Assembly: GCA_038400315.1 (NCBI GenBank)
Contig: CP151667.1
Location: forward strand, 1,747,174-1,811,173
Origin: Isosphaeraceae bacterium EP7
GTDB lineage: Bacteria; Planctomycetota; Planctomycetia; Isosphaerales; Isosphaeraceae
Direction of reading: 5' to 3'
DNA length: 64,000 nucleotides
Part shown: positions 1 through 64,000 of the stretch, in pieces
Layout: each line of letters begins with the position of its first letter
Numbering within the stretch: the first letter of the stretch is position 1
Position numbers and translations under genes: made by a program
Notes under the pieces: generated by a model
Seen by the model: only the letters and a program-made list of their open reading frames with translations
The model's database searches: none
Told to the model about the DNA's origin: nothing

Positions 1-821
1 CCGATCCCCAGGCTCCCCGTCGCGATGGCGGCGGCAATCAGCAGCAGCGACCCCTGCGGCCACTGTCCGTCCGAGATGATCCCTTGAAACAGGCGGATGA
101 ACGGGAACGCGGGGTTGATCCAGAATTTCCAGGCCTGCCCCGCACCCATCGTCCGCTCGTCATAAATGATCGGCGTGGCGAAGTACCACGCCTGCAGCAC
201 CACGCTCACCAGGTGGCCGCAGTCGCGGTAGAACGTGTTCATCGTCGCGACGATCAATCCCAATCCCAGCGTGAAGGCCGCCCAGAGCAGGACCACCAAG
301 GGAAGCATCAGCATCGGCAGGTGAAACTGCGCCCCCATCGGCTTCAGCATCAGGAACAGGGCGACCATCGACAGCACGAATGTCGTCAGGCTGATCAGCA
401 CACGCGTCAGCGGGAAAATCAGTTTGGGAAGGTAGATTTTGCGGATCAAGGATTCATTGACGATGATGCACAACGAGCACTCGGACAGGCTTGCCGACAG
501 GAACATCCACGGGACCATCCCCGAGAAGAGATAGATCGCGTAGCTCCACATCGACTTTTCCGACATCATCTGGCCGAAGACCAGCGTCAGCGTCGTCATC
601 ATCAGGATCGGGTTGAGCAGGGTCCAGAAGAACCCCAGCACCGACCGCTGATAGCGGATCTTCAGGTCCTGCGACACCATGTTCTGCACGACCGGCCAGA
701 ACCGGGTCAGCTCACGGCGATCCTTGGCGATCGTCACGAGCCAGCGCAGGTGTCCCTTCGACGCCGGCGGCGAAGGGAAAAACTCGGTATGCGGAACGGT
801 GGCGGCCGTGCGGCTGTTCAT
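1..821 (-). CDS. ABC-2 type polysaccharide export permease (partial)
   Basis: Reading leftwards from an ATG at 821 gives an open frame of 273 codons that runs off the left edge, so the C-terminus is missing. The protein has a short soluble N-terminus, then the typical entry of O-antigen/teichoic-acid exporter permeases: QDLKIRYQRSVLGFFWTLLN just before the first membrane span. Further spans follow (ILMMTTLTLVFG, YLFSGMVPWMFL, LISLTTFVLSMVALFL, LLWAAFTLGLGLIVATMNTF) and the conserved FYRDCGHLV...FATPIIYDE segment. In this family (Wzm/TagG) the permease dimer pairs with an ATPase to move lipid-linked polysaccharide across the inner membrane. The ATPase is presumably in the unseen sequence to the left. 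AGGGACGAG lies 13 nt before the ATG as a loose ribosome site. Confidence 0.88.
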   Translation of the reverse strand, partial: MNSRTAATVPHTEFFPSPPASKGHLRWLVTIAKDRRELTRFWPVVQNMVSQDLKIRYQRSVLGFFWTLLNPILMMTTLTLVFGQMMSEKSMWSYAIYLFSGMVPWMFLSASLSECSLCIIVNESLIRKIYLPKLIFPLTRVLISLTTFVLSMVALFLMLKPMGAQFHLPMLMLPLVVLLWAAFTLGLGLIVATMNTFYRDCGHLVSVVLQAWYFATPIIYDERTMGAGQAWKFWINPAFPFIRLFQGIISDGQWPQGSLLLIAAAIATGSLGI

Positions 822-930
822 CGTTCGGGCTCGTCCCTGATATTCGCCGCGATTCCATTCGCGGGCGGGTCGTCATGACCCGGCCAACGGCGGCATCCTA
901 TGCCAGGTCCGCCGTGGGCGGAAGACCAAA

Positions 931-954
931 CGCGGGGGGCTTCGGCCACCCCGC
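931..954 (-). terminator. Hairpin terminator after the ThDP enzyme gene
   Basis: GCGGGG(G)GGC and GCC(A)CCCCGC pair around a TTCG/CGAA tetraloop. Read on the minus strand, the stem is followed by GTTTGGTCTT, a fairly T-rich tail. It lies 20 nt beyond the stop codon of the minus-strand ThDP gene. Confidence 0.5.
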
Positions 955-973
955 CCAACGATGGTTTTCGGGC

Positions 974-2845
974 TCAGTCGCTCTCGGGGTGACGATCAAG
1001 CGAACGCACCGCGACCCGGCCAGCCATCCTGACCTTCTGGTCGGTCGAAAGCTTCTTGAGGTACGAGCCCTTCAACGCGGACAGCCAGCGGATCTCTCGA
1101 CCGTCGTAGCTGATCTTCACGTGAGTCAACACAGGGGCGGGTGTGGCAAGCGCCCGACCGATTCCGGGGCCGACCTCGGCATTGGAGAAGATCGGGTTGT
1201 AGGCCAGGCCCATCGCCGCGGCGAAGGCGGCGTAGTCGATGTGAGCCAGCTCGGTGGCCGTCGTCCTGCGATAGACCGGCTCCTGGAGCATCTGCATGTA
1301 GTGGTATGCGCCGTCTTCCAGCACGAAGAACTTGACCGGCAGACCGGCCCGCGCGGCGGTCGACATCTCCATGCCCGACATCAAGAAACAGCCGTCGCCC
1401 GTCACGCAGACGACCCGGCTGCCGGGGCTGACCCGCTGCGCCGCGATCGACGCGGGGATTGCCCAGCCCATGCTCTGGTTGTTGGCGGGCGCGAAGTAAC
1501 GGCGGGGGCCGGGAAGCTCGATCGCCTCGCTGGCCCAGTGCGTCGAGGCCGTCACGTCGACGAAGAATAGCTCGTCGGGCCCGAGCGCATCACGCAGGCT
1601 CGAAAGCAGATACATCGGGTCGACGCACGGGTCGATCTGCGGCTGGCGGTAGTTGCAGCGGTCGACCGTCCGCGCCGCTTTGATCTTCTGCCAGAGCGGC
1701 GGGCAAGCGGGCCTGGCAACCGAGGCCCCATCGGCCAGCAGCCGGTCCAGGAACAGGGGGGCATCGGCGTTCACCGCGACGTTCGCCGGGAAGTTCCGGT
1801 TCAGGTTGTGCGGGTTGGCGTCCACGTGGATGAGCGGCTTGATCGGCAGCGAGTAGTTGGCCGTCGAGACCTCGCTGAACCGCACGCCGACCGCCAGGAC
1901 CAGATCAACATCCTTGAAGGCCGCCTCGGCCGCCGGCGTACCCTGCTTGCCGTAACCCCATCCCACGGCCAGCCGATGATGGTCGGCGATGACCCCCTTG
2001 CCGCTGACCGAGGTCGCCACGGGGGCCTGGAGAAGCTCCGCAACCGCATCCAACCTGGTCCCGGCGTTCACGCAACCCTGGCCGGCATAGATCCCGACCC
2101 GACGTCGCTTGTCGCCGAGCATCGCCAGGGCGCCGCGGTAGGCGGCTTCGTCGAAGCAGAGCGGGGCGGGGGGGGGCGGGGCGAAGTCGAAGTCCCACGA
2201 CTGTGTGAGGAATGGGTAGGGGATCACGACCGCCGTCGGGCCCGGCTCGCCGGCCCTGGCCAGGCGGAATGCCTGAGAGATGGCTCCCGGGATCTCGGAG
2301 ACGTGGTGGACCTCGAACACACCCTTGGTGATCGGCCGGAGCAGGGCGGTGTTGCTCAGCGAATGGACCTGGCCGACCGGCGCACCCGGTCGACGGTCGA
2401 CATCGGTGACCAGCGCCACGATCGGCACGCTGTCGAGCAGGGCTTCGCCGATGCCCGTCATCGCGTTGGTCAGGCCGGGGCCGGGCACGACGCTGAAAAC
2501 GCCGACCTCGCCGGTCACGCGGGCCGCGGAGTCGGCCATCACGCTCGACGAAGCCTCATTGGTCACGAGCAGATAGGGCAGGCCATAGGTCTTCATCGCG
2601 TCCCAGAACTCGTTCGTCTGGGCACCCGGGACGCCGAAGACGCAACGCACGCGCTCGCAGCAGAGCGCCGCAACCGAAGCCTGGGCCCCGTTCATCTTAC
2701 CGCGGACGCAACCGTTCTGGACGGCCGCGTGGACATGATCGGCCTGCGCCGGCGTCGTCGAGGACGCGACCGCGGCCACGGCCCCGGCCGTGCCAATCAC
2801 TCCCAGCATCTCGCGTCGATTCAGCGGCAGAGCTTCCACGGGCAT
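974..2845 (-). CDS. Tat-exported thiamine-diphosphate-dependent enzyme (acetolactate synthase-like)
   Basis: 623 residues with the three-domain plan of the acetolactate synthase/benzoylformate decarboxylase family. The start is the ATG at 2845, preceded by AGGGAGGGG; a longer frame upstream has no such site. The N-terminus is a twin-arginine signal (NRREMLG, then a hydrophobic Ala/Val stretch ending TTPAQA), so the folded enzyme should be exported. The N-terminal ThDP activation Glu is in LLVTNEASSS, followed by VVPGPGLTNAMTGIGEAL. The C-terminal cofactor motif begins VTGDGCFLMSG, but the usual Asn-Asn about 25 residues later is Glu-Asp (FFVLEDGAYHYM). The substrate cannot be read from the sequence. 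Export of a ThDP enzyme is unusual, because the cofactor would have to be loaded before Tat transport. The gene stands alone between two oppositely organised neighbours. Confidence 0.85.
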   Translation of the reverse strand: MPVEALPLNRREMLGVIGTAGAVAAVASSTTPAQADHVHAAVQNGCVRGKMNGAQASVAALCCERVRCVFGVPGAQTNEFWDAMKTYGLPYLLVTNEASSSVMADSAARVTGEVGVFSVVPGPGLTNAMTGIGEALLDSVPIVALVTDVDRRPGAPVGQVHSLSNTALLRPITKGVFEVHHVSEIPGAISQAFRLARAGEPGPTAVVIPYPFLTQSWDFDFAPPPPAPLCFDEAAYRGALAMLGDKRRRVGIYAGQGCVNAGTRLDAVAELLQAPVATSVSGKGVIADHHRLAVGWGYGKQGTPAAEAAFKDVDLVLAVGVRFSEVSTANYSLPIKPLIHVDANPHNLNRNFPANVAVNADAPLFLDRLLADGASVARPACPPLWQKIKAARTVDRCNYRQPQIDPCVDPMYLLSSLRDALGPDELFFVDVTASTHWASEAIELPGPRRYFAPANNQSMGWAIPASIAAQRVSPGSRVVCVTGDGCFLMSGMEMSTAARAGLPVKFFVLEDGAYHYMQMLQEPVYRRTTATELAHIDYAAFAAAMGLAYNPIFSNAEVGPGIGRALATPAPVLTHVKISYDGREIRWLSALKGSYLKKLSTDQKVRMAGRVAVRSLDRHPESD

Positions 2846-3314
2846 CCCCTCCCTAGTTTGCCCCGGTCGACCGGCGACCGACGAATCCATCCGGCTTCCT
2901 ATCGTCCTCGAGGCGTCGTCGACTGTCCCGGATGAATCGGGTATTGATCGACTCTCCCCGCCTTTCGCTCGTATCGCAGCGATTGCGGCGGTTGTGCGGC
3001 CAGGGCGAGTCGAGGACGAGCCCCCGTCGGCGGAATTGATCCCGTTCATCCGGCCACGGGTGGGTCGAGTCGATCGTATTTCCTCGGTCGGGTCAGGGGC
3101 TCCAGAGAGCACCTCCCGCCGACCGATCGTCGTCGGTCAACTGGATTTACGAGGCTTTCGGGTCCAAACCCTTGTCCATTTCGGGGCGGCAGGTCATGAT
3201 AAGGGGCGAATTGACGACAATGTTGTACGCAGCGTGTAGGCCCGAACGAGCCGGGCCGAGGCGTAGCGTCGACCCTTTTTCGACTCGCCCCGCCGCCGGG
3301 AAGGATGATTCGGA
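2846..3314. other. Divergent intergenic region
   Basis: 469 bases between the start of the minus-strand ThDP gene and the plus-strand FabZ-like gene. No protein-like frame is visible. It must carry promoters for both genes. A weak candidate for the right-hand gene is TTGTCC (3172-3177), a 17-nt spacer and CATGAT (3195-3200). Nothing else is recognised. Confidence 0.4.
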
Positions 3315-3815
3315 ATGCCCCCTGCCGCCCTGGTCGACCCCGAGACGATCGACACCTCGCGTGTCCTGGTCGACCTGGATGGACTCCGCAAGGCCAACAC
3401 CCAGCGCTTCGAGATGGAGCAGCTCACCGCGATCGTCCGCATCGATGACGAGCAGAAGCTCATCATCGGCTACAAGGACGTCTCGCCGGACGAGTTCTGG
3501 GTCCGCGGCCACATGCCCGACTACCCATTGATGCCGGGTGTGCTGATGTGCGAGGCCGCCGCCCAGATTTGCAGCTACTACTGCGACCACATCAAGCTGG
3601 TTGAAGATGGCTTCGTTGGCTTCGGTGGGATGGAAGACGTCCGGTTCCGTGGCCAGGTCAGGCCCGGCGACCGCCTGGTGATCATCGCCAAGGCTCTCCG
3701 GCTCAACAGACGCCGGACCATCTTCGAGACCCAGGGGTTCGTCGGCACGAACATGGTCTACCACGGCCAGATCATCGGCGTGCTTCTCACGCCCGCTCCT
3801 GCGGATCAATCCTAG
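3315..3815 (+). CDS. FabZ-like beta-hydroxyacyl-ACP dehydratase
   Basis: 166 residues of the hot-dog fold. The family signature is clear: GHMPDYPLMPGVLMCEAAAQ holds the active-site His and, further on, the Glu in the central helix. It is followed by DVRFRGQVRPGDRLVI, the second conserved strand pair. FabZ-type enzymes dehydrate 3-hydroxyacyl-ACP in fatty acid elongation in the cytosol. The protein is somewhat longer at the N-terminus than E. coli FabZ and has a non-standard leader (VDLDGLRKANTQRFEMEQL). It may therefore be one of the FabA/FabZ-like paralogues common in planctomycetes rather than the sole housekeeping enzyme. AAGGA lies just upstream of the ATG. trmB follows directly. Confidence 0.85.
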   Translation: MPPAALVDPETIDTSRVLVDLDGLRKANTQRFEMEQLTAIVRIDDEQKLIIGYKDVSPDEFWVRGHMPDYPLMPGVLMCEAAAQICSYYCDHIKLVEDGFVGFGGMEDVRFRGQVRPGDRLVIIAKALRLNRRRTIFETQGFVGTNMVYHGQIIGVLLTPAPADQS

Positions 3816-3864
3816 AGTGAACCCCCCATCTCAGATGCCAGGCGACCAGCGACCGGGTCGGACG

Positions 3865-4494
3865 ATGCCTTTGCCCAAAAGCTCAGTCGACACGTCGCGG
3901 ACCATCCTTGAACCGCCGGCACTCTCGGGCCACATGGATTGGGCCTCCCTCTTCGGCAATGAGAACCCCGTCGAACTCGAGGTTGGATCGGGGAAAGGGC
4001 TCTTCCTGGCGAACGCCGGGACCAGCCGCCCAGGTCATAACTTCTTCGGGGTCGAGATTGCCAAGAAGTACGCCTATGAGGCGGCCGTCCGGCTGGCCAA
4101 GGCCAAGCTCGACAATGCCAAATTGCTGGCCGGCGATGCTCGCCAGTTCATGGCCCTGCACGTCAGGCCGCAGAGTCTCCACGCCGTCCACATCTACTTC
4201 CCCGACCCTTGGTGGAAGGCCCGCCACAAGAAGCGCAGGGTCTTCTGCGAGGGGTTCGTCGTCGACACAGAGCGGCTGCTGATGCCCTTGGGGCACCTGC
4301 ACGTCGCCACCGACGTCGAGGAATACTACGGCGTCATCCGCGAGTTGATGGACGCCCACCCTCGGTTCACCGAGCTGCCCAGGCCCGAGCCCAACACGCC
4401 CGAGCACGAGCTGGACTACCTGACCAACTTCGAACGCAAGTACCGCATCGAGGGCCGGCCCATTCACCGGGCCCTCTATCGATTCGAGGGATGA
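3865..4494 (+). CDS. trmB: tRNA (guanine-N7-)-methyltransferase
   Basis: About 209 residues. TrmB uses S-adenosylmethionine to make m7G46 in the variable loop of tRNAs. The SAM site is VELEVGSGKGLFLANA followed by FFGVEIAKKYA. The tRNA methyltransferase signature is VHIYFPDPWWKARHKKRRVF, with the catalytic Asp in FPDPW. The C-terminus TNFERKYRIEGRPIHRALYR is also typical. The start is uncertain: ATG 3865 gives the usual spacing to the SAM motif, while ATG 3835 and GTG 3817 are in frame and closer to the preceding stop codon at 3815. None has a clear ribosome site. The closeness to the FabZ-like gene suggests co-transcription. It ends 16 nt from the end of the convergent purF. Confidence 0.93.
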   Translation: MPLPKSSVDTSRTILEPPALSGHMDWASLFGNENPVELEVGSGKGLFLANAGTSRPGHNFFGVEIAKKYAYEAAVRLAKAKLDNAKLLAGDARQFMALHVRPQSLHAVHIYFPDPWWKARHKKRRVFCEGFVVDTERLLMPLGHLHVATDVEEYYGVIRELMDAHPRFTELPRPEPNTPEHELDYLTNFERKYRIEGRPIHRALYRFEG

Positions 4495-4510
4495 GCCCGA
4501 CCATTGAAGG

Positions 4511-6124
4511 TCAGGTCGTCAGACGTTCGTAGGCCCGGGAGCCGCCGGCGCCATTGGTGTGGTACGACTCGAGCGAGTCGATCTCGTACAGCCTCTGGCC
4601 GATCTCCGTCGGATACGTCCCCGTGACGCACGCACGGCAGAGGCGGTCGGGGGCGAGGCCGATCGATCGGGCAATCGCCGAGACTGGCAAATACCGCAGG
4701 CTATCTGCGCCAAGTTCCTTGGCCATGGCCTGTTGCGCCTCTTCCGAGACGCTACCGTCGGGCATGTCGGCGTACTTGGGCGCGAACAGCTCGTCCCGCC
4801 TCGACATGTCGATGCCGTAGTAACACGGCGCGAGGATCGGCGGGCAGGCGATCCGTAGGTGGATCTCGCGGGCGCCGCCGCGGTCGCGGATCTCGTGGAC
4901 CAGGGCCCGCATCGTCGTCGACCGGACGATGCTGTCCTCGACGAGCAAGACTCGCTTGCCCGCGAGCACCTCGGGCAGCGGGGTGTATTTCAGGCGTGCC
5001 TTGGCGGCGCGGTCGGCGGTCCCTTCGATGAAGGTCCGGCCGACATAGCGGTTACGCATCAGGCCCTCGACCGAGGGCAGGCCGAGCGAGTAGGCCAGCG
5101 AGTCGGCCGCGGCCTTGGCCGTGTCTGGAACGGGCACGACGATCGTGTCAGCGTCGAGCGGCACGTCTTCTAGGGCGGCCAGTTCCTTGCCAAGCGCGGC
5201 CCGACTCAGGTAGACCGAGCGGTCGTCCATCGTGCTGGCGACGTTGGCGAAGTAGATCCACTCGAAGAAGCAGTGGGCCTTCTTGGGAGACTCAGCGAAC
5301 CGCTCGATCCGGACGCCATCGCGATTGGCGATGGCCAGCGTCCCAGGCTCGAGCGAGCGGATGCCCCGGAACCCCAGGTTGGCGAGCGGGACACTCTCGC
5401 TGGCGGCGGCGAAGAGCGGGCCATCCTCGGCGATGCAGAGCGGCCGGAACCCCATCGGATCGCGGGCCACGACCAGGTCGCCGACGGCCGAGAGCAGGAC
5501 GATGTTGTAGGCGCCGTCGAACCGCTTCGCGAGCCTGGAGAAGACCGCCCGCCAGTCGATGTCCATCCCCTCGGACTGGATCTCGTGGCTGAGCGTGTGC
5601 TGGATGATCTCGGTGTCGGTGTCTCGCTTGAGGTGGTAGTCGCCCGCGTCGAGCAATTCCTGTTTCAGCTCGTGATAGTTGGAAAGCTGGCCATTGAAGG
5701 CGAACGCGAACCAGCGGGCCTTGCGCCCGTGCTCGCGTTCGAAGGGTTGCGCCAGACTCCGATCGTCCCCGCCGCAGGTTGCGTAACGGACGTGTCCGAT
5801 CGCTGCGTGCCCTTCCAGGCCACTCATGATCTCTTCGAACTGGGCCTTGCGATTGAGGCAGAAGGCCTCGGCCACGGTGCCGAGTTCCTTGTACGTCTTG
5901 AGCAAGGCATCGCGGCCCACATGGTAACTCGTCATGCCCGCGGCCAGCTGGCCCCGGTTTTGCATGTCGAGCAGCATTCGTGGGATCAATCGCGAGGCGC
6001 TATGGATGTCGCCGACGATCGGCACGAGGGGGGACGCGGGGCGTCCTCCGGCGTGGTAAACGGCTGCGACACCGCATTCGTGGTTCAGTTCATCGCCCAT
6101 ATCGGGTCCGGCCCCATAGGACAT
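4511..6124 (-). CDS. purF: Amidophosphoribosyltransferase
   Basis: 537 residues. PurF catalyses the first committed step of purine synthesis: PRPP plus glutamine gives phosphoribosylamine. The class II glutaminase domain starts with the nucleophile Cys in [10 protein letters not shown], which becomes N-terminal after removal of a short propeptide (16 residues from this ATG, 8 from the ATG at 6100). [10 protein letters not shown] and [13 protein letters not shown] are the expected glutaminase motifs. The phosphoribosyltransferase domain has the PRPP loop [18 protein letters not shown], with Ser where Gly is usual. Cys residues in [14 protein letters not shown] and [11 protein letters not shown] match the Fe-S-containing Bacillus-type enzymes. 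The gene is divergent from proB and has a near-consensus promoter upstream. Confidence 0.96.
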
Positions 6125-6211
6125 GGACCCGGGCGAGGGCGCCGAGTCATCGAAACCAGGCGGGACGTCGACGACGACATCCCAGTTCCACTAGGCCACC
6201 GCGAGACTACG

Positions 6212-6240
6212 ATTATAATGTCGGCCTGACCTACCGACAA
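6212..6240 (-). promoter_or_regulatory. Sigma-70-type promoter for purF
   Basis: On the minus strand, TTGTCG (6240-6235), a 17-nt spacer and a perfect TATAAT (6217-6212). Transcription would begin near 6205, giving a leader of about 80 nt before the first purF ATG. The -10 box is nearly palindromic, but no -35 box at correct spacing is visible for the opposite direction. Confidence 0.6.
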
Positions 6241-6391
6241 CCTTCACGACCGCGGTCGACGAGCGACCGGATCGACAAACCAGCCTGGTAGAAGCCTTTA
6301 GGGGGCCCGGCAATTGGCCGAGATCCCGAGGCTTTTTCCGGACACACGGGCGACACCGACGGATCGGCACCGCCCCGGAGAGATCCATACG

Positions 6392-7531
6392 ATGACCAGG
6401 GACCTGGTCCGCCACGATGTCGCATATTCGTCTCACACATGGGTCGTGAAGGTCGGGACCAGCGTCCTGACCGGCACCGACGGGCGACTCGACCCCGCGC
6501 GCATCGCCCAGCTCTCCGACGAGATCTGTGCCGTCACCGCCACCGGCCGCAAGGTCGCGCTCGTCAGCTCGGGCGCCGTCGGTGCCGGCATGGGGCGCCT
6601 CGGGCTGCGCAAGCGGCCTGATAACCTTCCCCAACTCCAGGCCGCCGCCGCCGTCGGTCAGGCCGACCTCATCCGCGCCTACGATGAGAATTTCCGCCGG
6701 CACGGTCGACAGGCCGCACAGCTGCTGCTGACCCACGAAGATTTCGACAACCGCCCGCGCTACCTCAACATGAGGAACACGCTGACGGCCCTCTTCGAGT
6801 TCGGCGCCATCCCCGTCATTAATGAGAACGACACGATCAGCGTCGACGAGATCAAATTTGGCGACAATGACCGGCTCGCCGCCATGGTCACCAACCTGAT
6901 CCAGGCCCCCTTGCTCGTCATCCTCAGCGTGGTCGATGGCCTCTGCAAGGTCGACCCCGGCTCCGGCGGCATCGGCGACGTGATCCCGCTCATCATGAAT
7001 CTCGACGACATGACCCTCGGGTTCGCCGGCACCAGCACAAGTGCGCTCGGCACGGGCGGGATGCGTAGCAAGCTCCAGTCGGCCCGGCTCGTCACCAGGG
7101 CGGGGGGCTCCGTCATCATCGCGTCGGGCAAGAAAGACAAGCCCCTCACGCGCATCCTTAACGGAGAGCCAGCCGGGACGCTCTTTCTGGCGCAGGGACG
7201 CACCGAGGCCGCTCGAAAGCGCTGGATCGGCCTGACCGTGCGGCCCCGCGGGCACATCGTCGTCGATCCAGGCGCGCGCAAAGCCCTGGAGACGGGCACG
7301 AACAGCCTGCTCGCGATCGGCGTCGTCGATGTGGTCGGTGAGTTCGAGAAGGGCGACGTCGTGTCGATCCTCGACGTCGAGGGCCACGAGTTCGCCCGTG
7401 GCCTGACCAACTTCGCCACCGCCGACGCCATGGCTGTGCGCGGGCTGCACACCAAGCAGGCCCGCAAAGCCCTGGGCGCCGCAGGCTACGACGAGGTCAT
7501 CCACAAGGACAACCTCGTCATCTTCCACTGA
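6392..7531 (+). CDS. proB: Glutamate 5-kinase
   Basis: 379 residues. ProB phosphorylates glutamate, the first step of proline synthesis. The amino-acid kinase domain shows WVVKVGTSVLTG, ALVSSGAVGAGMGRLGL, the glutamate-binding VINENDTISVDEIKFGDNDR, and the nucleotide segment GTGGMRSKLQSARL. A C-terminal PUA domain begins about residue 275 (RKRWIGLTVRPRGHIVVDPG). The start at ATG 6392 follows GGAGAG; the frame is open further upstream but without a ribosome site. No proA is in the window, so the pathway genes are not all clustered here. Confidence 0.95.
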   Translation: MTRDLVRHDVAYSSHTWVVKVGTSVLTGTDGRLDPARIAQLSDEICAVTATGRKVALVSSGAVGAGMGRLGLRKRPDNLPQLQAAAAVGQADLIRAYDENFRRHGRQAAQLLLTHEDFDNRPRYLNMRNTLTALFEFGAIPVINENDTISVDEIKFGDNDRLAAMVTNLIQAPLLVILSVVDGLCKVDPGSGGIGDVIPLIMNLDDMTLGFAGTSTSALGTGGMRSKLQSARLVTRAGGSVIIASGKKDKPLTRILNGEPAGTLFLAQGRTEAARKRWIGLTVRPRGHIVVDPGARKALETGTNSLLAIGVVDVVGEFEKGDVVSILDVEGHEFARGLTNFATADAMAVRGLHTKQARKALGAAGYDEVIHKDNLVIFH

Positions 7532-7547
7532 GCCAAGGTCCCCCCGA

Positions 7548-8906
7548 TCAGGGGAGCTTCAAGCCGTCGAACTCGAACGGGATCTCGGCCGAGCTGCGGA
7601 TCATTCCGTAGTAGCGGAGCCGAGAGGGCGTGGCCTGGTTCGTCCCTCGCGACGGCACAGTCAACGTGATCCGGGTCCCGTCGCCGTCGCCCTGCATGCC
7701 CGAAGGGAACCAGGCCAGCACGTCGCCCTTGTCGTCGAGCACCTCGAGCTGCTGGGGATTCTGCACGTCCATCCTGACGTCCTGTCCGGGCTCGTTGGCT
7801 CCGGATATCGTGCGCGTCAGGGTCACCTCGATCGTGGTCGTGGACATTTCGGGGTGGACCTTCACTTCGTGCAGCACCACGGTCGCATCCTCCCCGCGCA
7901 CGCTTCTGCCCATCGCCCCCACCAGCGAGACCTCGAGCGCATCCGGCTTCCTCGTCGAGAGCATCACCGGCACCGATCCTCGGAGCTTTTTCATCCGAAC
8001 CCCCGGCGACTTCGGCCGGGTCATCGGGATCTGGAGCTGGATCATAGGGGTCAGGGTGGTGCCGAAGACGTTGGGCATTTGCATCACCGGCAGCTTCACG
8101 TCGCCCGGCTTCCACGACTGTCCCTTATCGTCGGTCGCCTCGATCAGCTTCGCGGCGCCGGCCTGGAGCATCGACATCCGCGGCTCGGCGATCACTTGCA
8201 GCGTCGCCTGGCACTGCTCTCGGATCGTCACCCCGGCCACCCCGCCGACATCCTGCAACCGCAGGCCGCCCGGCGGGGTCATCGAGCCGCCCGCATGGCC
8301 GAACGAGACATCACGCCGGAACGTCAGGCCCGTCAGCATGACCCGGAACGGCCCCTGGTCCGACACCAGCCCCGGGGGCCGGAAGCTGCCGTCGCCGTCC
8401 AGGACGATCATCGAAGGTTCCCGACGCCCCGCAGCCGGCTGGAAGTTGGCCGTCGACTTCGCCTTACCCGCCTCGCAGACCCGATCCAGGGCCTTCCAGA
8501 AGGTGAGGGGCTCCGCCGACTCGATCCGCAATGGTCGCCTGGCCCAGGTCGGGTCCGACCCCGCCGAGACGTGGATGTTCAGGCCCTCGCGCTCATTCCA
8601 GTCCTTCAGGATCGCCTCGATCGTCGGCTGCTTGCCGTCGAGGCGGATTTCCGTCGCCTGGGTAAGCTGGGCGCTCTCGATCTTCTCGTAAAGGGCCAAC
8701 ACCCGCGAGCGGATCTCCGCGTCAGGGTCGTCGCGTGCGAGCCGCAATGCGGTCAGCGCCGACTTCCCCAGCCGCTCGATGGCCGCGGCGGCGTCCTCGC
8801 GGTCGCGGAACCGGGCAGACCCCAGCCTGGCCACGAGCGCATCGGGGTCCGAGTCGGCCGGGCTGAGCAGACCCAGGACCGCCGCCATCAGGAACGTCGT
8901 CACCAT
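7548..8906 (-). CDS. Secreted HEAT-like protein of unknown function
   Basis: 452 residues from ATG 8906. A short hydrophobic signal (TTFLMAAVLGLLSP) is followed by one HEAT/armadillo-type helical pair (RFRDREDAAAAIERLGKSAL and then LRLARDDPDAEIRSRVLALY). This is a head arrangement common in planctomycete periplasmic proteins. The rest is beta-rich without recognised catalytic motifs. It includes a segment around EAILKDWNEREGLNIHVSAG, similar in style to secretin/TonB short N-terminal domains. Function unknown. The stop codon lies within 17 nt of the end of proB, so the two genes converge. Confidence 0.7.
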   Translation of the reverse strand: MVTTFLMAAVLGLLSPADSDPDALVARLGSARFRDREDAAAAIERLGKSALTALRLARDDPDAEIRSRVLALYEKIESAQLTQATEIRLDGKQPTIEAILKDWNEREGLNIHVSAGSDPTWARRPLRIESAEPLTFWKALDRVCEAGKAKSTANFQPAAGRREPSMIVLDGDGSFRPPGLVSDQGPFRVMLTGLTFRRDVSFGHAGGSMTPPGGLRLQDVGGVAGVTIREQCQATLQVIAEPRMSMLQAGAAKLIEATDDKGQSWKPGDVKLPVMQMPNVFGTTLTPMIQLQIPMTRPKSPGVRMKKLRGSVPVMLSTRKPDALEVSLVGAMGRSVRGEDATVVLHEVKVHPEMSTTTIEVTLTRTISGANEPGQDVRMDVQNPQQLEVLDDKGDVLAWFPSGMQGDGDGTRITLTVPSRGTNQATPSRLRYYGMIRSSAEIPFEFDGLKLP

Positions 8907-9038
8907 CGGCGTACTCCGTCGGTCGGCCGTCAGATTCCCTCGATCGTGGGCCCGCGACGCACCGGGTATCATAGTCGAAGCCCGACTCGCCGTCATGGAC
9001 CCGGGCCCTTGAATCGCATGGATCTCGGAGACAGGTCG

Positions 9039-9806
9039 ATGCCCGCGCCGATCCAACAGCCCTCGCGGTCACCCCTCGAAGGGTTCGAGGCCTTGAAGGC
9101 GGCCCTTTCCGCGTGGGAGCCCGCGCTCGACCTGGACGTCCTCCGCGGATGCCCTCGACTTTACGAGCCCGACGGGACGCTGCACGCCGTCTGCCTCTCG
9201 GAGGCCGCGACGTTCGTCACCGATCGCCGCGAGGTCGAAGTCCGCCGGGGCGACCTGATCGTGCTGCCCAGGTCCGTCGGCGTCGACGTCCTCCCCTCGA
9301 TCGACGCGATCACCGTGCGCCACGACGGCCCCCAGCCGTTCCACTTCCGCGAGCGGTTCATCCAGGTCTGGACCTTCGAGCACCTCGCCGCACCCGCACG
9401 CTCCCCGGATCAGCCCCGCCATACGCTCCTGGAAACGTCCGGGCTGCTGCACCGGCTAGGATACGCAATCCTGGACGCCGTCGGCGGCGAAACGATCTCG
9501 ATCGAAGCCCGTGAGGCATGCCACATCCTGGTCGGCCTCGGCGGCGAGCTCCGGATCGAGATCCAGGGCGAGCCTTCGAGAATCCTCGCACTGGGAGAGG
9601 TCGCACTGGCCCCCCCATGGCTCTCCTATCGGGTCGACGGGACGGGGAGGTACGGCGAGCTGAGCATGATCTCGGAATTTGCCCACGAGGGCAGGGCCCT
9701 GGAACGACGCCGCGAGACTGGCCGGGTCAGCCCCGAGTTTGGCGTTCGTGCCGCCGAGGGCACCGAACCCGCAGCGGAAGATATTCGCGGCACCCCGCGG
9801 GCGTGA
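9039..9806 (+). CDS. Bicupin-like protein of unknown function
   Basis: 255 residues from ATG 9039, which has GGAG 9 nt upstream; an ATG at 9018 is less well placed. Two small beta-barrel halves look cupin-like: VEVRRGDLIVLPRSVGVDVL near residue 65 and ELRIEIQGEPSRILALGEVA near residue 175. Each has the G-D-x-h-x-x-P pattern of cupin motifs. His residues for a standard metal site are not all obvious. The role could be ligand binding or regulation. No DNA-binding domain is seen. Neighbours give no functional hint. Confidence 0.65.
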   Translation: MPAPIQQPSRSPLEGFEALKAALSAWEPALDLDVLRGCPRLYEPDGTLHAVCLSEAATFVTDRREVEVRRGDLIVLPRSVGVDVLPSIDAITVRHDGPQPFHFRERFIQVWTFEHLAAPARSPDQPRHTLLETSGLLHRLGYAILDAVGGETISIEAREACHILVGLGGELRIEIQGEPSRILALGEVALAPPWLSYRVDGTGRYGELSMISEFAHEGRALERRRETGRVSPEFGVRAAEGTEPAAEDIRGTPRA

Positions 9807-9918
9807 GTTATCATTGAGTCCGACGGCGGCGGATGGATCTGGGCGTGTCCCTCGCCGAGTGCAAGGGTGTCGTCGCCCCCGCCTCGCCCGACCTGACCCG
9901 CCCCATTGGAGGCGTTCG

Positions 9919-10812
9919 ATGTCGCGTCCCGTACTGCGAATCTTCGGCACGCTCTTCTCGGCCGCCGGCCTGGCCGCGACCTCCGGCGTCGCCCTGGGCC
10001 AGGATCACACGGCTGACCCCTACAAACCTTACAACAACCAATACCAGTCGTTCGTCTATCCCTCGATCCCTTCGAACCTCGCCCTCCCCGGCCAGGCGCG
10101 GATCTATAGCGACTACCTCAACGGGGCGTTCAGCGAACGCGCCCGCGAGAGCGAACTGTTCCGCGACGAAGAGAACATCTTCGACCGCGGCACGGGCGGC
10201 ACGTCGGGCACCCCCGGCTCGTACGTCGGCGTCCCCTACTACCGGGCCTTTCGCCAGCACGACAAGGCCTACGGCCGGTCCGTCTCTCCGAACCAAGGGG
10301 GCGATCGCCAGTTCCAGAGGGACCGCGAACAGCTCGCGCAGCGGCGGCAAGACGCGTCCCAGGAGAAAGACCCCAGGAAACGTGCCGAGCTCCTCAAAGT
10401 CATCGAGCGAGACGAGTTGAAGTCGTTCCGCAGCGGAAACGAAGGGCGCAGCGGCACCTTCTCAAACCAGGCCGACCTAGGTGAGGCGAGGGATCGCGAC
10501 GCCCCGGGCCTCCGCGTCGAACGCAACACCGACCCCGCCCGCCGGACCTCACGCACCGCCCCCTCGGCCGCACGCCCCAAGACGCGCCGTCCACCCGTCG
10601 CGCCCCCCTTGATCGCCGCCCCGACGCCCGAGGCGTCTCGCCGCCCCGCGACGCAGGACCGCACCAAGGCCGCCCGCCGGACACAGGCCGGAACCGCCGC
10701 CGTCAAGCCGCCGGCCACCGCCGAGCCGACCCCCGAGCAAATCTTGGAGCGAAGCGAGCGGATGTCGCGCGAGACATCGCCCGCCATCCCTCCCCCCCCT
10801 CCGATCCCCTGA
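9919..10812 (+). CDS. Secreted Arg/Pro/Ala-rich protein, unknown
   Basis: 297 residues. A classical signal peptide (RIFGTLFSAAGLAATSGVALG, cut probably before QDHTAD) is followed by a Tyr/Asn-rich segment (PYKPYNNQYQSFVYPS). A charged helical part follows (QFQRDREQLAQRRQDASQEK) and then a low-complexity Arg/Ala/Pro/Thr tail ending in a proline run. No enzymatic motif is visible. The composition suggests a structural or envelope-associated protein. TTGGAGG precedes the ATG. It is separated by about 210 bases from the nuo operon and probably not part of it. Confidence 0.7.
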   Translation: MSRPVLRIFGTLFSAAGLAATSGVALGQDHTADPYKPYNNQYQSFVYPSIPSNLALPGQARIYSDYLNGAFSERARESELFRDEENIFDRGTGGTSGTPGSYVGVPYYRAFRQHDKAYGRSVSPNQGGDRQFQRDREQLAQRRQDASQEKDPRKRAELLKVIERDELKSFRSGNEGRSGTFSNQADLGEARDRDAPGLRVERNTDPARRTSRTAPSAARPKTRRPPVAPPLIAAPTPEASRRPATQDRTKAARRTQAGTAAVKPPATAEPTPEQILERSERMSRETSPAIPPPPPIP

Positions 10813-10982
10813 TCGGCCGGGCGGGCATGGCCCACCTTCACATCGGTAGGATCAAGAGCCAATCGGGCTTACGTCGGGAGAGAACTCGCTCCCCCCTTGA
10901 GGTTTCGAAGCTCCTGAGTAAGATGAGTCGTGTCTGAAGTGAGCCGACGTTCGTCTGGCGTGCCTCTCCTTTTTTTTCCTCG

Positions 10983-11006
10983 ACTTTGTGAAACAGTTCA
11001 CAAAGT
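10983..11006. promoter_or_regulatory. Rex-type operator upstream of nuoA
   Basis: A perfect inverted repeat: ACTTTGTGAA, ACAG, TTCACAAAGT. The core TTGTGAA-N4-TTCACAA (10986-11003) is exactly the consensus bound by the redox-sensing repressor Rex, which leaves DNA when NADH is high. Rex controls the nuo operon in Streptomyces. The site ends 22 nt before the nuoA ATG. A possible promoter, TTGAGG-N16-TAAGAT (10897-10924), lies upstream. No rex gene is in the window. Confidence 0.75.
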
Positions 11007-11028
11007 TGGCGCGAACCGTTGAGGGGTC

Positions 11029-11463
11029 ATGGGCACCGAGTTCACGCCGATCTTCGTCTTCATCCTCGTCGCCTTGATGACCGGGGTGGGGATGCTCGTC
11101 TCGAGTGCCCTGATCGGGCCCAAGAAGAAGACGGCCGTCAAGCAGATGCCGTACGAGTCGGGCATGGACCCGATCGGCGACGCCAAGCAGCGGTTCGACG
11201 TCCGCTACTACCTCGTCGCCATCGTCTTCCTGCTCTTCGACGTGGAACTCCTGTTCCTCTATCCCTGGGCCGTGGCCCAGTGGAGCTTCAAGACGGCCGC
11301 CCAGATCGCGAATGAGGGCGGCGCCGCGGCATCGGCCGTGGCCGGCGTGGGCATCCCCCCCGAGTTCCGCGGCCTGGTCTTCGGCGAGATCATGGTCTTC
11401 ATCGTCGTCCTGGTGGCGGCCTTCGCCTACGCCTGGCGCAAGGGAGTCTTCGAATGGCGTTGA
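11029..11463 (+). CDS. nuoA: NADH-quinone oxidoreductase subunit A
   Basis: 144 residues with three membrane helices ([55 protein letters not shown]). The conserved [12 protein letters not shown] motif identifies NuoA of complex I, a membrane-arm subunit at the junction with the hydrophilic arm. Residues between helices 2 and 3 include a small Ala/Gly insertion. GAGGGG precedes the ATG. The last codons overlap the nuoB ATG by 10 nt (11454-11463), so translation is coupled. First gene of the 14-gene nuo operon. Confidence 0.96.
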
Positions 11464-12143
11464 ACATTGCCCCGGCCAAAGCGGGCAGCACCGCCGTGGC
11501 TCTCGGGTCCTCGGCCGACGCCGAAATTCCCGAGAACATCATCCTCACGTCGCTCGACGCGGTCGTGAACTGGTGCCGCAAGAACAGCCTCTGGCCCATG
11601 CCATTCGCCACCGCCTGCTGCGGGATCGAGCTGATGGCCGTCGGCGCCAGCCGGTTCGACATCGCCCGGTTCGGCGCCGAGGTCATGCGGTTCAGCCCCA
11701 GGCAGTGCGACCTGCTCATCGTCGCCGGCCGCGTCAGCATGAAGATGCTGCCGGTGCTCCAGCGCATCTGGCTGCAGATGCCCGAGCCCAAGTGGTCGAT
11801 CAGCATGGGCGCCTGCGCCTCGACCGGCGGGATCTTCGACACTTACGCCGTGGTGCAGGGCGTCGACCGATTCATCCCCGTGGATGTCTACATCCCCGGC
11901 TGCCCCCCCAGGCCCGAGCAGATCCTCAGGGCCGTCATGGACCTGCAAGCCAAGGTCCAGAGTGGTGGCACGCTCGCCGGTAACAGCGGCCTGCCCGAGC
12001 TGCTCGAACGCGAGAAGATGCTCGTCGAGAAGCGGACCCTCCCCATCGGCTTCGCCCTCACGCCCGAGCGTGGCGACGAGGAGCGATTCGGCACCAGGGC
12101 GCCCGGCGGCGAGGCCCCGGTCGGCCGCGACGAGACGAAGTAA
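11454..12143 (+). CDS. nuoB: NADH-quinone oxidoreductase subunit B
   Basis: 229 residues. NuoB carries cluster N2, the last Fe-S centre before quinone. Its ligands are visible: the adjacent Cys pair in [11 protein letters not shown], Cys in [10 protein letters not shown] and Cys in [11 protein letters not shown]. The C-terminus beyond about residue 175 is longer than usual and charged ([20 protein letters not shown], then a Gly/Glu-rich tail). The ATG overlaps nuoA. Second gene of the operon. Confidence 0.97.
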
Positions 12144-12213
12144 CGACCCGAATCGCCCCGACGCCCGACGCGGGCCGGCCCGAACCGACAGACACACGGG
12201 AGCAGCCAGACGG

Positions 12214-12750
12214 ATGAGCGCCTCGACCGAGACTGAGACCGACGACCGCCATGCCTCGACCTTCGCGACCCTCTCGAAGGTGTTCGGCGACGGCGTCTTC
12301 TCCACCTCGCGATCCCGCGGCAACGTCCGCCTTTTCGTCCCCAAGGAGCGGCTCATCCCGCTGCTGACCACCCTCAAGGACGAGTGCGGGTTCTCGATGC
12401 TCGTCGAGCTCGGCGGGGTCGATTATCTAGGCTACCCGGGCCACACCCGCAGCCGGTTCGAGGTCCACTACGTCGTCAAGAACCTCGACACCACCGAGCA
12501 GCTCATCATCAAGGTTGGGGTCGACGACCCGGCCCCGTCGATTCCTTCGGTCTACCCGCTCTGGCGGGGTGCCGACTGGATGGAACGCGAGGTCTACGAC
12601 ATGTACGGGATCACGTTCGATGGTCACCCCGACCTCAGACGAATCCTGATGCCCGACGAGTTCACCGCCTTCCCGCTCCGCAAGGATTACCCCCTGCGTG
12701 GCCGAGGCGAGCGGCACAACTTCCCCAGGCTGACGCGCGAGAACTCGTGA
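12214..12750 (+). CDS. nuoC: NADH-quinone oxidoreductase subunit C
   Basis: 178 residues from ATG 12214. The 30-kDa subunit signature is clear: [20 protein letters not shown] followed by RRILMPDEF and [11 protein letters not shown]. NuoC is part of the hydrophilic arm and packs against NuoD near the quinone cavity. It is a separate gene here, not fused to nuoD as in E. coli. The frame remains open upstream into nuoB, but the ATG with GGGAGCAG in front is the sensible start. Confidence 0.95.
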
Positions 12751-12832
12751 CCAGGGCCGGACTCCCCGCCGGCCCCCCTCAACCGAACATCGACGCCCGA
12801 CCGCCCCGTCTCGTCCCCAGGTGCGACCCACA

Positions 12833-14053
12833 ATGCCGGCGAACTTGCTCGACGATCCCGAGCTCGAAGCAGAGTCCAAGCCCTACCTCTGGACCTTGAA
12901 CTTCGGCCCGCAGCACCCGGCCACTCACACGACGCTGCGCCTGGTCCTCGACCTGGATGGCGAGCGCATCGTCCGCGCCACGCCGCACATCGGCTACCTG
13001 CACTCCGGGTTCGAGAAGCTCGGCGAGCACCTCAACTTCAACCAGTACGTCACGGTCGTCGACCGCAAGAACTACATCAGCCCGCCGATGAACGAGGTGG
13101 CCTGGCACAACGCCGTGGAGAAGCTCCTCGACATCGAGCTGACCAAGCGTTGCCAGTACATCCGGGTCATCATCGGCGAGCTGGCCCGCATCAGCGACCA
13201 CCTTCTGTGTACGGGCGCCGCGGCGCTCGACCTGGGGGCGTTCACCGCCTTCCTCTTCGCGTTCAATCAGCGTGAGCTGATCTACGACGTCTACGAGGAG
13301 ATGTCGGGCTACAGGTTCCACCCCGGCTACACCCGGGTCGGCGGCCTGATGTACGACTTCAACGACAAGGTGATCGGCCGGATCCGCAAGTTCCTCGACG
13401 CCATGCCCCGCGTCCTGTCGGACATGGAGAAGCTGCTCTTCCGCAACAAGATCTTCCTGGACCGGATGAGGGGCGTCGGCACGCTCAGCCGCGAAGACGC
13501 GATCAACTTCTCCGCCAGCGGCCCCATCGCCCGCGCCAGCGGCGTGACGTACGACCTCCGCAAGGACGAGCCGTACCTGGCCTACAACGACTTCGACTTC
13601 ATCGTCCCCTATGCCACCGAGGGCGACTGCTACGCCCGGTTCCAGGTGCGCATGGAGGAGATGGTCCAGAGCATCTCGATCGTCAAGCAGGCCATCGAGA
13701 ACCTCCCCTCCGGCCCGTACAACGTGCCGATCGCCGAGAAGTTCCCGCTGCCCGACAAGGGGACCTCCTACAACAGCATGGAAGGCCTGATCCAGCACTT
13801 CGAGCTGATCATGCCCAACCGGGGCCTGGAGTCGCCCAAGGACGAGATCTACGCGGCCATCGAGTCGCCCAACGGCGAGCTCGGCTATTATCTCGTCACC
13901 GACGGCAGCAAGACCGCCTGGCGGACCCGGACCAGGCCCCCCTCTTACATCCACTTCCAGGTCTTCCCGCACATCATCAAGGATCACCTGCTGGCCGACA
14001 TCGTGGCCGTGCTCGGCAGCCTGAACATCATCGCCGCCGAGCTCGACCGCTAG
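12833..14053 (+). CDS. nuoD: NADH-quinone oxidoreductase subunit D
   Basis: 406 residues from ATG 12833; an in-frame GTG at 12821 would add four residues. The 49-kDa subunit forms the quinone pocket with NuoB. Characteristic segments are LNFGPQHPATHTTLRLVLDL, PHIGYLHSGFEKLGE, the quinone-site Tyr in NQYVTVVDRKNYISPPMNE, and the C-terminal region LLADIVAVLGSLNIIAAELDR. The protein is homologous to the large subunit of [NiFe] hydrogenases but lacks the metal Cys residues, as expected of complex I. Confidence 0.97.
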   Translation: MPANLLDDPELEAESKPYLWTLNFGPQHPATHTTLRLVLDLDGERIVRATPHIGYLHSGFEKLGEHLNFNQYVTVVDRKNYISPPMNEVAWHNAVEKLLDIELTKRCQYIRVIIGELARISDHLLCTGAAALDLGAFTAFLFAFNQRELIYDVYEEMSGYRFHPGYTRVGGLMYDFNDKVIGRIRKFLDAMPRVLSDMEKLLFRNKIFLDRMRGVGTLSREDAINFSASGPIARASGVTYDLRKDEPYLAYNDFDFIVPYATEGDCYARFQVRMEEMVQSISIVKQAIENLPSGPYNVPIAEKFPLPDKGTSYNSMEGLIQHFELIMPNRGLESPKDEIYAAIESPNGELGYYLVTDGSKTAWRTRTRPPSYIHFQVFPHIIKDHLLADIVAVLGSLNIIAAELDR

Positions 14054-14127
14054 GTCGACCCGACGCAGCGACGACCTGACATTCCTTCGAACGGCCGAAC
14101 CGACCGACTTCCCCAGGACCTCACTCG

Positions 14128-14625
14128 ATGCCCGCCGAAGTGACAAGCCCGATGCTCAGCGAGGCGATCCGCGACAAGATCCGCGCCTTCATCCCGCGCT
14201 ACCCGAGCAAGCGGGCCGTCACGCTCCCCGCGCTGCACATCGTCCACGAGCACTTCCGCTGCGTCCCGTTCCAGGCCATGGCCGAGATCGCCGAGATCCT
14301 CGAACTGGCGCCGGCCGAAGTGCACGACACAATGAGCTTCTACGGGTTCTTCCCGCAGGCCCCCATCGGCGAGAAGCGCCTCTGGGTCTGCCGGTCGATC
14401 TCGTGCATGCTCCGCGGTGGCGACGAGACCCTCGAAGTCGTCTGCAAGAAGCTGGGAATCCACAACGCCGAGACCACCGCCGACGGCAAGCTGAGCGTCG
14501 AGTTCGCCGAATGCCTCGGCATCTGCGACTTCGCCCCGGCCGCCCTCTGCGACACCGGCAAGATCTACGGCCCGCTCGAGACCGAGGCCCAGGTCGACGC
14601 CATGCTCGAAGACCTCGGCCGCTAG
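14128..14625 (+). CDS. nuoE: NADH-quinone oxidoreductase subunit E
   Basis: 165 residues. The 24-kDa subunit binds the off-path [2Fe-2S] cluster N1a. Ligand Cys residues are in WVCRSISCMLRGG and ECLGICDFAPA. The N-terminal helical domain (YPSKRAVTLPALHIVHEHF) is normal for the family. It works with NuoF in the NADH dehydrogenase module. Between this gene and nuoF sits an inverted-repeat element (14634-14688). Confidence 0.96.
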   Translation: MPAEVTSPMLSEAIRDKIRAFIPRYPSKRAVTLPALHIVHEHFRCVPFQAMAEIAEILELAPAEVHDTMSFYGFFPQAPIGEKRLWVCRSISCMLRGGDETLEVVCKKLGIHNAETTADGKLSVEFAECLGICDFAPAALCDTGKIYGPLETEAQVDAMLEDLGR

Positions 14626-14633
14626 CCCGACAA

Positions 14634-14688
14634 GGGAAAATGGGGACCGGCTCCGCAGCGAAGTGAAGGTGCCTGTCCCCTTTTTCCC
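14634..14688. repeat. REP-like inverted repeat between nuoE and nuoF
   Basis: Arms of 21 nt begin GGGAAAATGGGGACCGGCTC (14634) and, as the reverse complement of the right arm, GGGAAAAAGGGGACAGGCAC (ending 14688). Only three positions differ over 21. The loop is about 13 nt. Related GAAATGGGGAC units occur at 45331-45360. This looks like a dispersed palindromic repeat that has landed inside the operon, leaving an RNA hairpin about 110 nt before the nuoF start. Confidence 0.65.
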
Positions 14689-14798
14689 GCCCGACTCAAT
14701 TGCAGCCCGCACACACGACCCCGCACGAGACGAGACGGCCCAGGCACGCGACCGAACGCCCCGCGCGACCGCCCGCCGCCAGGCAGGAGATTGACCCT

Positions 14799-16196
14799 TT
14801 GGCCGCATTCGAACCGGTCCTCTCCCGAAACTGGGACGTCCCCGATAGCCACACGCTGGGCGTCTACGAGTCCCGCGGCGGCTACCAGTCGGCGCGCAAG
14901 GTCCTCTCGTCGATGTCGCCCGACGACGTCGTCAACCTCGTCAAAGCGAGCGAGCTGCGGGGCCGCGGCGGCGCGGGCTTCCCCTGCGGCCTGAAGTGGT
15001 CGTTCCTGCCGAAAGACCGGCAGGAGACCCTCATGTGCATCAACGCCGACGAGAGCGAGCCGGCGACGTTCAACAACCGGATCCTCATGGAGGCTGACCC
15101 CCATCAGCTCATCGAGGGGATCCTCATCTCCTGCTTCGCCACCAAGGCGACCGCCGCCTACCTCTACGTCCGGTTCGAGTACATCCACGCCTACCGCATC
15201 CTCGAGCAGGCCATCAAAGAGGCCCGCGACGCCGGACTGCTGGGCAACAACATCCTGGGCTCGGGCTACAACCTGGAGATCTGGGTCCACCGGGGTGCCG
15301 GCGCCTACATCTGCGGCGAGGAGACCGGCCTGATCGAGAGCCTGGAAGGCAAGCGGGGCTGGCCCCGGATCAAGCCGCCGTTCCCGGCCATCGAGGGAGC
15401 CTTCCGCAAGCCGACGGTCGTCAACAATGTTGAGACCCTCTGCTGCGTCCCCCACATCGTCGAGCGCGGGGCCGACTGGTTCAAGTCGATCGGCACGCCC
15501 AAGAGCTATGGCCCCAAGCTGTATTGCATCTCGGGCCATGTGAACAAGCAGGTCTGCGTCGAGCTGCCGCTGGGCGCCACCACCAATCAGCTCATCGAGG
15601 ATCACGCCGGCGGCGTCTGGAAGGGCCGCAAGGCCAAGGCCGCCGTCCCGGGCGGGATCAGCATGGGCCTGTTGTCGGCCGCCGAGCTGGATGTCCCGCT
15701 CGACTTCGAGGCCCTCCGCTCAACCGGCTGCCTCGGGCTGGGGACCGCCGCGGTCACCGTCATGGACGACCAGACGCGGATCATCGATTACCTGTACAAC
15801 ACCGCCCGCTTCTTCGCCCACGAGAGCTGCGGCCAGTGCACCCCCTGCCGCGAGGGGACCGCCTGGATCTACAAGGCGATCAAGCGAATTCGCAACGGCG
15901 GCGGGCGGATCGAAGACCTCGACACGCTCGGCCACCTCTCGGCCAACATGGGCATCATGCCCGGCACCACCATCTGCGGGCTGGCCGACGGCGCCGCCTG
16001 GCCGCTCAAGAATGCCCTGGCCAAGTTCAGGCCCGAGCTCGAAGAGTTCATCCGAGACCATCAGTCGCCCGACTACGCCGTGACCCCGCTGCAGCAGGCC
16101 ATCTCCAACGGCACACCGGGCGACGCGGCGGTCGCCAACTACCTGCCGGTGATCAGCGCCCCAGGGTCGATCCTCCGATCGCCCGAGAGCCGCTGA
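14799..16196 (+). CDS. nuoF: NADH-quinone oxidoreductase subunit F
   Basis: 465 residues if translation starts at TTG 14799, which has AGGAG 9 nt upstream and gives the usual NuoF N-terminus (EPVLSRNWDVPDSHTLGVYE). An earlier TTG at 14700 lies next to a repeat hairpin and has no ribosome site. NuoF holds the NADH site and FMN: RGRGGAGFPCGLKW and GAGAYICGEETGLIESLEG. It also binds a [4Fe-4S] cluster through HESCGQCTPCREGTAW and the later Cys in GTTICGLADG. It is the electron entry point of complex I. Confidence 0.94.
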   Translation: MAAFEPVLSRNWDVPDSHTLGVYESRGGYQSARKVLSSMSPDDVVNLVKASELRGRGGAGFPCGLKWSFLPKDRQETLMCINADESEPATFNNRILMEADPHQLIEGILISCFATKATAAYLYVRFEYIHAYRILEQAIKEARDAGLLGNNILGSGYNLEIWVHRGAGAYICGEETGLIESLEGKRGWPRIKPPFPAIEGAFRKPTVVNNVETLCCVPHIVERGADWFKSIGTPKSYGPKLYCISGHVNKQVCVELPLGATTNQLIEDHAGGVWKGRKAKAAVPGGISMGLLSAAELDVPLDFEALRSTGCLGLGTAAVTVMDDQTRIIDYLYNTARFFAHESCGQCTPCREGTAWIYKAIKRIRNGGGRIEDLDTLGHLSANMGIMPGTTICGLADGAAWPLKNALAKFRPELEEFIRDHQSPDYAVTPLQQAISNGTPGDAAVANYLPVISAPGSILRSPESR

Positions 16197-16272
16197 CCCG
16201 CCTGGACAGGCACGAACGCAAGGCCGCCGAACACCCGACCAACGACCCGACGCGAGACAGGGAACACGCCCG

Positions 16273-18045
16273 ATGGCGACGATCCTCATCAACGGCCAGG
16301 AATACCCCCTCCCCGAGGGGGAGAAGCTCAACGCCATCCAGGCCGCCCAGCGCATCGGGGTCGAGATCCCCTACTACTGCTGGCACCCCTCCCTCTCCGT
16401 CGTGGCCAACTGCCGGATGTGCGAGATCGAGGTCGGCTCGAAGGACCCGAAGACCGGCGAGATCCGGATGGTCCCGAAGCTCGTCCCCGGCTGCCAGACG
16501 CCGGCCAAGGACGGGACCGTCCTTGTCACCGACAGCCCCAAGGTCGTCGAGCATCAGCGGATGATCATGGAGCTGCTGCTCCTGAATCACCCGCTCGACT
16601 GCCCCGTCTGCGACCAGGCCGGCGAGTGCGGCCTGCAAGACTACAGCTACTCCAACGGCCAGGCCGTCCACCGGTTCGTCGAGGAACGGGTGGTCAACCC
16701 CCGCAAGGAGGTCGCCGAGACCATCCAGCTGAACGCGGACCGGTGCATCATGTGCACCCGCTGCGTCCGCTTCACCCGCGAGATCACCCATACCGGCGAG
16801 CTGCAGGTCATCAGCCGCGGCAGTCACGCCGAGATCGACATCTTCCCCGGCCACCCCGTCGCCAATGCCCTGGCCGGCAATGTGGTCGACCTCTGCCCGG
16901 TCGGGGCCCTGCTCGACAAGGACTTCCTCCACAAGCAGCGCGTCTGGTTCCTGTCCAAGCACGACGGCGTTTGCACCCGCTGCTCCACCGGCTGCAACAT
17001 CAGCTCCGAGGAGAATCGCGGCGAGATCTGGCGGTTCAAGCCTCGCAACAATCCGCTGGTCAACGACTACTGGATCTGCGACGAGGGCCGATACAGCTAC
17101 AAGTCGGCCAACGACCCCAGCCTGCTCACGGCCATGTACGCCCGGATCGGCAACGAGCTGGGCCCGGTCCTGACCGACCAGGCGCTCAAGTCGGCCGGCC
17201 AGGAACTGACCAAGGTCGCCAGCGAAGGCGGAAAGATCGCCGCCGTGATCTCGCCGTTCCTGACGGTCGAAGAAGCCTACCTGCTCGCCGGTTACATCAA
17301 GGGCCTCAGCCCCGACGCCGTGCTCGCCCTCGGAGCAGTCCCGGTGGTGGGCGAAGACCAGACGTTCACGCCCGACAAGGTCAAGGGGCGTAACGGCGAC
17401 ACCAGCTTCCTGGACCCGAAGCCGTTCACGATCCACGCCGAGAAGTGCCCGAACCGCAAGGGTGTTGAGGCCGTGCTCGCCCACTTCCAGGGCGAGGTGA
17501 TCGACTTCAACGCCCTGACGGGGCGGATCGCCGCCGGCGAGTTCAAGGCCCTGTACTACACCTCGGGCTCGCCCGACCTCTGGGCCGATGAAGAGGCCGC
17601 CCGATCCTTGCGATCAGGCGTCAGCTACCTCGTCGTCCAGGACACTCTCGTCACGCCGCTGGCACAACTGGCGGACGTGGTGCTGGCCTCGGCCACATTT
17701 GCCGAGAAGGCCGGCAGTTACGTTAATGCCGACGGCCGGTTGCAGTATGCCGAAGCGGCCCTACCGCCCCGCGACGGCAGCCTGCCCGACCTGGACATCC
17801 TGGCGATCCTCGGCGGCCGCTCCGGCGGGCCGGTGGAATCGTCGGCGGTTCTCGCCGAGCTGGCCGCCAAGATCCCGGCGTTCGGCGTCGCCGCGGGCGG
17901 CAAGCTGCCGACCTACGGCGCCTTGCTAGGTGACGCACCCGCGCCTTTGCCGACCAATGGCGACGCGCCGACCCCGTTCATCGACGCCTGGTCCAAGACC
18001 AGGGCCCAGATCGGCACCCGCTCCGGCGCGGGCGCCACCCGCTGA
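16273..18045 (+). CDS. nuoG: NADH-quinone oxidoreductase subunit G
   Basis: 590 residues. The N-terminal ferredoxin-like domain has [2Fe-2S] Cys in IPYYCWHPSLSVVANCRMCE and PGCQTPA. The His-ligated cluster region is HPLDCPVCDQAGECGLQDY. Two [4Fe-4S] sites are CIMCTRCVRF and LCPVGALL. A further CTRCSTGCN motif opens the molybdopterin-oxidoreductase-like domain. That C-terminal domain is short (about 330 residues) compared with the roughly 900-residue E. coli protein, and nearer the size of many other bacterial NuoG proteins. ATG 16273 is 76 nt after nuoF. Confidence 0.95.
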   Translation: MATILINGQEYPLPEGEKLNAIQAAQRIGVEIPYYCWHPSLSVVANCRMCEIEVGSKDPKTGEIRMVPKLVPGCQTPAKDGTVLVTDSPKVVEHQRMIMELLLLNHPLDCPVCDQAGECGLQDYSYSNGQAVHRFVEERVVNPRKEVAETIQLNADRCIMCTRCVRFTREITHTGELQVISRGSHAEIDIFPGHPVANALAGNVVDLCPVGALLDKDFLHKQRVWFLSKHDGVCTRCSTGCNISSEENRGEIWRFKPRNNPLVNDYWICDEGRYSYKSANDPSLLTAMYARIGNELGPVLTDQALKSAGQELTKVASEGGKIAAVISPFLTVEEAYLLAGYIKGLSPDAVLALGAVPVVGEDQTFTPDKVKGRNGDTSFLDPKPFTIHAEKCPNRKGVEAVLAHFQGEVIDFNALTGRIAAGEFKALYYTSGSPDLWADEEAARSLRSGVSYLVVQDTLVTPLAQLADVVLASATFAEKAGSYVNADGRLQYAEAALPPRDGSLPDLDILAILGGRSGGPVESSAVLAELAAKIPAFGVAAGGKLPTYGALLGDAPAPLPTNGDAPTPFIDAWSKTRAQIGTRSGAGATR

Positions 18046-18124
18046 CACGTCGGCCCGGCCGGCGCCCCGACGGGCGTCGGCCTTGCCCGGTCCCTCGCGA
18101 ACCGTCCTCAGAGGTGAGTCTCCC

Positions 18125-19180
18125 ATGTCGTTCTGGGCCCTGGTGGCAATCCTGTTCAAGATCGGCGTGGTCGTCGGCATCACCCAAGGGGCGGTGGCCT
18201 ACCTGATCCTCGTCGAGCGTAAGATCGCCGCCTGGGCGCAGGACCGCATCGGGCCCAACCGCGCGGGCCCGTTCGGCCTGCTCCAGCCGCTGGCCGACGG
18301 CGCCAAGATGATCCTCAAGGAAGACGTGGTCCCTGGCTACGTCGCCAAGCCGCTGTTCATCCTGGCCCCGCTCATCTCGATCGTGGCGGCCATGGTCGGC
18401 TTCGCGGTCGTCCCCTTCGGCCCCGTCACCCCGATGCCCGCCGACCCCGGGTTCTTCGACGTCCTGGGCCAGTTCCAGATCGCCCCGGGCGTGGACATCG
18501 GCATCCTGTATATCCTCGCCGTCGGCAGCCTGGGCGTGTACGGCGTGATCCTGGCCGGCTGGGCGTCCAACTCCAAGTACTCATTCCTGGGCGGGTTGCG
18601 CTCGAGCGCGCAGCTCATCAGCTACGAGATCCCGCTGGGGATGTCGATCCTGGGCATGGTCATGATCGCCGGCTCGCTCGACCTGAACACGATCGTCAAC
18701 TGGCAGGACCGCCACGTCTGGGGCATCGTCGCCCAGCCGCTGGGGTTCCTCCTGTTCCTGATCAGCTCGTTCGCCGAGACCAACCGCCTGCCGTTCGACC
18801 TTCCCGAGTCGGAGCAGGAGCTCGTCGGCGGGTTCCACACCGAATACTCGGCCATGAAGTTCGGCATGTTCTTTCTGGGCGAATATCTGCACGTCATCAC
18901 GGTCAGCTACCTGATCGTCATCCTGTTCTTCGGCGGCTGGGATATTCCCTACGTCTTGACCCAGGACCAGACCGGCCTCGTCTTTGCACTGATCAAGGCA
19001 GGCGTCCTGGTGTTCAAAGTGGCACTGGTGATCATCTTCATCATGTGGATCCGCTGGACCCTTCCCAGGTTCCGGTACGACACCCTGATGGAGCTGGCCT
19101 GGAAACGGATGATCCCTCTGTCCATCGCCAACTTGGTTCTGACGGCCATCGTCGTGCAGATCGTCCGCTCCTGGGCCTGA
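18125..19180 (+). CDS. nuoH: NADH-quinone oxidoreductase subunit H
   Basis: 351 residues, about eight membrane helices. NuoH forms the quinone entry tunnel. Signature stretches are ERKIAAWAQDRIGPNRAGPF near the N-terminus and the loop FAETNRLPFDLPESEQELVG followed by GFHTEYSAMKF. The start is ATG 18125 behind AGAGGTGAG; the frame upstream overlaps nuoG and has no ribosome site. Confidence 0.96.
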   Translation: MSFWALVAILFKIGVVVGITQGAVAYLILVERKIAAWAQDRIGPNRAGPFGLLQPLADGAKMILKEDVVPGYVAKPLFILAPLISIVAAMVGFAVVPFGPVTPMPADPGFFDVLGQFQIAPGVDIGILYILAVGSLGVYGVILAGWASNSKYSFLGGLRSSAQLISYEIPLGMSILGMVMIAGSLDLNTIVNWQDRHVWGIVAQPLGFLLFLISSFAETNRLPFDLPESEQELVGGFHTEYSAMKFGMFFLGEYLHVITVSYLIVILFFGGWDIPYVLTQDQTGLVFALIKAGVLVFKVALVIIFIMWIRWTLPRFRYDTLMELAWKRMIPLSIANLVLTAIVVQIVRSWA

Positions 19181-19239
19181 GCCCGAGCCGTCCTAACGAA
19201 ACGAACCCGAGCGTTCCGCAAACGGAGCTGGAGACGGCC

Positions 19240-19839
19240 GTGCGACCCGATGACCCTAGCCTGAAGCGGATGATCCCGCCGACCCTGAAGCTTCACGAGA
19301 AGTTCTACCTCCCGCAGATCGTCGGCGGCCTGCTCGTCACCGGCAAGCACATCCTGTCGGCCTCGCTGGGCAAGGGGGCCATCACGGTCTCGTACCCCGA
19401 GGACCAGCACGTCCCGTCGGCCAACTATCGCGGCGTGCACCGGCTGAACAAGGACGAGCAGGGGCGGGTCAAGTGCGTGGCCTGCATGCTCTGCGCCACG
19501 GCCTGCCCGGCGCACTGCATCGACATCGTCGGCGCCACCGCCCCGGAATCCTGGTCCGACCGCGAGAAGTACTGCGAGAGCTTCGTCATCGACGAGCTTC
19601 GCTGCATCTATTGCGGGATGTGCGAGGAAGCCTGCCCGGTCGAGGCGATCGAGCTGACCGGCCTGTATGACTTGACCGGCCTGTCTCGCGAACAGATGAT
19701 CTTCGACAAGACCAAGCTCCTCTCCGTCTTCGACCTGACCCGCGACGCCGAGCCGATGCGGTACACCACGCCGCCCCCCAAGGCCGGCCCGCGCCCGACC
19801 GAGGTCGAGCCATCGGGCCTCCCCGGCCCCAAGGCCTGA
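19240..19839 (+). CDS. nuoI: NADH-quinone oxidoreductase subunit I
   Basis: 199 residues from GTG 19240, which has GGAG 6 nt upstream; the longer open frame back to 19045 overlaps nuoH and is unlikely to be coding. NuoI carries two [4Fe-4S] clusters, N6a and N6b: CVACMLCATACPAHC and CIYCGMCEEACPVEA. The C-terminal tail is Pro-rich. It links the FMN side of the Fe-S chain to NuoB. Confidence 0.95.
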   Translation: MRPDDPSLKRMIPPTLKLHEKFYLPQIVGGLLVTGKHILSASLGKGAITVSYPEDQHVPSANYRGVHRLNKDEQGRVKCVACMLCATACPAHCIDIVGATAPESWSDREKYCESFVIDELRCIYCGMCEEACPVEAIELTGLYDLTGLSREQMIFDKTKLLSVFDLTRDAEPMRYTTPPPKAGPRPTEVEPSGLPGPKA

Positions 19840-19908
19840 CGGCCTGACTGGCATCTCCAACCACCGAACGCCGAAGCGACCGCCCCGAGATCGAAGGACC
19901 CAGACGCC

Positions 19909-20757
19909 GTGAACATCCCCACCTTCGAACTGGTCGTCGCTCTGCTGAGCATCGCGCTGGGGGCCGTCGGCACGTCGATGCTGCTGCCCCACCAGCACGG
20001 CCGCCTGAGCACCCGGCAGGCCTATACGCTGGGCGGCTCGCTCGTCGGGGCCTCGATCCTGCTACTGGCCCTGCTCTGGAAGCCGACGGGCTTCGGGCTC
20101 ATCCCCGGCCTCTTCTTCTATGTCCTGGGCATCGCCTCGGTGGCCGGCGCGATCCTGAGCATCACCAGCCGAGACCCCATCTACAGCGCCCTCTGGTTCG
20201 CCTGGGTGGTGCTCTCGACCTCGGGCCTGTTCCTGCTGGCCGGGGCCCAGTTCCTGGCCGCCGGCACGATCATCGTCTATGCAGGGGCGATCATCGTCAC
20301 GTTCCTGTTCGTGATCATGCTGGCCCAGAAGGAAGGGCAGGCGACCTATGACCGGTCGGCCCGCTCGCCGTTCCAGTCGACCTTCTGCTGCTTCCTGCTG
20401 CTCTGGTCGCTGACCTACGCCCTGCTCGTCGCTCGGTCGCCGGCCCTGGCGCCGGCCGCGGGCCCGTCAACGGCCGTGGCCTCGTCCACGAACTGGCTCA
20501 TCCCGGGCAACGAGATCGGCGTGAGGAGCAAGGCGAGGGCTGGCCAGGGGATCAACCTGGTGCTCGCCCGCTCGCTCAGCCCGACATCCAGGCTCAACTC
20601 GCCGCACGTGGCGGGCCTCGGCGGCACGCTCTACACCGACCACCTGGTCACCATCGAGCTGGCCGGGGCCCTGCTGTTCGTCGGCCTCGTCGGCGCCGTG
20701 GCGATCGCCGCCCCGAAGCCGCAGATCCGGCCGGCCAACGCCCCGCACACGTACTGA
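19909..20757 (+). CDS. nuoJ: NADH-quinone oxidoreductase subunit J
   Basis: 282 residues from GTG 19909 with GAAGGA upstream. NuoJ core features are AVWFAW-like SALWFAWVVLSTSGLFLLAG and GTIIVYAGAIIVTFLFVIML. At least five hydrophobic segments are present. It is about 100 residues longer than E. coli NuoJ. Part of the excess is a long polar stretch between the fourth and last helix (about residues 175-245) and part is an extra N-terminal helix pair. Place in the operon is canonical, between nuoI and nuoK. Confidence 0.92.
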   Translation: MNIPTFELVVALLSIALGAVGTSMLLPHQHGRLSTRQAYTLGGSLVGASILLLALLWKPTGFGLIPGLFFYVLGIASVAGAILSITSRDPIYSALWFAWVVLSTSGLFLLAGAQFLAAGTIIVYAGAIIVTFLFVIMLAQKEGQATYDRSARSPFQSTFCCFLLLWSLTYALLVARSPALAPAAGPSTAVASSTNWLIPGNEIGVRSKARAGQGINLVLARSLSPTSRLNSPHVAGLGGTLYTDHLVTIELAGALLFVGLVGAVAIAAPKPQIRPANAPHTY

Positions 20758-20804
20758 ATCGCACCGGCTCCCTTCCCACCCGAACCAATGCGAGCGACCG
20801 ACCC

Positions 20805-21263
20805 GTGAGCATGTTCAGCGAAGACATGTTGGTCAATTACCTGATGATCGGCGCCGCGCTGATGGCGTTGGGGATGCTGGGCTTCCTCTCGCGTCGCAAC
20901 ATGATCGTCATGTTCCTGTCGGCCGAGATGATGCTCCAGGGCGTCGCCACCACCCTCATCGCGTTCGGCCGCTACCACGGCAACTGGACCGGTCAGGTCT
21001 TCACCATCATCATCCTGACCGTCGCCGCCTGCGAGGCGTCGATCGCCCTGGCCCTGATCATGGGGCTGTTCAACCGCAGGAACTCGCTCGACGTGACCCT
21101 CTGGCAGGACGTCCGCGAGCCGGGCACGCTGCCGCACGTTGACGCCGCCAGCGAGGCCGAGCCGCTCGTCGCGGAGCCGGGCCCCGAGACCTACCCGCAC
21201 CTCACGCCCGCGGGCATCGAGCCGGCCCACCCGGCGCAGCCCTGGATGAAGCGGCGGAGCTGA
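20805..21263 (+). CDS. nuoK: NADH-quinone oxidoreductase subunit K
   Basis: 152 residues from GTG 20805 (ATG 20811 is also possible). The first 100 residues are standard NuoK with three helices and the conserved membrane Glu residues in SAEMMLQGV and AACEASIALALI. A C-terminal extension of about 50 residues rich in Glu, Pro and Ala follows; most NuoK proteins stop near 100. The extension is soluble and has no recognised motif. Confidence 0.93.
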   Translation: MSMFSEDMLVNYLMIGAALMALGMLGFLSRRNMIVMFLSAEMMLQGVATTLIAFGRYHGNWTGQVFTIIILTVAACEASIALALIMGLFNRRNSLDVTLWQDVREPGTLPHVDAASEAEPLVAEPGPETYPHLTPAGIEPAHPAQPWMKRRS

Positions 21264-21355
21264 CGGCCCTTTTTCGATCGCGGCGAGACTCGAACGCGCG
21301 ACGGTTGGCGGAATGACCCCGGGCCCGACGCGGCCGGGATGGGAGCGGAGGTCCG

Positions 21356-23368
21356 ATGAGCGTCCTGGTCCGGAACTGCTGGCTAGTCCCCTTCCTGCCC
21401 CTGCTGGGCGGCCTCGTCGCCGCGCTCGGCGGCAACCGCCTGAAGGAGAAGGCCCACCTGCCGGTCGCCCTCGGCATCGGCCTGGCGTTCCTCTACTCCC
21501 TCGGCCTGCTCTTCTCCGCCGACCACCCGGCCAGCACGGTTGTGTATGACTGGATCAACGTCACCGGCCTGACCGTCCCGGTCGAGTTCCGGGTCGACGG
21601 ACTGACGACGATGATGCTGTCGATGGTGACCTTCGTCGCCACGCTCGTCGTCATCTTCGCCGGCGGGTACATGCACGGCGACCCCGGATACACCCGGTTC
21701 TTCGCCATCGTCGGGCTGTTCGTGGCCTCGATGACCGGCCTGGTGCTGTCGAGCCACTTCATCCTGACCTACGCCTTCTGGGAGGGCGTCGGTGTTTGCA
21801 GCTACCTGCTGATCGGCTTCTGGCACTCGAAGCCGTCGGCCGCCGCCGCCGCCAAGAAGGCGTTCATGGTCAACCGGGTCGGCGACCTCGGCTTTGCCAT
21901 CGCCATCTTCTGGATGTGGTCGAAGGGGATCGGCCACAGCCTCTCCTACGACTCATTCCTCGGTCCCGAGAACCTGGCCGCCCTGGCCACCTCAGACAAG
22001 GTGGGCATCGCCTTGCTGCTCTTCTGGGCGGCCACCGCCAAGAGCGCGCAGGTCCCGCTCTACGTCTGGCTTCCCGACGCCATGGAAGGGCCGACGCCCG
22101 TCTCGGCGCTCATCCATGCCGCGACGATGGTCACCGCGGGCGTCTACCTCATCGCCCGGTCGAGCCTGCTCGTGGCCGCCGTCCCCGGCGTCCAGCTCCT
22201 CATCTGCATCACTGGCTGTGTGACGGCCCTGCTCGCCGCCGCCATCGCGCTGACCCAGACGGATCTCAAGCGGGTGATGGCCTATTCGACGGTCAGCCAG
22301 CTCGGGTTCATGTTCATGGCCCTGGGCGCCGGCTACGGCACCGTTGGCCGGCTGGCGGTCGTCGCGGCGATGTTCCACCTGTTCACGCACGCGTTCTTCA
22401 AGGCCCTGCTGTTCCTGGCGTCCGGCAGCGTGATGCACGCCATGGGGGGCGTCATCGACATGAGGCGGTTCTCGGGCCTGCGCCACAAGCTGCCGATCAC
22501 CCACTGGACCTTCCTGGTCGGCGCGCTCTCGCTCTGCGGGATCTTCCCGCTGGCCGGCTTCTGGAGCAAGGATGAGATCCTGGCCGCCCTGAACGAGGCC
22601 TCGCACGTCGCCAAGGCGGCCGGCCTGCCCGGATACGGGGCGGCCTACGCGGCGATCTACTGGACGGCCCTGTTCACCGCGTTCCTCACCGCCTTCTACA
22701 CCGGCCGGGCCTACTTCCTCACCTTCTGGGGCCCCGAGAAGCTGCCCAGCCCCGATGATCCCGAGGCCGAGCCGGACGACGGTCACGGGCACGGCCATGA
22801 CGACGGACACGATGCCCACCACGTCGGGCACGAGTCGCCGCCGTCGATGACCTACCCGCTGATCGTGCTGGCCTTGTGCACGGTGGTCGTCGGCCTGGCC
22901 TTCGGCCCGACCCACCTGTTCGAGCACCACCTGCTGCACACCCCCGGGTTCGAGACCACGCTCGGCCACCCTGAGCATGCTCACGGCACCGACTGGCAGA
23001 GCGTGATCCTGGGCTCGATCGTCGGCATCACCGGGTTCGCCATCAGCTACGTGCTCTACGGCAAGCGCAGCCCCGTGCCGGCGCAGCTCGCCGGCCGGTT
23101 CAGCGGGCTCTACCGGGCCTCATACAACAAGTTCAGGATCGACGAGGCGTATACGGCCCTGGTCATCGGGCCGACCGCGGTGCTCGCCTCGATCGCCCAG
23201 TTCTTCGACACCTACGTGATCGACACCCTGGTCGCGGCCGTCTCCTGGATCCCCCGCCTGGCGGGTCGATTCGTGCTCGGGCCGTACCAGAATGGCCTGA
23301 TCCAGTTCTATGCAGGGGCCACGGCGATCTGTGTCGCAGGGCTGCTCTTCCTGTTCCTGCTTTATTGA
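21356..23368 (+). CDS. nuoL: NADH-quinone oxidoreductase subunit L
   Basis: 670 residues, a Mrp-type antiporter-like proton pump subunit with about 16 membrane helices. Conserved parts are YAFWEGVGVCSYLLIGFW, KAFMVNRVGDLGFAI, VPLYVWLPDAMEGPTPVSAL and LTQTDLKRVMAYSTVSQLGF. Between late helices (about residues 465-490) lies a His/Asp/Gly-rich loop (DDGHGHGHDDGHDAHHVGHE) that could bind metal. GGAGG precedes ATG 21356. Confidence 0.96.
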   Translation: MSVLVRNCWLVPFLPLLGGLVAALGGNRLKEKAHLPVALGIGLAFLYSLGLLFSADHPASTVVYDWINVTGLTVPVEFRVDGLTTMMLSMVTFVATLVVIFAGGYMHGDPGYTRFFAIVGLFVASMTGLVLSSHFILTYAFWEGVGVCSYLLIGFWHSKPSAAAAAKKAFMVNRVGDLGFAIAIFWMWSKGIGHSLSYDSFLGPENLAALATSDKVGIALLLFWAATAKSAQVPLYVWLPDAMEGPTPVSALIHAATMVTAGVYLIARSSLLVAAVPGVQLLICITGCVTALLAAAIALTQTDLKRVMAYSTVSQLGFMFMALGAGYGTVGRLAVVAAMFHLFTHAFFKALLFLASGSVMHAMGGVIDMRRFSGLRHKLPITHWTFLVGALSLCGIFPLAGFWSKDEILAALNEASHVAKAAGLPGYGAAYAAIYWTALFTAFLTAFYTGRAYFLTFWGPEKLPSPDDPEAEPDDGHGHGHDDGHDAHHVGHESPPSMTYPLIVLALCTVVVGLAFGPTHLFEHHLLHTPGFETTLGHPEHAHGTDWQSVILGSIVGITGFAISYVLYGKRSPVPAQLAGRFSGLYRASYNKFRIDEAYTALVIGPTAVLASIAQFFDTYVIDTLVAAVSWIPRLAGRFVLGPYQNGLIQFYAGATAICVAGLLFLFLLY

Positions 23369-23437
23369 CTTGAGCGTGGGCGTCGTTCCTCCATTGATCG
23401 AACCGAAGCTGCGTCTGAAGGGGTCGAGGGCCGCTTG

Positions 23438-25114
23438 ATGTCCACACTCTTATTGATCACTGTGCTCATCCCCCTGGCGGGGAGCGTGCTGCTCTTCAGC
23501 CGGCAAGACCTGCCCGCGGCCACCGCGCGGATGATTGCCCTGGGAGTTGCGCTGGGCACGCTCGCCCTGTCGCTCGTCTTCGTGTTCGCCTTCGGCGTCG
23601 ACACGGCGGGGCCGCAGTTCGCCTACAAGGCGGAGGATGGACACCTGGGCTACCCCTGGCTGGTCAGGCCCGACGTCCGGTTCGCCCTGGGCCTGGACGG
23701 CGTGGCACTCTCATTGTTCGCCCTCACGTCGCTGCTGATGATCACGGCGATCTTCTCGTCGTGGGAGTCGATTAAGGAGCGGGCGGCCGTCCACTATGCG
23801 TTGCTGCTGGCGCTCGAAACCGGGCTGCTGGGGCTCTTCGCCAGCCTGGACGTGGTCCTCTTCTACGTCTTCTTCGAGTTCACGCTCATCCCGCTCTTCT
23901 TCCTGATCGGCCTGTACGGCGGCCCCGACCGGCGCCGGGCGTCGGTCACGTTCTTCCTGTACACGCTGGCGGGCAGCCTGCTGACCCTGCTGGGCGTGAT
24001 CGCCCTGGTGGCGATCAACTACCAGTACAACCCCAGCCACACGCTGACCTTCTCCATCGCCGAGCTGACCGAAGGGCTCGCCCATGTCGAGTGGGGCGCC
24101 TGGAACCTGTCGTCGAGCTGGACGACCAGCCCGCAGGCGCTCATCTTCCTGCTCCTCTTCGCCGGGTTCGCCATCAAAGTGCCGCTCTTCCCGTTCCACA
24201 CCTGGCTGCCGCTGGCGCACGTCGAGGCGCCCACCGCGGGCTCGATCCTGCTGGCCGGCGTCATGCTCAAGGTCGGCGGCTATGGCTTCCTCCGGTTCAA
24301 CCTGGGGATGACCCCGCTCGGCCTTCACCTGCTGTTCCCGATGCTCGCCGTGCTGTCGGTCGCCGGCATTCTGTACGGGGCGCTGGCAGCTTTGGCCCAG
24401 TCGGACATCAAGCGGCTGGTGGCGTACAGCTCGGTCAGCCACATGGGGTTCATCGCCCTGGGCCTGTTCTCCGCGACGCCCACGGGCATCGAGGGGGCCG
24501 TCATTCAGATGATCAACCACGGCCTGACGACGGGCGCCCTGTTCGCCTGCGTGGGCATCGTCTATGAGCGGTACCACACCCGCGAGATGTCGCAGATCGG
24601 CGGGCTCTGGAACCGGATGCCGGTCTTCGCCTTCTTCCTGATCATGGCGTCGCTGGGCTCGGCCGCCTTGCCCGGCCTGAACGGGTTCACCGGCGAGTTC
24701 CCGATCCTCATCGGCATGTACTCCGCCTGGCCGGCCGCCGCGGTCTGGGCCGCGTTGGGTATGGTCCTGGGAGCCTACTACCTGCTCTCGATGCTGCAAC
24801 GCGTGCTGTTCGGCCCCTTGAAGGAGCCCGGCGGTCACGACCACGGTCATGCACCGGCCGGCGAGCACGGCGTCGACACCCACGAGGCGCCCCGGCCGCT
24901 GGGCTGGCATGAGATCGCCGGCCTGACGCCCTTGATCGTCCTGATCGTCTGGATCGGCATCGCCCCGAACATGATCTTCTCCCGCATCCGTCCGTCCGTT
25001 CAGCTCGTCGAGGCGAGGCTTCTGGCCACCGCGCCCGCCAAGGCCGTCGCGGCCATCGCCCCGACCCAGGCCACGACCCCGAAGACGGCACTCGCCCAGG
25101 ACACGGCCCGATGA
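23438..25114 (+). CDS. nuoM: NADH-quinone oxidoreductase subunit M
   Basis: 558 residues from ATG 23438. It is another antiporter-like proton-pumping subunit. Markers are FYVFFEFTLIPLFFLIGLYG, KVPLFPFHTWLPLAHVEAPT, ALAQSDIKRLVAYSSVSHMG and AALPGLNGFTGEF. A short His-rich loop, GGHDHGHAPAGEHGVDTHE, sits near residue 475, similar in character to the one in nuoL. Its stop codon overlaps the nuoN start (ATGA). Confidence 0.96.
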   Translation: MSTLLLITVLIPLAGSVLLFSRQDLPAATARMIALGVALGTLALSLVFVFAFGVDTAGPQFAYKAEDGHLGYPWLVRPDVRFALGLDGVALSLFALTSLLMITAIFSSWESIKERAAVHYALLLALETGLLGLFASLDVVLFYVFFEFTLIPLFFLIGLYGGPDRRRASVTFFLYTLAGSLLTLLGVIALVAINYQYNPSHTLTFSIAELTEGLAHVEWGAWNLSSSWTTSPQALIFLLLFAGFAIKVPLFPFHTWLPLAHVEAPTAGSILLAGVMLKVGGYGFLRFNLGMTPLGLHLLFPMLAVLSVAGILYGALAALAQSDIKRLVAYSSVSHMGFIALGLFSATPTGIEGAVIQMINHGLTTGALFACVGIVYERYHTREMSQIGGLWNRMPVFAFFLIMASLGSAALPGLNGFTGEFPILIGMYSAWPAAAVWAALGMVLGAYYLLSMLQRVLFGPLKEPGGHDHGHAPAGEHGVDTHEAPRPLGWHEIAGLTPLIVLIVWIGIAPNMIFSRIRPSVQLVEARLLATAPAKAVAAIAPTQATTPKTALAQDTAR

Positions 25115-26709
25115 CCGCCACCTACGCGCTCGAAGTCGCCCACAGGACGCTGATCATCCTGGCGCCCGAGATCATCCTGCTGGCCGTCGCCACGGCCATG
25201 ATGACCGCCGGCGCGTTCATCAAGCGACCAAGGCACTTCTGGTCGATCCTGTCCGCGGGCACCCTCGTCTTCGCCATCATCCCGCTGTTCCTGCACCGGA
25301 ACGCGGGGGTCGACATTTATGCGTCGACCGTCCTGAACGACCCGCTCTCGGGCTATTCGAGGCTCTTCTTCCTGCTCACCGGCCTGATCGTGCTGGCCCT
25401 GGCCCACGACCAGGTCGACGACGCCCGGGCCCCAGAGTTCTTCGGCTCGCTGCTGATGATCCACGCGGGCGCCATGATCGTCGCGGCGTCCAATGAGCTG
25501 GTCCTGATGTTCGTCGGCCTCGAACTGATCAGCATCCCGACCTACCTGCTCCTGTACCTGCTGAAGCGGACCTCGGCCACGCAGGAAGCCGCCACCAAGT
25601 ACTTCTTCCTGAGCATCTTCTCGTCGGCCCTGCTGCTGTATGGGATGGCCTACCTCTACGGCCTGACCGGCGTGAGCAACCTCAAGGGGATAGCAAACCT
25701 GGTCGAGTATGCCCCCGGCGTGCCGAACCCGCAGCTTGCCCTCATCGCGCTGGTCTTCATCATGGCGGGCCTGGGCTTCCGCGTCGCCGCGGTCCCGTTC
25801 CACTTCTATGCCCCCGACGTCTACCAAGCCTCGCCGACGATCCTGACGGCCGTGCTGGCCTGGATCCCCAAGGCGGTCGGGTTCCTGGCGATCATCCGCA
25901 TTCTCATCTGCGTGCTCGCCGGCGCGGGCGTCGAGAACCCGACGGTCGATAAGGCGATTACGCTGGCCTGGATCATCGCGGCCATCACGATGACCCTGGG
26001 CAACACGGTCGCGCTCGGGCAGGAGAACCTCAAGCGGTTGTTCGCCTATTCGTCGATCGCCCACGCGGGCTACTTGATGATCGGAGTGGCGGTCGCGTTC
26101 CGCACCCGGCCCGGCTCGACGGGCATCTACCTGGGCATCGAGGGGATTCTCTTCTACCTCTTCGCCTACGCGTTGATGACCCTGGGTGCCTTCGGGGTGA
26201 TCCTGGCGGCCAACACCGGCAATCAGGCCGTCGAGAACGTGGACGACCTCTCCGGGCTGGGCCAGTCGCAGCCGTTGCTGGCGCTCGCCATGACGATCTG
26301 CCTGTTCAGCCTGGTGGGCATCCCGGGTCTCGCGGGCTTCTGGGGCAAGTTCAGCATCTTCGGCGCGGCGTTCTCGGCGGGCCCGGTGGCCGACACCCGG
26401 ATGCTGCAAGTCCTGACGGTCATCGCCGTCCTGAACTCGGCGGCCGGGGCGTATTACTACCTCCGGATCGTCGTGAACATGTACCTGAAGCCGGCCCGCA
26501 TCCCGCATGAGCTGCGAATCCCGTTGCCGACCGCCCTCGCCATCGGCGCCTGCGCCTCGCTGACCCTGATCCTGGGAATCTTCCCCGGCTCGATCATCCG
26601 GATCACCCACGAGTCGGCCGTCGCGGCCCTGAGCCACCCGGTTCCCGAGTCATTGCCCGCCGGCGAGGTCGCTCCGGTGACCGTCGTCACTCCGGTCACG
26701 GCTCGCTGA
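25111..26709 (+). CDS. nuoN: NADH-quinone oxidoreductase subunit N
   Basis: 532 residues. It is the third antiporter-like subunit and the last gene of the operon. Conserved motifs are LMFVGLELISIPTYLLLYLL, GLGFRVAAVPFHFYAPDVYQ, LGQENLKRLFAYSSIAHAGY and FSLVGIPGLAGFWGKFSIF. ATG 25111 overlaps the nuoM stop codon by 4 nt. A strong hairpin follows 28 nt downstream. Confidence 0.96.
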   Translation: MTATYALEVAHRTLIILAPEIILLAVATAMMTAGAFIKRPRHFWSILSAGTLVFAIIPLFLHRNAGVDIYASTVLNDPLSGYSRLFFLLTGLIVLALAHDQVDDARAPEFFGSLLMIHAGAMIVAASNELVLMFVGLELISIPTYLLLYLLKRTSATQEAATKYFFLSIFSSALLLYGMAYLYGLTGVSNLKGIANLVEYAPGVPNPQLALIALVFIMAGLGFRVAAVPFHFYAPDVYQASPTILTAVLAWIPKAVGFLAIIRILICVLAGAGVENPTVDKAITLAWIIAAITMTLGNTVALGQENLKRLFAYSSIAHAGYLMIGVAVAFRTRPGSTGIYLGIEGILFYLFAYALMTLGAFGVILAANTGNQAVENVDDLSGLGQSQPLLALAMTICLFSLVGIPGLAGFWGKFSIFGAAFSAGPVADTRMLQVLTVIAVLNSAAGAYYYLRIVVNMYLKPARIPHELRIPLPTALAIGACASLTLILGIFPGSIIRITHESAVAALSHPVPESLPAGEVAPVTVVTPVTAR

Positions 26710-26737
26710 CGCGGTCTCTACGCCTGGAAACGCGCCG

Positions 26738-26775
26738 AAGGCCCGCGTCGGGGATTCCTCCTCGACGCGGGCCTT
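26738..26775. terminator. Bidirectional hairpin terminator ending the nuo operon
   Basis: AAGGCCCGCGTCG (26738-26750) pairs perfectly with CGACGCGGGCCTT (26763-26775), a 13-bp stem with a 12-nt loop. It sits between nuoN and the end of the convergent ybdK-type gene, so it can serve both. Only short T runs flank it. Confidence 0.75.
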
Positions 26776-26799
26776 GTTCATAGATTGAGTGCCGATGCC

Positions 26800-27909
26800 T
26801 CAGCCGCCGACGGAGAGGCGCCTGACGACTTCGGTGAGGTCGCCCGTCTCGTCGAAAAGGGCGAGTTGCTGCTCGGCGCCAGAGTGCCCCCGGACCATCT
26901 CGGCGGCATGAGTCAGCTCGGCCACGCACCCGAGTTGCCGGGCCGCCGGCATCAGGTGGTCGATGAGGTGGGCGAGCAGGTCTCGGGCGGCGACCGGGCG
27001 CAGCGTCCAGGGATCGACGAACTCGGCCCCCATGCCGAATCGGGCCGCACGCCAGCGATTCTGGCGGATCAGGACCTGGTGCATCTCGGGGGCCCAGGTC
27101 GTCTTGCCGGTCTCTTCGAAGGCGAACGACCAGACCAGGCACTGGATCAAGGCGGTCAGGCCGAGGGCCGAGGGGAGATTGGCGGGAAGGTCGCAGACGC
27201 GGACCTCCAGCGTCCCCAGCTCGGTGTTGATCCGCGCGTCCCACCAGAGCTCGTGGCTGGTCTGGATCGAGTCCGAATTCTTCAGCTGGTCGAACAGCCT
27301 GACATACGCATCCCAGCTCCCGAACTCGGGCGGGAGGCCGCCGTTGGGCAGCCCTTCCAGCAGCTCGACCCGATTCGAGTGCAGGCCGGTCGCCCTCGCG
27401 TTGAAGAACGGGCTGTTGCACGAGAGGGCCAGGATCATCGGCAGGAACGGCAGCAGGCGATCGGAGGCCCGGATCGCGGCCTCGCCCGAGGGCACGCCGA
27501 CGTGGACGTGCATGCCGAACGTCACCGGCCGCAGCAGGGTTTCCTTCAGCCGCTCGGCCAGCATGTAGTAGCGCGGGTTGGGGGTGATCTCCTGCTGCTG
27601 CCAGCGTGAGAACGGATGGGTCGCCCCCCAGAAGACGCGAATCCCGTGCTCCGAGGCGCTATGGACCACGGCGTCGACCTTCTCGGACAGGTCGGACTCG
27701 ATCTCCGACACGGTCCTGCATGGCTTCGAGTTGATTTCCAGGTAGCAGCGCAAGAGCTCGGGTTTCACCGAGTCGCGCAGGGCCTGGGGCACGCCGTCGT
27801 GGACGACCTCATAGGCGTTGGAAAGCTCCAGGGTCGTCTTGTCGACGAGTTGGAGCTCGACCTCGACGCCGAGGCTCGGCCAGTCGTTCCGATGGAAATC
27901 GAGGGGCAT
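26800..27909 (-). CDS. YbdK-type carboxylate-amine ligase (GCS2 family)
   Basis: 369 residues. GCS2-type enzymes join glutamate to an amine with ATP, typically as weak gamma-glutamylcysteine ligases. The ATP/Mg site begins SLGVEVELQLVD. Further family blocks are LRCYLEINSKPCRTVSEIE, the His pair in FGMHVHVGVP, and WWDARINTELGTLEVRVCDL near the C-terminus, where the metal-binding Glu/Arg sit. Length fits the family (about 370). Exact substrate is not predictable. It is convergent with nuo and preceded by a small conserved unknown gene on the same strand. Confidence 0.88.
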   Translation of the reverse strand: MPLDFHRNDWPSLGVEVELQLVDKTTLELSNAYEVVHDGVPQALRDSVKPELLRCYLEINSKPCRTVSEIESDLSEKVDAVVHSASEHGIRVFWGATHPFSRWQQQEITPNPRYYMLAERLKETLLRPVTFGMHVHVGVPSGEAAIRASDRLLPFLPMILALSCNSPFFNARATGLHSNRVELLEGLPNGGLPPEFGSWDAYVRLFDQLKNSDSIQTSHELWWDARINTELGTLEVRVCDLPANLPSALGLTALIQCLVWSFAFEETGKTTWAPEMHQVLIRQNRWRAARFGMGAEFVDPWTLRPVAARDLLAHLIDHLMPAARQLGCVAELTHAAEMVRGHSGAEQQLALFDETGDLTEVVRRLSVGG

Positions 27910-28025
27910 TGGGGGGCGAACTCCACGGATTTCGGGCGACGATCGGATGGGAGCCGCCGACGGTTCGGCGTTGCCGGGCGAAGCCCCGGGACATCAGGGC
28001 GAATCCTCGGCCGGACGCAGGCCTC

Positions 28026-28316
28026 TCATCCCGTCGAATCCTCGACATCGGGGCAATCGTCGTGCCGCCCGGGGCCGCCGTCGGGCCTCGCTGTGTCTCC
28101 GGGCGAGCCGGGGCGGTCGACCAGTTGCAACCCAGCGGAGCTGAGGCGGCTGAGGATGATCGGCCAGTTCTTCTTGAAGCTCTGGGACTCCATGGTGTGC
28201 GAGCACTCGATCGTCTCGCGATCGAACCGGCCGATGACCCGGACCCCGCCCGCCGTGTGGATCAGGGCCCGCTTCACCTGATTCACGCTCTTCGCCACGA
28301 CGAAGAATCGTCCCAT
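28026..28316 (-). CDS. Small conserved-looking protein, unknown
   Basis: 96 residues from ATG 28316. The first 60 (GRFFVVAKSVNQVKRALIHT, then GGVRVIGRFDRETIECSHTM) look like a folded alpha/beta domain with normal residue usage. The last 30 are polar and Pro/Gly-rich and may be disordered. I do not recognise the family. It lies between the DUF971 gene (divergent) and the YbdK-type gene (same strand, 116 nt downstream). Confidence 0.55.
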   Translation of the reverse strand: MGRFFVVAKSVNQVKRALIHTAGGVRVIGRFDRETIECSHTMESQSFKKNWPIILSRLSSAGLQLVDRPGSPGDTARPDGGPGRHDDCPDVEDSTG

Positions 28317-28403
28317 CGCTGCCCCCGGTTCCCGCGGCCTTACGCCATGTGATACGCTCGGACACGACGAGCATACCGTGAACCCCTCCCGAGCCCAAAG
28401 CCG

Positions 28404-28712
28404 ATGGCCGACGCCCCGACGAACATCCGGGCCCTGCAAGCCGAGCAGGTCCTTGAGCTGACCTGGCCCTCCGGCCAGACCGACCGCCTGCCGTACCGAG
28501 GCGTACGCGGCGAGTGCCCCTGTGCCTCGTGCAAGGACGAGTGGACAGGCGCCCAGATCCTCGACCCCGCCACGATCCGCGAAGACCTGAAGCTCGAAGG
28601 CATGGAGCCCGTCGGCACCTACGCGGTTCGGTTCTCCTGGAGCGACGGCCACTCCTCGGGGCTTTATACCTGGGAAACCCTGGAACGCCTCGGAGCGTCG
28701 GCCCGCCCGTGA
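28404..28712 (+). CDS. DUF971 protein
   Basis: 102 residues matching the small DUF971 fold, which is also the N-terminal domain of gamma-butyrobetaine hydroxylase: VLELTWPSGQTDRLPYRGVR, then GECPCASCKDEWTG, and SDGHSSGLYTWETLERL at the end. Stand-alone members are often encoded near Fe-S assembly genes (Mrp/ApbC), and the CxCxxC-like Cys group could bind metal. No such partner is nearby. Its stop codon overlaps the GTG start of the next gene (GTGA), which indicates translational coupling. Confidence 0.82.
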   Translation: MADAPTNIRALQAEQVLELTWPSGQTDRLPYRGVRGECPCASCKDEWTGAQILDPATIREDLKLEGMEPVGTYAVRFSWSDGHSSGLYTWETLERLGASARP

Positions 28713-29680
28713 CTCCTCCGCTCCTGACCGTGGCCATCCCCACGTTCAACGGCACCCGCCACCTGGCCGAGGCCGTCCGCTCGATCCTCGCCCAGGCCCA
28801 CGCCCCCTTCGACCTCCTCGTCTGCGACGACCGCTCGGACGACGGCACCACCGACCTCATCCGCGACCTCGCCGGCGACCGCGTTCGGATCGAGATCAAC
28901 CCCGAACGGCTGGGCCTTGCCGGCAACTGGAACCGCTGCGTCGAGCTGTCGCGCACCCCGCTCGTCGCCGTCTTCCATCAAGACGACATCATGCATCCGG
29001 GCCACCTCGCCGCCCGCCTGGCGAGGTTCGCCGCCCCCGACGGCGAAACCCTGGCCTTCGTCTGCGGGGCCGCCGACGTCATCGACCAGGACGGCAAGCC
29101 GGTCGACCCCGAGGTGGTGGAACACGGTGGGCTCGGTCCCGACGACCGGACCTACGCCGCCGGTGAATTGCCGACCTCTCTCGCGATTTCCAACCCGCTC
29201 CGCTGCTCCACCGTCACCCTGCGTGCTGAGGCCCACCGGCAGGCTGGGGGCTTCGACCCCGCCTTGCGTTACGTTGTCGACTGGGACTTCTGGATCCGCC
29301 TGGCCCGGGTCCACCCGGTCGCCTGGCTGGCGAGCCCGACCGTGTCGGTGCGATGGCATTCCGGCAGCGAGACCCATCGGTTCAAGGCCAGCACGGCCGA
29401 CCTCGACGAGACGCGGGCCCTGCTCGAACGGCTCGCGGCCGAAGATCGGGGGACCGTCCCGCCCGTGGCCCGGCGTCGCCTTGCCAGGGCCTACCTCAAC
29501 CGGGCGTATGACGCCTCGCACGCGGGGGCAGGGGCCCTGGGCCGCCGCTGCCTGGCCCAGTCCCTGGCCCTTAACCCGGCCCTCACCGCGACAATCCTCG
29601 CCGATCCAAGGCTCGCGGTCCGGATGTTGCGACTGGTCCCGGGCCTCGGGAGTGGGAACCGGGACATCCAGGCTCGTTGA
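28709..29680 (+). CDS. Family 2 glycosyltransferase
   Basis: 323 residues from GTG 28709, overlapping the DUF971 stop codon. GT-A fold: LTVAIPTFNGTRHLAEAVRS, LVCDDRSDDGTTDLIRDLA, and the DxD-like metal motif in VAVFHQDDIMHPGHLAARL. An acceptor-side WDFWIRLARVHPVAWLA follows. Such enzymes transfer a sugar from a nucleotide sugar at the cytosolic face, usually for polysaccharide or glycolipid synthesis. The last 80 residues are helical and hydrophobic. Substrate unknown. Confidence 0.87.
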   Translation: MTPPLLTVAIPTFNGTRHLAEAVRSILAQAHAPFDLLVCDDRSDDGTTDLIRDLAGDRVRIEINPERLGLAGNWNRCVELSRTPLVAVFHQDDIMHPGHLAARLARFAAPDGETLAFVCGAADVIDQDGKPVDPEVVEHGGLGPDDRTYAAGELPTSLAISNPLRCSTVTLRAEAHRQAGGFDPALRYVVDWDFWIRLARVHPVAWLASPTVSVRWHSGSETHRFKASTADLDETRALLERLAAEDRGTVPPVARRRLARAYLNRAYDASHAGAGALGRRCLAQSLALNPALTATILADPRLAVRMLRLVPGLGSGNRDIQAR

Positions 29681-29833
29681 AGATCGGCATGGAGTGCTCT
29701 CACCCGACTCTCGCGAATTCCCAAGGGCCTAGGCATCGGGTACAATTGATCCGTTCAGGACCCGTCGGGGGAGATGATCCGGCGATCCGCCGGTGCTCCT
29801 CCGAGGAGGTCCCGTCGCTTGAAGGAGACGATC

Positions 29834-30058
29834 ATGTCGGAACTCGGCAAGCACAAGCTCACGGACGCCCTCCCCCAGAAGCCGCACGAGAACGACGAGG
29901 ACAAGGGGGGCCAACCCCATCCGACGCACGACACCGTCGCCGAGCAGGCGCGCGAGCAGCAAAAGCTCGAGGAAGCCAAGAACGCTGAGGCGTCGATCCG
30001 CGACCGCATGGTCGACATCGGCCGCGGCAATCAACAGTCGGGCCGACAGGGTCAATAA
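29834..30058 (+). CDS. Small hydrophilic protein, unknown
   Basis: 74 residues, very polar and probably helical or disordered: KLTDALPQKPHENDEDKGGQ, then AEQAREQQKLEEAKNAEASI. No signal peptide or membrane segment is seen. GAAGGAG lies 7 nt before ATG 29834, the strongest reason to call it a gene. It may be a stress-related or desiccation-type hydrophilin, but that is a guess from composition. Confidence 0.6.
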   Translation: MSELGKHKLTDALPQKPHENDEDKGGQPHPTHDTVAEQAREQQKLEEAKNAEASIRDRMVDIGRGNQQSGRQGQ

Positions 30059-30438
30059 TTAGGCCATCCAGGCCCGTCGAGCCCTTTGAACCGCTTCGCC
30101 CGGCGCCAACACGCCGAGCGGCACGCGACTCAAGCCCGACCGACAATTCCTGGACTCGTGCCCAGGGCGCAATCGTCGGCAGCGCGGGCGCAAGGCGCCG
30201 CCTCTTCGACTCCGTATTGTCAAAGATCGAACCGGTTAAGAGTGACGCAGTTGGCCCAAGACCGGGCAAGACGGCTGGTCATTTGAGCAATTCTCGTAGG
30301 GTGGGCACTGCCCACCGCGGGGGCTTGCTCCTGGTGGGGGGTGCCCACCCTACGCAGAACTCCCAGGCTTACGGCAAACCGGTCCAGCTGATGGTCAACT
30401 GCGTCACCCCGATCGGAGACGGCGGGCTGTCTCTCGTT
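30059..30438. other. Intergenic region with one palindromic element
   Basis: 380 bases between two convergent genes. Apart from the inverted repeat at 30295-30354 no gene or site is recognised. Confidence 0.5.
30295..30354. repeat. Palindromic repeat with GTGGGCACTGCCCAC core
   Basis: Outer arms CGTAGGGTGGGCAC (30295-30308) and GTGCCCACCCTACG (30341-30354) are perfect reverse complements. Inside the left half is a second small palindrome, GTGGGC-ACT-GCCCAC. A degenerate relative (GTGGGC-ATC-GCCCAC) is at 34685-34699. It lies between convergent genes and may act as a terminator, but its structure is that of a dispersed REP-like element. Confidence 0.6.
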
Positions 30439-31761
30439 TCAGGCGGCCGGGGATGGCACCAGGCGGAGCAGATCCGGGCGAGGCGGCCGAACCAAGACCG
30501 TCGCGGGCCGGATGCGCCGTCGTTCGGGCATTGCGAGCGGCTTCGAGATCGATTGGAACGGGCTCGGAGCGACGAGCGAGCGGGCCAGGCGGCGGAGCAG
30601 GCCCGAGAGATGAGCTCGATCGGCGAACTGGGTCGGAGCCCCGCGATGGATTTGATCGGCCTGAGTGTCCCGGGCAACCCGACGGCGGGGGGCCGCGTTA
30701 CTCGAAGCCTTTGAGCCTTCGGCGCGGGGGCCCGGGGCGGGCTGGGGGCGTTCGGATCGAGGTACCGGATCGTGCCCCGCGCGATCCCGACCGGTTCCCG
30801 GGCCGGTCGTGGGGCCCTCGGGATCGGTAGGCGGGGGAGTCGAGTCGGGGTCCGTGACCGGACTCGGGACGGGGCCATTCCAGACGTAGGGGTAGGGGAC
30901 CTGGCGGGGGCGTTCGATGTAGTCGTGCGTCATGGTCGGGGCGGGCGCGGCCTTCTGGCGCCCCTTGTGGAGCATGTCCAGCGCCCAACGCTGACGGCGG
31001 TAGCTGGCAGTCTCGTACCGCCTGAGCAGGACCAGGCTGGGGTCGTCGGTGGCCATCAGGCCCATCGTGGCCGCCTCGCGCAAGTCATCATCGATCGCGT
31101 CGAGAGCCTCCTCCTGCCGCGCCGCGAGACCTTCCAGCTCGCACTCGACCAGATCCCGCAAGTGGGACATCAGGTCGGCCCCCGCGGGGGTGTCGAGCGG
31201 GCTGTCCATCGCGCGCAAGTCGGCATCAACCCCCATCAGATCCAGAGCCAGCGACCGTTGCTCATCGGTCCAATCCCCCGCCTTCTCCAGCACCTTGCCC
31301 AGCGCCCGCCAGCGCACGATCATCCAGTCGCATCCCGACGCGGTGGACGCAAGCCGGGCCGCAACCTCCTCCGGGCAACCCGCCAGCGTCTTACCCGGCT
31401 TCGCCACCTCGGCCCTCCGCTCATCGAGCCAGCAGGCCCCGGCCCGCCGAGCCCGGACATCACGCACCAGCCGCTCCTCGATCCGGCACCGATCGATCCG
31501 CACGCTCTCGTTCGCGATCGTCTCGACCAGCCCCATCTCGAACGCATTCATCGGCCGAAGCGACGACACCCACTGCTCGGCCCGTTCCCGGGTGGCCTGC
31601 GCCTCGTCCTCGGGCACAACCACCTCGGCCCCCGCCAGCCCATGAATCAAGCGATTCCGCCGAGACTGAGCCTTCCCCTCCTCGGTCCTCGGCCCGGTGC
31701 TGCGCATGGCATTGCGTCGATTGGCGTCAATTCGCCTCTGGCTCACTTCAATCTTGCCCAT
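30439..31761 (-). CDS. STGPRT/EEGK-type protein, unknown function
   Basis: 440 residues. The N-terminus RIDANRRNAMRSTGPRTEEG followed by KAQSRRNRLIHGL is a widely seen planctomycete opening of a protein family with no known function. The next 240 residues are helical and rich in Arg, Glu and Ala. The last 150 (from about PYPYVWNGPVPSP) are Pro/Arg-rich low complexity. No signal peptide or catalytic motif is seen. The STGPRT segment resembles a nucleic-acid-contacting basic motif, but this is only a suggestion. A TTGACA promoter candidate is found upstream at 32023-32051. Confidence 0.7.
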   Translation of the reverse strand: MGKIEVSQRRIDANRRNAMRSTGPRTEEGKAQSRRNRLIHGLAGAEVVVPEDEAQATRERAEQWVSSLRPMNAFEMGLVETIANESVRIDRCRIEERLVRDVRARRAGACWLDERRAEVAKPGKTLAGCPEEVAARLASTASGCDWMIVRWRALGKVLEKAGDWTDEQRSLALDLMGVDADLRAMDSPLDTPAGADLMSHLRDLVECELEGLAARQEEALDAIDDDLREAATMGLMATDDPSLVLLRRYETASYRRQRWALDMLHKGRQKAAPAPTMTHDYIERPRQVPYPYVWNGPVPSPVTDPDSTPPPTDPEGPTTGPGTGRDRAGHDPVPRSERPQPAPGPRAEGSKASSNAAPRRRVARDTQADQIHRGAPTQFADRAHLSGLLRRLARSLVAPSPFQSISKPLAMPERRRIRPATVLVRPPRPDLLRLVPSPAA

Positions 31762-32638
31762 GATGCTTCATCGCTTCCTGGGGTGCGGATTCGAGGGGGC
31801 CGAGTTCTCGCCGGCGTCGGCGGATCGGCACGGCCGACGTGACAGCACGAGAGATGGGGATCCGGCAATTTATATCCCTCAAGCGGGGAAAACCTTCCCG
31901 ACATAATCGCCAAATTAAAAAAAATGCGGAAGATTCTCGATTTCCGAATAACGGGGCTTGAGAAAAACGACCGGACAGGATGTGACCTTTCTCCTACGTA
32001 TCTTATTTGTCAAAACATGCAGTTTATCGAATGTCAATCAACGACTGTCAATCAGCCTGCCCGCCGCCCGCTTGCAACGGCGCGAGTCTTCCGATCAAGA
32101 GGCCGGAAGCAGGATTGATCCGGCAAGCCCGTTCTAGCGATTCCGGAACGTCGTCGACCACGCCGGCGACTCTGGTCGAGTTTGAGGACCGAATCGGTCA
32201 TTGTTCTCGGCTTGTTCCGGCGAAGTCGAGGAGAAGTCTTCGAGTAGATCCGCCGACCGCTCCAAGATTTCTTGATCCCTTGAATCGGATGGGGCCTTGC
32301 CAGTCTCCGGCCTCGAACGCCCGATTTTCGGGCGGAGCGGGCCCACCTCGTTGAACGGGAAAACAAAGACGAATGCCTCATTTTGCGCCCTTCGATGGCG
32401 CAATTGTCGAGCCGCAGGTCGAGGACTTGCTTGGGCGTCGCGAGCGTGTTATCAAGGCATCATGCAACGCGAGGGCCTCCGGCGGCATGCGACATATGGG
32501 GACGCCGACCCTACCTCGAGTCCCTTTATTTTTAAAGGTGATCATGAGGTCATGTTAGCATTGATCGAATTCCACTCGGCGATGCCCCATTGATTTCCCC
32601 CCCTCCGAAATGTGACAGAACCAGAGGAGGAACGGAGA
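31762..32638. other. Gene-poor, AT-richer divergent region
   Basis: 877 bases between the minus-strand STGPRT gene and the plus-strand sigma factor. Around 31,870-32,055 the base composition is clearly more AT-rich than the surroundings (a run of eight A at 31,917 and nearby). It contains direct repeats TGTCAATCA at 32032-32040 and 32046-32054. No convincing gene is seen. Confidence 0.45.
32023..32051 (-). promoter_or_regulatory. Candidate promoter with perfect TTGACA box
   Basis: Minus strand: TTGACA (32051-32046), 17-nt spacer, GATAAA (32028-32023), pointing to the STGPRT gene 260 nt away. A second TTGACA lies within the spacer because of the TGTCAATCA direct repeat, so the repeat may be either a doubled -35 or a regulator site. 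Confidence 0.35.
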
Positions 32639-33412
32639 ATGGCCCCGCAATCGTTCGAAGACACGAGCCCATCGGGAGGTGGGCTCGGGTATTCCGCGCG
32701 GCCTGGCACGGCAGCCCGAGAACGGGACGGCGGCACGGGGAGCCCGAGGGGTGACGTCGATTTCGATCGTCTTGACTGGGATCGGTTCTATGCCGATTGC
32801 AATGCGGTGATCGTGGCCGCCCTCGCGCGCCAGCCGATCCAACCGGCCGACCGGGAGGATTGCCGCCAGCAGATCTGGGTCGAACTCCTGACGTCGCGAA
32901 TGTCCGGGTTCCGCGGCGGCAATCTTCCCGCCTGGCTGACGACGCTCGCGCGGAACCGGGCGATCGACAAGGCCCGTCGGGCTCGCCGGCATCCGGTCGA
33001 ACTGCCGAGGCTCGAGCGGGAAGGGGCGTCGGCCGAGTCCTCGGAATCGAGCCCGGCGCAGCAGGCCGAGGCGGTCGTCCGGGTGGCGCTCGACCAGCTG
33101 GAGAAAGAGATCGAGTCGCTAAATTTCGCCATTTTTGTCCTCCACTCCATCGATGGTCTGTCGTTCGGCCAGATCGCCGGCGCATTGAGCCTGACCCCCG
33201 ACCAGGCCCGCGCACGGAATCATCGCACCAAGGCGAAATTCCGCCGGATCGTCGAGATGTCAGGCGCTCACGGCCAGGTTGAGGGAGAGGGTCGCGATAC
33301 GCCGACTCGTGCACTCGGGATCGCGTACTCCCCGAGGAGCAGCCATCGGCGGGATCAGTCGGCCGCGTGCGATATCGGGTGCTCCGTCACCACTCCGCCT
33401 CGCACGCGCTGA
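32639..33412 (+). CDS. ECF-like sigma-70 family sigma factor
   Basis: 257 residues from ATG 32639, preceded by AGGAGG at ideal spacing. Region 2 is QPADREDCRQQIWVELLTSR, continuing through NLPAWLTTLARNRAIDKARR. Region 4 is IDGLSFGQIAGALSLTPDQA, then ARARNHRTKAKFRRI, a helix-turn-helix for the -35 box. The N-terminal 45 residues and the last 55 are extra to a minimal ECF factor and look disordered; tails of this kind are frequent in planctomycete ECF groups. No anti-sigma factor is adjacent. The Gly-rich protein gene downstream is a possible target or partner. Confidence 0.85.
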   Translation: MAPQSFEDTSPSGGGLGYSARPGTAARERDGGTGSPRGDVDFDRLDWDRFYADCNAVIVAALARQPIQPADREDCRQQIWVELLTSRMSGFRGGNLPAWLTTLARNRAIDKARRARRHPVELPRLEREGASAESSESSPAQQAEAVVRVALDQLEKEIESLNFAIFVLHSIDGLSFGQIAGALSLTPDQARARNHRTKAKFRRIVEMSGAHGQVEGEGRDTPTRALGIAYSPRSSHRRDQSAACDIGCSVTTPPRTR

Positions 33413-33741
33413 GCCGCCAGAGCAAGTGCAGGCGGGCTGGGCCGACTCCTGGACCGAAACGCCTCGGGGCGAGGTCCGGTCCCTCGTCATAATATTAGAT
33501 GGGACGCGACGGATTCCTGGTGGACCCGCGCCGAGGCGGGCACGGATTTCGAGGCCCGTTTTAAAGACCCGCGAATCTGGCGAAGTATTTTAAAAAAACT
33601 CCCGATGCTGCGTAACAAAGCGTGAGCGTCGGCGATGAATGGGTAGAACTTGGGAGTTGCGACGGCGAAGTTGCAAAATAGGCCAGGACCTCTCCGGTCT
33701 AATCTGCGACTCGCGGCTTGAAATCAAGGCGGGAGATAGCC
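33413..33741. other. Intergenic region after the sigma factor
   Basis: 329 bases. TTTTAAAGACC near 33,560 and TATTTTAAAAAAAC near 33,590 form AT-rich islands that could hold a promoter for the next gene. No gene or clear motif is recognised. Confidence 0.35.
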
Positions 33742-34242
33742 ATGAGCACGATCACGGAACCCAGCATCGACCCGAATATCGAAGCCCAGGCCCGCGAACT
33801 CTATCTCCAGAAGCAGCGAGAGTTTCTCGATGCGATGAAAGGTCGCGAGGGCGACAACGCCGCAGCGGCGGCGCAGGACCTGGAAACGTTCGTCAAGTCC
33901 TCCGTGGGGATCACCTGCAAGATTTTGACCGTATCCGAGCCCTTCATCTGGGGCCAGGCGACGGCGGAGATCTATTACACGAGCAATGGCACCAAGCTGT
34001 CGTTCTACGGGACGGGGTGGGGAATTGGGCTCGGGGCTGGAGCAGGCGGCGGCGGAGGTCTTGGTACCGACGATCCGAACAACCTCGTCGGCGATACTCC
34101 CTTCGAAATCTTCTTCACCACGGTTCAAGCGACGATGGTTTGCTACAAATCAGACGGGGTCGTCATCAGCCTTTTCTGCCCCGGTGCATTCCCCGGAGCG
34201 GGATACCTGAAAGGCACCGGCACCTGGAAACTCGGATGGTGA
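33742..34242 (+). CDS. Glycine-rich beta-type protein, unknown
   Basis: 166 residues from ATG 33742 with GGGAGA upstream. A polar helical N-terminus (about 1-55, IEAQARELYLQKQREFLDAM) precedes a beta-rich domain with a glycine cluster (FYGTGWGIGLGAGAGGGGGL) and a Gly/Trp-ending strand (GYLKGTGTWKLGW). No signal peptide. The pattern of closely packed Gly in a small barrel resembles rhodococcal Vap-type proteins, but I cannot claim homology. It stands alone in a gene-poor stretch downstream of an ECF sigma factor. Confidence 0.55.
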   Translation: MSTITEPSIDPNIEAQARELYLQKQREFLDAMKGREGDNAAAAAQDLETFVKSSVGITCKILTVSEPFIWGQATAEIYYTSNGTKLSFYGTGWGIGLGAGAGGGGGLGTDDPNNLVGDTPFEIFFTTVQATMVCYKSDGVVISLFCPGAFPGAGYLKGTGTWKLGW

Positions 34243-34681
34243 GCGTGATGAGGCCCATCCCCTCAACCTCGGCCTGAGACCGATCCGCGGATCCGGGCCG
34301 GGGGTGTTGTCGGGAACCACGTGTGGCCCGGCCACCGAGCTGCCCCTCTAAACAAGTCCATCCGGATCAAATGTACCCGACTGGGCGGCCCGGCGTTGAC
34401 GCAATTCCGAGCGGCCGCGATGGTGACGTCGGGGAAAATAGAAGATTCCAAACTGTCGATAAGATCATGATTTCAGCCTGATCTGAGGCGTGTCCGGGTT
34501 CGGCTTCGGCATCTGTCAGATGATCCATGGTGATGTCGCGGCTCGATCAATCGCCGATAAACGTGTCAGACGTTCGCGAGATCCAAAGCCACTCGCATCG
34601 GCCCTTACCCATTAATTTATTATCATTCTAGATTGTAAAATCCCCCCCAAGACCGTACGGATCGGGGACATGGAGACGGGG

Positions 34682-34700
34682 AGGGTGGGCATCGCCCACG
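34682..34700. repeat. Short copy of the GTGGGC palindrome
   Basis: AGGGTGGGCATCGCCCACG shares the GGGTGGGCA-N2-GCCCAC core of the larger element at 30295-30354 but lacks its outer closing arm. Probably a remnant of the same dispersed family. Confidence 0.45.
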
Positions 34701-35121
34701 GCGTCCGGGTTCACGACGGCGGACTCCCGGATCAAGCTCAAGCGGCTGGACCCTGTCCCGGAACCCGTTGATTCGGGTGTGGCAGACGACTTGCGGTGAC
34801 GCCCGGGTCGCTGGGCATGGGGTGCCCGAAGCGTTGCATCGGTCGGCCCCTCTGGAGACGATCGCGTTGCCCGTTCGATCATGAATCGGGCAGAGACCGC
34901 GAGTGTTCGTCGTGTGACCCCGCCAGGGTTTGCGAGCCTAAAAAAGAATATCAGTCATCGGCGCCAGATTGCGGTCAAGTCGAATCGGTGGGGAACCATT
35001 CGCCGTTTCGACGAAATCGGAAGAGGGCTTTCAGGTCTTGGAGCGTGGGACTGGTCGCGGCCCGGGCGGCGGGGAATTCGTCCGGAATGACCTTGCAGCT
35101 CGAATCGACGTTCGCTAGAAA

Positions 35122-35137
35122 CGTGATCTGAATCACA
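35122..35137. promoter_or_regulatory. CRP/FNR-family-like operator
   Basis: CGTGATCTGAATCACA matches TGTGA-N6-TCACA at nine of ten positions. A weak -10 box, CATAAA (35149-35154), follows. It lies 40 nt upstream of the PEP-CTERM gene start, where an activator of this family could sit. A single site of this length can occur by chance. Confidence 0.35.
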
Positions 35138-35177
35138 TCCTGATCGACCATAAATGCTCTGCAAATCAGGTGCACAG

Positions 35178-35990
35178 ATGCGAGCACTCAAGCAATTAAG
35201 ATCCGCGTTGATGGCGCTCGCCATCGTCGGAATCGCGACCTCGCAGTCCTCCGCCGGGGTGCTGTATGAGACCGGTTTCGAACCCCCGACGTTCACGCCG
35301 GGCCTGTTCCCGGGGCAGGACGGCTGGTTCGCGGGGCTCGGCCCGGACGCCGCCACGATCTCGACCGCGTTGCCGAAGGATGGGCTGCAGAGCGTGCGGA
35401 TCGATGGGTCGGAGCTTCAGGAATTCTCAGGATTCCACTTCGGCTCCTACGCTCGACCCCTGAACTACGACCCGCTCGCGAGCGGCACGCCGATCGTCGT
35501 CCTGTCTTCGGACATCAACCTGACCGGCACCGAATCCGCCACTTGCGGCCTCTCGGTCGGCCTGAGTGCCGTCTTGAACGGAGAGTTTGTCGCCAACATC
35601 CTGTTCGGCGTCCAGGGGCAGAACGGGACCCTCGTTTCCTACATCTCGAACATGGACGGTTTCTCGATTAACGGCCCGGCGTACACGTTCGGCGAATGGG
35701 CGAACGTGACGGCCGTCTTCGACTTCGCGAACAGGACGGCCACCGGCTACTTCAACGGCCAGCTCATCGGCGAGGTGACCTTCACGGCCGGCATCGACGA
35801 GGGCATCCCGGCGATGAATATCGCCCTGGGATCGTCGGCTCCCATCCCCGGCACCATCGGCTATGTCGACAATTTCTCGCTCATTGCCGTCCCCGAACCC
35901 GGGACGTTGTTGATGCTGGGCATCGGAATCCTCGGCCTCGTCGGGCATACATCGCTCCGCGGCAGGGGATGGAGGGGGCGAGCCGCTTGA
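35178..35990 (+). CDS. PEP-CTERM secreted protein
   Basis: 270 residues from ATG 35178; an ATG at 35154 adds eight. Signal peptide: [20 protein letters not shown]. The middle is a beta-sandwich-like domain ([40 protein letters not shown]) of unknown ligand, reminiscent of concanavalin/LamG-like folds. The C-terminus has the full sorting signal: [19 protein letters not shown] followed by a basic RGRGWRGR tail. Such proteins are recognised by an exosortase and delivered to the cell surface or matrix. No exosortase gene is in the window. Confidence 0.85.
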
Positions 35991-36188
35991 AAGGTGGGCG
36001 CTCCGGATCGTTCGACCGGGCTCATCGGATCGATCCGGGTTGCGGGACGGATGCAGCGGCGGGGATTTGGGGGGCAGGTGTGATGTCGGCCGGATCGGGG
36101 GGGGCGAGGCGGCGAGGATGCATCGAGGTTCCCTTTCTCGTTGGCCGGATTCGGGCCTTGTGTCGGCATGGGTTGACGTGCGATCATG

Positions 36189-36217
36189 TTGGCTTGCGCC
36201 CGGCCGGCGCGTAGAAT
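36189..36217 (+). promoter_or_regulatory. Promoter directly in front of ygiQ
   Basis: TTGGCT (36189-36194), 17-nt spacer, TAGAAT (36212-36217). The expected start of transcription falls on or next to the ATG at 36223, so the message may be leaderless, or it may start at the ATG at 36247 with a 23-nt leader that has no ribosome site. Confidence 0.5.
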
Positions 36218-36222
36218 CGGCC

Positions 36223-38280
36223 ATGGACCCTCGCGACACCTCTTCCATGAGCCTTGATCTCGTCGCCACACCCCCGTGTTCGAGCCGGCGAGCCGAGGCC
36301 AATGTGGCCCGGACTCAGTTGCCGGTGCTCCAGCCGATCGACATCATGCCGCCCCATCTGCCGGCGACCGCCCGCGAGATGAAGGCGCGGGGGTGGGATT
36401 GGGTGGATGTGGTGCTGGTCAGCGGCGACGCGTACGTCGACCACCCGGCGTTCGCGATGGGGATTCTCGGGCGCGTGCTGGAGGCGGCCGGGTATCGCGT
36501 GGCGGTGCTCAGCCAGCCCGATTGGCGGAGCGCGGAGCCCTGGCGGATGTTTGGTCGGCCTCGTCTGTTCTTCGGCATCAGTGCCGGGAACATGGACAGC
36601 ATGATCAACCATTACACGGCCAACAAGAAGGTCCGCAACGACGACGCGTATAGCCCGGGGGCCCAGATCGGCCTCAGGCCCGATCGCGCGACGATGCCGT
36701 ATTGCCAGCGGGCCCGCGAGGCCTATCCGGGGGTCCCGGTGATCGCCGGCGGGGTCGAGGCCTCGCTGCGGCGGCTGGCGCATTACGACTACTGGAGCGA
36801 CACGGTCAAGCGGTCGATCCTGCTCGACAGCAAGGCCGACCTGGTCGCCTTCGGCATGGGCGAGCAGTCGATCGTCGAGATCGCCAGGCGGCTGGACGCG
36901 GGGGAGACGGTGCGGGACCTGCGCGACATGCGGGGGGTAGCCTATGCCCTGGGGGCCAAGGAGGCTCCTCCGGAGGCGGCGATCGTGCTGCCTTCGTTCG
37001 AGGATATCAAAGCCGACCGCCACCTGTTCGCGAAGGCGACGAAGATCATCCACCAGGAGACGAACCCGCTCAACGCCAAGACCCTGGTGCAGTACCACGA
37101 CAAGCAGGCGGTCGTCGCCAACCCGCCCGGCCTGCCGATCAGCCAGGAAGACATGGACCGGATCTACGGCCTGCCGTTCACGCGCAAGCCGCACCCGATG
37201 TACAAGGGGCAGACCATCCCCGCGTACGAGACGGTGAAGGATTCGGTGACGATCATGCGCGGCTGCTTCGGCGGCTGCACCTTCTGCTCGATCACGGCGC
37301 ACCAGGGGCGGATCATCCAGTCGAGGTCGAAGGAGTCGATCCTGGGCGAGCTGGCCAGGATGGGCAACGACCCGAACTTCTCGGGCGTCGTCTCCGACCT
37401 GGGCGGGCCGACGGCCAATATGTACGAGATGCGCTGCACCAAGCCCGAGGTCGAGGCCAAGTGCAAGCGGCTCTCGTGCGTCCACCCGAAGCTCTGCAAG
37501 CTGCTGGGCACCGACCACGGGCCGCTCGTGGACCTGATGCGTGAGAGTCGCGACGTCGAAGGGATTAGCAAGGTCTTCGTCGCCTCGGGCATCCGGATGG
37601 ACCTGGCCCAGCTCTCGCCCGAGTACATGGACGAGCTGGCCGCGCACCACGTCGGCGGCCACCTGAAGGTCGCGCCCGAGCACACCGACACCGAAGTGCT
37701 CAAGCGGATGAAGAAGCCCAACCAGGAGGACTACTCCGGGTTCGCCGATGCCTTCCGCGAGGCCAGCGCCCGCGTGGGCAAGCCCAAGCAGTATCTGGTC
37801 CCTTATTACATCGCGTCGCACCCGGGCAGCGACCTGGCCGCGATGATCGACCTGGCCTTGTTCCTGAAGCGCAACGGCTACCGACCCGACCAGGTGCAGG
37901 ACTTCATCCCGGCCCCGTTTGATATCGCCACCTGCATGTATCACACGGGCCTCGACCCGTTCACTGGTGAAGAGGTCTACACGGCCAAGCACCTGAAGGA
38001 CCGCAAGCTCCAGCGTGCCCTGTTGCAGTTCTTCAAGCCCGAGAACTACTTCGAGGTGCGCGACGCCCTGATGAAGGCGGGCCGCTCCGACCTGATCGGC
38101 GCGGGCTGCGACGCCCTGATCCCGGCCCAGCCCCCCCAGGCCGCGGTGCGGGCGAGGATGATCAAGGCGAACAAGGCCCTCGGCGAGGGGAAGTTCGTTC
38201 ATCAGATCCCGAATTCTGAATCCAGCAAGGGCTACCGACCGGGACGCAAGACGGCGCGCCGTCAGGACAAGAAGCGCTGA
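36223..38280 (+). CDS. ygiQ: YgiQ-family radical SAM protein
   Basis: 685 residues (677 from ATG 36247). The radical SAM motif is [12 protein letters not shown] near residue 350, CxxxCxxC for the [4Fe-4S] cluster that cleaves S-adenosylmethionine. The N-terminal YgiQ domain ([39 protein letters not shown]) and the C-terminal extension ([36 protein letters not shown]) match the family. The reaction is not established. The last about 360 bp of the gene and 80 bp beyond occur again in degraded form at 42419-42875, and part again at 45688-46073. Confidence 0.93.
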
Positions 38281-38663
38281 CACGGGATGGCGGCCGTTCA
38301 GACCCGCGACGATCGCCAAGATTTGACCGCCCGATCAGCCGCCTCGGGCTCGCCCCGAATGTTCAGAGGTTCGCCAGTACCTGGCCTCACGACATCAGGC
38401 GATCAGACGATTGGCACTTAGGTTTTCGGAATGCACTTTCCCGCGATGCGTTCGGGCAATCGCTCGGCTTGTTGATCGATCTATGCCAATAGATCCACTT
38501 GGGTTTGATCGCGGAATTCCCGAGAAAATCGATTCTGGGAAGTCGAGTGAAGTGCGCCCCCGGGACCGGACCGCCCAGACGGGGCGGTTACGGTTCAGCG
38601 ACTTCCTCGGCTCGCAGAAGGAGTCAAGGCGTTTCATTCGGCCTCTGGTCGTGATGGATCACC
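38281..38663. other. Intergenic region after ygiQ
   Basis: 383 bases with no gene. The first 80 are duplicated at 42781-42860. The part from 38,400 onward holds nothing I recognise. Confidence 0.5.
38334..38360 (+). repeat. 27-bp direct repeat, copy 1
   Basis: A 27-bp segment starting ATCAGCCGCCTCGGGCTC and ending CCCCGAAT, 54 nt past the ygiQ stop codon. It is identical to 42830-42856. It is better conserved than the coding part of the duplicated ygiQ end. Confidence 0.8.
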
Positions 38664-39683
38664 TCAACGCAGCTTCGCGATGTTCCTCCAAAAGTGCTCC
38701 AGGCTCTCAGTGCCCCCGAACAAGGTCGTGAAGATTGTCGAGTCGGCGAGCAAGATATCACCGCCTCGGTTACCATCCGGCGGCATCCAGATCAAGGAAT
38801 TAAACTCTCGGTTCCCCGCCGCGGTGAATGGATGCGGCCGGGACATGTCGATCGGTTGCATGGCCAGAACACGGATCTCTTTCGCATCCTCTTCCGTCAC
38901 TGCATAGTGCGGCAGATGCAAATGGAAGTTGAACGTGGTCACGCCATTCAGTAGCCCGAGCGAGTCGAGATCCTTGTTGATGGTCAGCGGAGCGATCTGA
39001 TCGGTCCCCTGCACGATGGCGGGCCGGAGGCCGAATTGATTGAGCACGGGCACTCCGAGTCCCTGCATCAGCGAGCGCGTGTACTGGCCGAAGCGCTGCT
39101 GGCGCGGCACGAGTTCGTCGCCGTGATGCTTGTACTCGATCTGACGCTGCTTGAGATCAGCGGTAAAACCGACGTCGTGGTGCGGTGCCAGGAGCAAGCA
39201 CGTGCCTTCCCGTTTGAGCCATTCCCGGATCGCCTCGATCTCCCCCTGCTCGGCTTCCTGCTCAGAGACGAGGTGGTCGAGGCCGAACACCATCAAGGTG
39301 TCCGTGTCCGCGAGGACCGTCTCATCGATCGGGAGCTTGTAGCCCGCCTGATCGATGCGTTGATAGACAGCCACCGGATGCTCGGTCGTCTCGCCCACGA
39401 CCTGCTGGAAGGCGACGGTGGAGCGGTGGAACAACTCGAGTGTGCCGGCGATCCCCTGGAGGAAGTTCATCCTGTCCCACTCGGACTTCTCGAAGCTCGG
39501 CCAGGCCACCCGGCGAACCTCGGTCATGGTCGAGAAACGATTATCCAGGTCGGTCGGATCACGGTTGGCTTCCCACGGATAGCTCCACGTCCAGTAGATG
39601 CTGAAACGGCGTCGACCCGGCGTGTAAGGACGCCGGACGTGGTTCTGGTTATAGGTTCGCCCGGTCTCGTTCGCCGCACTCAT
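38664..39683 (-). CDS. GATase-like domain protein in the DyP operon
   Basis: 339 residues, last gene of a three-gene minus-strand operon, 27 nt after the peroxidase gene; GAGGAC precedes the ATG. No signal peptide. A Rossmann/flavodoxin-like segment resembles class I glutamine amidotransferase-like domains: DTLMVFGLDHLVSEQEAEQG, then IEAIREWLKREGTCLLLAPH and HDVGF. No clear Cys nucleophile is seen, so an amidotransferase reaction is unlikely. The N-terminus is Tyr/Trp-rich (RRRFSIYWTWSYPWEANRDP). The C-terminus includes many His (FNFHLHLPHYAV). Function unknown; its genomic link to the heme peroxidase is the best clue. Confidence 0.65.
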   Translation of the reverse strand: MSAANETGRTYNQNHVRRPYTPGRRRFSIYWTWSYPWEANRDPTDLDNRFSTMTEVRRVAWPSFEKSEWDRMNFLQGIAGTLELFHRSTVAFQQVVGETTEHPVAVYQRIDQAGYKLPIDETVLADTDTLMVFGLDHLVSEQEAEQGEIEAIREWLKREGTCLLLAPHHDVGFTADLKQRQIEYKHHGDELVPRQQRFGQYTRSLMQGLGVPVLNQFGLRPAIVQGTDQIAPLTINKDLDSLGLLNGVTTFNFHLHLPHYAVTEEDAKEIRVLAMQPIDMSRPHPFTAAGNREFNSLIWMPPDGNRGGDILLADSTIFTTLFGGTESLEHFWRNIAKLR

Positions 39684-39710
39684 TGCGATGTCCTCAAGAT
39701 GTCCACGGTT

Positions 39711-41048
39711 TCAGTGCGGATTCGTGCGGCCGTCGGGCAGGGTCGCGAGGTACCGGAGCGCGTTGAGGCCGGGCAGGAAGAAGTACGCCCCGCCCCGGAC
39801 GGTCGTGAATGCCGGCAGCCCCGTGATCTTCTTGCGGATCGGTCGCCTGGGGATCTTGTATTCCAGCGTGCCGTCCTGGTTGCCGATGATCGGGTCGCGT
39901 TCGTTGGCGAGTTCGTGGAAGTTCTTGTCGTTGGCCCACACGTTTTGAGCGAACTCGAACTGGCGGATAAGGCTCCCGCAGATCACGAAGGCCGCGATCC
40001 CGCGTTCCAGGCCGTCCTCCGGCTCGCCCTCCGGCAGATGCGGCCCATAGGTCGCCCCACGACGGATCATGCGGCGCCGGTTCATGTTCGCGGCCGTGTC
40101 CCGCGGATTCATGCGACGGATGTGTGATCCCAAGGGCACGGCGTAGCCGAGGGGGTCCGATTCCTTGTAGTTGAAGTCATTGTTGCGTTGCGGGTCGGCC
40201 CCGAGGGCCGCGTCGTCCTTCTCCGGTGCCAGGACGAGCGGGGCGCCGCTGCGCCATCGGCCCATGAGCTTGGCGGCGATGAGTTCCTGTTCCTCCGACG
40301 TCTGGCCGTGCTCGCGGAGGAAGTCTCGGAACGCCCCCACATGCTCCTCCAGGCGGCGGTAGGCGGCGTAGCTGCCATTGAGGCGGAGGATCTCCGGCTC
40401 GGGTTGGCGGGCCACGTTGCCGTCCTCGTCGGGGTAGCCGAGAACGAATTCCCCGGCCTTCAGGGGGCTTCCGGAACCGGGTGTCGGCTCATCGCCCGAG
40501 CCCTCGATGACCGGCTGCGACATCCGGTCGCGGTAGCCGAAATGGTCGTGCGCGTAGCCGAACGGCGGAGTGGCGTCGAGATCGAGCGACGAGAGTACCT
40601 CCACGCCCCCGCATTTCGCGACGAGGTCGAGATGCTCCGACTGGCAACGCTCCCGTTCTGCTTGATCGCGGGCGAAGAGGATGGCGATGGCGTGGAGATC
40701 CGGGCTGGCCAGGCCACCCACCCAGTGGTCGGGGTGGTTCGCACCCGTGTCGCCAAGGACTTCCGCCCGGGCGACCATGCCCTGCTTGAACTCCTCGGGG
40801 AACGAATCCAGCGACGCCTCGCCCAGTCCCAGCGCCCGCAGGCCGTTCCAGGTGAGGCCCACGGTCACCCAGCGGCTGTTCGCGTCCATCGAGGCGCGTG
40901 CCTCGGCGGCCGACTGGACCGTCGGCAGGATGCCCGTGAGCCAACTCCGGCCGGCGGAGGGGGTACGAAAGGATAAGAACTCGTAGCGCGCCGCGAGCGC
41001 CGGCGCCCGGGCGAGCAGGATATGTTGCAAGTCGTCGAGTTCCAGCAC
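39711..41048 (-). CDS. DyP-type heme peroxidase
   Basis: 445 residues from GTG 41048, with AGGGGA just upstream; the frame extends further but overlaps the preceding gene. DyP peroxidases oxidise dyes, phenols or other substrates with H2O2 using heme. The proximal heme ligand lies in GSHIRRMNPRDT (His about residue 309). The distal Arg is probably in RRRMIRRGATYG. The GxxDG motif appears as FGYRDRMSQP: the catalytic Asp (about residue 174) is kept but the final Gly is Arg. The C-terminal IGNQDGTLEYKIPRRP and GGAYFFLPGLNALRYL are typical of the longer DyP classes. No Tat signal and no encapsulin gene are present, so it seems cytosolic. Confidence 0.87.
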   Translation of the reverse strand: MLELDDLQHILLARAPALAARYEFLSFRTPSAGRSWLTGILPTVQSAAEARASMDANSRWVTVGLTWNGLRALGLGEASLDSFPEEFKQGMVARAEVLGDTGANHPDHWVGGLASPDLHAIAILFARDQAERERCQSEHLDLVAKCGGVEVLSSLDLDATPPFGYAHDHFGYRDRMSQPVIEGSGDEPTPGSGSPLKAGEFVLGYPDEDGNVARQPEPEILRLNGSYAAYRRLEEHVGAFRDFLREHGQTSEEQELIAAKLMGRWRSGAPLVLAPEKDDAALGADPQRNNDFNYKESDPLGYAVPLGSHIRRMNPRDTAANMNRRRMIRRGATYGPHLPEGEPEDGLERGIAAFVICGSLIRQFEFAQNVWANDKNFHELANERDPIIGNQDGTLEYKIPRRPIRKKITGLPAFTTVRGGAYFFLPGLNALRYLATLPDGRTNPH

Positions 41049-41065
41049 GTCGCATCCCCTGTGGA

Positions 41066-41617
41066 CTACTGCATCTGGTCGAGCATCGTGGAGAATGCCG
41101 CCTTGAGCCTGAGCGCTTTCTTGATCTCGTCGGCACTCACGTAAGGATACTCCCCGTATTCGAGGAAGCTTGGGCACTGGTGTTCCCGGACGAATTTGAC
41201 GAAGGCCGCGGGGTTCGACTTCCAATCCTCGGGGAACCCTTCGAGGTTCTCGAAGATCGTGTTGATGCCGTATTTCGAGAAGAGTGAAACTGCGTCCTCG
41301 GTGTACTTATCGAAGTCGGTGTCGAAGATGCCCTGATACATGAAGTATGTTTCCGCACCGATGTCGAATAGCACCCAGCGCAGGTAGTGCAGCTTGAGCA
41401 CCTCGAGGGCGTCGGGCAGGCCGGCGATGGTTTCCTCGATCTTCTTCCCATACGCACGGATAGTCTCCTCCGTGCCGGGCTTGATCTTCGCGATGATCGT
41501 GAAGCCATAACACGCGGGAGTCTTGGGGTAGATCGGACCATACCGTCCCTGCTTCTCGTCGAAGAATCCCCCCTTCGGGATCGCCTTGGCGGCGGGCTTC
41601 GTCCAATCGTGCTGCAT
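41066..41617 (-). CDS. Ferredoxin-fold-like protein, first gene of the DyP operon
   Basis: 183 residues from ATG 41617, with AGGAAG 6 nt upstream. A longer start at 41689 has no ribosome site. The core reads as a beta-alpha-beta unit: ACYGFTIIAKIKPGTEETIR, then helix GKKIEETIAGLP, then LKLHYLRWVLFDIGAETYFM and YQGIFDTDFDKYTEDAV. This layout is like dimeric alpha/beta-barrel (ferredoxin-like) proteins, the same fold that builds DyP peroxidases. No catalytic residues are identified. It is 17 nt upstream of the DyP gene, so the two are almost surely co-transcribed. Confidence 0.65.
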   Translation of the reverse strand: MQHDWTKPAAKAIPKGGFFDEKQGRYGPIYPKTPACYGFTIIAKIKPGTEETIRAYGKKIEETIAGLPDALEVLKLHYLRWVLFDIGAETYFMYQGIFDTDFDKYTEDAVSLFSKYGINTIFENLEGFPEDWKSNPAAFVKFVREHQCPSFLEYGEYPYVSADEIKKALRLKAAFSTMLDQMQ

Positions 41618-41732
41618 GTCAGTCTTCCTGTCTGTCTTGTCGAGGGTCTTTGCTTGGTTTTGCTGGATTTCGAGCACGCCCATCGGCACGACTCACGCCC
41701 GATTGCCGCCTCGCGAGGCCTCGAACGATCAC

Positions 41733-41978
41733 TCACGGGACGACCAGGGTGTGAATGCCATCAGGCACGATGACCTGGTCGATCGAGTCGAGGAAGGGCG
41801 CGAGGATGAAAGTATTCCGTACATCTCCCCAGCCCTGTTGTGACAACTCGTGCCTGTGGCCTGGATTCGAGAGGACGGTCCACGCGAAGGGAGGCCGGCC
41901 TTCCCGCACATCGCGAACTCGACCGCGAATCTCGAAGAAGAGGGAGCAGGGCGGTTGGAGGATCAGCCGGAAAATCAT
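41733..41978 (-). pseudogene. Truncated small membrane-protein gene
   Basis: 81 codons from ATG 41978: MIFRLILQPPCSLFFEIRGR, then PPFAWTVLSNPGHRHELSQQ, GWGDVRNTFILAPFLDSIDQ. I recognise the pattern of a short bacterial membrane protein with an FaWtv...R.ell..GW.dv.k.Fila..lD.iyQ core, which normally continues with another hydrophobic helix. Here the frame stops right after IVPDGIHTLVVP, and charged or Pro residues sit in the expected membrane helix. It is probably a decayed remnant. It lies directly upstream of the DyP operon on the same strand. Confidence 0.4.
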
Positions 41979-42418
41979 CGGCCCGCCCGAACGACCGATG
42001 AACGTTGCCCAACTCCGCCTGAGGGCCTCCGCCACGACTGGCCTTCTCGGCCGCGCACCTTCGAATTGGCCCGGATTTCCCCGATGGGCCTTGGCTTCAC
42101 CGTCGGCGACCTCACTCTGGTCTTCTCAGCACATATTGGACTCGTCCCGAAACCCCCCGTCCAGATGTCGGCGGGGAACTCGGGGTGCTCGGAGGGCCGC
42201 CCGCCCGATGGAACACACCGGTCGACTGCAGGACACGAACACACACCAGCTTTGCGCGCTTCGGTTCAAAACACAGACGTGCTTCCGCTTTAGCAGGAGG
42301 AACACCCTCCTCGTGATCGACATGGCAGCGACGAGGAAGTTGGAGGATAGCCACCGGTGATCGCAATCCTGCTGCTGCGAGCGCCGGGCATGCCAATTCC
42401 TGAAGCACGAGGACGCCT
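41979..42418. other. Non-coding stretch before the ygiQ remnant
   Basis: 440 bases with no protein-like frame. A small hairpin (AGGAGG-AACAC-CCTCCT, near 42,294-42,310) is the only feature noted. Confidence 0.4.
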
Positions 42419-42811
42419 GACATCGCCACCGCATGTGACTGGTCTGGGATAGACTCCTTCACCGGGGAAGAAGTGTCTGTCGCCAGAGGTTTGCAGGATC
42501 GAACGATGCAGCGGGCGTTGATGCAGTTCTCTAAGCCCGACAACGACTTCATGGTGCATGAGGCTCTGCTCAGGGCAGGTCGAGGAGACCTCATCGGAAA
42601 CGGCTGCGACTGCCTGATCCCGTCACAACCGTCCAAGGCGGCACTGAGTGCGCGCAAGGAGAAGACGAATCAGTCGCTCGGGGAGGTGAAGTATGTCCGC
42701 CAGATCCCGAATCCCGAATCCAGCAAGGGCTACCGACCGGGGCGCACGACAGCGAACCGTCAGTCATCGAAACGCGAACGGAAAGGCGGCGGTTCAAGCC
42801 CTCGACCGTAA
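42419..42811 (+). pseudogene. ygiQ 3'-end remnant, copy 2
   Basis: The sequence follows the end of ygiQ from GATATCGCCACC (here GACATCGCCACC) to the stop codon. Translated, it still shows LQDRTMQRALMQFSKPDNDF, RGDLIGNGCDCLIPSQPSKA and the almost unchanged end [11 protein letters not shown], against the same positions of the intact gene at 37918-38280. It lacks the radical SAM core, has an early frame break and is clearly diverged (roughly two thirds of residues shared). The similarity continues past the stop codon. Confidence 0.8.
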
Positions 42812-42829
42812 CCAGTCTTTGACCGTCCT

Positions 42830-42856
42830 ATCAGCCGCCTCGGGCTCGCCCCGAAT
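42830..42856 (+). repeat. 27-bp direct repeat, copy 2
   Basis: Identical over 27 bp to 38334-38360, beyond the end of the ygiQ remnant. About 4.5 kb separate the two copies, and the DyP operon lies between them. Confidence 0.8.
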
Positions 42857-43229
42857 CGTTGTATGTTCGCTAGGAGGCTTGACGGCATCGGTTGATCAGA
42901 CCGAAGAGCGCGGCGCCACGCTGAAGGAAATCGTCACCGTCCGGCTGCTCACCCTTCGAGCGTCAGAGTTCGACACAGGGCGTTCCAGAGGCTCGACTGA
43001 GCTGTGCGCCATCCGGAAAGGACCTGAGCGAGCCTGCATGTCTGTTATGTCCACGGCGGACGGACCCGGCTTGTAGATTCAGTGAAAGCGCTCGCTGCGA
43101 ACAACCCGGGTCGCGGCGGGCAGTCGAAGTCGTCCCGACCCCGGACCCCAACGAGCCGTGATGCCGAACCACCAGGGGCCGGGAGGACACCGGCCGACCG
43201 TCCCCCCCGCCACCGCTTCCCTCGGGCTT
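42857..43229. other. Intergenic region
   Basis: 373 bases between the 27-bp repeat and the end of the hydrolase gene. Nothing recognised. Confidence 0.4.
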
Positions 43230-44924
43230 CTACGGTTCGAGGAGGATGCGGCGAATCTCGGCGATGGCGGCCGGATTGGTCGGCATCTTGACGTGGCCCT
43301 CGTCGATGAGGAGTTCGCTGGCGACCCCGCCGATCCGGGAGCTAGTCAGAGGCACGATGCCGTCACCGGGAGGCCTGAGGTCGTGCTTCTGCTGGAGACC
43401 GACGATGTTGTTGAAGGTGACCGCCGGCGATCGCGGCAATTGGTCGAGGGTCATGAGTAAAGGGTGCTCCTTCTCGAGCAAGTCGATACTGGTGACCGGC
43501 CGTGCGAACCCGGGGCGGAACGCGCCGGGGTTGTCACTGCGGACCCGGCGATAGGCCTCCCGGGTATCGTCCGGCAACTGGACCAGCGAATCGGCCAGCC
43601 GGCCGATGGCGGCGTTGGCCATGCTCGCCCCGCGGTGAGGGGTCGCCAGGTAGATCACCCGTCCTATGGATGGCTGCGGCTCGAAGAAGAGGGTCTCGGA
43701 GAGCAGCCGGCTCGTCTCTGGCTCGAGGGAAAGCGACTCCAGCGGGCGAGAGAACACCGTCTCCCAGATGGCCTGGCTGGACCCGGTGACCTGGGCCTTC
43801 GAGACCAGTCCACCCATGCTGTACCCGACAAGCACCATCCGGCCGAGAGCCGGGTCGTTATTGCCGGGATCGAAGGTCGCTCGGGCTCGATTGAGATCAC
43901 CGCGCAACAGCCGCGCGCTGCGGAGGAAGTTGTTGCCCGTCGCATAGGAGTAGGCCCAGAACTGATACCGGGCGTTGAGCACCGGGTCGGATCGAAGGTC
44001 GTTGAGCATCTGCGCGAAGTCGAGGGGCGTGTTGCGTAGGCCGTGGACCAGGACCACGGGGATTTTGCCGGGCTGGTATGGCTCGAAGACGTACAGGCCC
44101 TCGCCCTCCCCAAAGTCGCCGGGCCGTAGGAACGCGAGCGAACCGATCCGCGACCCTCGGGATGTCGCCCAAAACTGAGACATCGGCGCGTCAAAATCCG
44201 CTGCCAGTCGAATTATCCGAGATCCCAGGGCCACTGCGTCGACCCGCCAGGGGTCGATCAATTCCAGTTGATCGCCGGCTGGGTCGGGGGCCGCGGCACC
44301 GAACCAGGCCGCCAGGTCGGGGCGGAGGACCGCCGTGGCGGCGAACGGGTGGCTCCGCGCCAGGAAGGGCGTCGTCTTGTTCAGGTCCACGCGCTGGACC
44401 ACCTCGACGGCCCCGAACCCAGTTCGTGCGTGCTGCGTTTTGATGCCCGGCATCGGCTCGATGGTCGCCGGGTCGACGAGCATCGAGAAGTCCTGCGGCG
44501 ACCAGACGAACCCCCGGTGCACGATTGGCACCACGACCCGGCGACCATCCCGGACGATCTCCAACCGCGATCGCGCATCGATCCGCCCGAACGCCGCTGC
44601 GGCCTGGAGGCATCTGTGGAGCGAGTCGTTGTACAGGCAGATTGCCTCTCGACACGCGGGCGAGTCGAGGTTGTCCTCGTTCAGTGCGAGTACGCCATAG
44701 GCTTCGACGGCCGCCGCGTAGAACAGGTCGACGCCGTCGGCGCAATCCTCGACGATGGCCCGCGACGCCCGCTCGCTCAGGGCGATGGCCCGTTCCAGCG
44801 AGGGCGACGCCACCGATTCGGACGCCTCCGACACCGACGCGATGCACACTCCCGCGAGGACTAGGGCAACGAAGTGCCCCCCCCAGACAGACCGCCTCGC
44901 AGACGGCACCAGAATGTCACTCAT
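43230..44924 (-). CDS. Secreted alpha/beta hydrolase (lipase-like)
   Basis: 564 residues from ATG 44924 with GGAG 9 nt upstream. Signal peptide: HFVALVLAGVCIASVSEA. A helical domain of about 250 residues comes first. The hydrolase domain starts near residue 285 with IPVVLVHGLRNTPLDFAQML (oxyanion HG). The nucleophile elbow is MVLVGYSMGGLVSKAQ (Ser about residue 369). IYLATPHRGASMANAAIG is typical of lipase/PGAP1-like members. A probable acid is Asp in PPGDGIVPLTSS, and the catalytic His is in DEGHVKMPTNP. It should act outside the inner membrane on an ester; the substrate is unknown. It lies between two ygiQ remnants. Confidence 0.85.
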   Translation of the reverse strand: MSDILVPSARRSVWGGHFVALVLAGVCIASVSEASESVASPSLERAIALSERASRAIVEDCADGVDLFYAAAVEAYGVLALNEDNLDSPACREAICLYNDSLHRCLQAAAAFGRIDARSRLEIVRDGRRVVVPIVHRGFVWSPQDFSMLVDPATIEPMPGIKTQHARTGFGAVEVVQRVDLNKTTPFLARSHPFAATAVLRPDLAAWFGAAAPDPAGDQLELIDPWRVDAVALGSRIIRLAADFDAPMSQFWATSRGSRIGSLAFLRPGDFGEGEGLYVFEPYQPGKIPVVLVHGLRNTPLDFAQMLNDLRSDPVLNARYQFWAYSYATGNNFLRSARLLRGDLNRARATFDPGNNDPALGRMVLVGYSMGGLVSKAQVTGSSQAIWETVFSRPLESLSLEPETSRLLSETLFFEPQPSIGRVIYLATPHRGASMANAAIGRLADSLVQLPDDTREAYRRVRSDNPGAFRPGFARPVTSIDLLEKEHPLLMTLDQLPRSPAVTFNNIVGLQQKHDLRPPGDGIVPLTSSRIGGVASELLIDEGHVKMPTNPAAIAEIRRILLEP

Positions 44925-45687
44925 CGACGCTCGCTCCATCGAGCAGTCCGGCTCGCCGGCAGTGGCGCGATGGGCTGTCCTCGCCCCCGAACTCTCGTCC
45001 TTGATCTCCCCGCCACGCCAGGCTCCGGTCGTAACGCTCGCGAAGCGGCACGACCGCCTTCAACTATCGCTAGCCCTGGCATAAATCCTGATGCTAACTT
45101 GGCATCCCGCCGAGTTGGGATTGCCGGCTACGCGAGTCGTGGGGTCTGTATGGCCGTCTTCTTGTTCTCGAAGCGGGTGGCCCGGACAATTCGACGGACT
45201 GTCCTCCGCCGGCGAGGCCACTCGCCTCAGGGAGCCCATGCGACGGACCAGTAAGCACACACAGCGATCCGAAAGCAGGACGTCGAGTCAAATGAGTGCT
45301 CATCCGGTCGAGCAGACCTCGCATGGGGCGGGGAAATGGGGACGAGGGGGAAATGGGGACACAGGCTAGTTTCAACCTCCCTCCAGGTCTCTCCCGAAAG
45401 AGGTCAGGTCCGGCTGGCCCGAGGGATGTTTCGCCCGAATCCTTGGCAAGAGTCGAAACCAACCGTATCGGCCTTGGGCATCATCGCCCCGCGCTCCCGG
45501 GAACCGTGACGTTATTGCGGACCACGAACTCATTCCGGTCTAAACCGGCCGATGCCCGTTTTCAATCGTGGCGACCAGGAAACGCCAGTAGGACGATTAA
45601 GCTGAGTGTGAGACGGCAATGTTGGTGCCCGGCAGTAGTCACATGCTATTCGTGAGATCTCCGCGTATACTGGGCTTGATGGAGATC
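44925..45687. other. Intergenic region with repeat fragments
   Basis: 763 bases. Apart from the tandem GGGGAC units at 45331-45360 no feature is visible. Confidence 0.45.
45331..45366. repeat. Tandem half-elements of the GGGGAC repeat
   Basis: GGGAAATGGGGAC and GGGAAATGGGGACACAGG follow each other with a few bases between. They match the left arm of the inverted repeat in the nuo operon (14634-14688). The right arm is absent. Confidence 0.5.
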
Positions 45688-46073
45688 GTCCATAACATCG
45701 CCTCGTTCATGTCTCACAGGGGCCTCGACCCGTTCACGGGTGAAGAGGTCTACACGGCCAAGCACCTGATGGACCGCGAGCTCCAGCGTGCCCTGTTGCA
45801 GTTCTTCAAGCCCGAGAACTACTTCGAGGTGCGCGACGCCCTGATCCCGGCCCAGCCCCCAAGGCCGCGGTGCGGGCCCGGATGCTCAAGGCGAACAAGG
45901 CCCTCGGCGAGGGGAAGTACGTCCACGAACTGAAGCCGCAGGGGTCCGCCATCGGGCAGGACCATCCCACGCTGACGAACAACGCCCGGCCGGCCGCGAG
46001 GCCCGCGAACGAGGGCGGGCAGGGGGGCGGCTATCGCCCGGGCCGCAAGACGGCCAAGCGGCGATCCCGCTGA
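45688..46073 (+). pseudogene. ygiQ 3'-end remnant, copy 3
   Basis: From about 45,715 to 45,920 the DNA is nearly identical to ygiQ ([36 protein letters not shown]). It lacks 48 bp relative to the intact gene, precisely one interval between two GCGACGCCCTGAT repeats. It then shifts frame by one base in the C-run after CAG, and ends with a different but YgiQ-like C-terminus ([16 protein letters not shown]). No start region or radical SAM core is present. It is closer to ygiQ than copy 2, so it arose more recently or by gene conversion. Confidence 0.82.
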
Positions 46074-46168
46074 AGTCCGCATTCTTCCACATCGTCTCCG
46101 CGATCACGACCGAAAGGATGGGCGACGGCGGAGCAATCAGCCCGCCACGCCCGACGCAGGCCTCCCCT

Positions 46169-47908
46169 ATGAACCGACCCCGAAATCGTCCCAAGCCCAC
46201 CCGCAACCGGCCCGAGCCGGGCCTGATCAAGCCGTCTAGCCGGCCTGAGCAGCCGCTCATGGTCGAATACATCGCCGGCTCCGAGTCCCAGCAGAAGCCT
46301 GCCGGCGACCGCAAGCCCAGGGGCCAGCGCGGCCGGGGCGGCAAGGGGAAGGCACCGCCCAAGCAGCCGCAGTCGACGGAACGCCAGGGGCAAGGGCAAG
46401 GGGGCGGATCCAAGAGCTCCGACCAGCAACAGCAGAAGAAGCGCGGGTCGCGGCGGCCGGGACCGGGTCAGGCTCATGGGCCATTGACCCAGGATCGCGT
46501 GCGGACCGACCAGAGCCGGCGTGCCTTCGAAGGGGCAGGCCGGGGCCGCGACATGACCAAGGGCTCCCAACGTGACGCCCCTGTCGTCCCCCAGGTCCGC
46601 GTCGCGCAGGTGATCCCGCTGGGGATGCTCGCCGAGGAGACCGCTCGCATCGCGGGTCAGGTCGAGGCGGCCGTGATCAACGAGGGGAAGCGGGCCGACC
46701 GCCTGCTCTCGTCGCTGCTGCGCACCAGGCGCGACCTCGCCTTGCCCGACCAGCGATTCATCGCCCGGGCCACGTTCGCACTCTTCCGCTGGCGCGGTTG
46801 GCTCGACTCGACCCACGTGACGACCCCGCTCGATCGTCTGCTCATCGCCGGCCTGCTCGATGCGCCCGCCGTCTCGCCCGTGCATCGGATGTGGGCCAAG
46901 ATCGTCGGCCGCGACCCCGACATGCTCGTCAACGGCGGCGATGCTCCCAACTGGACGGCCAGGGCCGAGGTCCTGAAGCGGCTCGTCGGTCACCACGCGA
47001 TCAACGCCGACCCCTGGCGTCTCTTCCCCACCTGGCTGCGCGAGCACCTGCCGCTGCCTCCGGGCGGCGCCCCGCCCAAGCAGAAGTACCTCGAGCTGCT
47101 CGAGTCGATGCAGCATCGGCCGCCGCTCTGGGTGCGGGTGCAGGGGGCCGATCCCAAGGTGCTCTGGGACGAGCTTTCGAAGTCGGGGGTCCGCCCATGG
47201 ATCCACCGGACCCTGCTGGGATCGGGCAAGCTCGACCCCGACTCCGACGTCCACCACCTGGCCGCGTTCACGCGCGGGCATCTGGAGATCCAGGACCTCG
47301 CCTCCCAGGCCGTCGGGTTCGTCTGCGACCCCGACCCGGGCAACCGCTGGTGGGACGCGTGCGCTGGGGCAGGCGGCAAGTCGTTGCATCTTGCCTCGCT
47401 GATGCAGGGCAAGGGGCAGATCGTCGCCACCGACGTCTACGAGCGGGTGCTCAAGGAGACCGTCCGCCGGGCGCGTCGGAGCCCGTTCCGCAACATCACG
47501 ACGAAGCTCTGGGACGGCAAGCGGGTCGCTGGCAAGCCGGGCAGCTTCGACGGCGTGCTGGTCGACGCCCCTTGCTCGGGAATAGGCACCTGGAGGCGTA
47601 ACCCCGACGCCCGCTGGACGCTCGAGCGAGAGTCGATCCCCAGGCTGGCCGAGACCCAGGCGCAGATCCTCAAGACGGCCGCCCAGGGCGTGAAGGCGGG
47701 CGGGACCCTGGTCTACTCGGTCTGCACGCTCACCCCGTCGGAGACGCGCAACGTCATCCGGCCGTTCCTGGAAGCCCATCCCGACTTCCAACTCGACCCG
47801 TTCCCCCACCCGTTCAACGGCGAGCCGACCGACGGGACCTTGCAAATCTGGCCCCAGGACGGCGACTGCGACGCCATGTTCATCGCCCGGATGATCCGCA
47901 CCCGTTAG
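46169..47908 (+). CDS. RsmB/NSUN-type RNA m5C methyltransferase
   Basis: 579 residues from ATG 46169 (596 from ATG 46118; neither has a good ribosome site). The first 130 residues are basic, Gln/Gly/Pro-rich and probably disordered RNA-binding tail. Next comes a NusB-like helical region (LLSSLLRTRRDLALPDQRFI). The SAM-dependent domain has WWDACAGAGGKSLHLASLMQ (motif I), DGVLVDAPCSGIGTWRRNPD with the motif IV Cys, and LVYSVCTLTPSETRNVI with the catalytic motif VI Cys. It should place m5C on rRNA or tRNA. The long basic N-terminus is unusual for RsmB. Copy 3 of the ygiQ end lies just upstream. Confidence 0.88.
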   Translation: MNRPRNRPKPTRNRPEPGLIKPSSRPEQPLMVEYIAGSESQQKPAGDRKPRGQRGRGGKGKAPPKQPQSTERQGQGQGGGSKSSDQQQQKKRGSRRPGPGQAHGPLTQDRVRTDQSRRAFEGAGRGRDMTKGSQRDAPVVPQVRVAQVIPLGMLAEETARIAGQVEAAVINEGKRADRLLSSLLRTRRDLALPDQRFIARATFALFRWRGWLDSTHVTTPLDRLLIAGLLDAPAVSPVHRMWAKIVGRDPDMLVNGGDAPNWTARAEVLKRLVGHHAINADPWRLFPTWLREHLPLPPGGAPPKQKYLELLESMQHRPPLWVRVQGADPKVLWDELSKSGVRPWIHRTLLGSGKLDPDSDVHHLAAFTRGHLEIQDLASQAVGFVCDPDPGNRWWDACAGAGGKSLHLASLMQGKGQIVATDVYERVLKETVRRARRSPFRNITTKLWDGKRVAGKPGSFDGVLVDAPCSGIGTWRRNPDARWTLERESIPRLAETQAQILKTAAQGVKAGGTLVYSVCTLTPSETRNVIRPFLEAHPDFQLDPFPHPFNGEPTDGTLQIWPQDGDCDAMFIARMIRTR

Positions 47909-47979
47909 TCTCAGTGCCATCGATTTCCCATTGAGGCCGAGACGCACCCCCACGTCCCTGGACCCCGAGCCCTCGCGCG

Positions 47980-48873
47980 ATGATCGACTACGACCCGCAC
48001 GCCTGGCATGCGCATCTGCTGGACATCAAAGGGTCAATGGTCCGCGAGATCCTCGCGCGGGTCCTGACCTGCGTCGGCTGGTCGGCCGTCGTGGTGCTGG
48101 CCCATCTGCGATATCCCTGGCTCATCGCCCCCACAACGGTTCATACCCTTGTGGGGGTGGCCCTGGGCTTGCTGCTGGTCTTCCGGACGAGCTCCTCGAA
48201 TGACCGCTATACCGAGGGGCGCAAGCTCTGGGGCGGGATCGTCAACGAGTGTCGCAGCCTGAACATGGCGGCGAGGGTCCACCTGGCCGGAGATCCCGAC
48301 CTGCTCGCGCGTGTCGTGCTCTGGACGGCCGCGTTCCCTTACTCTTGCATGAGGGCCCTGCGCAGCCAGGATGGGCTGGGCCCGCCCGCCGGCAGGCTGC
48401 CCGAGGACGAAGTCCGCCGGGCTCTGGACTCATCGCATACCCCTTCGAGCGTGGCTCGAGAGATCGCCCTGGGGCTCGCCGAGGCCCGCCGCCGGGGCTC
48501 GCTCAACGACCCGCTCCATTCCGTGCTGGAGCAGAATGTCCAGCGCCTCATCGACCTGATCGGCGGATGCGAGCGAATCAGGAGCACACCGCTCCCATTC
48601 GTCTACGTCGTGCACCTGCGCAGGGCGCTCATCCTGTATTGCTACACGCTGCCGCTCGCCCTGGTCGACACGTATGGCTGGCTGACCGTGCCCGCGACGC
48701 TGCTCCTGGCCTACACGTTCTTCGGGATCGAGGAGATTGGCGTCGAGATCGAGGACCCATTCGGCTTCGACTGTAACGACCTGCCGCTGGATCAGATTTG
48801 CGCCAAGATCGAGGCCAATCTCCTGACCGAGCCCCTGCCGCAACTTGTCGAGCCCGCCGGGGCGGCGGCCTGA
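47980..48873 (+). CDS. Bestrophin-like (UPF0187/YneE) channel protein
   Basis: 297 residues with four predicted membrane helices (VLTCVGWSAVVVLAHLRYPW, TTVHTLVGVALGLLLVF, then two near residues 205-255). Family markers are LLVFRTSSSNDRYTEGRKLW and EEIGVEIEDPFGFDCNDLPL, followed by DQICAKIEANL. Bacterial bestrophins form pentameric ion channels in the inner membrane. A hairpin terminator follows 32 nt downstream. Confidence 0.88.
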   Translation: MIDYDPHAWHAHLLDIKGSMVREILARVLTCVGWSAVVVLAHLRYPWLIAPTTVHTLVGVALGLLLVFRTSSSNDRYTEGRKLWGGIVNECRSLNMAARVHLAGDPDLLARVVLWTAAFPYSCMRALRSQDGLGPPAGRLPEDEVRRALDSSHTPSSVAREIALGLAEARRRGSLNDPLHSVLEQNVQRLIDLIGGCERIRSTPLPFVYVVHLRRALILYCYTLPLALVDTYGWLTVPATLLLAYTFFGIEEIGVEIEDPFGFDCNDLPLDQICAKIEANLLTEPLPQLVEPAGAAA

Positions 48874-48904
48874 ACGGGCGAGATCGCCTGTCGGTCGACG
48901 CGAG

Positions 48905-48933
48905 CCGCCCACGCGCGTTTGCGGCGTGGGCGG
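48905..48933. terminator. Bidirectional hairpin between convergent genes
   Basis: CCGCCCACGC (48905-48914) and GCGTGGGCGG (48924-48933) form a perfect 10-bp stem with a 9-nt loop, located between the ends of the bestrophin gene and the next minus-strand gene. Confidence 0.65.
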
Positions 48934-48969
48934 TAATCATGGAGAGAGGTCTCTTCGGCGGGCCTTCGA

Positions 48970-49491
48970 TCAGCCTCCGCTACCCCAGTTGAAGAAGTAG
49001 GGGAACGGGAACGGGCCGGGGCCCGTCACGAAGCGGTCGAGGTCGTAGATCGGCACATAGCAGCCGCCCGCGTAGTACATCCCCACCGGGGCATTGGGGT
49101 GGAAGATCTGGCGAGTCCAGCGTGCCGCTTTGCTCTTGGGGATGCAGTTCTGGCAGAGGGTGCTGGCGCCGGGCGAGCCGCGGAAATTGGGGGTGTTGCA
49201 CGAGGTGCAATTCCCCTTCCAGCGCATGCCATAGAGCCCGCCGTCAATCACCAGATTCGGGTGCTTGAGGTTGGGCGGGTTCCAGCGCGTGTCATACCAG
49301 TCGTCGCGGTCCTTGTCGTGCGGCAAGCCCGAAGTAATCGACATGTGCCGATAAAGTAGGCCACTCCGCAGATTGGGGTCGGCGACGTGCGGCTGGGGGA
49401 CCTGGGCCTGGGCCCGACCGGCCTGGGCGAAGGTCAGGGCGGCCATCGCCAGGGCCAGTGTCGTAAGCTTGGTCAGACTGGGTCGGGTCAT
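48970..49491 (-). CDS. Secreted Cys-motif protein, unknown
   Basis: 173 residues with AGGAGGTGAGG before the ATG. Signal peptide: LTTLALAMAALTFAQAGRAQA. The mature part is rich in Pro, Tyr and Trp and has a four-Cys arrangement, KGNCTSCNTPNF and STLCQNCIPKSK, that could bind a metal. Its C-terminus is PFPFPYFFNWGSGG. Two more secreted Cys-rich genes lie upstream on the same strand, each with its own hairpin, so they appear to be separate units. Confidence 0.75.
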   Translation of the reverse strand: MTRPSLTKLTTLALAMAALTFAQAGRAQAQVPQPHVADPNLRSGLLYRHMSITSGLPHDKDRDDWYDTRWNPPNLKHPNLVIDGGLYGMRWKGNCTSCNTPNFRGSPGASTLCQNCIPKSKAARWTRQIFHPNAPVGMYYAGGCYVPIYDLDRFVTGPGPFPFPYFFNWGSGG

Positions 49492-49545
49492 CGTCCCTCA
49501 CCTCCTGTGAGCTTCGGCCTCGTCTTCCGTCCATCCATGGGTCGA

Positions 49546-49569
49546 GGCCCGGCGAACGGCCGCCGGGCC
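49546..49569 (-). terminator. Hairpin after the Gly/Cys/His-rich gene
   Basis: GGCCCGGCG and CGCCGGGCC form a perfect 9-bp stem with a 6-nt loop, 65 nt beyond the stop codon of the gene at 49634-50611. There is no T run on the minus strand. Confidence 0.45.
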
Positions 49570-49633
49570 CCTTTGTTGAAATCCGTCCGGGGAGTGTCCA
49601 TCCCTCGGCCTATCCCGAACCGTCGGCCCCGTA

Positions 49634-50611
49634 TCAGGGGGTGTAGGGGGGGAAGGAGAGGAAGTCACGCGGCGAGCGGACCGGGTTGATGTAGGGCACA
49701 TAGCCGGGGGTGATGGGCACCGGCCCGCCTGGCCCGACGAAGTACTGGATCTTGTTGTGGTGGAGCTTGCCCAGCAGGCCCGCCTTCAGGCCGCCCAGCT
49801 TGTCGCCGAGGCAGGACTTGCAGCCCTTGCCGCCGCACAAGCCGCAGCCACCCTTGTTGAACAGGCCGAGTCCGCCGCACTTCCCGCAGCCCTTGCCGAA
49901 GCACGAGCCGCAAGCGTCGCCGCTGAACAGGCCCTTACCGCCGCAAGCACCGCAGCCGAGGCCTTTGCCGCCGCAGGGGCCGCAGATCTTCGAGAGCAGT
50001 CCGCCGTGACCCAGGCCGCAGCCGGGATCGGAGCAGGGGTCGCCAAAGTAACCCTGCGAGGAGGCGACGACACCCTGGCCGCTGGGGATGATCGCCGGCG
50101 ACTGGTTCGACGCGATCACGACGCCGCCACCGTGGTGGCCATGCTTGCCAACGCCGTAGCTCGATCCGAGCCCGCCGCAGGAATCGCACCCGGCATTGCC
50201 GTGGCCGAGACCGCCGCCACCGTGACCGAGGCCACAGCCGCCGCCGAAGAGCCCGCAGCCCTTGCCGAGCCCGCCGCCGCCGTGGCCGCCGAAGTGGCCA
50301 CCGCCGCCGCCGTGGCCGCCGCAATTGCCGTCGGCACAGTCGCCGCCGCCATGTCCGGCGTGTCCCAGGCCCGAGAACTTCCCTTTGAGCAGGCCGACAT
50401 GCTTGCCGAGCTTGCCCGAGAGATCCTTGCCTACGTAATGACCGTAGGGGATCGGGGGGGCCATGTACGGACCGCCCGTATTCACGTCGATCGCGGGGGA
50501 GAGCGACGGGATCGTCTTGTGGAAGAGCCTCCCGTCGGCCATCACCGATGACGCAGCCAGGCCGACCATGGCCAGCCCGAGCGTAACTCCCCGCCAAATT
50601 CCGAGGCGCAT
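49634..50611 (-). CDS. Secreted Gly/Cys/His-rich protein with CxxCxGxG-type repeats
   Basis: 325 residues from ATG 50611, with AGGGAG upstream. Signal peptide: GVTLGLAMVGLAASSVMA. A conserved-looking head (FHKTIPSLSPAIDVNTGGPY) is followed by a long Gly/His region (GGHGGGGGHFGGHGGGGLG). Then come many Cys pairs in a CxxCxGxG rhythm (ICGPCGGKGLGCGACGGKGL, GCGKCGGLGLF, GCGLCGGKGCKSC) like the zinc-binding centre of DnaJ. The C-terminus is a Tyr/Pro module (FVGPGGPVPITPGYVPYINP). There is no J-domain, so it is not a chaperone of that family. Metal binding or a structural wall role are plausible. Confidence 0.75.
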   Translation of the reverse strand: MRLGIWRGVTLGLAMVGLAASSVMADGRLFHKTIPSLSPAIDVNTGGPYMAPPIPYGHYVGKDLSGKLGKHVGLLKGKFSGLGHAGHGGGDCADGNCGGHGGGGGHFGGHGGGGLGKGCGLFGGGCGLGHGGGGLGHGNAGCDSCGGLGSSYGVGKHGHHGGGVVIASNQSPAIIPSGQGVVASSQGYFGDPCSDPGCGLGHGGLLSKICGPCGGKGLGCGACGGKGLFSGDACGSCFGKGCGKCGGLGLFNKGGCGLCGGKGCKSCLGDKLGGLKAGLLGKLHHNKIQYFVGPGGPVPITPGYVPYINPVRSPRDFLSFPPYTP

Positions 50612-50968
50612 GATCACTCCCTTATCGTTCTCGGTGTGCTCCCTCCTGGAGTGTCCGGTCTCGGGCGGCGCCGGCCGCGGACTCCTGTCCATCGGCCGAT
50701 GTCCCGTGCGCGAACGCCTTGCCCATTTCGGCCACCTCTCCGACGACACCTCGGCGGATCGCTCCGTCAAAGGTTCCATCGAATAGGAAGGTCTGGTGAG
50801 CCTGGCAGTCACAGTCACCCAGATGATCGGCGTAAGCTGGGCGACTTCTGAAATGGAACTGGGAATTGGGGCGATCGACGTCGACGACCGGAGGCCGCCG
50901 GAGGTCGCAAGCGACGTCCGGCGGCCTCTGGAAATTGCGTTCGAAGGGCAGGGGCCCGCGCGACCTGA
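50612..50968. other. Intergenic region with one strong hairpin
   Basis: 357 bases between two minus-strand genes. It holds the hairpin at 50891-50928 and must hold the promoter of the gene at 49634-50611. Nothing else is recognised. Confidence 0.45.
50891..50928 (-). terminator. Long hairpin after the CxxC/His secreted gene
   Basis: GAGGCCGCCGGA (50891-50902) pairs with TCCGGCGGCCTC (50917-50928). Inside, GTCGC and GCGAC pair around AA, so almost the whole 38 nt folds. It lies 41 nt beyond the stop codon of the gene at 50969-51766. Confidence 0.65.
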
Positions 50969-51766
50969 TTAGCGGCCGCCGTAGACCATCGAGGCGGGCA
51001 GCTCGCTGATCGGCCCGCCGGCATTGCCGTAGGAGATCTTGGCGTGCTGTTCGCGGGCCTTCTGCTCGCGGGCCTCACGCCCGGCCCGGCCGATGCCTTC
51101 GAAGCCGAAGAGGTGGGCCAGGACCCGGGGGCGGGCGTTGGCACCGCTCGACGCGGGGGTCGGGGCGGGAGGGATCGGGCCGTTCATCGGCACCGGGCCT
51201 TGCGGGCGGGTCATCCCGGCGTGGCCGCGGGCGAGCGGGTCAATCCGGTCGGCGACGGAGTAGGGGGCCGGGGCACCCGCGTTGTAGTTGGTCTGCACGA
51301 CACCGACCGGGACCGGTTCGGCGCCGGCGATGCCCATATTGCCCGTGGGCTGGCCATGGCCGAGGTCGCCAACGACCGCATGACCGGCGGCTTCGTCCGA
51401 CGACTCGATCGGCATGCCCACCATCGTGACGACCTCGCCACCGGCCGCGGCGGCCTGCTGGCAGGAGGTGCAGACGCTGCCGGCGGGGATCCGGGCGGGA
51501 AGGGCGTCGGGCGGCGGGGGGACGAAGATCCCCTGCGAGGCAAGCTTGGCTCGCTGGCACTCGATGCAAGGGCGAGCCTTGCGGAACATGCCTCGCTCGT
51601 GTTTGTGGGCATGCGAGTGGCCGGCCTCACCCTCGACGACCGTGACGGCCTGGGTCGGGGCCGAATGGCCGGCGGGCGACCTGGTGGCCGCCGACTGGGC
51701 CAGTGCAGAGGCGGGCGCGGCGATGGCGCCGAGCAAGGTCAGGCCGATGGGGACGATCCGACGCAT
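50969..51766 (-). CDS. Secreted CxxC protein, unknown
   Basis: 265 residues from ATG 51766, with AAGGAG upstream. Signal peptide: IVPIGLTLLGAIAAPASALA. A His cluster (EAGHSHAHKHERGMF) is followed by two CxxC pairs (RPCIECQRAKLASQG and AGSVCTSCQQAAAAGG), a likely metal site. The rest is Gly/Pro/Ala-rich without motif until a charged helix, LFGFEGIGRAGREAREQKAR. Function unknown. It shares its style with the two downstream secreted genes. Confidence 0.72.
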   Translation of the reverse strand: MRRIVPIGLTLLGAIAAPASALAQSAATRSPAGHSAPTQAVTVVEGEAGHSHAHKHERGMFRKARPCIECQRAKLASQGIFVPPPPDALPARIPAGSVCTSCQQAAAAGGEVVTMVGMPIESSDEAAGHAVVGDLGHGQPTGNMGIAGAEPVPVGVVQTNYNAGAPAPYSVADRIDPLARGHAGMTRPQGPVPMNGPIPPAPTPASSGANARPRVLAHLFGFEGIGRAGREAREQKAREQHAKISYGNAGGPISELPASMVYGGR

Positions 51767-52092
51767 CTGGGAACTCCTTTTCCCGGGGCCGATCCCAGGG
51801 GCGTTCGCGACCCTTCGGGCCGGGGTCGCGGTGGGACCGACATCGAAACTCAAGGCAGGAAGGTCGCGGGCTCCGCCGACGACGCTCCGGACGACTCACT
51901 CTCATGATCGGCCGCCAGGCCTCCCCGGCATTGGCGAAACTTCCGGATGAATCCCCAAGAACCTCCCGGCGTGCAAATCCGGACCGTCTACGGACCACTC
52001 TGGCGTGACGCGTCGCCGCCGAACACAATCCGACGGCCGACCGCCAACCGAACATAGCAACTCGCCCACGGCGTCAGAGACTTGGAGTCAGG

Positions 52093-52578
52093 ATGCAACT
52101 CTATTTCGCCGGCCCCCTGTTCACCCAGGCCGAACGCACCTGGAACGCCCTGATGGCCGCGGAACTGTCGGCCGCGGGCCACTCGGTCTTCCTGCCGCAA
52201 GTCGAGGTCAAGGCGATCGCATCGCTCGAAGCCGACGCAATCTTCCGGGTCGACATCGACGGCGTCCGAAGGGCGGACGCCCTGGTGGCGATCCTCGACG
52301 GGGCCGACGCCGACAGCGGGACCTGCTTCGAGTGCGGAGTCGCTTACGCCCTGGGGATCCCCATCGTGCTGGTCCGGACCGACTTCCGCGGCGGCGGCGA
52401 TGCCCTCCCCGGTCAGGCCGTCTGTAGCCTGAATTTGATGCTCTCGCAGGCCGCCTCCGAGGTCGTGCATCTGCCGGACCCCGGGACACGCTTCGAGGAC
52501 GTCGCACGGGCGATCCTCGAGGCCCTGAACTCGGTGCCCGCGTCGGTCGAGCCGATCGGGCGTGCCGCGAAACCCTGA
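52093..52578 (+). CDS. Nucleoside 2-deoxyribosyltransferase
   Basis: 161 residues, the usual family length. The N-terminus LYFAGPLFTQAERTWN contains the conserved Phe-x-Gly-Pro. RVDIDGVRRADALVAILDGA and DSGTCFECGVAYALGIPIVL carry the active-site Asp and the nucleophilic Glu. These enzymes exchange or hydrolyse the base of deoxynucleosides in purine/pyrimidine salvage. GGAG precedes the ATG. A paralogous role in nucleotide-signal degradation cannot be excluded. Confidence 0.88.
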   Translation: MQLYFAGPLFTQAERTWNALMAAELSAAGHSVFLPQVEVKAIASLEADAIFRVDIDGVRRADALVAILDGADADSGTCFECGVAYALGIPIVLVRTDFRGGGDALPGQAVCSLNLMLSQAASEVVHLPDPGTRFEDVARAILEALNSVPASVEPIGRAAKP

Positions 52579-52758
52579 GAGAACCTCGTTTTCTCGATCG
52601 GGATTCTGCGTCTTGCCCCTTGCCACCATATCGGCCCCGTGAGACGTTCTGATCGGGACGCCGACGTCGAAAGCTGCGTGAGTGCGATGCTGCGCGGTTC
52701 GATGGCGACCGCCCTTATATTTCAGATCCTGGAACTGGTCCCTCCGGAGCAACGGTCC

Positions 52759-53181
52759 ATGCTGCGAATCTCGAAGGTTGAAGCCACGCTTGCCGGCCTG
52801 GCGATGATGCTCGCCGGCTCCTTCTCCGCCGAAGCCTACTTCGCCGAGACGCCGACGATCAAGGAAATCATGGGCAAGCTCTGCAAAGGCCCCAAGTCGC
52901 TGACGCCGACGATCGCCAAGGAGTTGAAGGCCGAGAATCCCGACTGGACGACGCTGGAGACGCAGTCCAAGGAATTCGCCGTGCTCGCCGCCGACCTGCT
53001 GAAAAACACCCCTGCGAAGGGGACGGATGACTCCTGGAAGAAGCTGGCGGGCGACTACTCCACCCAGGCGACCTCGCTGGAGAAGGCGACCGCCAAGAAG
53101 AACAAGGAAGCGGCCCTCGAAGCCCACGGCAAGCTGGCCGCGTCCTGCAAGGCCTGCCACTCCCAGCACAAGGGCAAGTGA
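52759..53181 (+). CDS. Cytochrome c'-like (class II) protein
   Basis: 140 residues from ATG 52759, with GGAG upstream. Signal peptide: KVEATLAGLAMMLAGSFSAEA. The mature protein is helical (TIKEIMGKLCKGPKSLTPTI and two more amphipathic helices) and ends with the heme c motif SCKACHSQHKGK. One CxxCH near the C-terminus on a four-helix bundle is the pattern of cytochrome c'/class II. It should be periplasmic with one covalent heme. Electron carrier or gas-binding roles are possible. Confidence 0.82.
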   Translation: MLRISKVEATLAGLAMMLAGSFSAEAYFAETPTIKEIMGKLCKGPKSLTPTIAKELKAENPDWTTLETQSKEFAVLAADLLKNTPAKGTDDSWKKLAGDYSTQATSLEKATAKKNKEAALEAHGKLAASCKACHSQHKGK

Positions 53182-53257
53182 CCGCCGGCACCGGCGTCTC
53201 GATTTGAGGCGAGCGAAACCGGTGTGACTGGCGGCCTTTTCCGCCCCGAATCAAATG

Positions 53258-53298
53258 CCGGAGGCCCGGGGGACACAACTGGTCCCCCGGGCCTCCGG
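53258..53298. terminator. 17-bp perfect hairpin between convergent genes
   Basis: CCGGAGGCCCGGGGGAC (53258-53274) pairs perfectly with GTCCCCCGGGCCTCCGG (53282-53298) around a 7-nt loop. It lies between the cytochrome gene (end 53181) and the giant gene (end 53339) and probably stops transcription from both sides. Confidence 0.8.
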
Positions 53299-53338
53299 TC
53301 ATTCGGTCAAAGGGTCTCGGGCCGACGGCCCTTCCGGC

Positions 53339-53560
53339 TCAGGAGCGGAAGGCGCGGGCCGGGCCCTTGGGGACGGCGGCCTGCCTGAGGGCCACCCGTT
53401 GTGCGGCGGCGGCCTTCGCGGCGGCGGCCTTGGCGGCACGGGCCGCCGCGGCTTTGGCGTTGGCGGCGGCACGGGCCGCGGCGGGCGAAACCTTCACCGG
53501 GGTTCTCCCGGGGGCCGGGGCGACGGGTGCCGCGGCGGCCGGGGGGGTGGCGGGGGCGAC
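53339..53560 (-). repeat. Low-complexity Ala/Lys/Arg-rich C-terminal tail of the giant gene
   Basis: The last 73 residues are a Pro/Ala stretch (APATPPAAAAPVAPAPGR) followed by AAR/AAK repeats (KAAAARAAKAAAAKAAAAQR). The DNA is a chain of GCC/GCG codons. The composition resembles histone H1-like tails. It could bind anionic polymers such as polysaccharide or DNA at the cell surface. Confidence 0.7.
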
Positions 53561-56500
53561 GACCGGCGCGAGGACCGGGGTCGAGATCTGCACCGCGTCG
53601 CTGAAGGCCACGTTGCCGCGGCCGTTCATCGAGTCGGTCACCGCGGCACCGTTGATCGAGGCGATCAGGGTACCGTTCTGACGCAGGTTCCCGTTCAGGT
53701 TGAACTGGACGGTGTAGGCGTTCAGCCAGGTGAGGCTGGTGGCCCGTGCGGGGTTGGCGGGGTCGACCGCGTCTCCGGCGAGGACGAGGTCGGCGGGGAC
53801 GATCGATGCGGCGTCGGGGAACCCGGAGAAGGTGACCACGACGGCGTTGAGGCCGTTCCCGCTGATCATGCGGTTGTTGGCCTTGGCGGCCCCGGAGTCG
53901 GCCAGTGAGGTGCTGACAACCCGGAAGGTCGCCCCGGCGGCGATTCCGCCGGTGCCGTTGTACTCGAAGGCACCCACGTCGGCCGGCCCGGTGCCGGGGA
54001 AGCCCCGGCCCGTGATCCGGACCCGGCCCCTGGAGCGGAAGTCGTTCGCGGGGGCCTGGTTGCCCAGGGCCGCGTCGATGGCCGCCGAGCTGAGCTGGAG
54101 GTCGAAGTTCCCGTCCAGGAAGAACACGCCGGGGCCGTCGGCCGAGGGCCTCGGGTCGCGGGGTGCCACGAAGGCGGGGGCACCGGTGAAGTTGCCCAGC
54201 GAGTCGGGCGTGGCCGTCAGGATCGCCGGGTTGAACCCGTTGGTGACGTTGACCGTGTCATCGGCCGGGCTGGTCAGGTTCGGGCCGTTGTTGGAGAAGA
54301 GGTTGTTGTTCGACGTGATCTTGCCGGCGAAGTTGGCGGAGATCGCGGCGCCCGGGTGGGTGGTCCCCAGGTCCCTGTTCTGCCAGAAGATGTTGTTGAC
54401 GGTCTGGGCGAGCACCGGCGAGGAGCCGAGCGCACCGACCTGGATGCCCACGGTGTTGAACGTGACCGTGTTGTTGGCCACCTGGATCGGCCGGGTCAGC
54501 GAGGTGCCGCCGCCCGCGTCGATGATGGACAGGCCGATGCCGTTGCCGACGATGCCGTTGTCCTGGACGAGCGGGGTGGCGGCGTTGGCCCCGGCCTCGG
54601 TCACCTTGATCCCGAAGCCCGAGTTCACGAAGTAGTTCTTCGTGATGAGCATGTCGGAGTTCGTGACGCTCAGGCCGATCGAGTCACCGCTCTGAATCCC
54701 CGTCGCCGGGTTGCCCAGCAGCGGAGTCGCGACGGTGAAGCCCTGGAAGGTCGTCACCAGACCCGACGTGCTGATGATGTTGGTGGCCGTCACCGAGGTG
54801 ACGATGCCGGCCGCATCAGCACTGCTCAGCGGGGCCCGGATCACGGTCTCCTGGGCGTTGCCCGGGATGTAGTTGCCCGCCGAGCTCGACGGATCGACCG
54901 ACATCACCGTGACGAGCGACTTGAGCGTGACCGCCTCGCCGTAGACGCCCGGCAGGACGGCCACGATGTCGCCGGCCCCCGCCGCGGTGATCGCGGCGTT
55001 GATCGACTGGAACGGGTTGGTCCGGCTGCCCTGCGACGCCGTCGGGTCGATGACGTAGCCCAGGCCGCCGACGAAGTAGCTCTTGCTGAGGGCGGGGGAG
55101 TAGACCACGATCCCGGTGGTCAGGTCGGTCCCGCCGAGGATGGCGTTGCCGGCGATGTCCGTAACCCGGTTCGTGCCCGAGCCCCGGATCGTCAGCTGGT
55201 ACTGGTCATTGCGGGTGAACCCGCTGAAGCTGAAGTTGACGGTCATCTGCCCCTGCGTCGTGTGCAGGGTGTTGCCGGCGGCGTAGTAGACGCCCGCGAT
55301 GCTCGCCGCGTTCAGCGGGATGATCTGATCGTTGCCGTTGCCGAAGATCCCGTCGCCACCGGAGCCGACCAGCTGGACGGTGTTGGTGTTGAACGTCGAG
55401 AGGTCCACGTTCTCGTTGAACGTGAGCGAGAAGTTCACCGAGCCACCGACCAGGGGGGCCTGGGTGTTGGGCGCGGGGGTCAGGCCGGTGATGTCCGGGC
55501 CCACCGTGTCGATGACGAACCCGGTCACGACGGAGGTCGAGAGATTCCCCGACGTGTCCTGGGCGGTGATCCTGACGGCACTGGCACCGGAGTCGTCCGA
55601 CGTGCCAAGGATCCCGTCGTTGCCCACGTTGTAGGGCGAGTCGGGGAAGGGGTTGGACGTCGTGACGTTGAAGTTGCCGTTGGCGTCGGTCTGGGAGGTC
55701 CCGACGAGCTGGTAGCCCCCGGCCGGCGCGTTGTAGTACTCCAGGTAGACGGTCTGGTTCTGGAGCGGGTTGGTCGGCGGGAAGACGTCGGTGATCTGGC
55801 CGACGAACGACGGGGTGTTGTCCGCCGTGATCAGGTCGCCGACGATGTTGGTGTCGCTGGCCGGGTCGAGGATCACCGAGCCGGGGATGAACGACGGGGA
55901 CGTCGTGTCCACGGTGAAGGTGAGCTGGAACGTCCCGCCGGGGAACCCGTCGCCGGAGGGCAGGGCGATCTGGTTGCCGTTGGCGTCGATGTTCTCGCCG
56001 TCGAGGGCGTTGCCCGAGCTGTCTCGGATGACCGACTGTCCGGTCCCCTTCAGCTGGATCCGGTACTCGTCGCTGGCCAGGGCCAGGCCGGCGGCCCCCA
56101 CATTGATGATGAGGATCCGGGGGTTGAGCGGATCGAGCGTGACCTTGCCGCTGAGGTCGATGAAGGTGTCGAGCGGGCTGTTGCCGTTGCCGAAGATCCC
56201 GTCGCCGCCGGATGCCTGGAGGAGCACCGTCAGGTTGTTGATCGTCGTCGGGTCCAGGTTACGGTCGAAGGCGAACCGGATGACCGAGGGGTTGACGTTG
56301 ATCCCGGCCACGCTGCCGACGGAGTAGAGGTCCACCGTCGTGCCGTCGGGCTTCGTCGCCTGCACGTTCTGGCCGCTGCCGGTGACGGTCTGGAACGACA
56401 CCACGTGGGGCGGGAAGAGCCGGCGGTACTCGAAGGCACCGATGTCGAAGAACGGCCGGCTGCCGAACCCGGAGTTGGGGGTTCCGCCGTCGTCCTGGCG

Positions 56501-59500
56501 GAGGAAGCCCGCCTGGTCACGCTCGCCGGCAATCAGCACATAAGAGTACGTGCTGGGGTTGGGGGCCGAGGAGTTGGGGATATAGGTCGGTGCGACCGGG
56601 ATCGCCACTCTCGAGTAGCTCGTCAGCGTGTAGCCGGGGAGGCTGACGATGTCGGAGGAGGAGAAGAAGCCGCCGAAGCCGCTGGAGCTGGCCATCTGAC
56701 GGCCATTGGTGCGGTTCCCGTTGGCGTCGAAGATCGGCTGGAGCATGTTGCCGAAGAAGTTCGGCCCCAGCTCCGAGCGGCTGGCGTCGATGGCGCCCGA
56801 CCCGGGCTGGAGCCGGAAGTCGCCGTTCGCCGGGTCGCGGAACTTCGGGTCGCTGAAGGAGGCACCGGCGTTCGTCGGGAACGAGCCGTCGACCCCGCGA
56901 TTGGTGTAGCTCAGGTTGCTCCCGTTCTGGAAGAACAGGTTGTACTGGGCGTCGCTGTCGATGATCATCCCGACCGAGGTGATCGCCTCGGTCCGGTTGT
57001 TGGAGAAGATGTTGTTCAGGGCGAGCCAGCGAACGCTGGAGTACAGGTTGAAGCTGGTCCCCACCTGGAGCGGCTGACCCGCGGTCTGCAGTCCAGTGTC
57101 GGTGTTGTAGAAGGTGTTGTTCAGCAGGGCGACGTAGAAGGGCTGCTGCTGCGAGTCGGCCGTCGTGCTGAACTGGCCGAATGGCCCGACGGTCGTCTCG
57201 GAAACCACCCGCACGCCGATCGGCATCGTATTCAGCGTGTTGTTGACCAGGTACAGGTCGACCGGCCGGCCGCGGACGCCGGTCCTGATGAAGGCCGGAT
57301 CGGTCGGGCCGGGGTTCAGGGCTGGGTTATTGGCGAGCAGGTTGAAGCCCGGGTGGGCCAGGACCCCGGTCTGGCTGAAGTTGGACAGGTTCGTGGTGGC
57401 GATCCGCACCGCCAGGGTTGACTGGGAGGCGAGGGTCGGGTCGAAATTCCCCGTGATGGGGCTGATGCCGTTCAACTGGCCCCGGAGATCGTCCGCGTTG
57501 GTGTAAGACCCGTCGGGGACGATCGGCGAGCCGTCGGTGGTGGGCGGGCCGGTGTCGATGGCGTTGCGAATCAGGCCCCCGCCCTGGAACTCGATCCGGG
57601 TCATGTAGCGGATGTCGGCGTTGTCGATGACGGTGCCGCTGGTCGGGTCGTACAGGTTGCCCGAGGTCTTCGCCAGCCCACCGACGAAGATGATCCCGCC
57701 GTCGCCGGCCGCAGCCGCCCCGGTGAACGAGGGGGCCGAGACCGACTGATCTACGCCGCGGACGGTCCGGGCGATCGAGTTGTCCCTCAGCGACGTGATG
57801 ATGACCGGCACGCGAGACTGCCCGGTCGTCTCGTTGGCCGGCACGCCCAGGATGCGGATCGAGGCGTCCACGCCGGGGTCGATCAGGGAGTCGGCATCCG
57901 GGTCAATCCCGTTGTCCACGCCCACGATGAAGCCAGCACCGCCGACCACGCTGCTGGTCGAGCCGCTGACCCCGTTACCGGCCGGTGCATAATCGTTGAG
58001 CAGCTTGACGACCAGCGACTCGCCCGGCTTGCCGATGATCTCGCCGTTGGCCAGCAAGGTCCCCGGCACAGCGCTCTGCAGCGTCAGGTTGACGTTGTCC
58101 TCGAACTGGAGCGTGCCCTTGAGGATGTACGTCAGGTCGGTGGCGTCCCAGACCGACGAGACCGTCTGGTTGACTGATCCGTTGAGGGGGACGAGCTCGA
58201 CGATGGTGGTCGTGTTGTCGGTGCCGGTGATGGCGCGGATGCCGTAGATCCGCATCCCGTTGTAGGTGTTCCGCTGCATCACGTTGCCGCGGAAGAACGG
58301 GTGGGCGGAGACGAGCGGGCGGAGCGGGTCGCCCGCCGCCAGGGCATTGGGCGTGGCGCCGATGCCCGCGTCCGAATTGTCGAAGAAGTCGTTGTTGGTG
58401 ATCATCACCCTCGACCCGCCGCCGAAGAAGCGCTGGGACGCGAGGAAGATCACGGGCCTGAGGACGTCGGTGCTGTCGGGCGTGTTGAACGCACCGCCGC
58501 CGTAGTAATACTGGGCCTCGTCGGTGACCAGGATGGCACCGTCCAGGACGGTGATGCCACCCCAGCGGGCCGCGTACTGCACGCTGCCCGGGCTGGGCTG
58601 GAGGGCCGTGCCGCCGCCGTCGCTATCAAGCGGGGCCACGATCGTGCGACGCAGGGGCTGCCCGGTGGCGGGGTCGATGATGTTGTTGTCCACGTAGTAC
58701 GTGGTGGCGACGTCATCGAAGAGCGAGGTCAGGACGGCCTTGGCCGATCCGACCTCCGCCGCACGGAAGCCGGTGTCGGTGGCGGCGAAATTCGCATTCA
58801 CATCGTACTGATCGATGTAGTTGCGGTCGCCGATGTTGATCTGCGAGCCCGAGGCGATCTCGATGCCGGCACCGCGGGTGAACTTCAGCAGCGAGCCGGG
58901 CTGGACGTTGATCCTCGCGTTCAGCGAGCCGCTCTGCCCGCCAGAGGCCTCCAGGAAGTAGTTGCCCAGCTGCACGGTCGCCAGGAAGGCCAGCGGCAGC
59001 GACTCGTCGAAGACGTAAGTACGCTGGACGCCGCGATCGCGTGCATCGGCGGCGTAGTTGATCGCGTTCGACGGGCTGATGAGACCGTTGATCTCGGGGC
59101 GGACGAGGATCGCGTTGAGCGTGTTGCCCTGGAGGCTCACGCGACGGATCAGCGGCCCCCGCGAGATGTCGTCCTCGCGGAACGAGTTGAGGTCGCCCGA
59201 GATCGGGGCCTGGGTCCCGACCGTCTGGCCCGAGAAGTTGATGTTCAGGTTCGTCATCGTCGGCCGGCTGTTGAACAGCGTGACCGTGTCATACCGCGTG
59301 CCGACGGTCTGCGGGACCGTACCGCCGCCGTACAGCAGGTTGGCGAAGACGAGGCTCGACATCACGTCGTCGGCCCCCGCGGTGCTGGGCAGCACCCCGT
59401 CGACCGTGAACGAGGTGTTGCGACCCGAGTTGTTGTACTTGCGGAAGACGATGCCGCCCCAGTCGCCGCCCTGGGGCGCCGAGCTGCTACCGTCCCGGTT

Positions 59501-62500
59501 CGTGTCGCCCGAGATCGTGTCGTCGGCATACGACGTGAACGTCACCCGGTCGGTGCCCAGCTGGCTGCCCTGAAGCTGGAGGGCCGCCCCGTTCTGCTGC
59601 ACCAGCAGGCTGGCGTTCTGCATCTTGACGGTGGTGCCCGTGGTCATGACCAGCGTGGTCATCGCGGGCACCGAGGCGCTTCCGTCGTTCAGGATCGGGT
59701 CGGAACCCGACGGGGCCTGGATGACATAAGGACGGCGGATGTTCTGGCCGCTGATGGCGTCGGTGACCAGGGAGCCGCGTTGGGCGAGGACGATGACGGG
59801 GCCGCCATTGGCCGTGACCAGGTCCCGGGCCGCGATGAACGCCGAGCGGTCGAAGTGCCCGTTGCCGTTGCGGTCCAGGCCGGTATTGAAGCCGGTCCCG
59901 AAGTTCGACGCATTGTTGTTGGGCCCCTCGGGGGCCAGCGTCGAGTACGGGCGGGCAGCCGAGCCTGTGGGGTCGTCCGACGAGTCGAACGGATTGTCGA
60001 TCGCGTCGGGATTGACGAAGACGACGTTGCCGTGCGGGACGATGGTGAACCCGGTGACGAACGCACCGCCGGGGCGGCTATCGCCGGTGATCCCCGGGCG
60101 ATAAAGCCCGTTGGGCTGAAGGGTGTCGTACAGCAGGGGGTTGTTCGTGTCGGACTGGGTGCCCAGGAACTCGCCGTCGAAGGTGTTGCCGAAGGCGTCC
60201 TTCAGGGCGGACGCGCCGGCGTTGGGCATGTAGATCCGGTAGTTGTCGGGCGCCAGGCCCGACGGCAGGATCACACGCAGGCGGCTGGCATAGCCCGGCT
60301 GGCCGAAGCTCGTCGAGGTCGCCACGACGTGGTCGAGGATGATCTGGACGCCGCCGACCCTGGTGAACTCGCCGCCCGTGTTGACGTTCCCGTTCACGTC
60401 GGTGGTGATGCCGAAGTTGCCGAAGTCGCCGTCGGGTGCGGTGTTCGCCGAGTCGCGAGATCCGAACACCTGGATCGAATTGGCGCTGAGCGATGCGCCG
60501 TTCAGCGGGTTGGAGAAGTCCAGGATGAACTGCGAGGGCGGGGCGGCGGCCCCATTGGGGGTTCCCCCGGTCTGCTCGAAGTAAGCCTTGGGCCCCTGGA
60601 CCGTGCCGTCGGTGCTGATGGCGTAGAAGCTGTTCAGGTAAACCGGCTGGGTCTGGATGTTCAGGGTCAGGACGAAGTCTTGGATGCCCGGGGACATCGG
60701 GTCGCCGTCGAAGGAATTGCCCGCGGCGTCAGTCATCCCCACGCCGGTCGCCGGGTCATACTGCTTGATCTTGAAGACGTACAGGCCGGCGGGGAGCGAG
60801 CCGCTGTTGAAGGTCAGGTCGATCCGCCCGGTGTACGGCACCGTCGGGTTGGCCCGATTGGTCGTCGGCACGAACACGGCGCCGGTGATCACGCTACTGT
60901 AATCGACGGCGGCACCGGTGGCCGGGTCGTAGAGGAACAGCTGATAGTTGCTGACGTTGCTGACCCTGGACGGGTCGAGGGCCGGGAACGACAGCTGCGT
61001 CGGCACGAGAAGGCCGGTGCCGACGTTGGGGTCCTGCACCGTGAGCGACATCGTCGTCAGGGAGCCGATCAGCGCGCCGCCCGAGGTCGGGATGCCATTG
61101 ACGAGCAGGGGCGTGGTGGGGTTGATGCTCGTCGTCGGGCTGGCGCTGTCGATCCGGAACGAGTTGTCCTGGTACGACGAGTAGCCGGCCGCATTGGGGT
61201 TGTCCTGGCCGGCGATGACCACGACCCGGACCTGGTTGTATCCGTCGGCGAGGGCCGAGGGGGCGCGGAAGCTGAACAAGCCGTTGGCGTCGGTCGTCGT
61301 CTCCATGTCGAAGGAGCCGATGTACCCGCGATTGTTGGCACCCAGGCCCAGGGTGATCGGCTGGCCGCCGTTGAGGCCGTTGAACTGGATCAGCACCCGC
61401 AGGCCCGCGACGGTGCCGGGGAAGGTGGTCGCCACCTGCCCGACGAAGGTCGGCCGGACGTCGCCGGTGTTGCCGTCGGAGGGGATCCCGCTGTCGGTGG
61501 CCAGCGTCAGGTTGACGATGACCGGCGGGGTCAGCGCGAGCGGCCCGATGTACTGGATGAATGTACCGCCGGCGACGTTGTTGCCCGAGGGGAACGTGCC
61601 GAAGAACTCGCCGTCGAGCGTATTGCCCACGACGTCCTTGACCGCGGAGGTCACCACGATCGCGTACAGGTCGGTCGGCAGCGAGAGCTGCGGCAGGGCC
61701 GACAGGTCGATCGTCACCAGGCCGGTCGCCGCGTTGGAGGTGAACTTCGCGCCGGGGGCGAGGGCCAGGTTGGTGGTGAACGAGCCGGTACCCCTGGAGG
61801 CGAACCCGATGTTGTACGGGGTCACCGTGTTCGGGTCGAGCGCCTCGCTGAACTGGACCAGGATCAGGCGGCCGACGATCTGGGTGTTGACCACCTTGGG
61901 GGCGATCGTGTCGGCCAGTGTGTAGCGGAGCGAGTAGGCGACGAGGCCCTTGCCGTCGGCGGCGACGATCGAGTTGTCCGCGAGCGAGAAGGCGTAGTTG
62001 CCGTTGGCGGTCGCACCGGCCCGTGCGTAGGTCAGCGGGAAGGAGACCTGCGTGGCATCTCCGGCGACGGGGAAGAAGGGGGTGCCGACGGTGACCGTCA
62101 CGCCCGAGGGGAGCGACGTCACGATCAGGTCCGACGCGTCGAGCGTCGCGGGGTTGACGTTCTTGGAGAACTTGATGGTGATCGAGGTCGGCGCCGTCGT
62201 CACCGTCGAGTTGTTCGCCGGCGTCGTGCTGCTCACCCGGAGCTGGTCAACCTGAGCCAGCGCCGCGGAGGCATTGATGAAGCCGAAGCCCGCCTGGGGC
62301 GTCCATGAGCCCTGGGCCTGGCCGTTGAGCGGCGTGGCGGTCGCCGCGAAGGCGGCGCGGGCCTGGTCGATCGTGACGCCGGGGTTGAGCTGCTTCATCA
62401 GCGCGGCCACAGCGGCGGCGTTGGGCGCCGCGGCCGACGTGCCGAAGAAGTTGTACAGCGTGTCAACATTGCCGGGGACCACGCCCGGGGTGAACTGGCC

Positions 62501-64000
62501 GCCGAAGAACGACGTGTTGATCCCGTCGGTCGCGCTGATGTCCGGCTTCTGCCGGCGCTGGATCGAGGAGAGGCGGTTGCCCGTGGCGTCGAAGAGGAAG
62601 TTCGCCGGGCCGAATGAGCTGAACGATTCGTTCCGATTCGTGGCGTAATCCGGCGCGAGGTTGAACCAGGGGACGGCACCCACGCCGATCCCGTCGGCCG
62701 AGGTGGACTGCCCCGAGGTGGCCGGGTACGACGTGTCGCCGGCCGTGCCGAACTGATGCGAGACGGTGACGTCGGACCGGCTGAAATTCGAGAACCGGAC
62801 GCGGCCAATCGACGGCCCCGAGATGACCTTGATCACCGCGGTGTAGGAGCCCGCGGGGATGTTCGCGACGAACTCGTCGGGCGTCTGGGTCGCCACGTTG
62901 TTGTCGGTGCCCGAGGCCGCGACCGAGCCGTCGGCGTTGAGCAGGAAGAAGTCGACGTTCGACGTCACGCCCGAGGTCGTGTAGAAGGGCTGATCGTACT
63001 GGAAGTCGATGGCGCCTCCGGCCGTGACCGTGACCGGCAGCTGCGTGGTCACGCCCGGGCCCGGATCGAAGTCCATGTAGGTGCCCGAGCCCAGGCTGCC
63101 CACGGTGGTGTTCGTGGCCCGGAAGGCACTCTCGTAGCCCTGGTCGGCCGAGTTCCCCGCGGCCGAGAAGTACAGGACGTTGTACTGGTTGCGGACGTCG
63201 GAGACGGCCTGCGAGATCACGCCGTCCTGGAAGAACGGCTGGCTGCCGTAGCCGACGTCGTCGACGATCACCTGGGCACCGGCCGCGGCCAAGGCCCGGA
63301 TGTTATTGGCAAAGCCGACGGGGCCGGTGAACGCCGTCGCGAAGAAGAGCTGGGCGCCGGGGGCGAGGTCGTAGATCTCCTCGAGCATCGCCCGGCCTTC
63401 GTCCGTGCCCCCGTCGCCGGCGGCAAGGTCTTCCAGCACCGTCACGTTGCTCGGCAGGTCCCCAGTCTGCACCGAGCCGGCCAGGCCGACCAGGCCGTTG
63501 GGGTTGGTGACCAGGTTGACGCTGTCCGAGAGGACGCCGATCTTGACCCCGGCACCGGTCAGGCCGAACTGCGTCCGGGCCGTCGCCACGAGCATCGACG
63601 TGTCGGCCTGGTTGGGGGCGATCCCCTGCGTGGCGAGCTTGGGCCTGAGGATCGGCGCGACGGCCAGCACCTGCGGGGTCCTCGCCAGCGTCGGCAGGTT
63701 GGCGATCGGGATCGTCCCCTCGGCGACGTTCGTGACCGTGTCCAGCGCCCCGACGGTGAAGCCGAGGTTGGTCAGCGCCGTCAGGCCCGCCTTCATGTCG
63801 CCGTTAATCTTGACGTCGATGCCGACCCGGTTGCCCTTGATCTGGACGACCTCGGCGAGGCTCGACCGGAACTGGACCGGGAACCCGGCACCCTTGAACT
63901 CCTGGTAGACCGTGACCAGCTTCGTGCCGAGATTGGCCAGCGGCCCGTTGACCGTGTCCGCCTGATTGCCGTTCGTCGGCGTGAAGAGCGGCGTGACCGA
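53339..64000 (-). CDS. Giant secreted/surface protein with subtilase-like domain, Ig-like modules and beta-helices (partial)
   Basis: At least 3,553 codons. The frame is open to the right edge, so the N-terminus and any signal peptide are missing; an internal Met at 63796 is not the start. A subtilase-like domain spans about 62.3-63.6 kb: Asp in GAGVKIGVLSDSVN, TDEGRAMLEEIYDLAPGAQL in place of the usual His motif, and Ser in NFFGTSAAAPNAAAVAALM. Then come SbsA-type Ig-like modules (TTAPTSITIKFSKNVNPATL; LVQFSEALDPNTV) and bacterial Ig-like units with DNTPSFVGQ/NGDVRPTFVGQ. Two parallel beta-helix stretches follow, each ending in a GAFEY motif (GGDWGGIVFRK, NTYNGMRIYGI). The C-terminus is an Ala/Lys/Arg-rich tail of about 70 residues. 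It is probably an exported adhesin or matrix protein; protease activity is uncertain. Confidence 0.88.
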   Translation of the reverse strand, partial: SVTPLFTPTNGNQADTVNGPLANLGTKLVTVYQEFKGAGFPVQFRSSLAEVVQIKGNRVGIDVKINGDMKAGLTALTNLGFTVGALDTVTNVAEGTIPIANLPTLARTPQVLAVAPILRPKLATQGIAPNQADTSMLVATARTQFGLTGAGVKIGVLSDSVNLVTNPNGLVGLAGSVQTGDLPSNVTVLEDLAAGDGGTDEGRAMLEEIYDLAPGAQLFFATAFTGPVGFANNIRALAAAGAQVIVDDVGYGSQPFFQDGVISQAVSDVRNQYNVLYFSAAGNSADQGYESAFRATNTTVGSLGSGTYMDFDPGPGVTTQLPVTVTAGGAIDFQYDQPFYTTSGVTSNVDFFLLNADGSVAASGTDNNVATQTPDEFVANIPAGSYTAVIKVISGPSIGRVRFSNFSRSDVTVSHQFGTAGDTSYPATSGQSTSADGIGVGAVPWFNLAPDYATNRNESFSSFGPANFLFDATGNRLSSIQRRQKPDISATDGINTSFFGGQFTPGVVPGNVDTLYNFFGTSAAAPNAAAVAALMKQLNPGVTIDQARAAFAATATPLNGQAQGSWTPQAGFGFINASAALAQVDQLRVSSTTPANNSTVTTAPTSITIKFSKNVNPATLDASDLIVTSLPSGVTVTVGTPFFPVAGDATQVSFPLTYARAGATANGNYAFSLADNSIVAADGKGLVAYSLRYTLADTIAPKVVNTQIVGRLILVQFSEALDPNTVTPYNIGFASRGTGSFTTNLALAPGAKFTSNAATGLVTIDLSALPQLSLPTDLYAIVVTSAVKDVVGNTLDGEFFGTFPSGNNVAGGTFIQYIGPLALTPPVIVNLTLATDSGIPSDGNTGDVRPTFVGQVATTFPGTVAGLRVLIQFNGLNGGQPITLGLGANNRGYIGSFDMETTTDANGLFSFRAPSALADGYNQVRVVVIAGQDNPNAAGYSSYQDNSFRIDSASPTTSINPTTPLLVNGIPTSGGALIGSLTTMSLTVQDPNVGTGLLVPTQLSFPALDPSRVSNVSNYQLFLYDPATGAAVDYSSVITGAVFVPTTNRANPTVPYTGRIDLTFNSGSLPAGLYVFKIKQYDPATGVGMTDAAGNSFDGDPMSPGIQDFVLTLNIQTQPVYLNSFYAISTDGTVQGPKAYFEQTGGTPNGAAAPPSQFILDFSNPLNGASLSANSIQVFGSRDSANTAPDGDFGNFGITTDVNGNVNTGGEFTRVGGVQIILDHVVATSTSFGQPGYASRLRVILPSGLAPDNYRIYMPNAGASALKDAFGNTFDGEFLGTQSDTNNPLLYDTLQPNGLYRPGITGDSRPGGAFVTGFTIVPHGNVVFVNPDAIDNPFDSSDDPTGSAARPYSTLAPEGPNNNASNFGTGFNTGLDRNGNGHFDRSAFIAARDLVTANGGPVIVLAQRGSLVTDAISGQNIRRPYVIQAPSGSDPILNDGSASVPAMTTLVMTTGTTVKMQNASLLVQQNGAALQLQGSQLGTDRVTFTSYADDTISGDTNRDGSSSAPQGGDWGGIVFRKYNNSGRNTSFTVDGVLPSTAGADDVMSSLVFANLLYGGGTVPQTVGTRYDTVTLFNSRPTMTNLNINFSGQTVGTQAPISGDLNSFREDDISRGPLIRRVSLQGNTLNAILVRPEINGLISPSNAINYAADARDRGVQRTYVFDESLPLAFLATVQLGNYFLEASGGQSGSLNARINVQPGSLLKFTRGAGIEIASGSQINIGDRNYIDQYDVNANFAATDTGFRAAEVGSAKAVLTSLFDDVATTYYVDNNIIDPATGQPLRRTIVAPLDSDGGGTALQPSPGSVQYAARWGGITVLDGAILVTDEAQYYYGGGAFNTPDSTDVLRPVIFLASQRFFGGGSRVMITNNDFFDNSDAGIGATPNALAAGDPLRPLVSAHPFFRGNVMQRNTYNGMRIYGIRAITGTDNTTTIVELVPLNGSVNQTVSSVWDATDLTYILKGTLQFEDNVNLTLQSAVPGTLLANGEIIGKPGESLVVKLLNDYAPAGNGVSGSTSSVVGGAGFIVGVDNGIDPDADSLIDPGVDASIRILGVPANETTGQSRVPVIITSLRDNSIARTVRGVDQSVSAPSFTGAAAAGDGGIIFVGGLAKTSGNLYDPTSGTVIDNADIRYMTRIEFQGGGLIRNAIDTGPPTTDGSPIVPDGSYTNADDLRGQLNGISPITGNFDPTLASQSTLAVRIATTNLSNFSQTGVLAHPGFNLLANNPALNPGPTDPAFIRTGVRGRPVDLYLVNNTLNTMPIGVRVVSETTVGPFGQFSTTADSQQQPFYVALLNNTFYNTDTGLQTAGQPLQVGTSFNLYSSVRWLALNNIFSNNRTEAITSVGMIIDSDAQYNLFFQNGSNLSYTNRGVDGSFPTNAGASFSDPKFRDPANGDFRLQPGSGAIDASRSELGPNFFGNMLQPIFDANGNRTNGRQMASSSGFGGFFSSSDIVSLPGYTLTSYSRVAIPVAPTYIPNSSAPNPSTYSYVLIAGERDQAGFLRQDDGGTPNSGFGSRPFFDIGAFEYRRLFPPHVVSFQTVTGSGQNVQATKPDGTTVDLYSVGSVAGINVNPSVIRFAFDRNLDPTTINNLTVLLQASGGDGIFGNGNSPLDTFIDLSGKVTLDPLNPRILIINVGAAGLALASDEYRIQLKGTGQSVIRDSSGNALDGENIDANGNQIALPSGDGFPGGTFQLTFTVDTTSPSFIPGSVILDPASDTNIVGDLITADNTPSFVGQITDVFPPTNPLQNQTVYLEYYNAPAGGYQLVGTSQTDANGNFNVTTSNPFPDSPYNVGNDGILGTSDDSGASAVRITAQDTSGNLSTSVVTGFVIDTVGPDITGLTPAPNTQAPLVGGSVNFSLTFNENVDLSTFNTNTVQLVGSGGDGIFGNGNDQIIPLNAASIAGVYYAAGNTLHTTQGQMTVNFSFSGFTRNDQYQLTIRGSGTNRVTDIAGNAILGGTDLTTGIVVYSPALSKSYFVGGLGYVIDPTASQGSRTNPFQSINAAITAAGAGDIVAVLPGVYGEAVTLKSLVTVMSVDPSSSAGNYIPGNAQETVIRAPLSSADAAGIVTSVTATNIISTSGLVTTFQGFTVATPLLGNPATGIQSGDSIGLSVTNSDMLITKNYFVNSGFGIKVTEAGANAATPLVQDNGIVGNGIGLSIIDAGGGTSLTRPIQVANNTVTFNTVGIQVGALGSSPVLAQTVNNIFWQNRDLGTTHPGAAISANFAGKITSNNNLFSNNGPNLTSPADDTVNVTNGFNPAILTATPDSLGNFTGAPAFVAPRDPRPSADGPGVFFLDGNFDLQLSSAAIDAALGNQAPANDFRSRGRVRITGRGFPGTGPADVGAFEYNGTGGIAAGATFRVVSTSLADSGAAKANNRMISGNGLNAVVVTFSGFPDAASIVPADLVLAGDAVDPANPARATSLTWLNAYTVQFNLNGNLRQNGTLIASINGAAVTDSMNGRGNVAFSDAVQISTPVLAPVVAPATPPAAAAPVAPAPGRTPVKVSPAAARAAANAKAAAARAAKAAAAKAAAAQRVALRQAAVPKGPARAFRS

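Follow-up and report, generated by a model that had tools for sequence, protein, structure and literature searches.

What binds the palindrome that stands directly before the nuo operon of Isosphaeraceae bacterium EP7, and how would binding at that place control complex I? In the window, by which we mean the whole 64,000-nucleotide stretch of DNA analysed here, the element takes the form ACTTTGTGAA-ACAG-TTCACAAAGT (in full, ACTTTGTGAAACAGTTCACAAAGT), with perfect arms of 10 bp each around a 4-nt spacer. The ATG of nuoA begins at 11029, leaving 22 nt between the two (11007–11028), and the sequence thus confirms both the arms and the distance given by the first-pass annotation of this DNA. Among the genes that follow in the operon, Pfam identifies nuoB (PF01058) and nuoD (PF00346). 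The features of the locus are collected in Table 1.

The palindrome is unique in its surroundings and in the genome. Within the window, the 18-mer core has a single match at up to three mismatches, namely the site itself with none, where 0.35 matches are expected from the shuffled window. A whole-genome search for TTGTGAAN4TTCACAA, which the first-pass annotation had proposed as a check, returned one exact site in 7,199,273 bases, the one before nuoA; the chance expectation for 14 fixed bases in 7.2 Mb is ~0.03 by our own arithmetic, assuming even base composition. The same genome contains no site with one mismatch, the next best carrying two, and the rex gene itself has neither an exact nor a one-mismatch site. 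We propose from these searches that the nuo operon is probably the single strong Rex target of this genome. The palindrome is not a chance occurrence, because it is conserved before nuoA across the family.

A Rex operator presupposes a Rex protein, and the first-pass annotation had named the absence of a rex gene as grounds for abandoning the idea. The genome carries one rex gene (C1:5195012), which overlaps the end of a gene read from its translation as ribD-like. The encoded protein passes the cut-offs of five NCBIfam models for Rex and can be aligned with solved Rex structures. Eight residues through which T. maritima Rex contacts DNA (Arg12, Ser33, Gln46, Arg48, Lys49, Gly58, Gly61 and Tyr64; PMC8836258) are the same in each of the 71 planctomycete Rex proteins examined. 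Ser52 and Arg60 of T. maritima Rex are excepted from the conserved contacts (PMC8836258), and planctomycete Rex also differs at these positions (mostly Ala and Pro), while Lys43 is variable.

Close relatives retain the palindrome upstream of nuoA, the other point on which the Rex reading had been made to depend. The exact site is found in 32 of 45 Isosphaeraceae genomes, exactly once in each, and all 30 family sites that could be located, the window's own included, lie before nuoA; rex itself was detected in 42 of these 45 genomes. Further afield, the site relaxes to approximately TTYGTGAN6TCACRAA. Across 49 other genomes with nuoA loci, rex is present in 16 of 20 that have a site before nuoA versus 4 of 29 that lack it (Fisher p = 5e-6, kinship ignored). 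A class-wide search for a tandem of T-tract and operator (T5, 4–12 bases, operator), split by comparing the lists of genomes with and without rex, gave 94 of 219 rex-positive versus 7 of 178 rex-negative Planctomycetia genomes (p = 2e-21, again ignoring kinship). Three of the seven exceptions belong to one family (f2) that is otherwise almost without rex, and these may be chance matches. Motif matches within coding sequence in the phylum search (for example, L199 and L200) were taken as chance. On this evidence the palindrome is very probably a Rex operator, as far as sequence comparison can tell.

Rex went undetected in four genomes with a nuoA site and in one with an nqrA site (G261). In the assemblies concerned (G261 at L262, and L109–L112), the operator precedes nqrA or nuoA, mostly together with a terminator hairpin, and either data are missing or another regulator is at work. 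G787, from the same genus as G261, carries rex as well as the nqrA tandem, pointing to missing sequence in the G261 assembly.

The motif also occurs before actA (alternative complex III), atpD, nqrA, a cluster for a Rieske-like protein and a predicted membrane protein. The Pfam search backs the assignment of atpD, nqrA and a multihaem cytochrome; it gave no family for the membrane protein, which we interpret as one for cytochrome c assembly. As a set these targets are respiratory, which fits Rex. Two Singulisphaera genomes have a second Rex-type site before a glycosyltransferase-like gene (L249:3001-3020 and L250:3001-3020), possibly an unusual Rex target.

The leader in which the operator sits has a recurrent order. 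When the family loci are aligned on the operator, a T-tract that ends ~10 bases before the core is nearly invariant, and the other flanks hardly align. Of 80 distinct nuoA loci, 79 have this tract before the operator, and in 72 it starts 16–18 nt before the core. This spacing is unbiased only outside L271–L300, the roughly one-quarter of loci drawn from a search whose pattern itself demanded T5 close to the operator; the loci outside that set have the same spacing. In most loci a G+C hairpin abuts the T-tract (median −11 kcal/mol and mean z −1.8 relative to shuffles over the 80 loci), and stems of many differing sequences retain their pairing there. A terminator was detected within the 250 nt preceding nuoA at 45 of 60 operator-bearing loci versus 3 of 32 that lack the operator (p = 8e-10). 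Upstream of the hairpin, 65% of loci have a promoter-like pair whose shuffle rank is 0.1 or better, compared with 10% expected. The usual order at nuoA is hence a promoter-like sequence ~60 nt upstream, terminator hairpin, T-tract and operator, best exemplified in Gemmata-like loci by TTGACG-N16-TACTAT, ~20 nt, CCTCGAC-loop-GTCGAGG, TTGTTTTTT, 7–8 nt and TTGTGAA. We are confident that the position of the operator behind a leader terminator is a conserved feature of the group.

The tandem lies before nuoA in nearly all loci of the class that were inspected. It also precedes nqrA, which encodes a subunit of the Na+-translocating NADH:quinone reductase, in eight further genomes from several planctomycete families, with the same spacing and, in most, a recognizable hairpin (L303, L307, L308, L309, L311, L312, L316 and L318). 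Elsewhere, at actA and the majority of the remaining targets, no terminator accompanies the operator, and two actA loci have a T-run and no clear hairpin. In the Isosphaeraceae, a natural series of promoter layouts (L054, L068 and L264) includes one genus that has rex and lacks both operator and terminator at nuoA, and G011, whose operator takes the classic position with no terminator.

Some Gemmata-like loci (L272, L275, L279, L298, L299 and L300) show a −10-like TANAAT ~6–8 nt after the operator, which at these loci could contain the −35 element of a second nuo promoter. As a general layout, a promoter downstream of the operator was rejected, since it fits only some Gemmata-like loci.

In the window's own leader the T8 tract and its 16-nt spacing are intact, and the candidate hairpin and promoter are imperfect. 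The predicted promoter is modest and places the operator core at about +56. The hairpin, imperfect and with a weak z, ends 3 nt before the T-tract and folds at −10.6 kcal/mol (z −1.19, or −2.3 when scored as a hairpin abutting the T-tract). Neither TTGAGG-16-TAAGAT nor the hairpin at 10936–10966 was reported when the window was scanned for promoters and terminators under strict criteria, so the case for the layout rests on the relatives, the window alone being insufficient. A search of the leader for RNA families gave no Rfam match beyond a chance microRNA match. The first-pass annotation had implied that Rex acts here as in Streptomyces. This part of it is not supported, as the sole promoter-like sequence lies upstream and the core follows a T-tract which forms part of a terminator in relatives.

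Table 1. Features of the nuo leader and operon in the window
Feature	Position	Strand	Remarks
Predicted −35 element, TTGAGG	10897–10902	+	Best promoter-like pair of the leader; 16-nt spacer; shuffle rank 0.03
Predicted −10 element, TAAGAT	10919–10924	+	Start site then near 10931; TATGAT or TACTAT at the corresponding place in relatives
Imperfect RNA hairpin	10936–10966	+	At the place of the relatives' terminator stem; 11 pairs, 2 mismatches, 1 bulge
T8 tract (U-tract of the putative terminator)	10970–10977	+	Begins 16 nt before the operator core; intact
Probable Rex-type operator, 10-bp arms	10983–11006	.	Core TTGTGAAACAGTTCACAA at 10986–11003
nuoA (NADH-quinone oxidoreductase subunit A)	11029–11463	+	First gene of the operon; Pfam PF00507 (E 4e-31) and NCBIfam
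nuoB to nuoN	11454–26709	+	13 more open frames in nuo order, read from translations

Because the operator stands at a fixed distance behind a leader terminator, Rex may stop RNA polymerase rather than cover a promoter. Transcription would start near 10931; the leader RNA would be short and carry a terminator hairpin followed by a U-tract, the operator starting just past the latter. At a low NADH/NAD+ ratio, we infer that the genome's own Rex would occupy the operator and halt the polymerase. A polymerase whose front edge meets Rex would have its active site ~14–18 nt upstream, the distance between its front edge and active site, and hence on the U-tract. The hairpin would then fold, the RNA would be released and the transcript would remain short. 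At high NADH, Rex would leave, the polymerase would read through the unassisted terminator, and the complex I made would re-oxidize NADH. Near-promoter roadblocks are leaky in E. coli (PMC4132739), so a hairpin at such a place would be useful. For assisted termination as the mode of action, which we infer from geometry, the odds are about even. The proposal that Rex at a fixed distance past the U-tract makes a leaky leader terminator efficient, at both nuo and nqr, may equally prove right or wrong. We put the probability of the whole reading, a Rex operator combined with roadblock-assisted termination in the nuo leader, at roughly 0.58. It has weak points: even in the absence of Rex, a strong terminator would hold nuo expression down, and where a second promoter-like sequence overlaps the operator, as in some Gemmata-like loci, classic repression would suffice.

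Ordinary repression, in which Rex blocks an unrecognized promoter at or just before the operator and the terminator merely ends or insulates upstream transcription, draws on these Gemmata-like overlaps and on classic placements elsewhere in the phylum. At actA (L260 and L266) and at nuoA of G011 (L264), the operator directly follows a −10 element and has no terminator. However, promoter-like sequences after the operator reach a shuffle rank of 0.1 in only 21% of loci, against the 65% upstream, and in several loci just 22–23 nt separate the core from the start of the nuoA match, so a promoter after the operator has no room there. The spacing of terminator and operator is also far too constant for an insulator, and loci without the operator mostly lack the terminator. 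We regard ordinary repression as unlikely, if well short of negligible. A plain roadblock is harder to tell apart, since the sequence hardly separates it from assisted termination: here the terminator works by itself, Rex halts polymerase anywhere, and the hairpin serves just to release polymerases stalled so near the promoter that Mfd cannot reach them. S. avermitilis Rex at wblE, bound from +108 to +135, is probably a roadblock (PMC5355995), and LacI placed 30–60 bp from a promoter lets more polymerases pass, possibly because sigma hinders Mfd (PMC4132739). The sole difference is whether termination at the hairpin needs Rex, and we consider the plain roadblock improbable.

Two further explanations dispense with Rex. 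CRP-type regulators recognize TGTGAN6TCACA. A CRP/FNR-type protein was considered because it shares this core with Rex, and the inner A/T pair is free in distant relatives (TGTGAN6TCACA). Nevertheless, the window and its family keep the Rex consensus in full, inner AA/TT included, and CGTGA variants are found among the Rex sites of S. avermitilis (PMC5355995). Strong HTH_Crp_2 matches are equally common in genomes with the site (7 of 20) and without it (9 of 29); across Planctomycetia, relatives of the site follow rex and not CRP-type regulators, which makes binding by the latter very improbable. Finally, the palindrome would be transcribed and, judging from its sequence, could fold, so it might serve as an RNA hairpin for stability or translation of the nuo leader. 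What is fixed, however, is the sequence of the palindrome and not pairing alone, whereas the hairpin just upstream varies and yet keeps its pairing; accordingly, we reject an RNA role almost entirely. One-sided arm changes in L069 and L070 and the recurrence of the motif before several unrelated operons at differing distances also speak against it. Assisted termination behind a Rex operator remains our preferred reading.

Several known systems resemble this arrangement in part. The Streptomyces ROP site (S. avermitilis nuoA1, cydA1, atpI and wblE; PMC5355995) shares with it the sequence TTGTGAAN4TTCACAA, nuo as a target and the regulator family, and at wblE the site likewise lies downstream of the start, where it is proposed to hinder polymerase. 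The S. avermitilis nuoA1 operator, however, spans −42 to −16 relative to the transcription start, over the promoter (PMC5355995), whereas the planctomycete site lies behind a leader terminator; moreover, S. avermitilis Rex has eleven direct targets including rex itself, compared with one exact site per genome in the window's family. Other bacterial repressors bound downstream of the transcription start halt elongating polymerase (PurR, GalR, ArsR, CcpA, CodY and LacI; PMC10310618, PMC4132739), but there release is credited to Mfd or Rho. Leader attenuators such as riboswitches and leader peptides also place a terminator between promoter and first gene, although the planctomycete leader has ~10–25 nt before the hairpin, too little to fit a sensor RNA or peptide, and no Rfam match.

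There is also a likeness, in layout though not in homology, to eukaryotic RNA polymerase I termination with Reb1/Nsi1, in which a hairpin, a T-rich stretch and a DNA-bound roadblock act together (PMC12366685). That system marks a constitutive gene end, whereas the planctomycete elements lie in a promoter-near leader under a metabolite-controlled protein. By analogy, the gated terminator could be a metabolite-controlled counterpart of the Pol I arrangement, kept across much of Planctomycetia, a view to which we give no more weight than to its opposite. Our literature search, weak evidence because subscription papers mostly lay outside it, found neither a bacterial intrinsic terminator at fixed spacing before a roadblock operator nor a described planctomycete Rex regulon.

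Rex control of complex I thus appears to reach planctomycetes, and in the Isosphaeraceae it shrinks to essentially one strong site. The tandem of terminator and operator precedes two unrelated NADH dehydrogenases, nuo and nqr, and would be a simple means of putting a constant promoter under a DNA-binding metabolite sensor. If the mechanism is true, it would be a DNA-based attenuator that needs no sensing RNA, and the clearing of roadblocked polymerases near promoters in bacteria would become directly testable.
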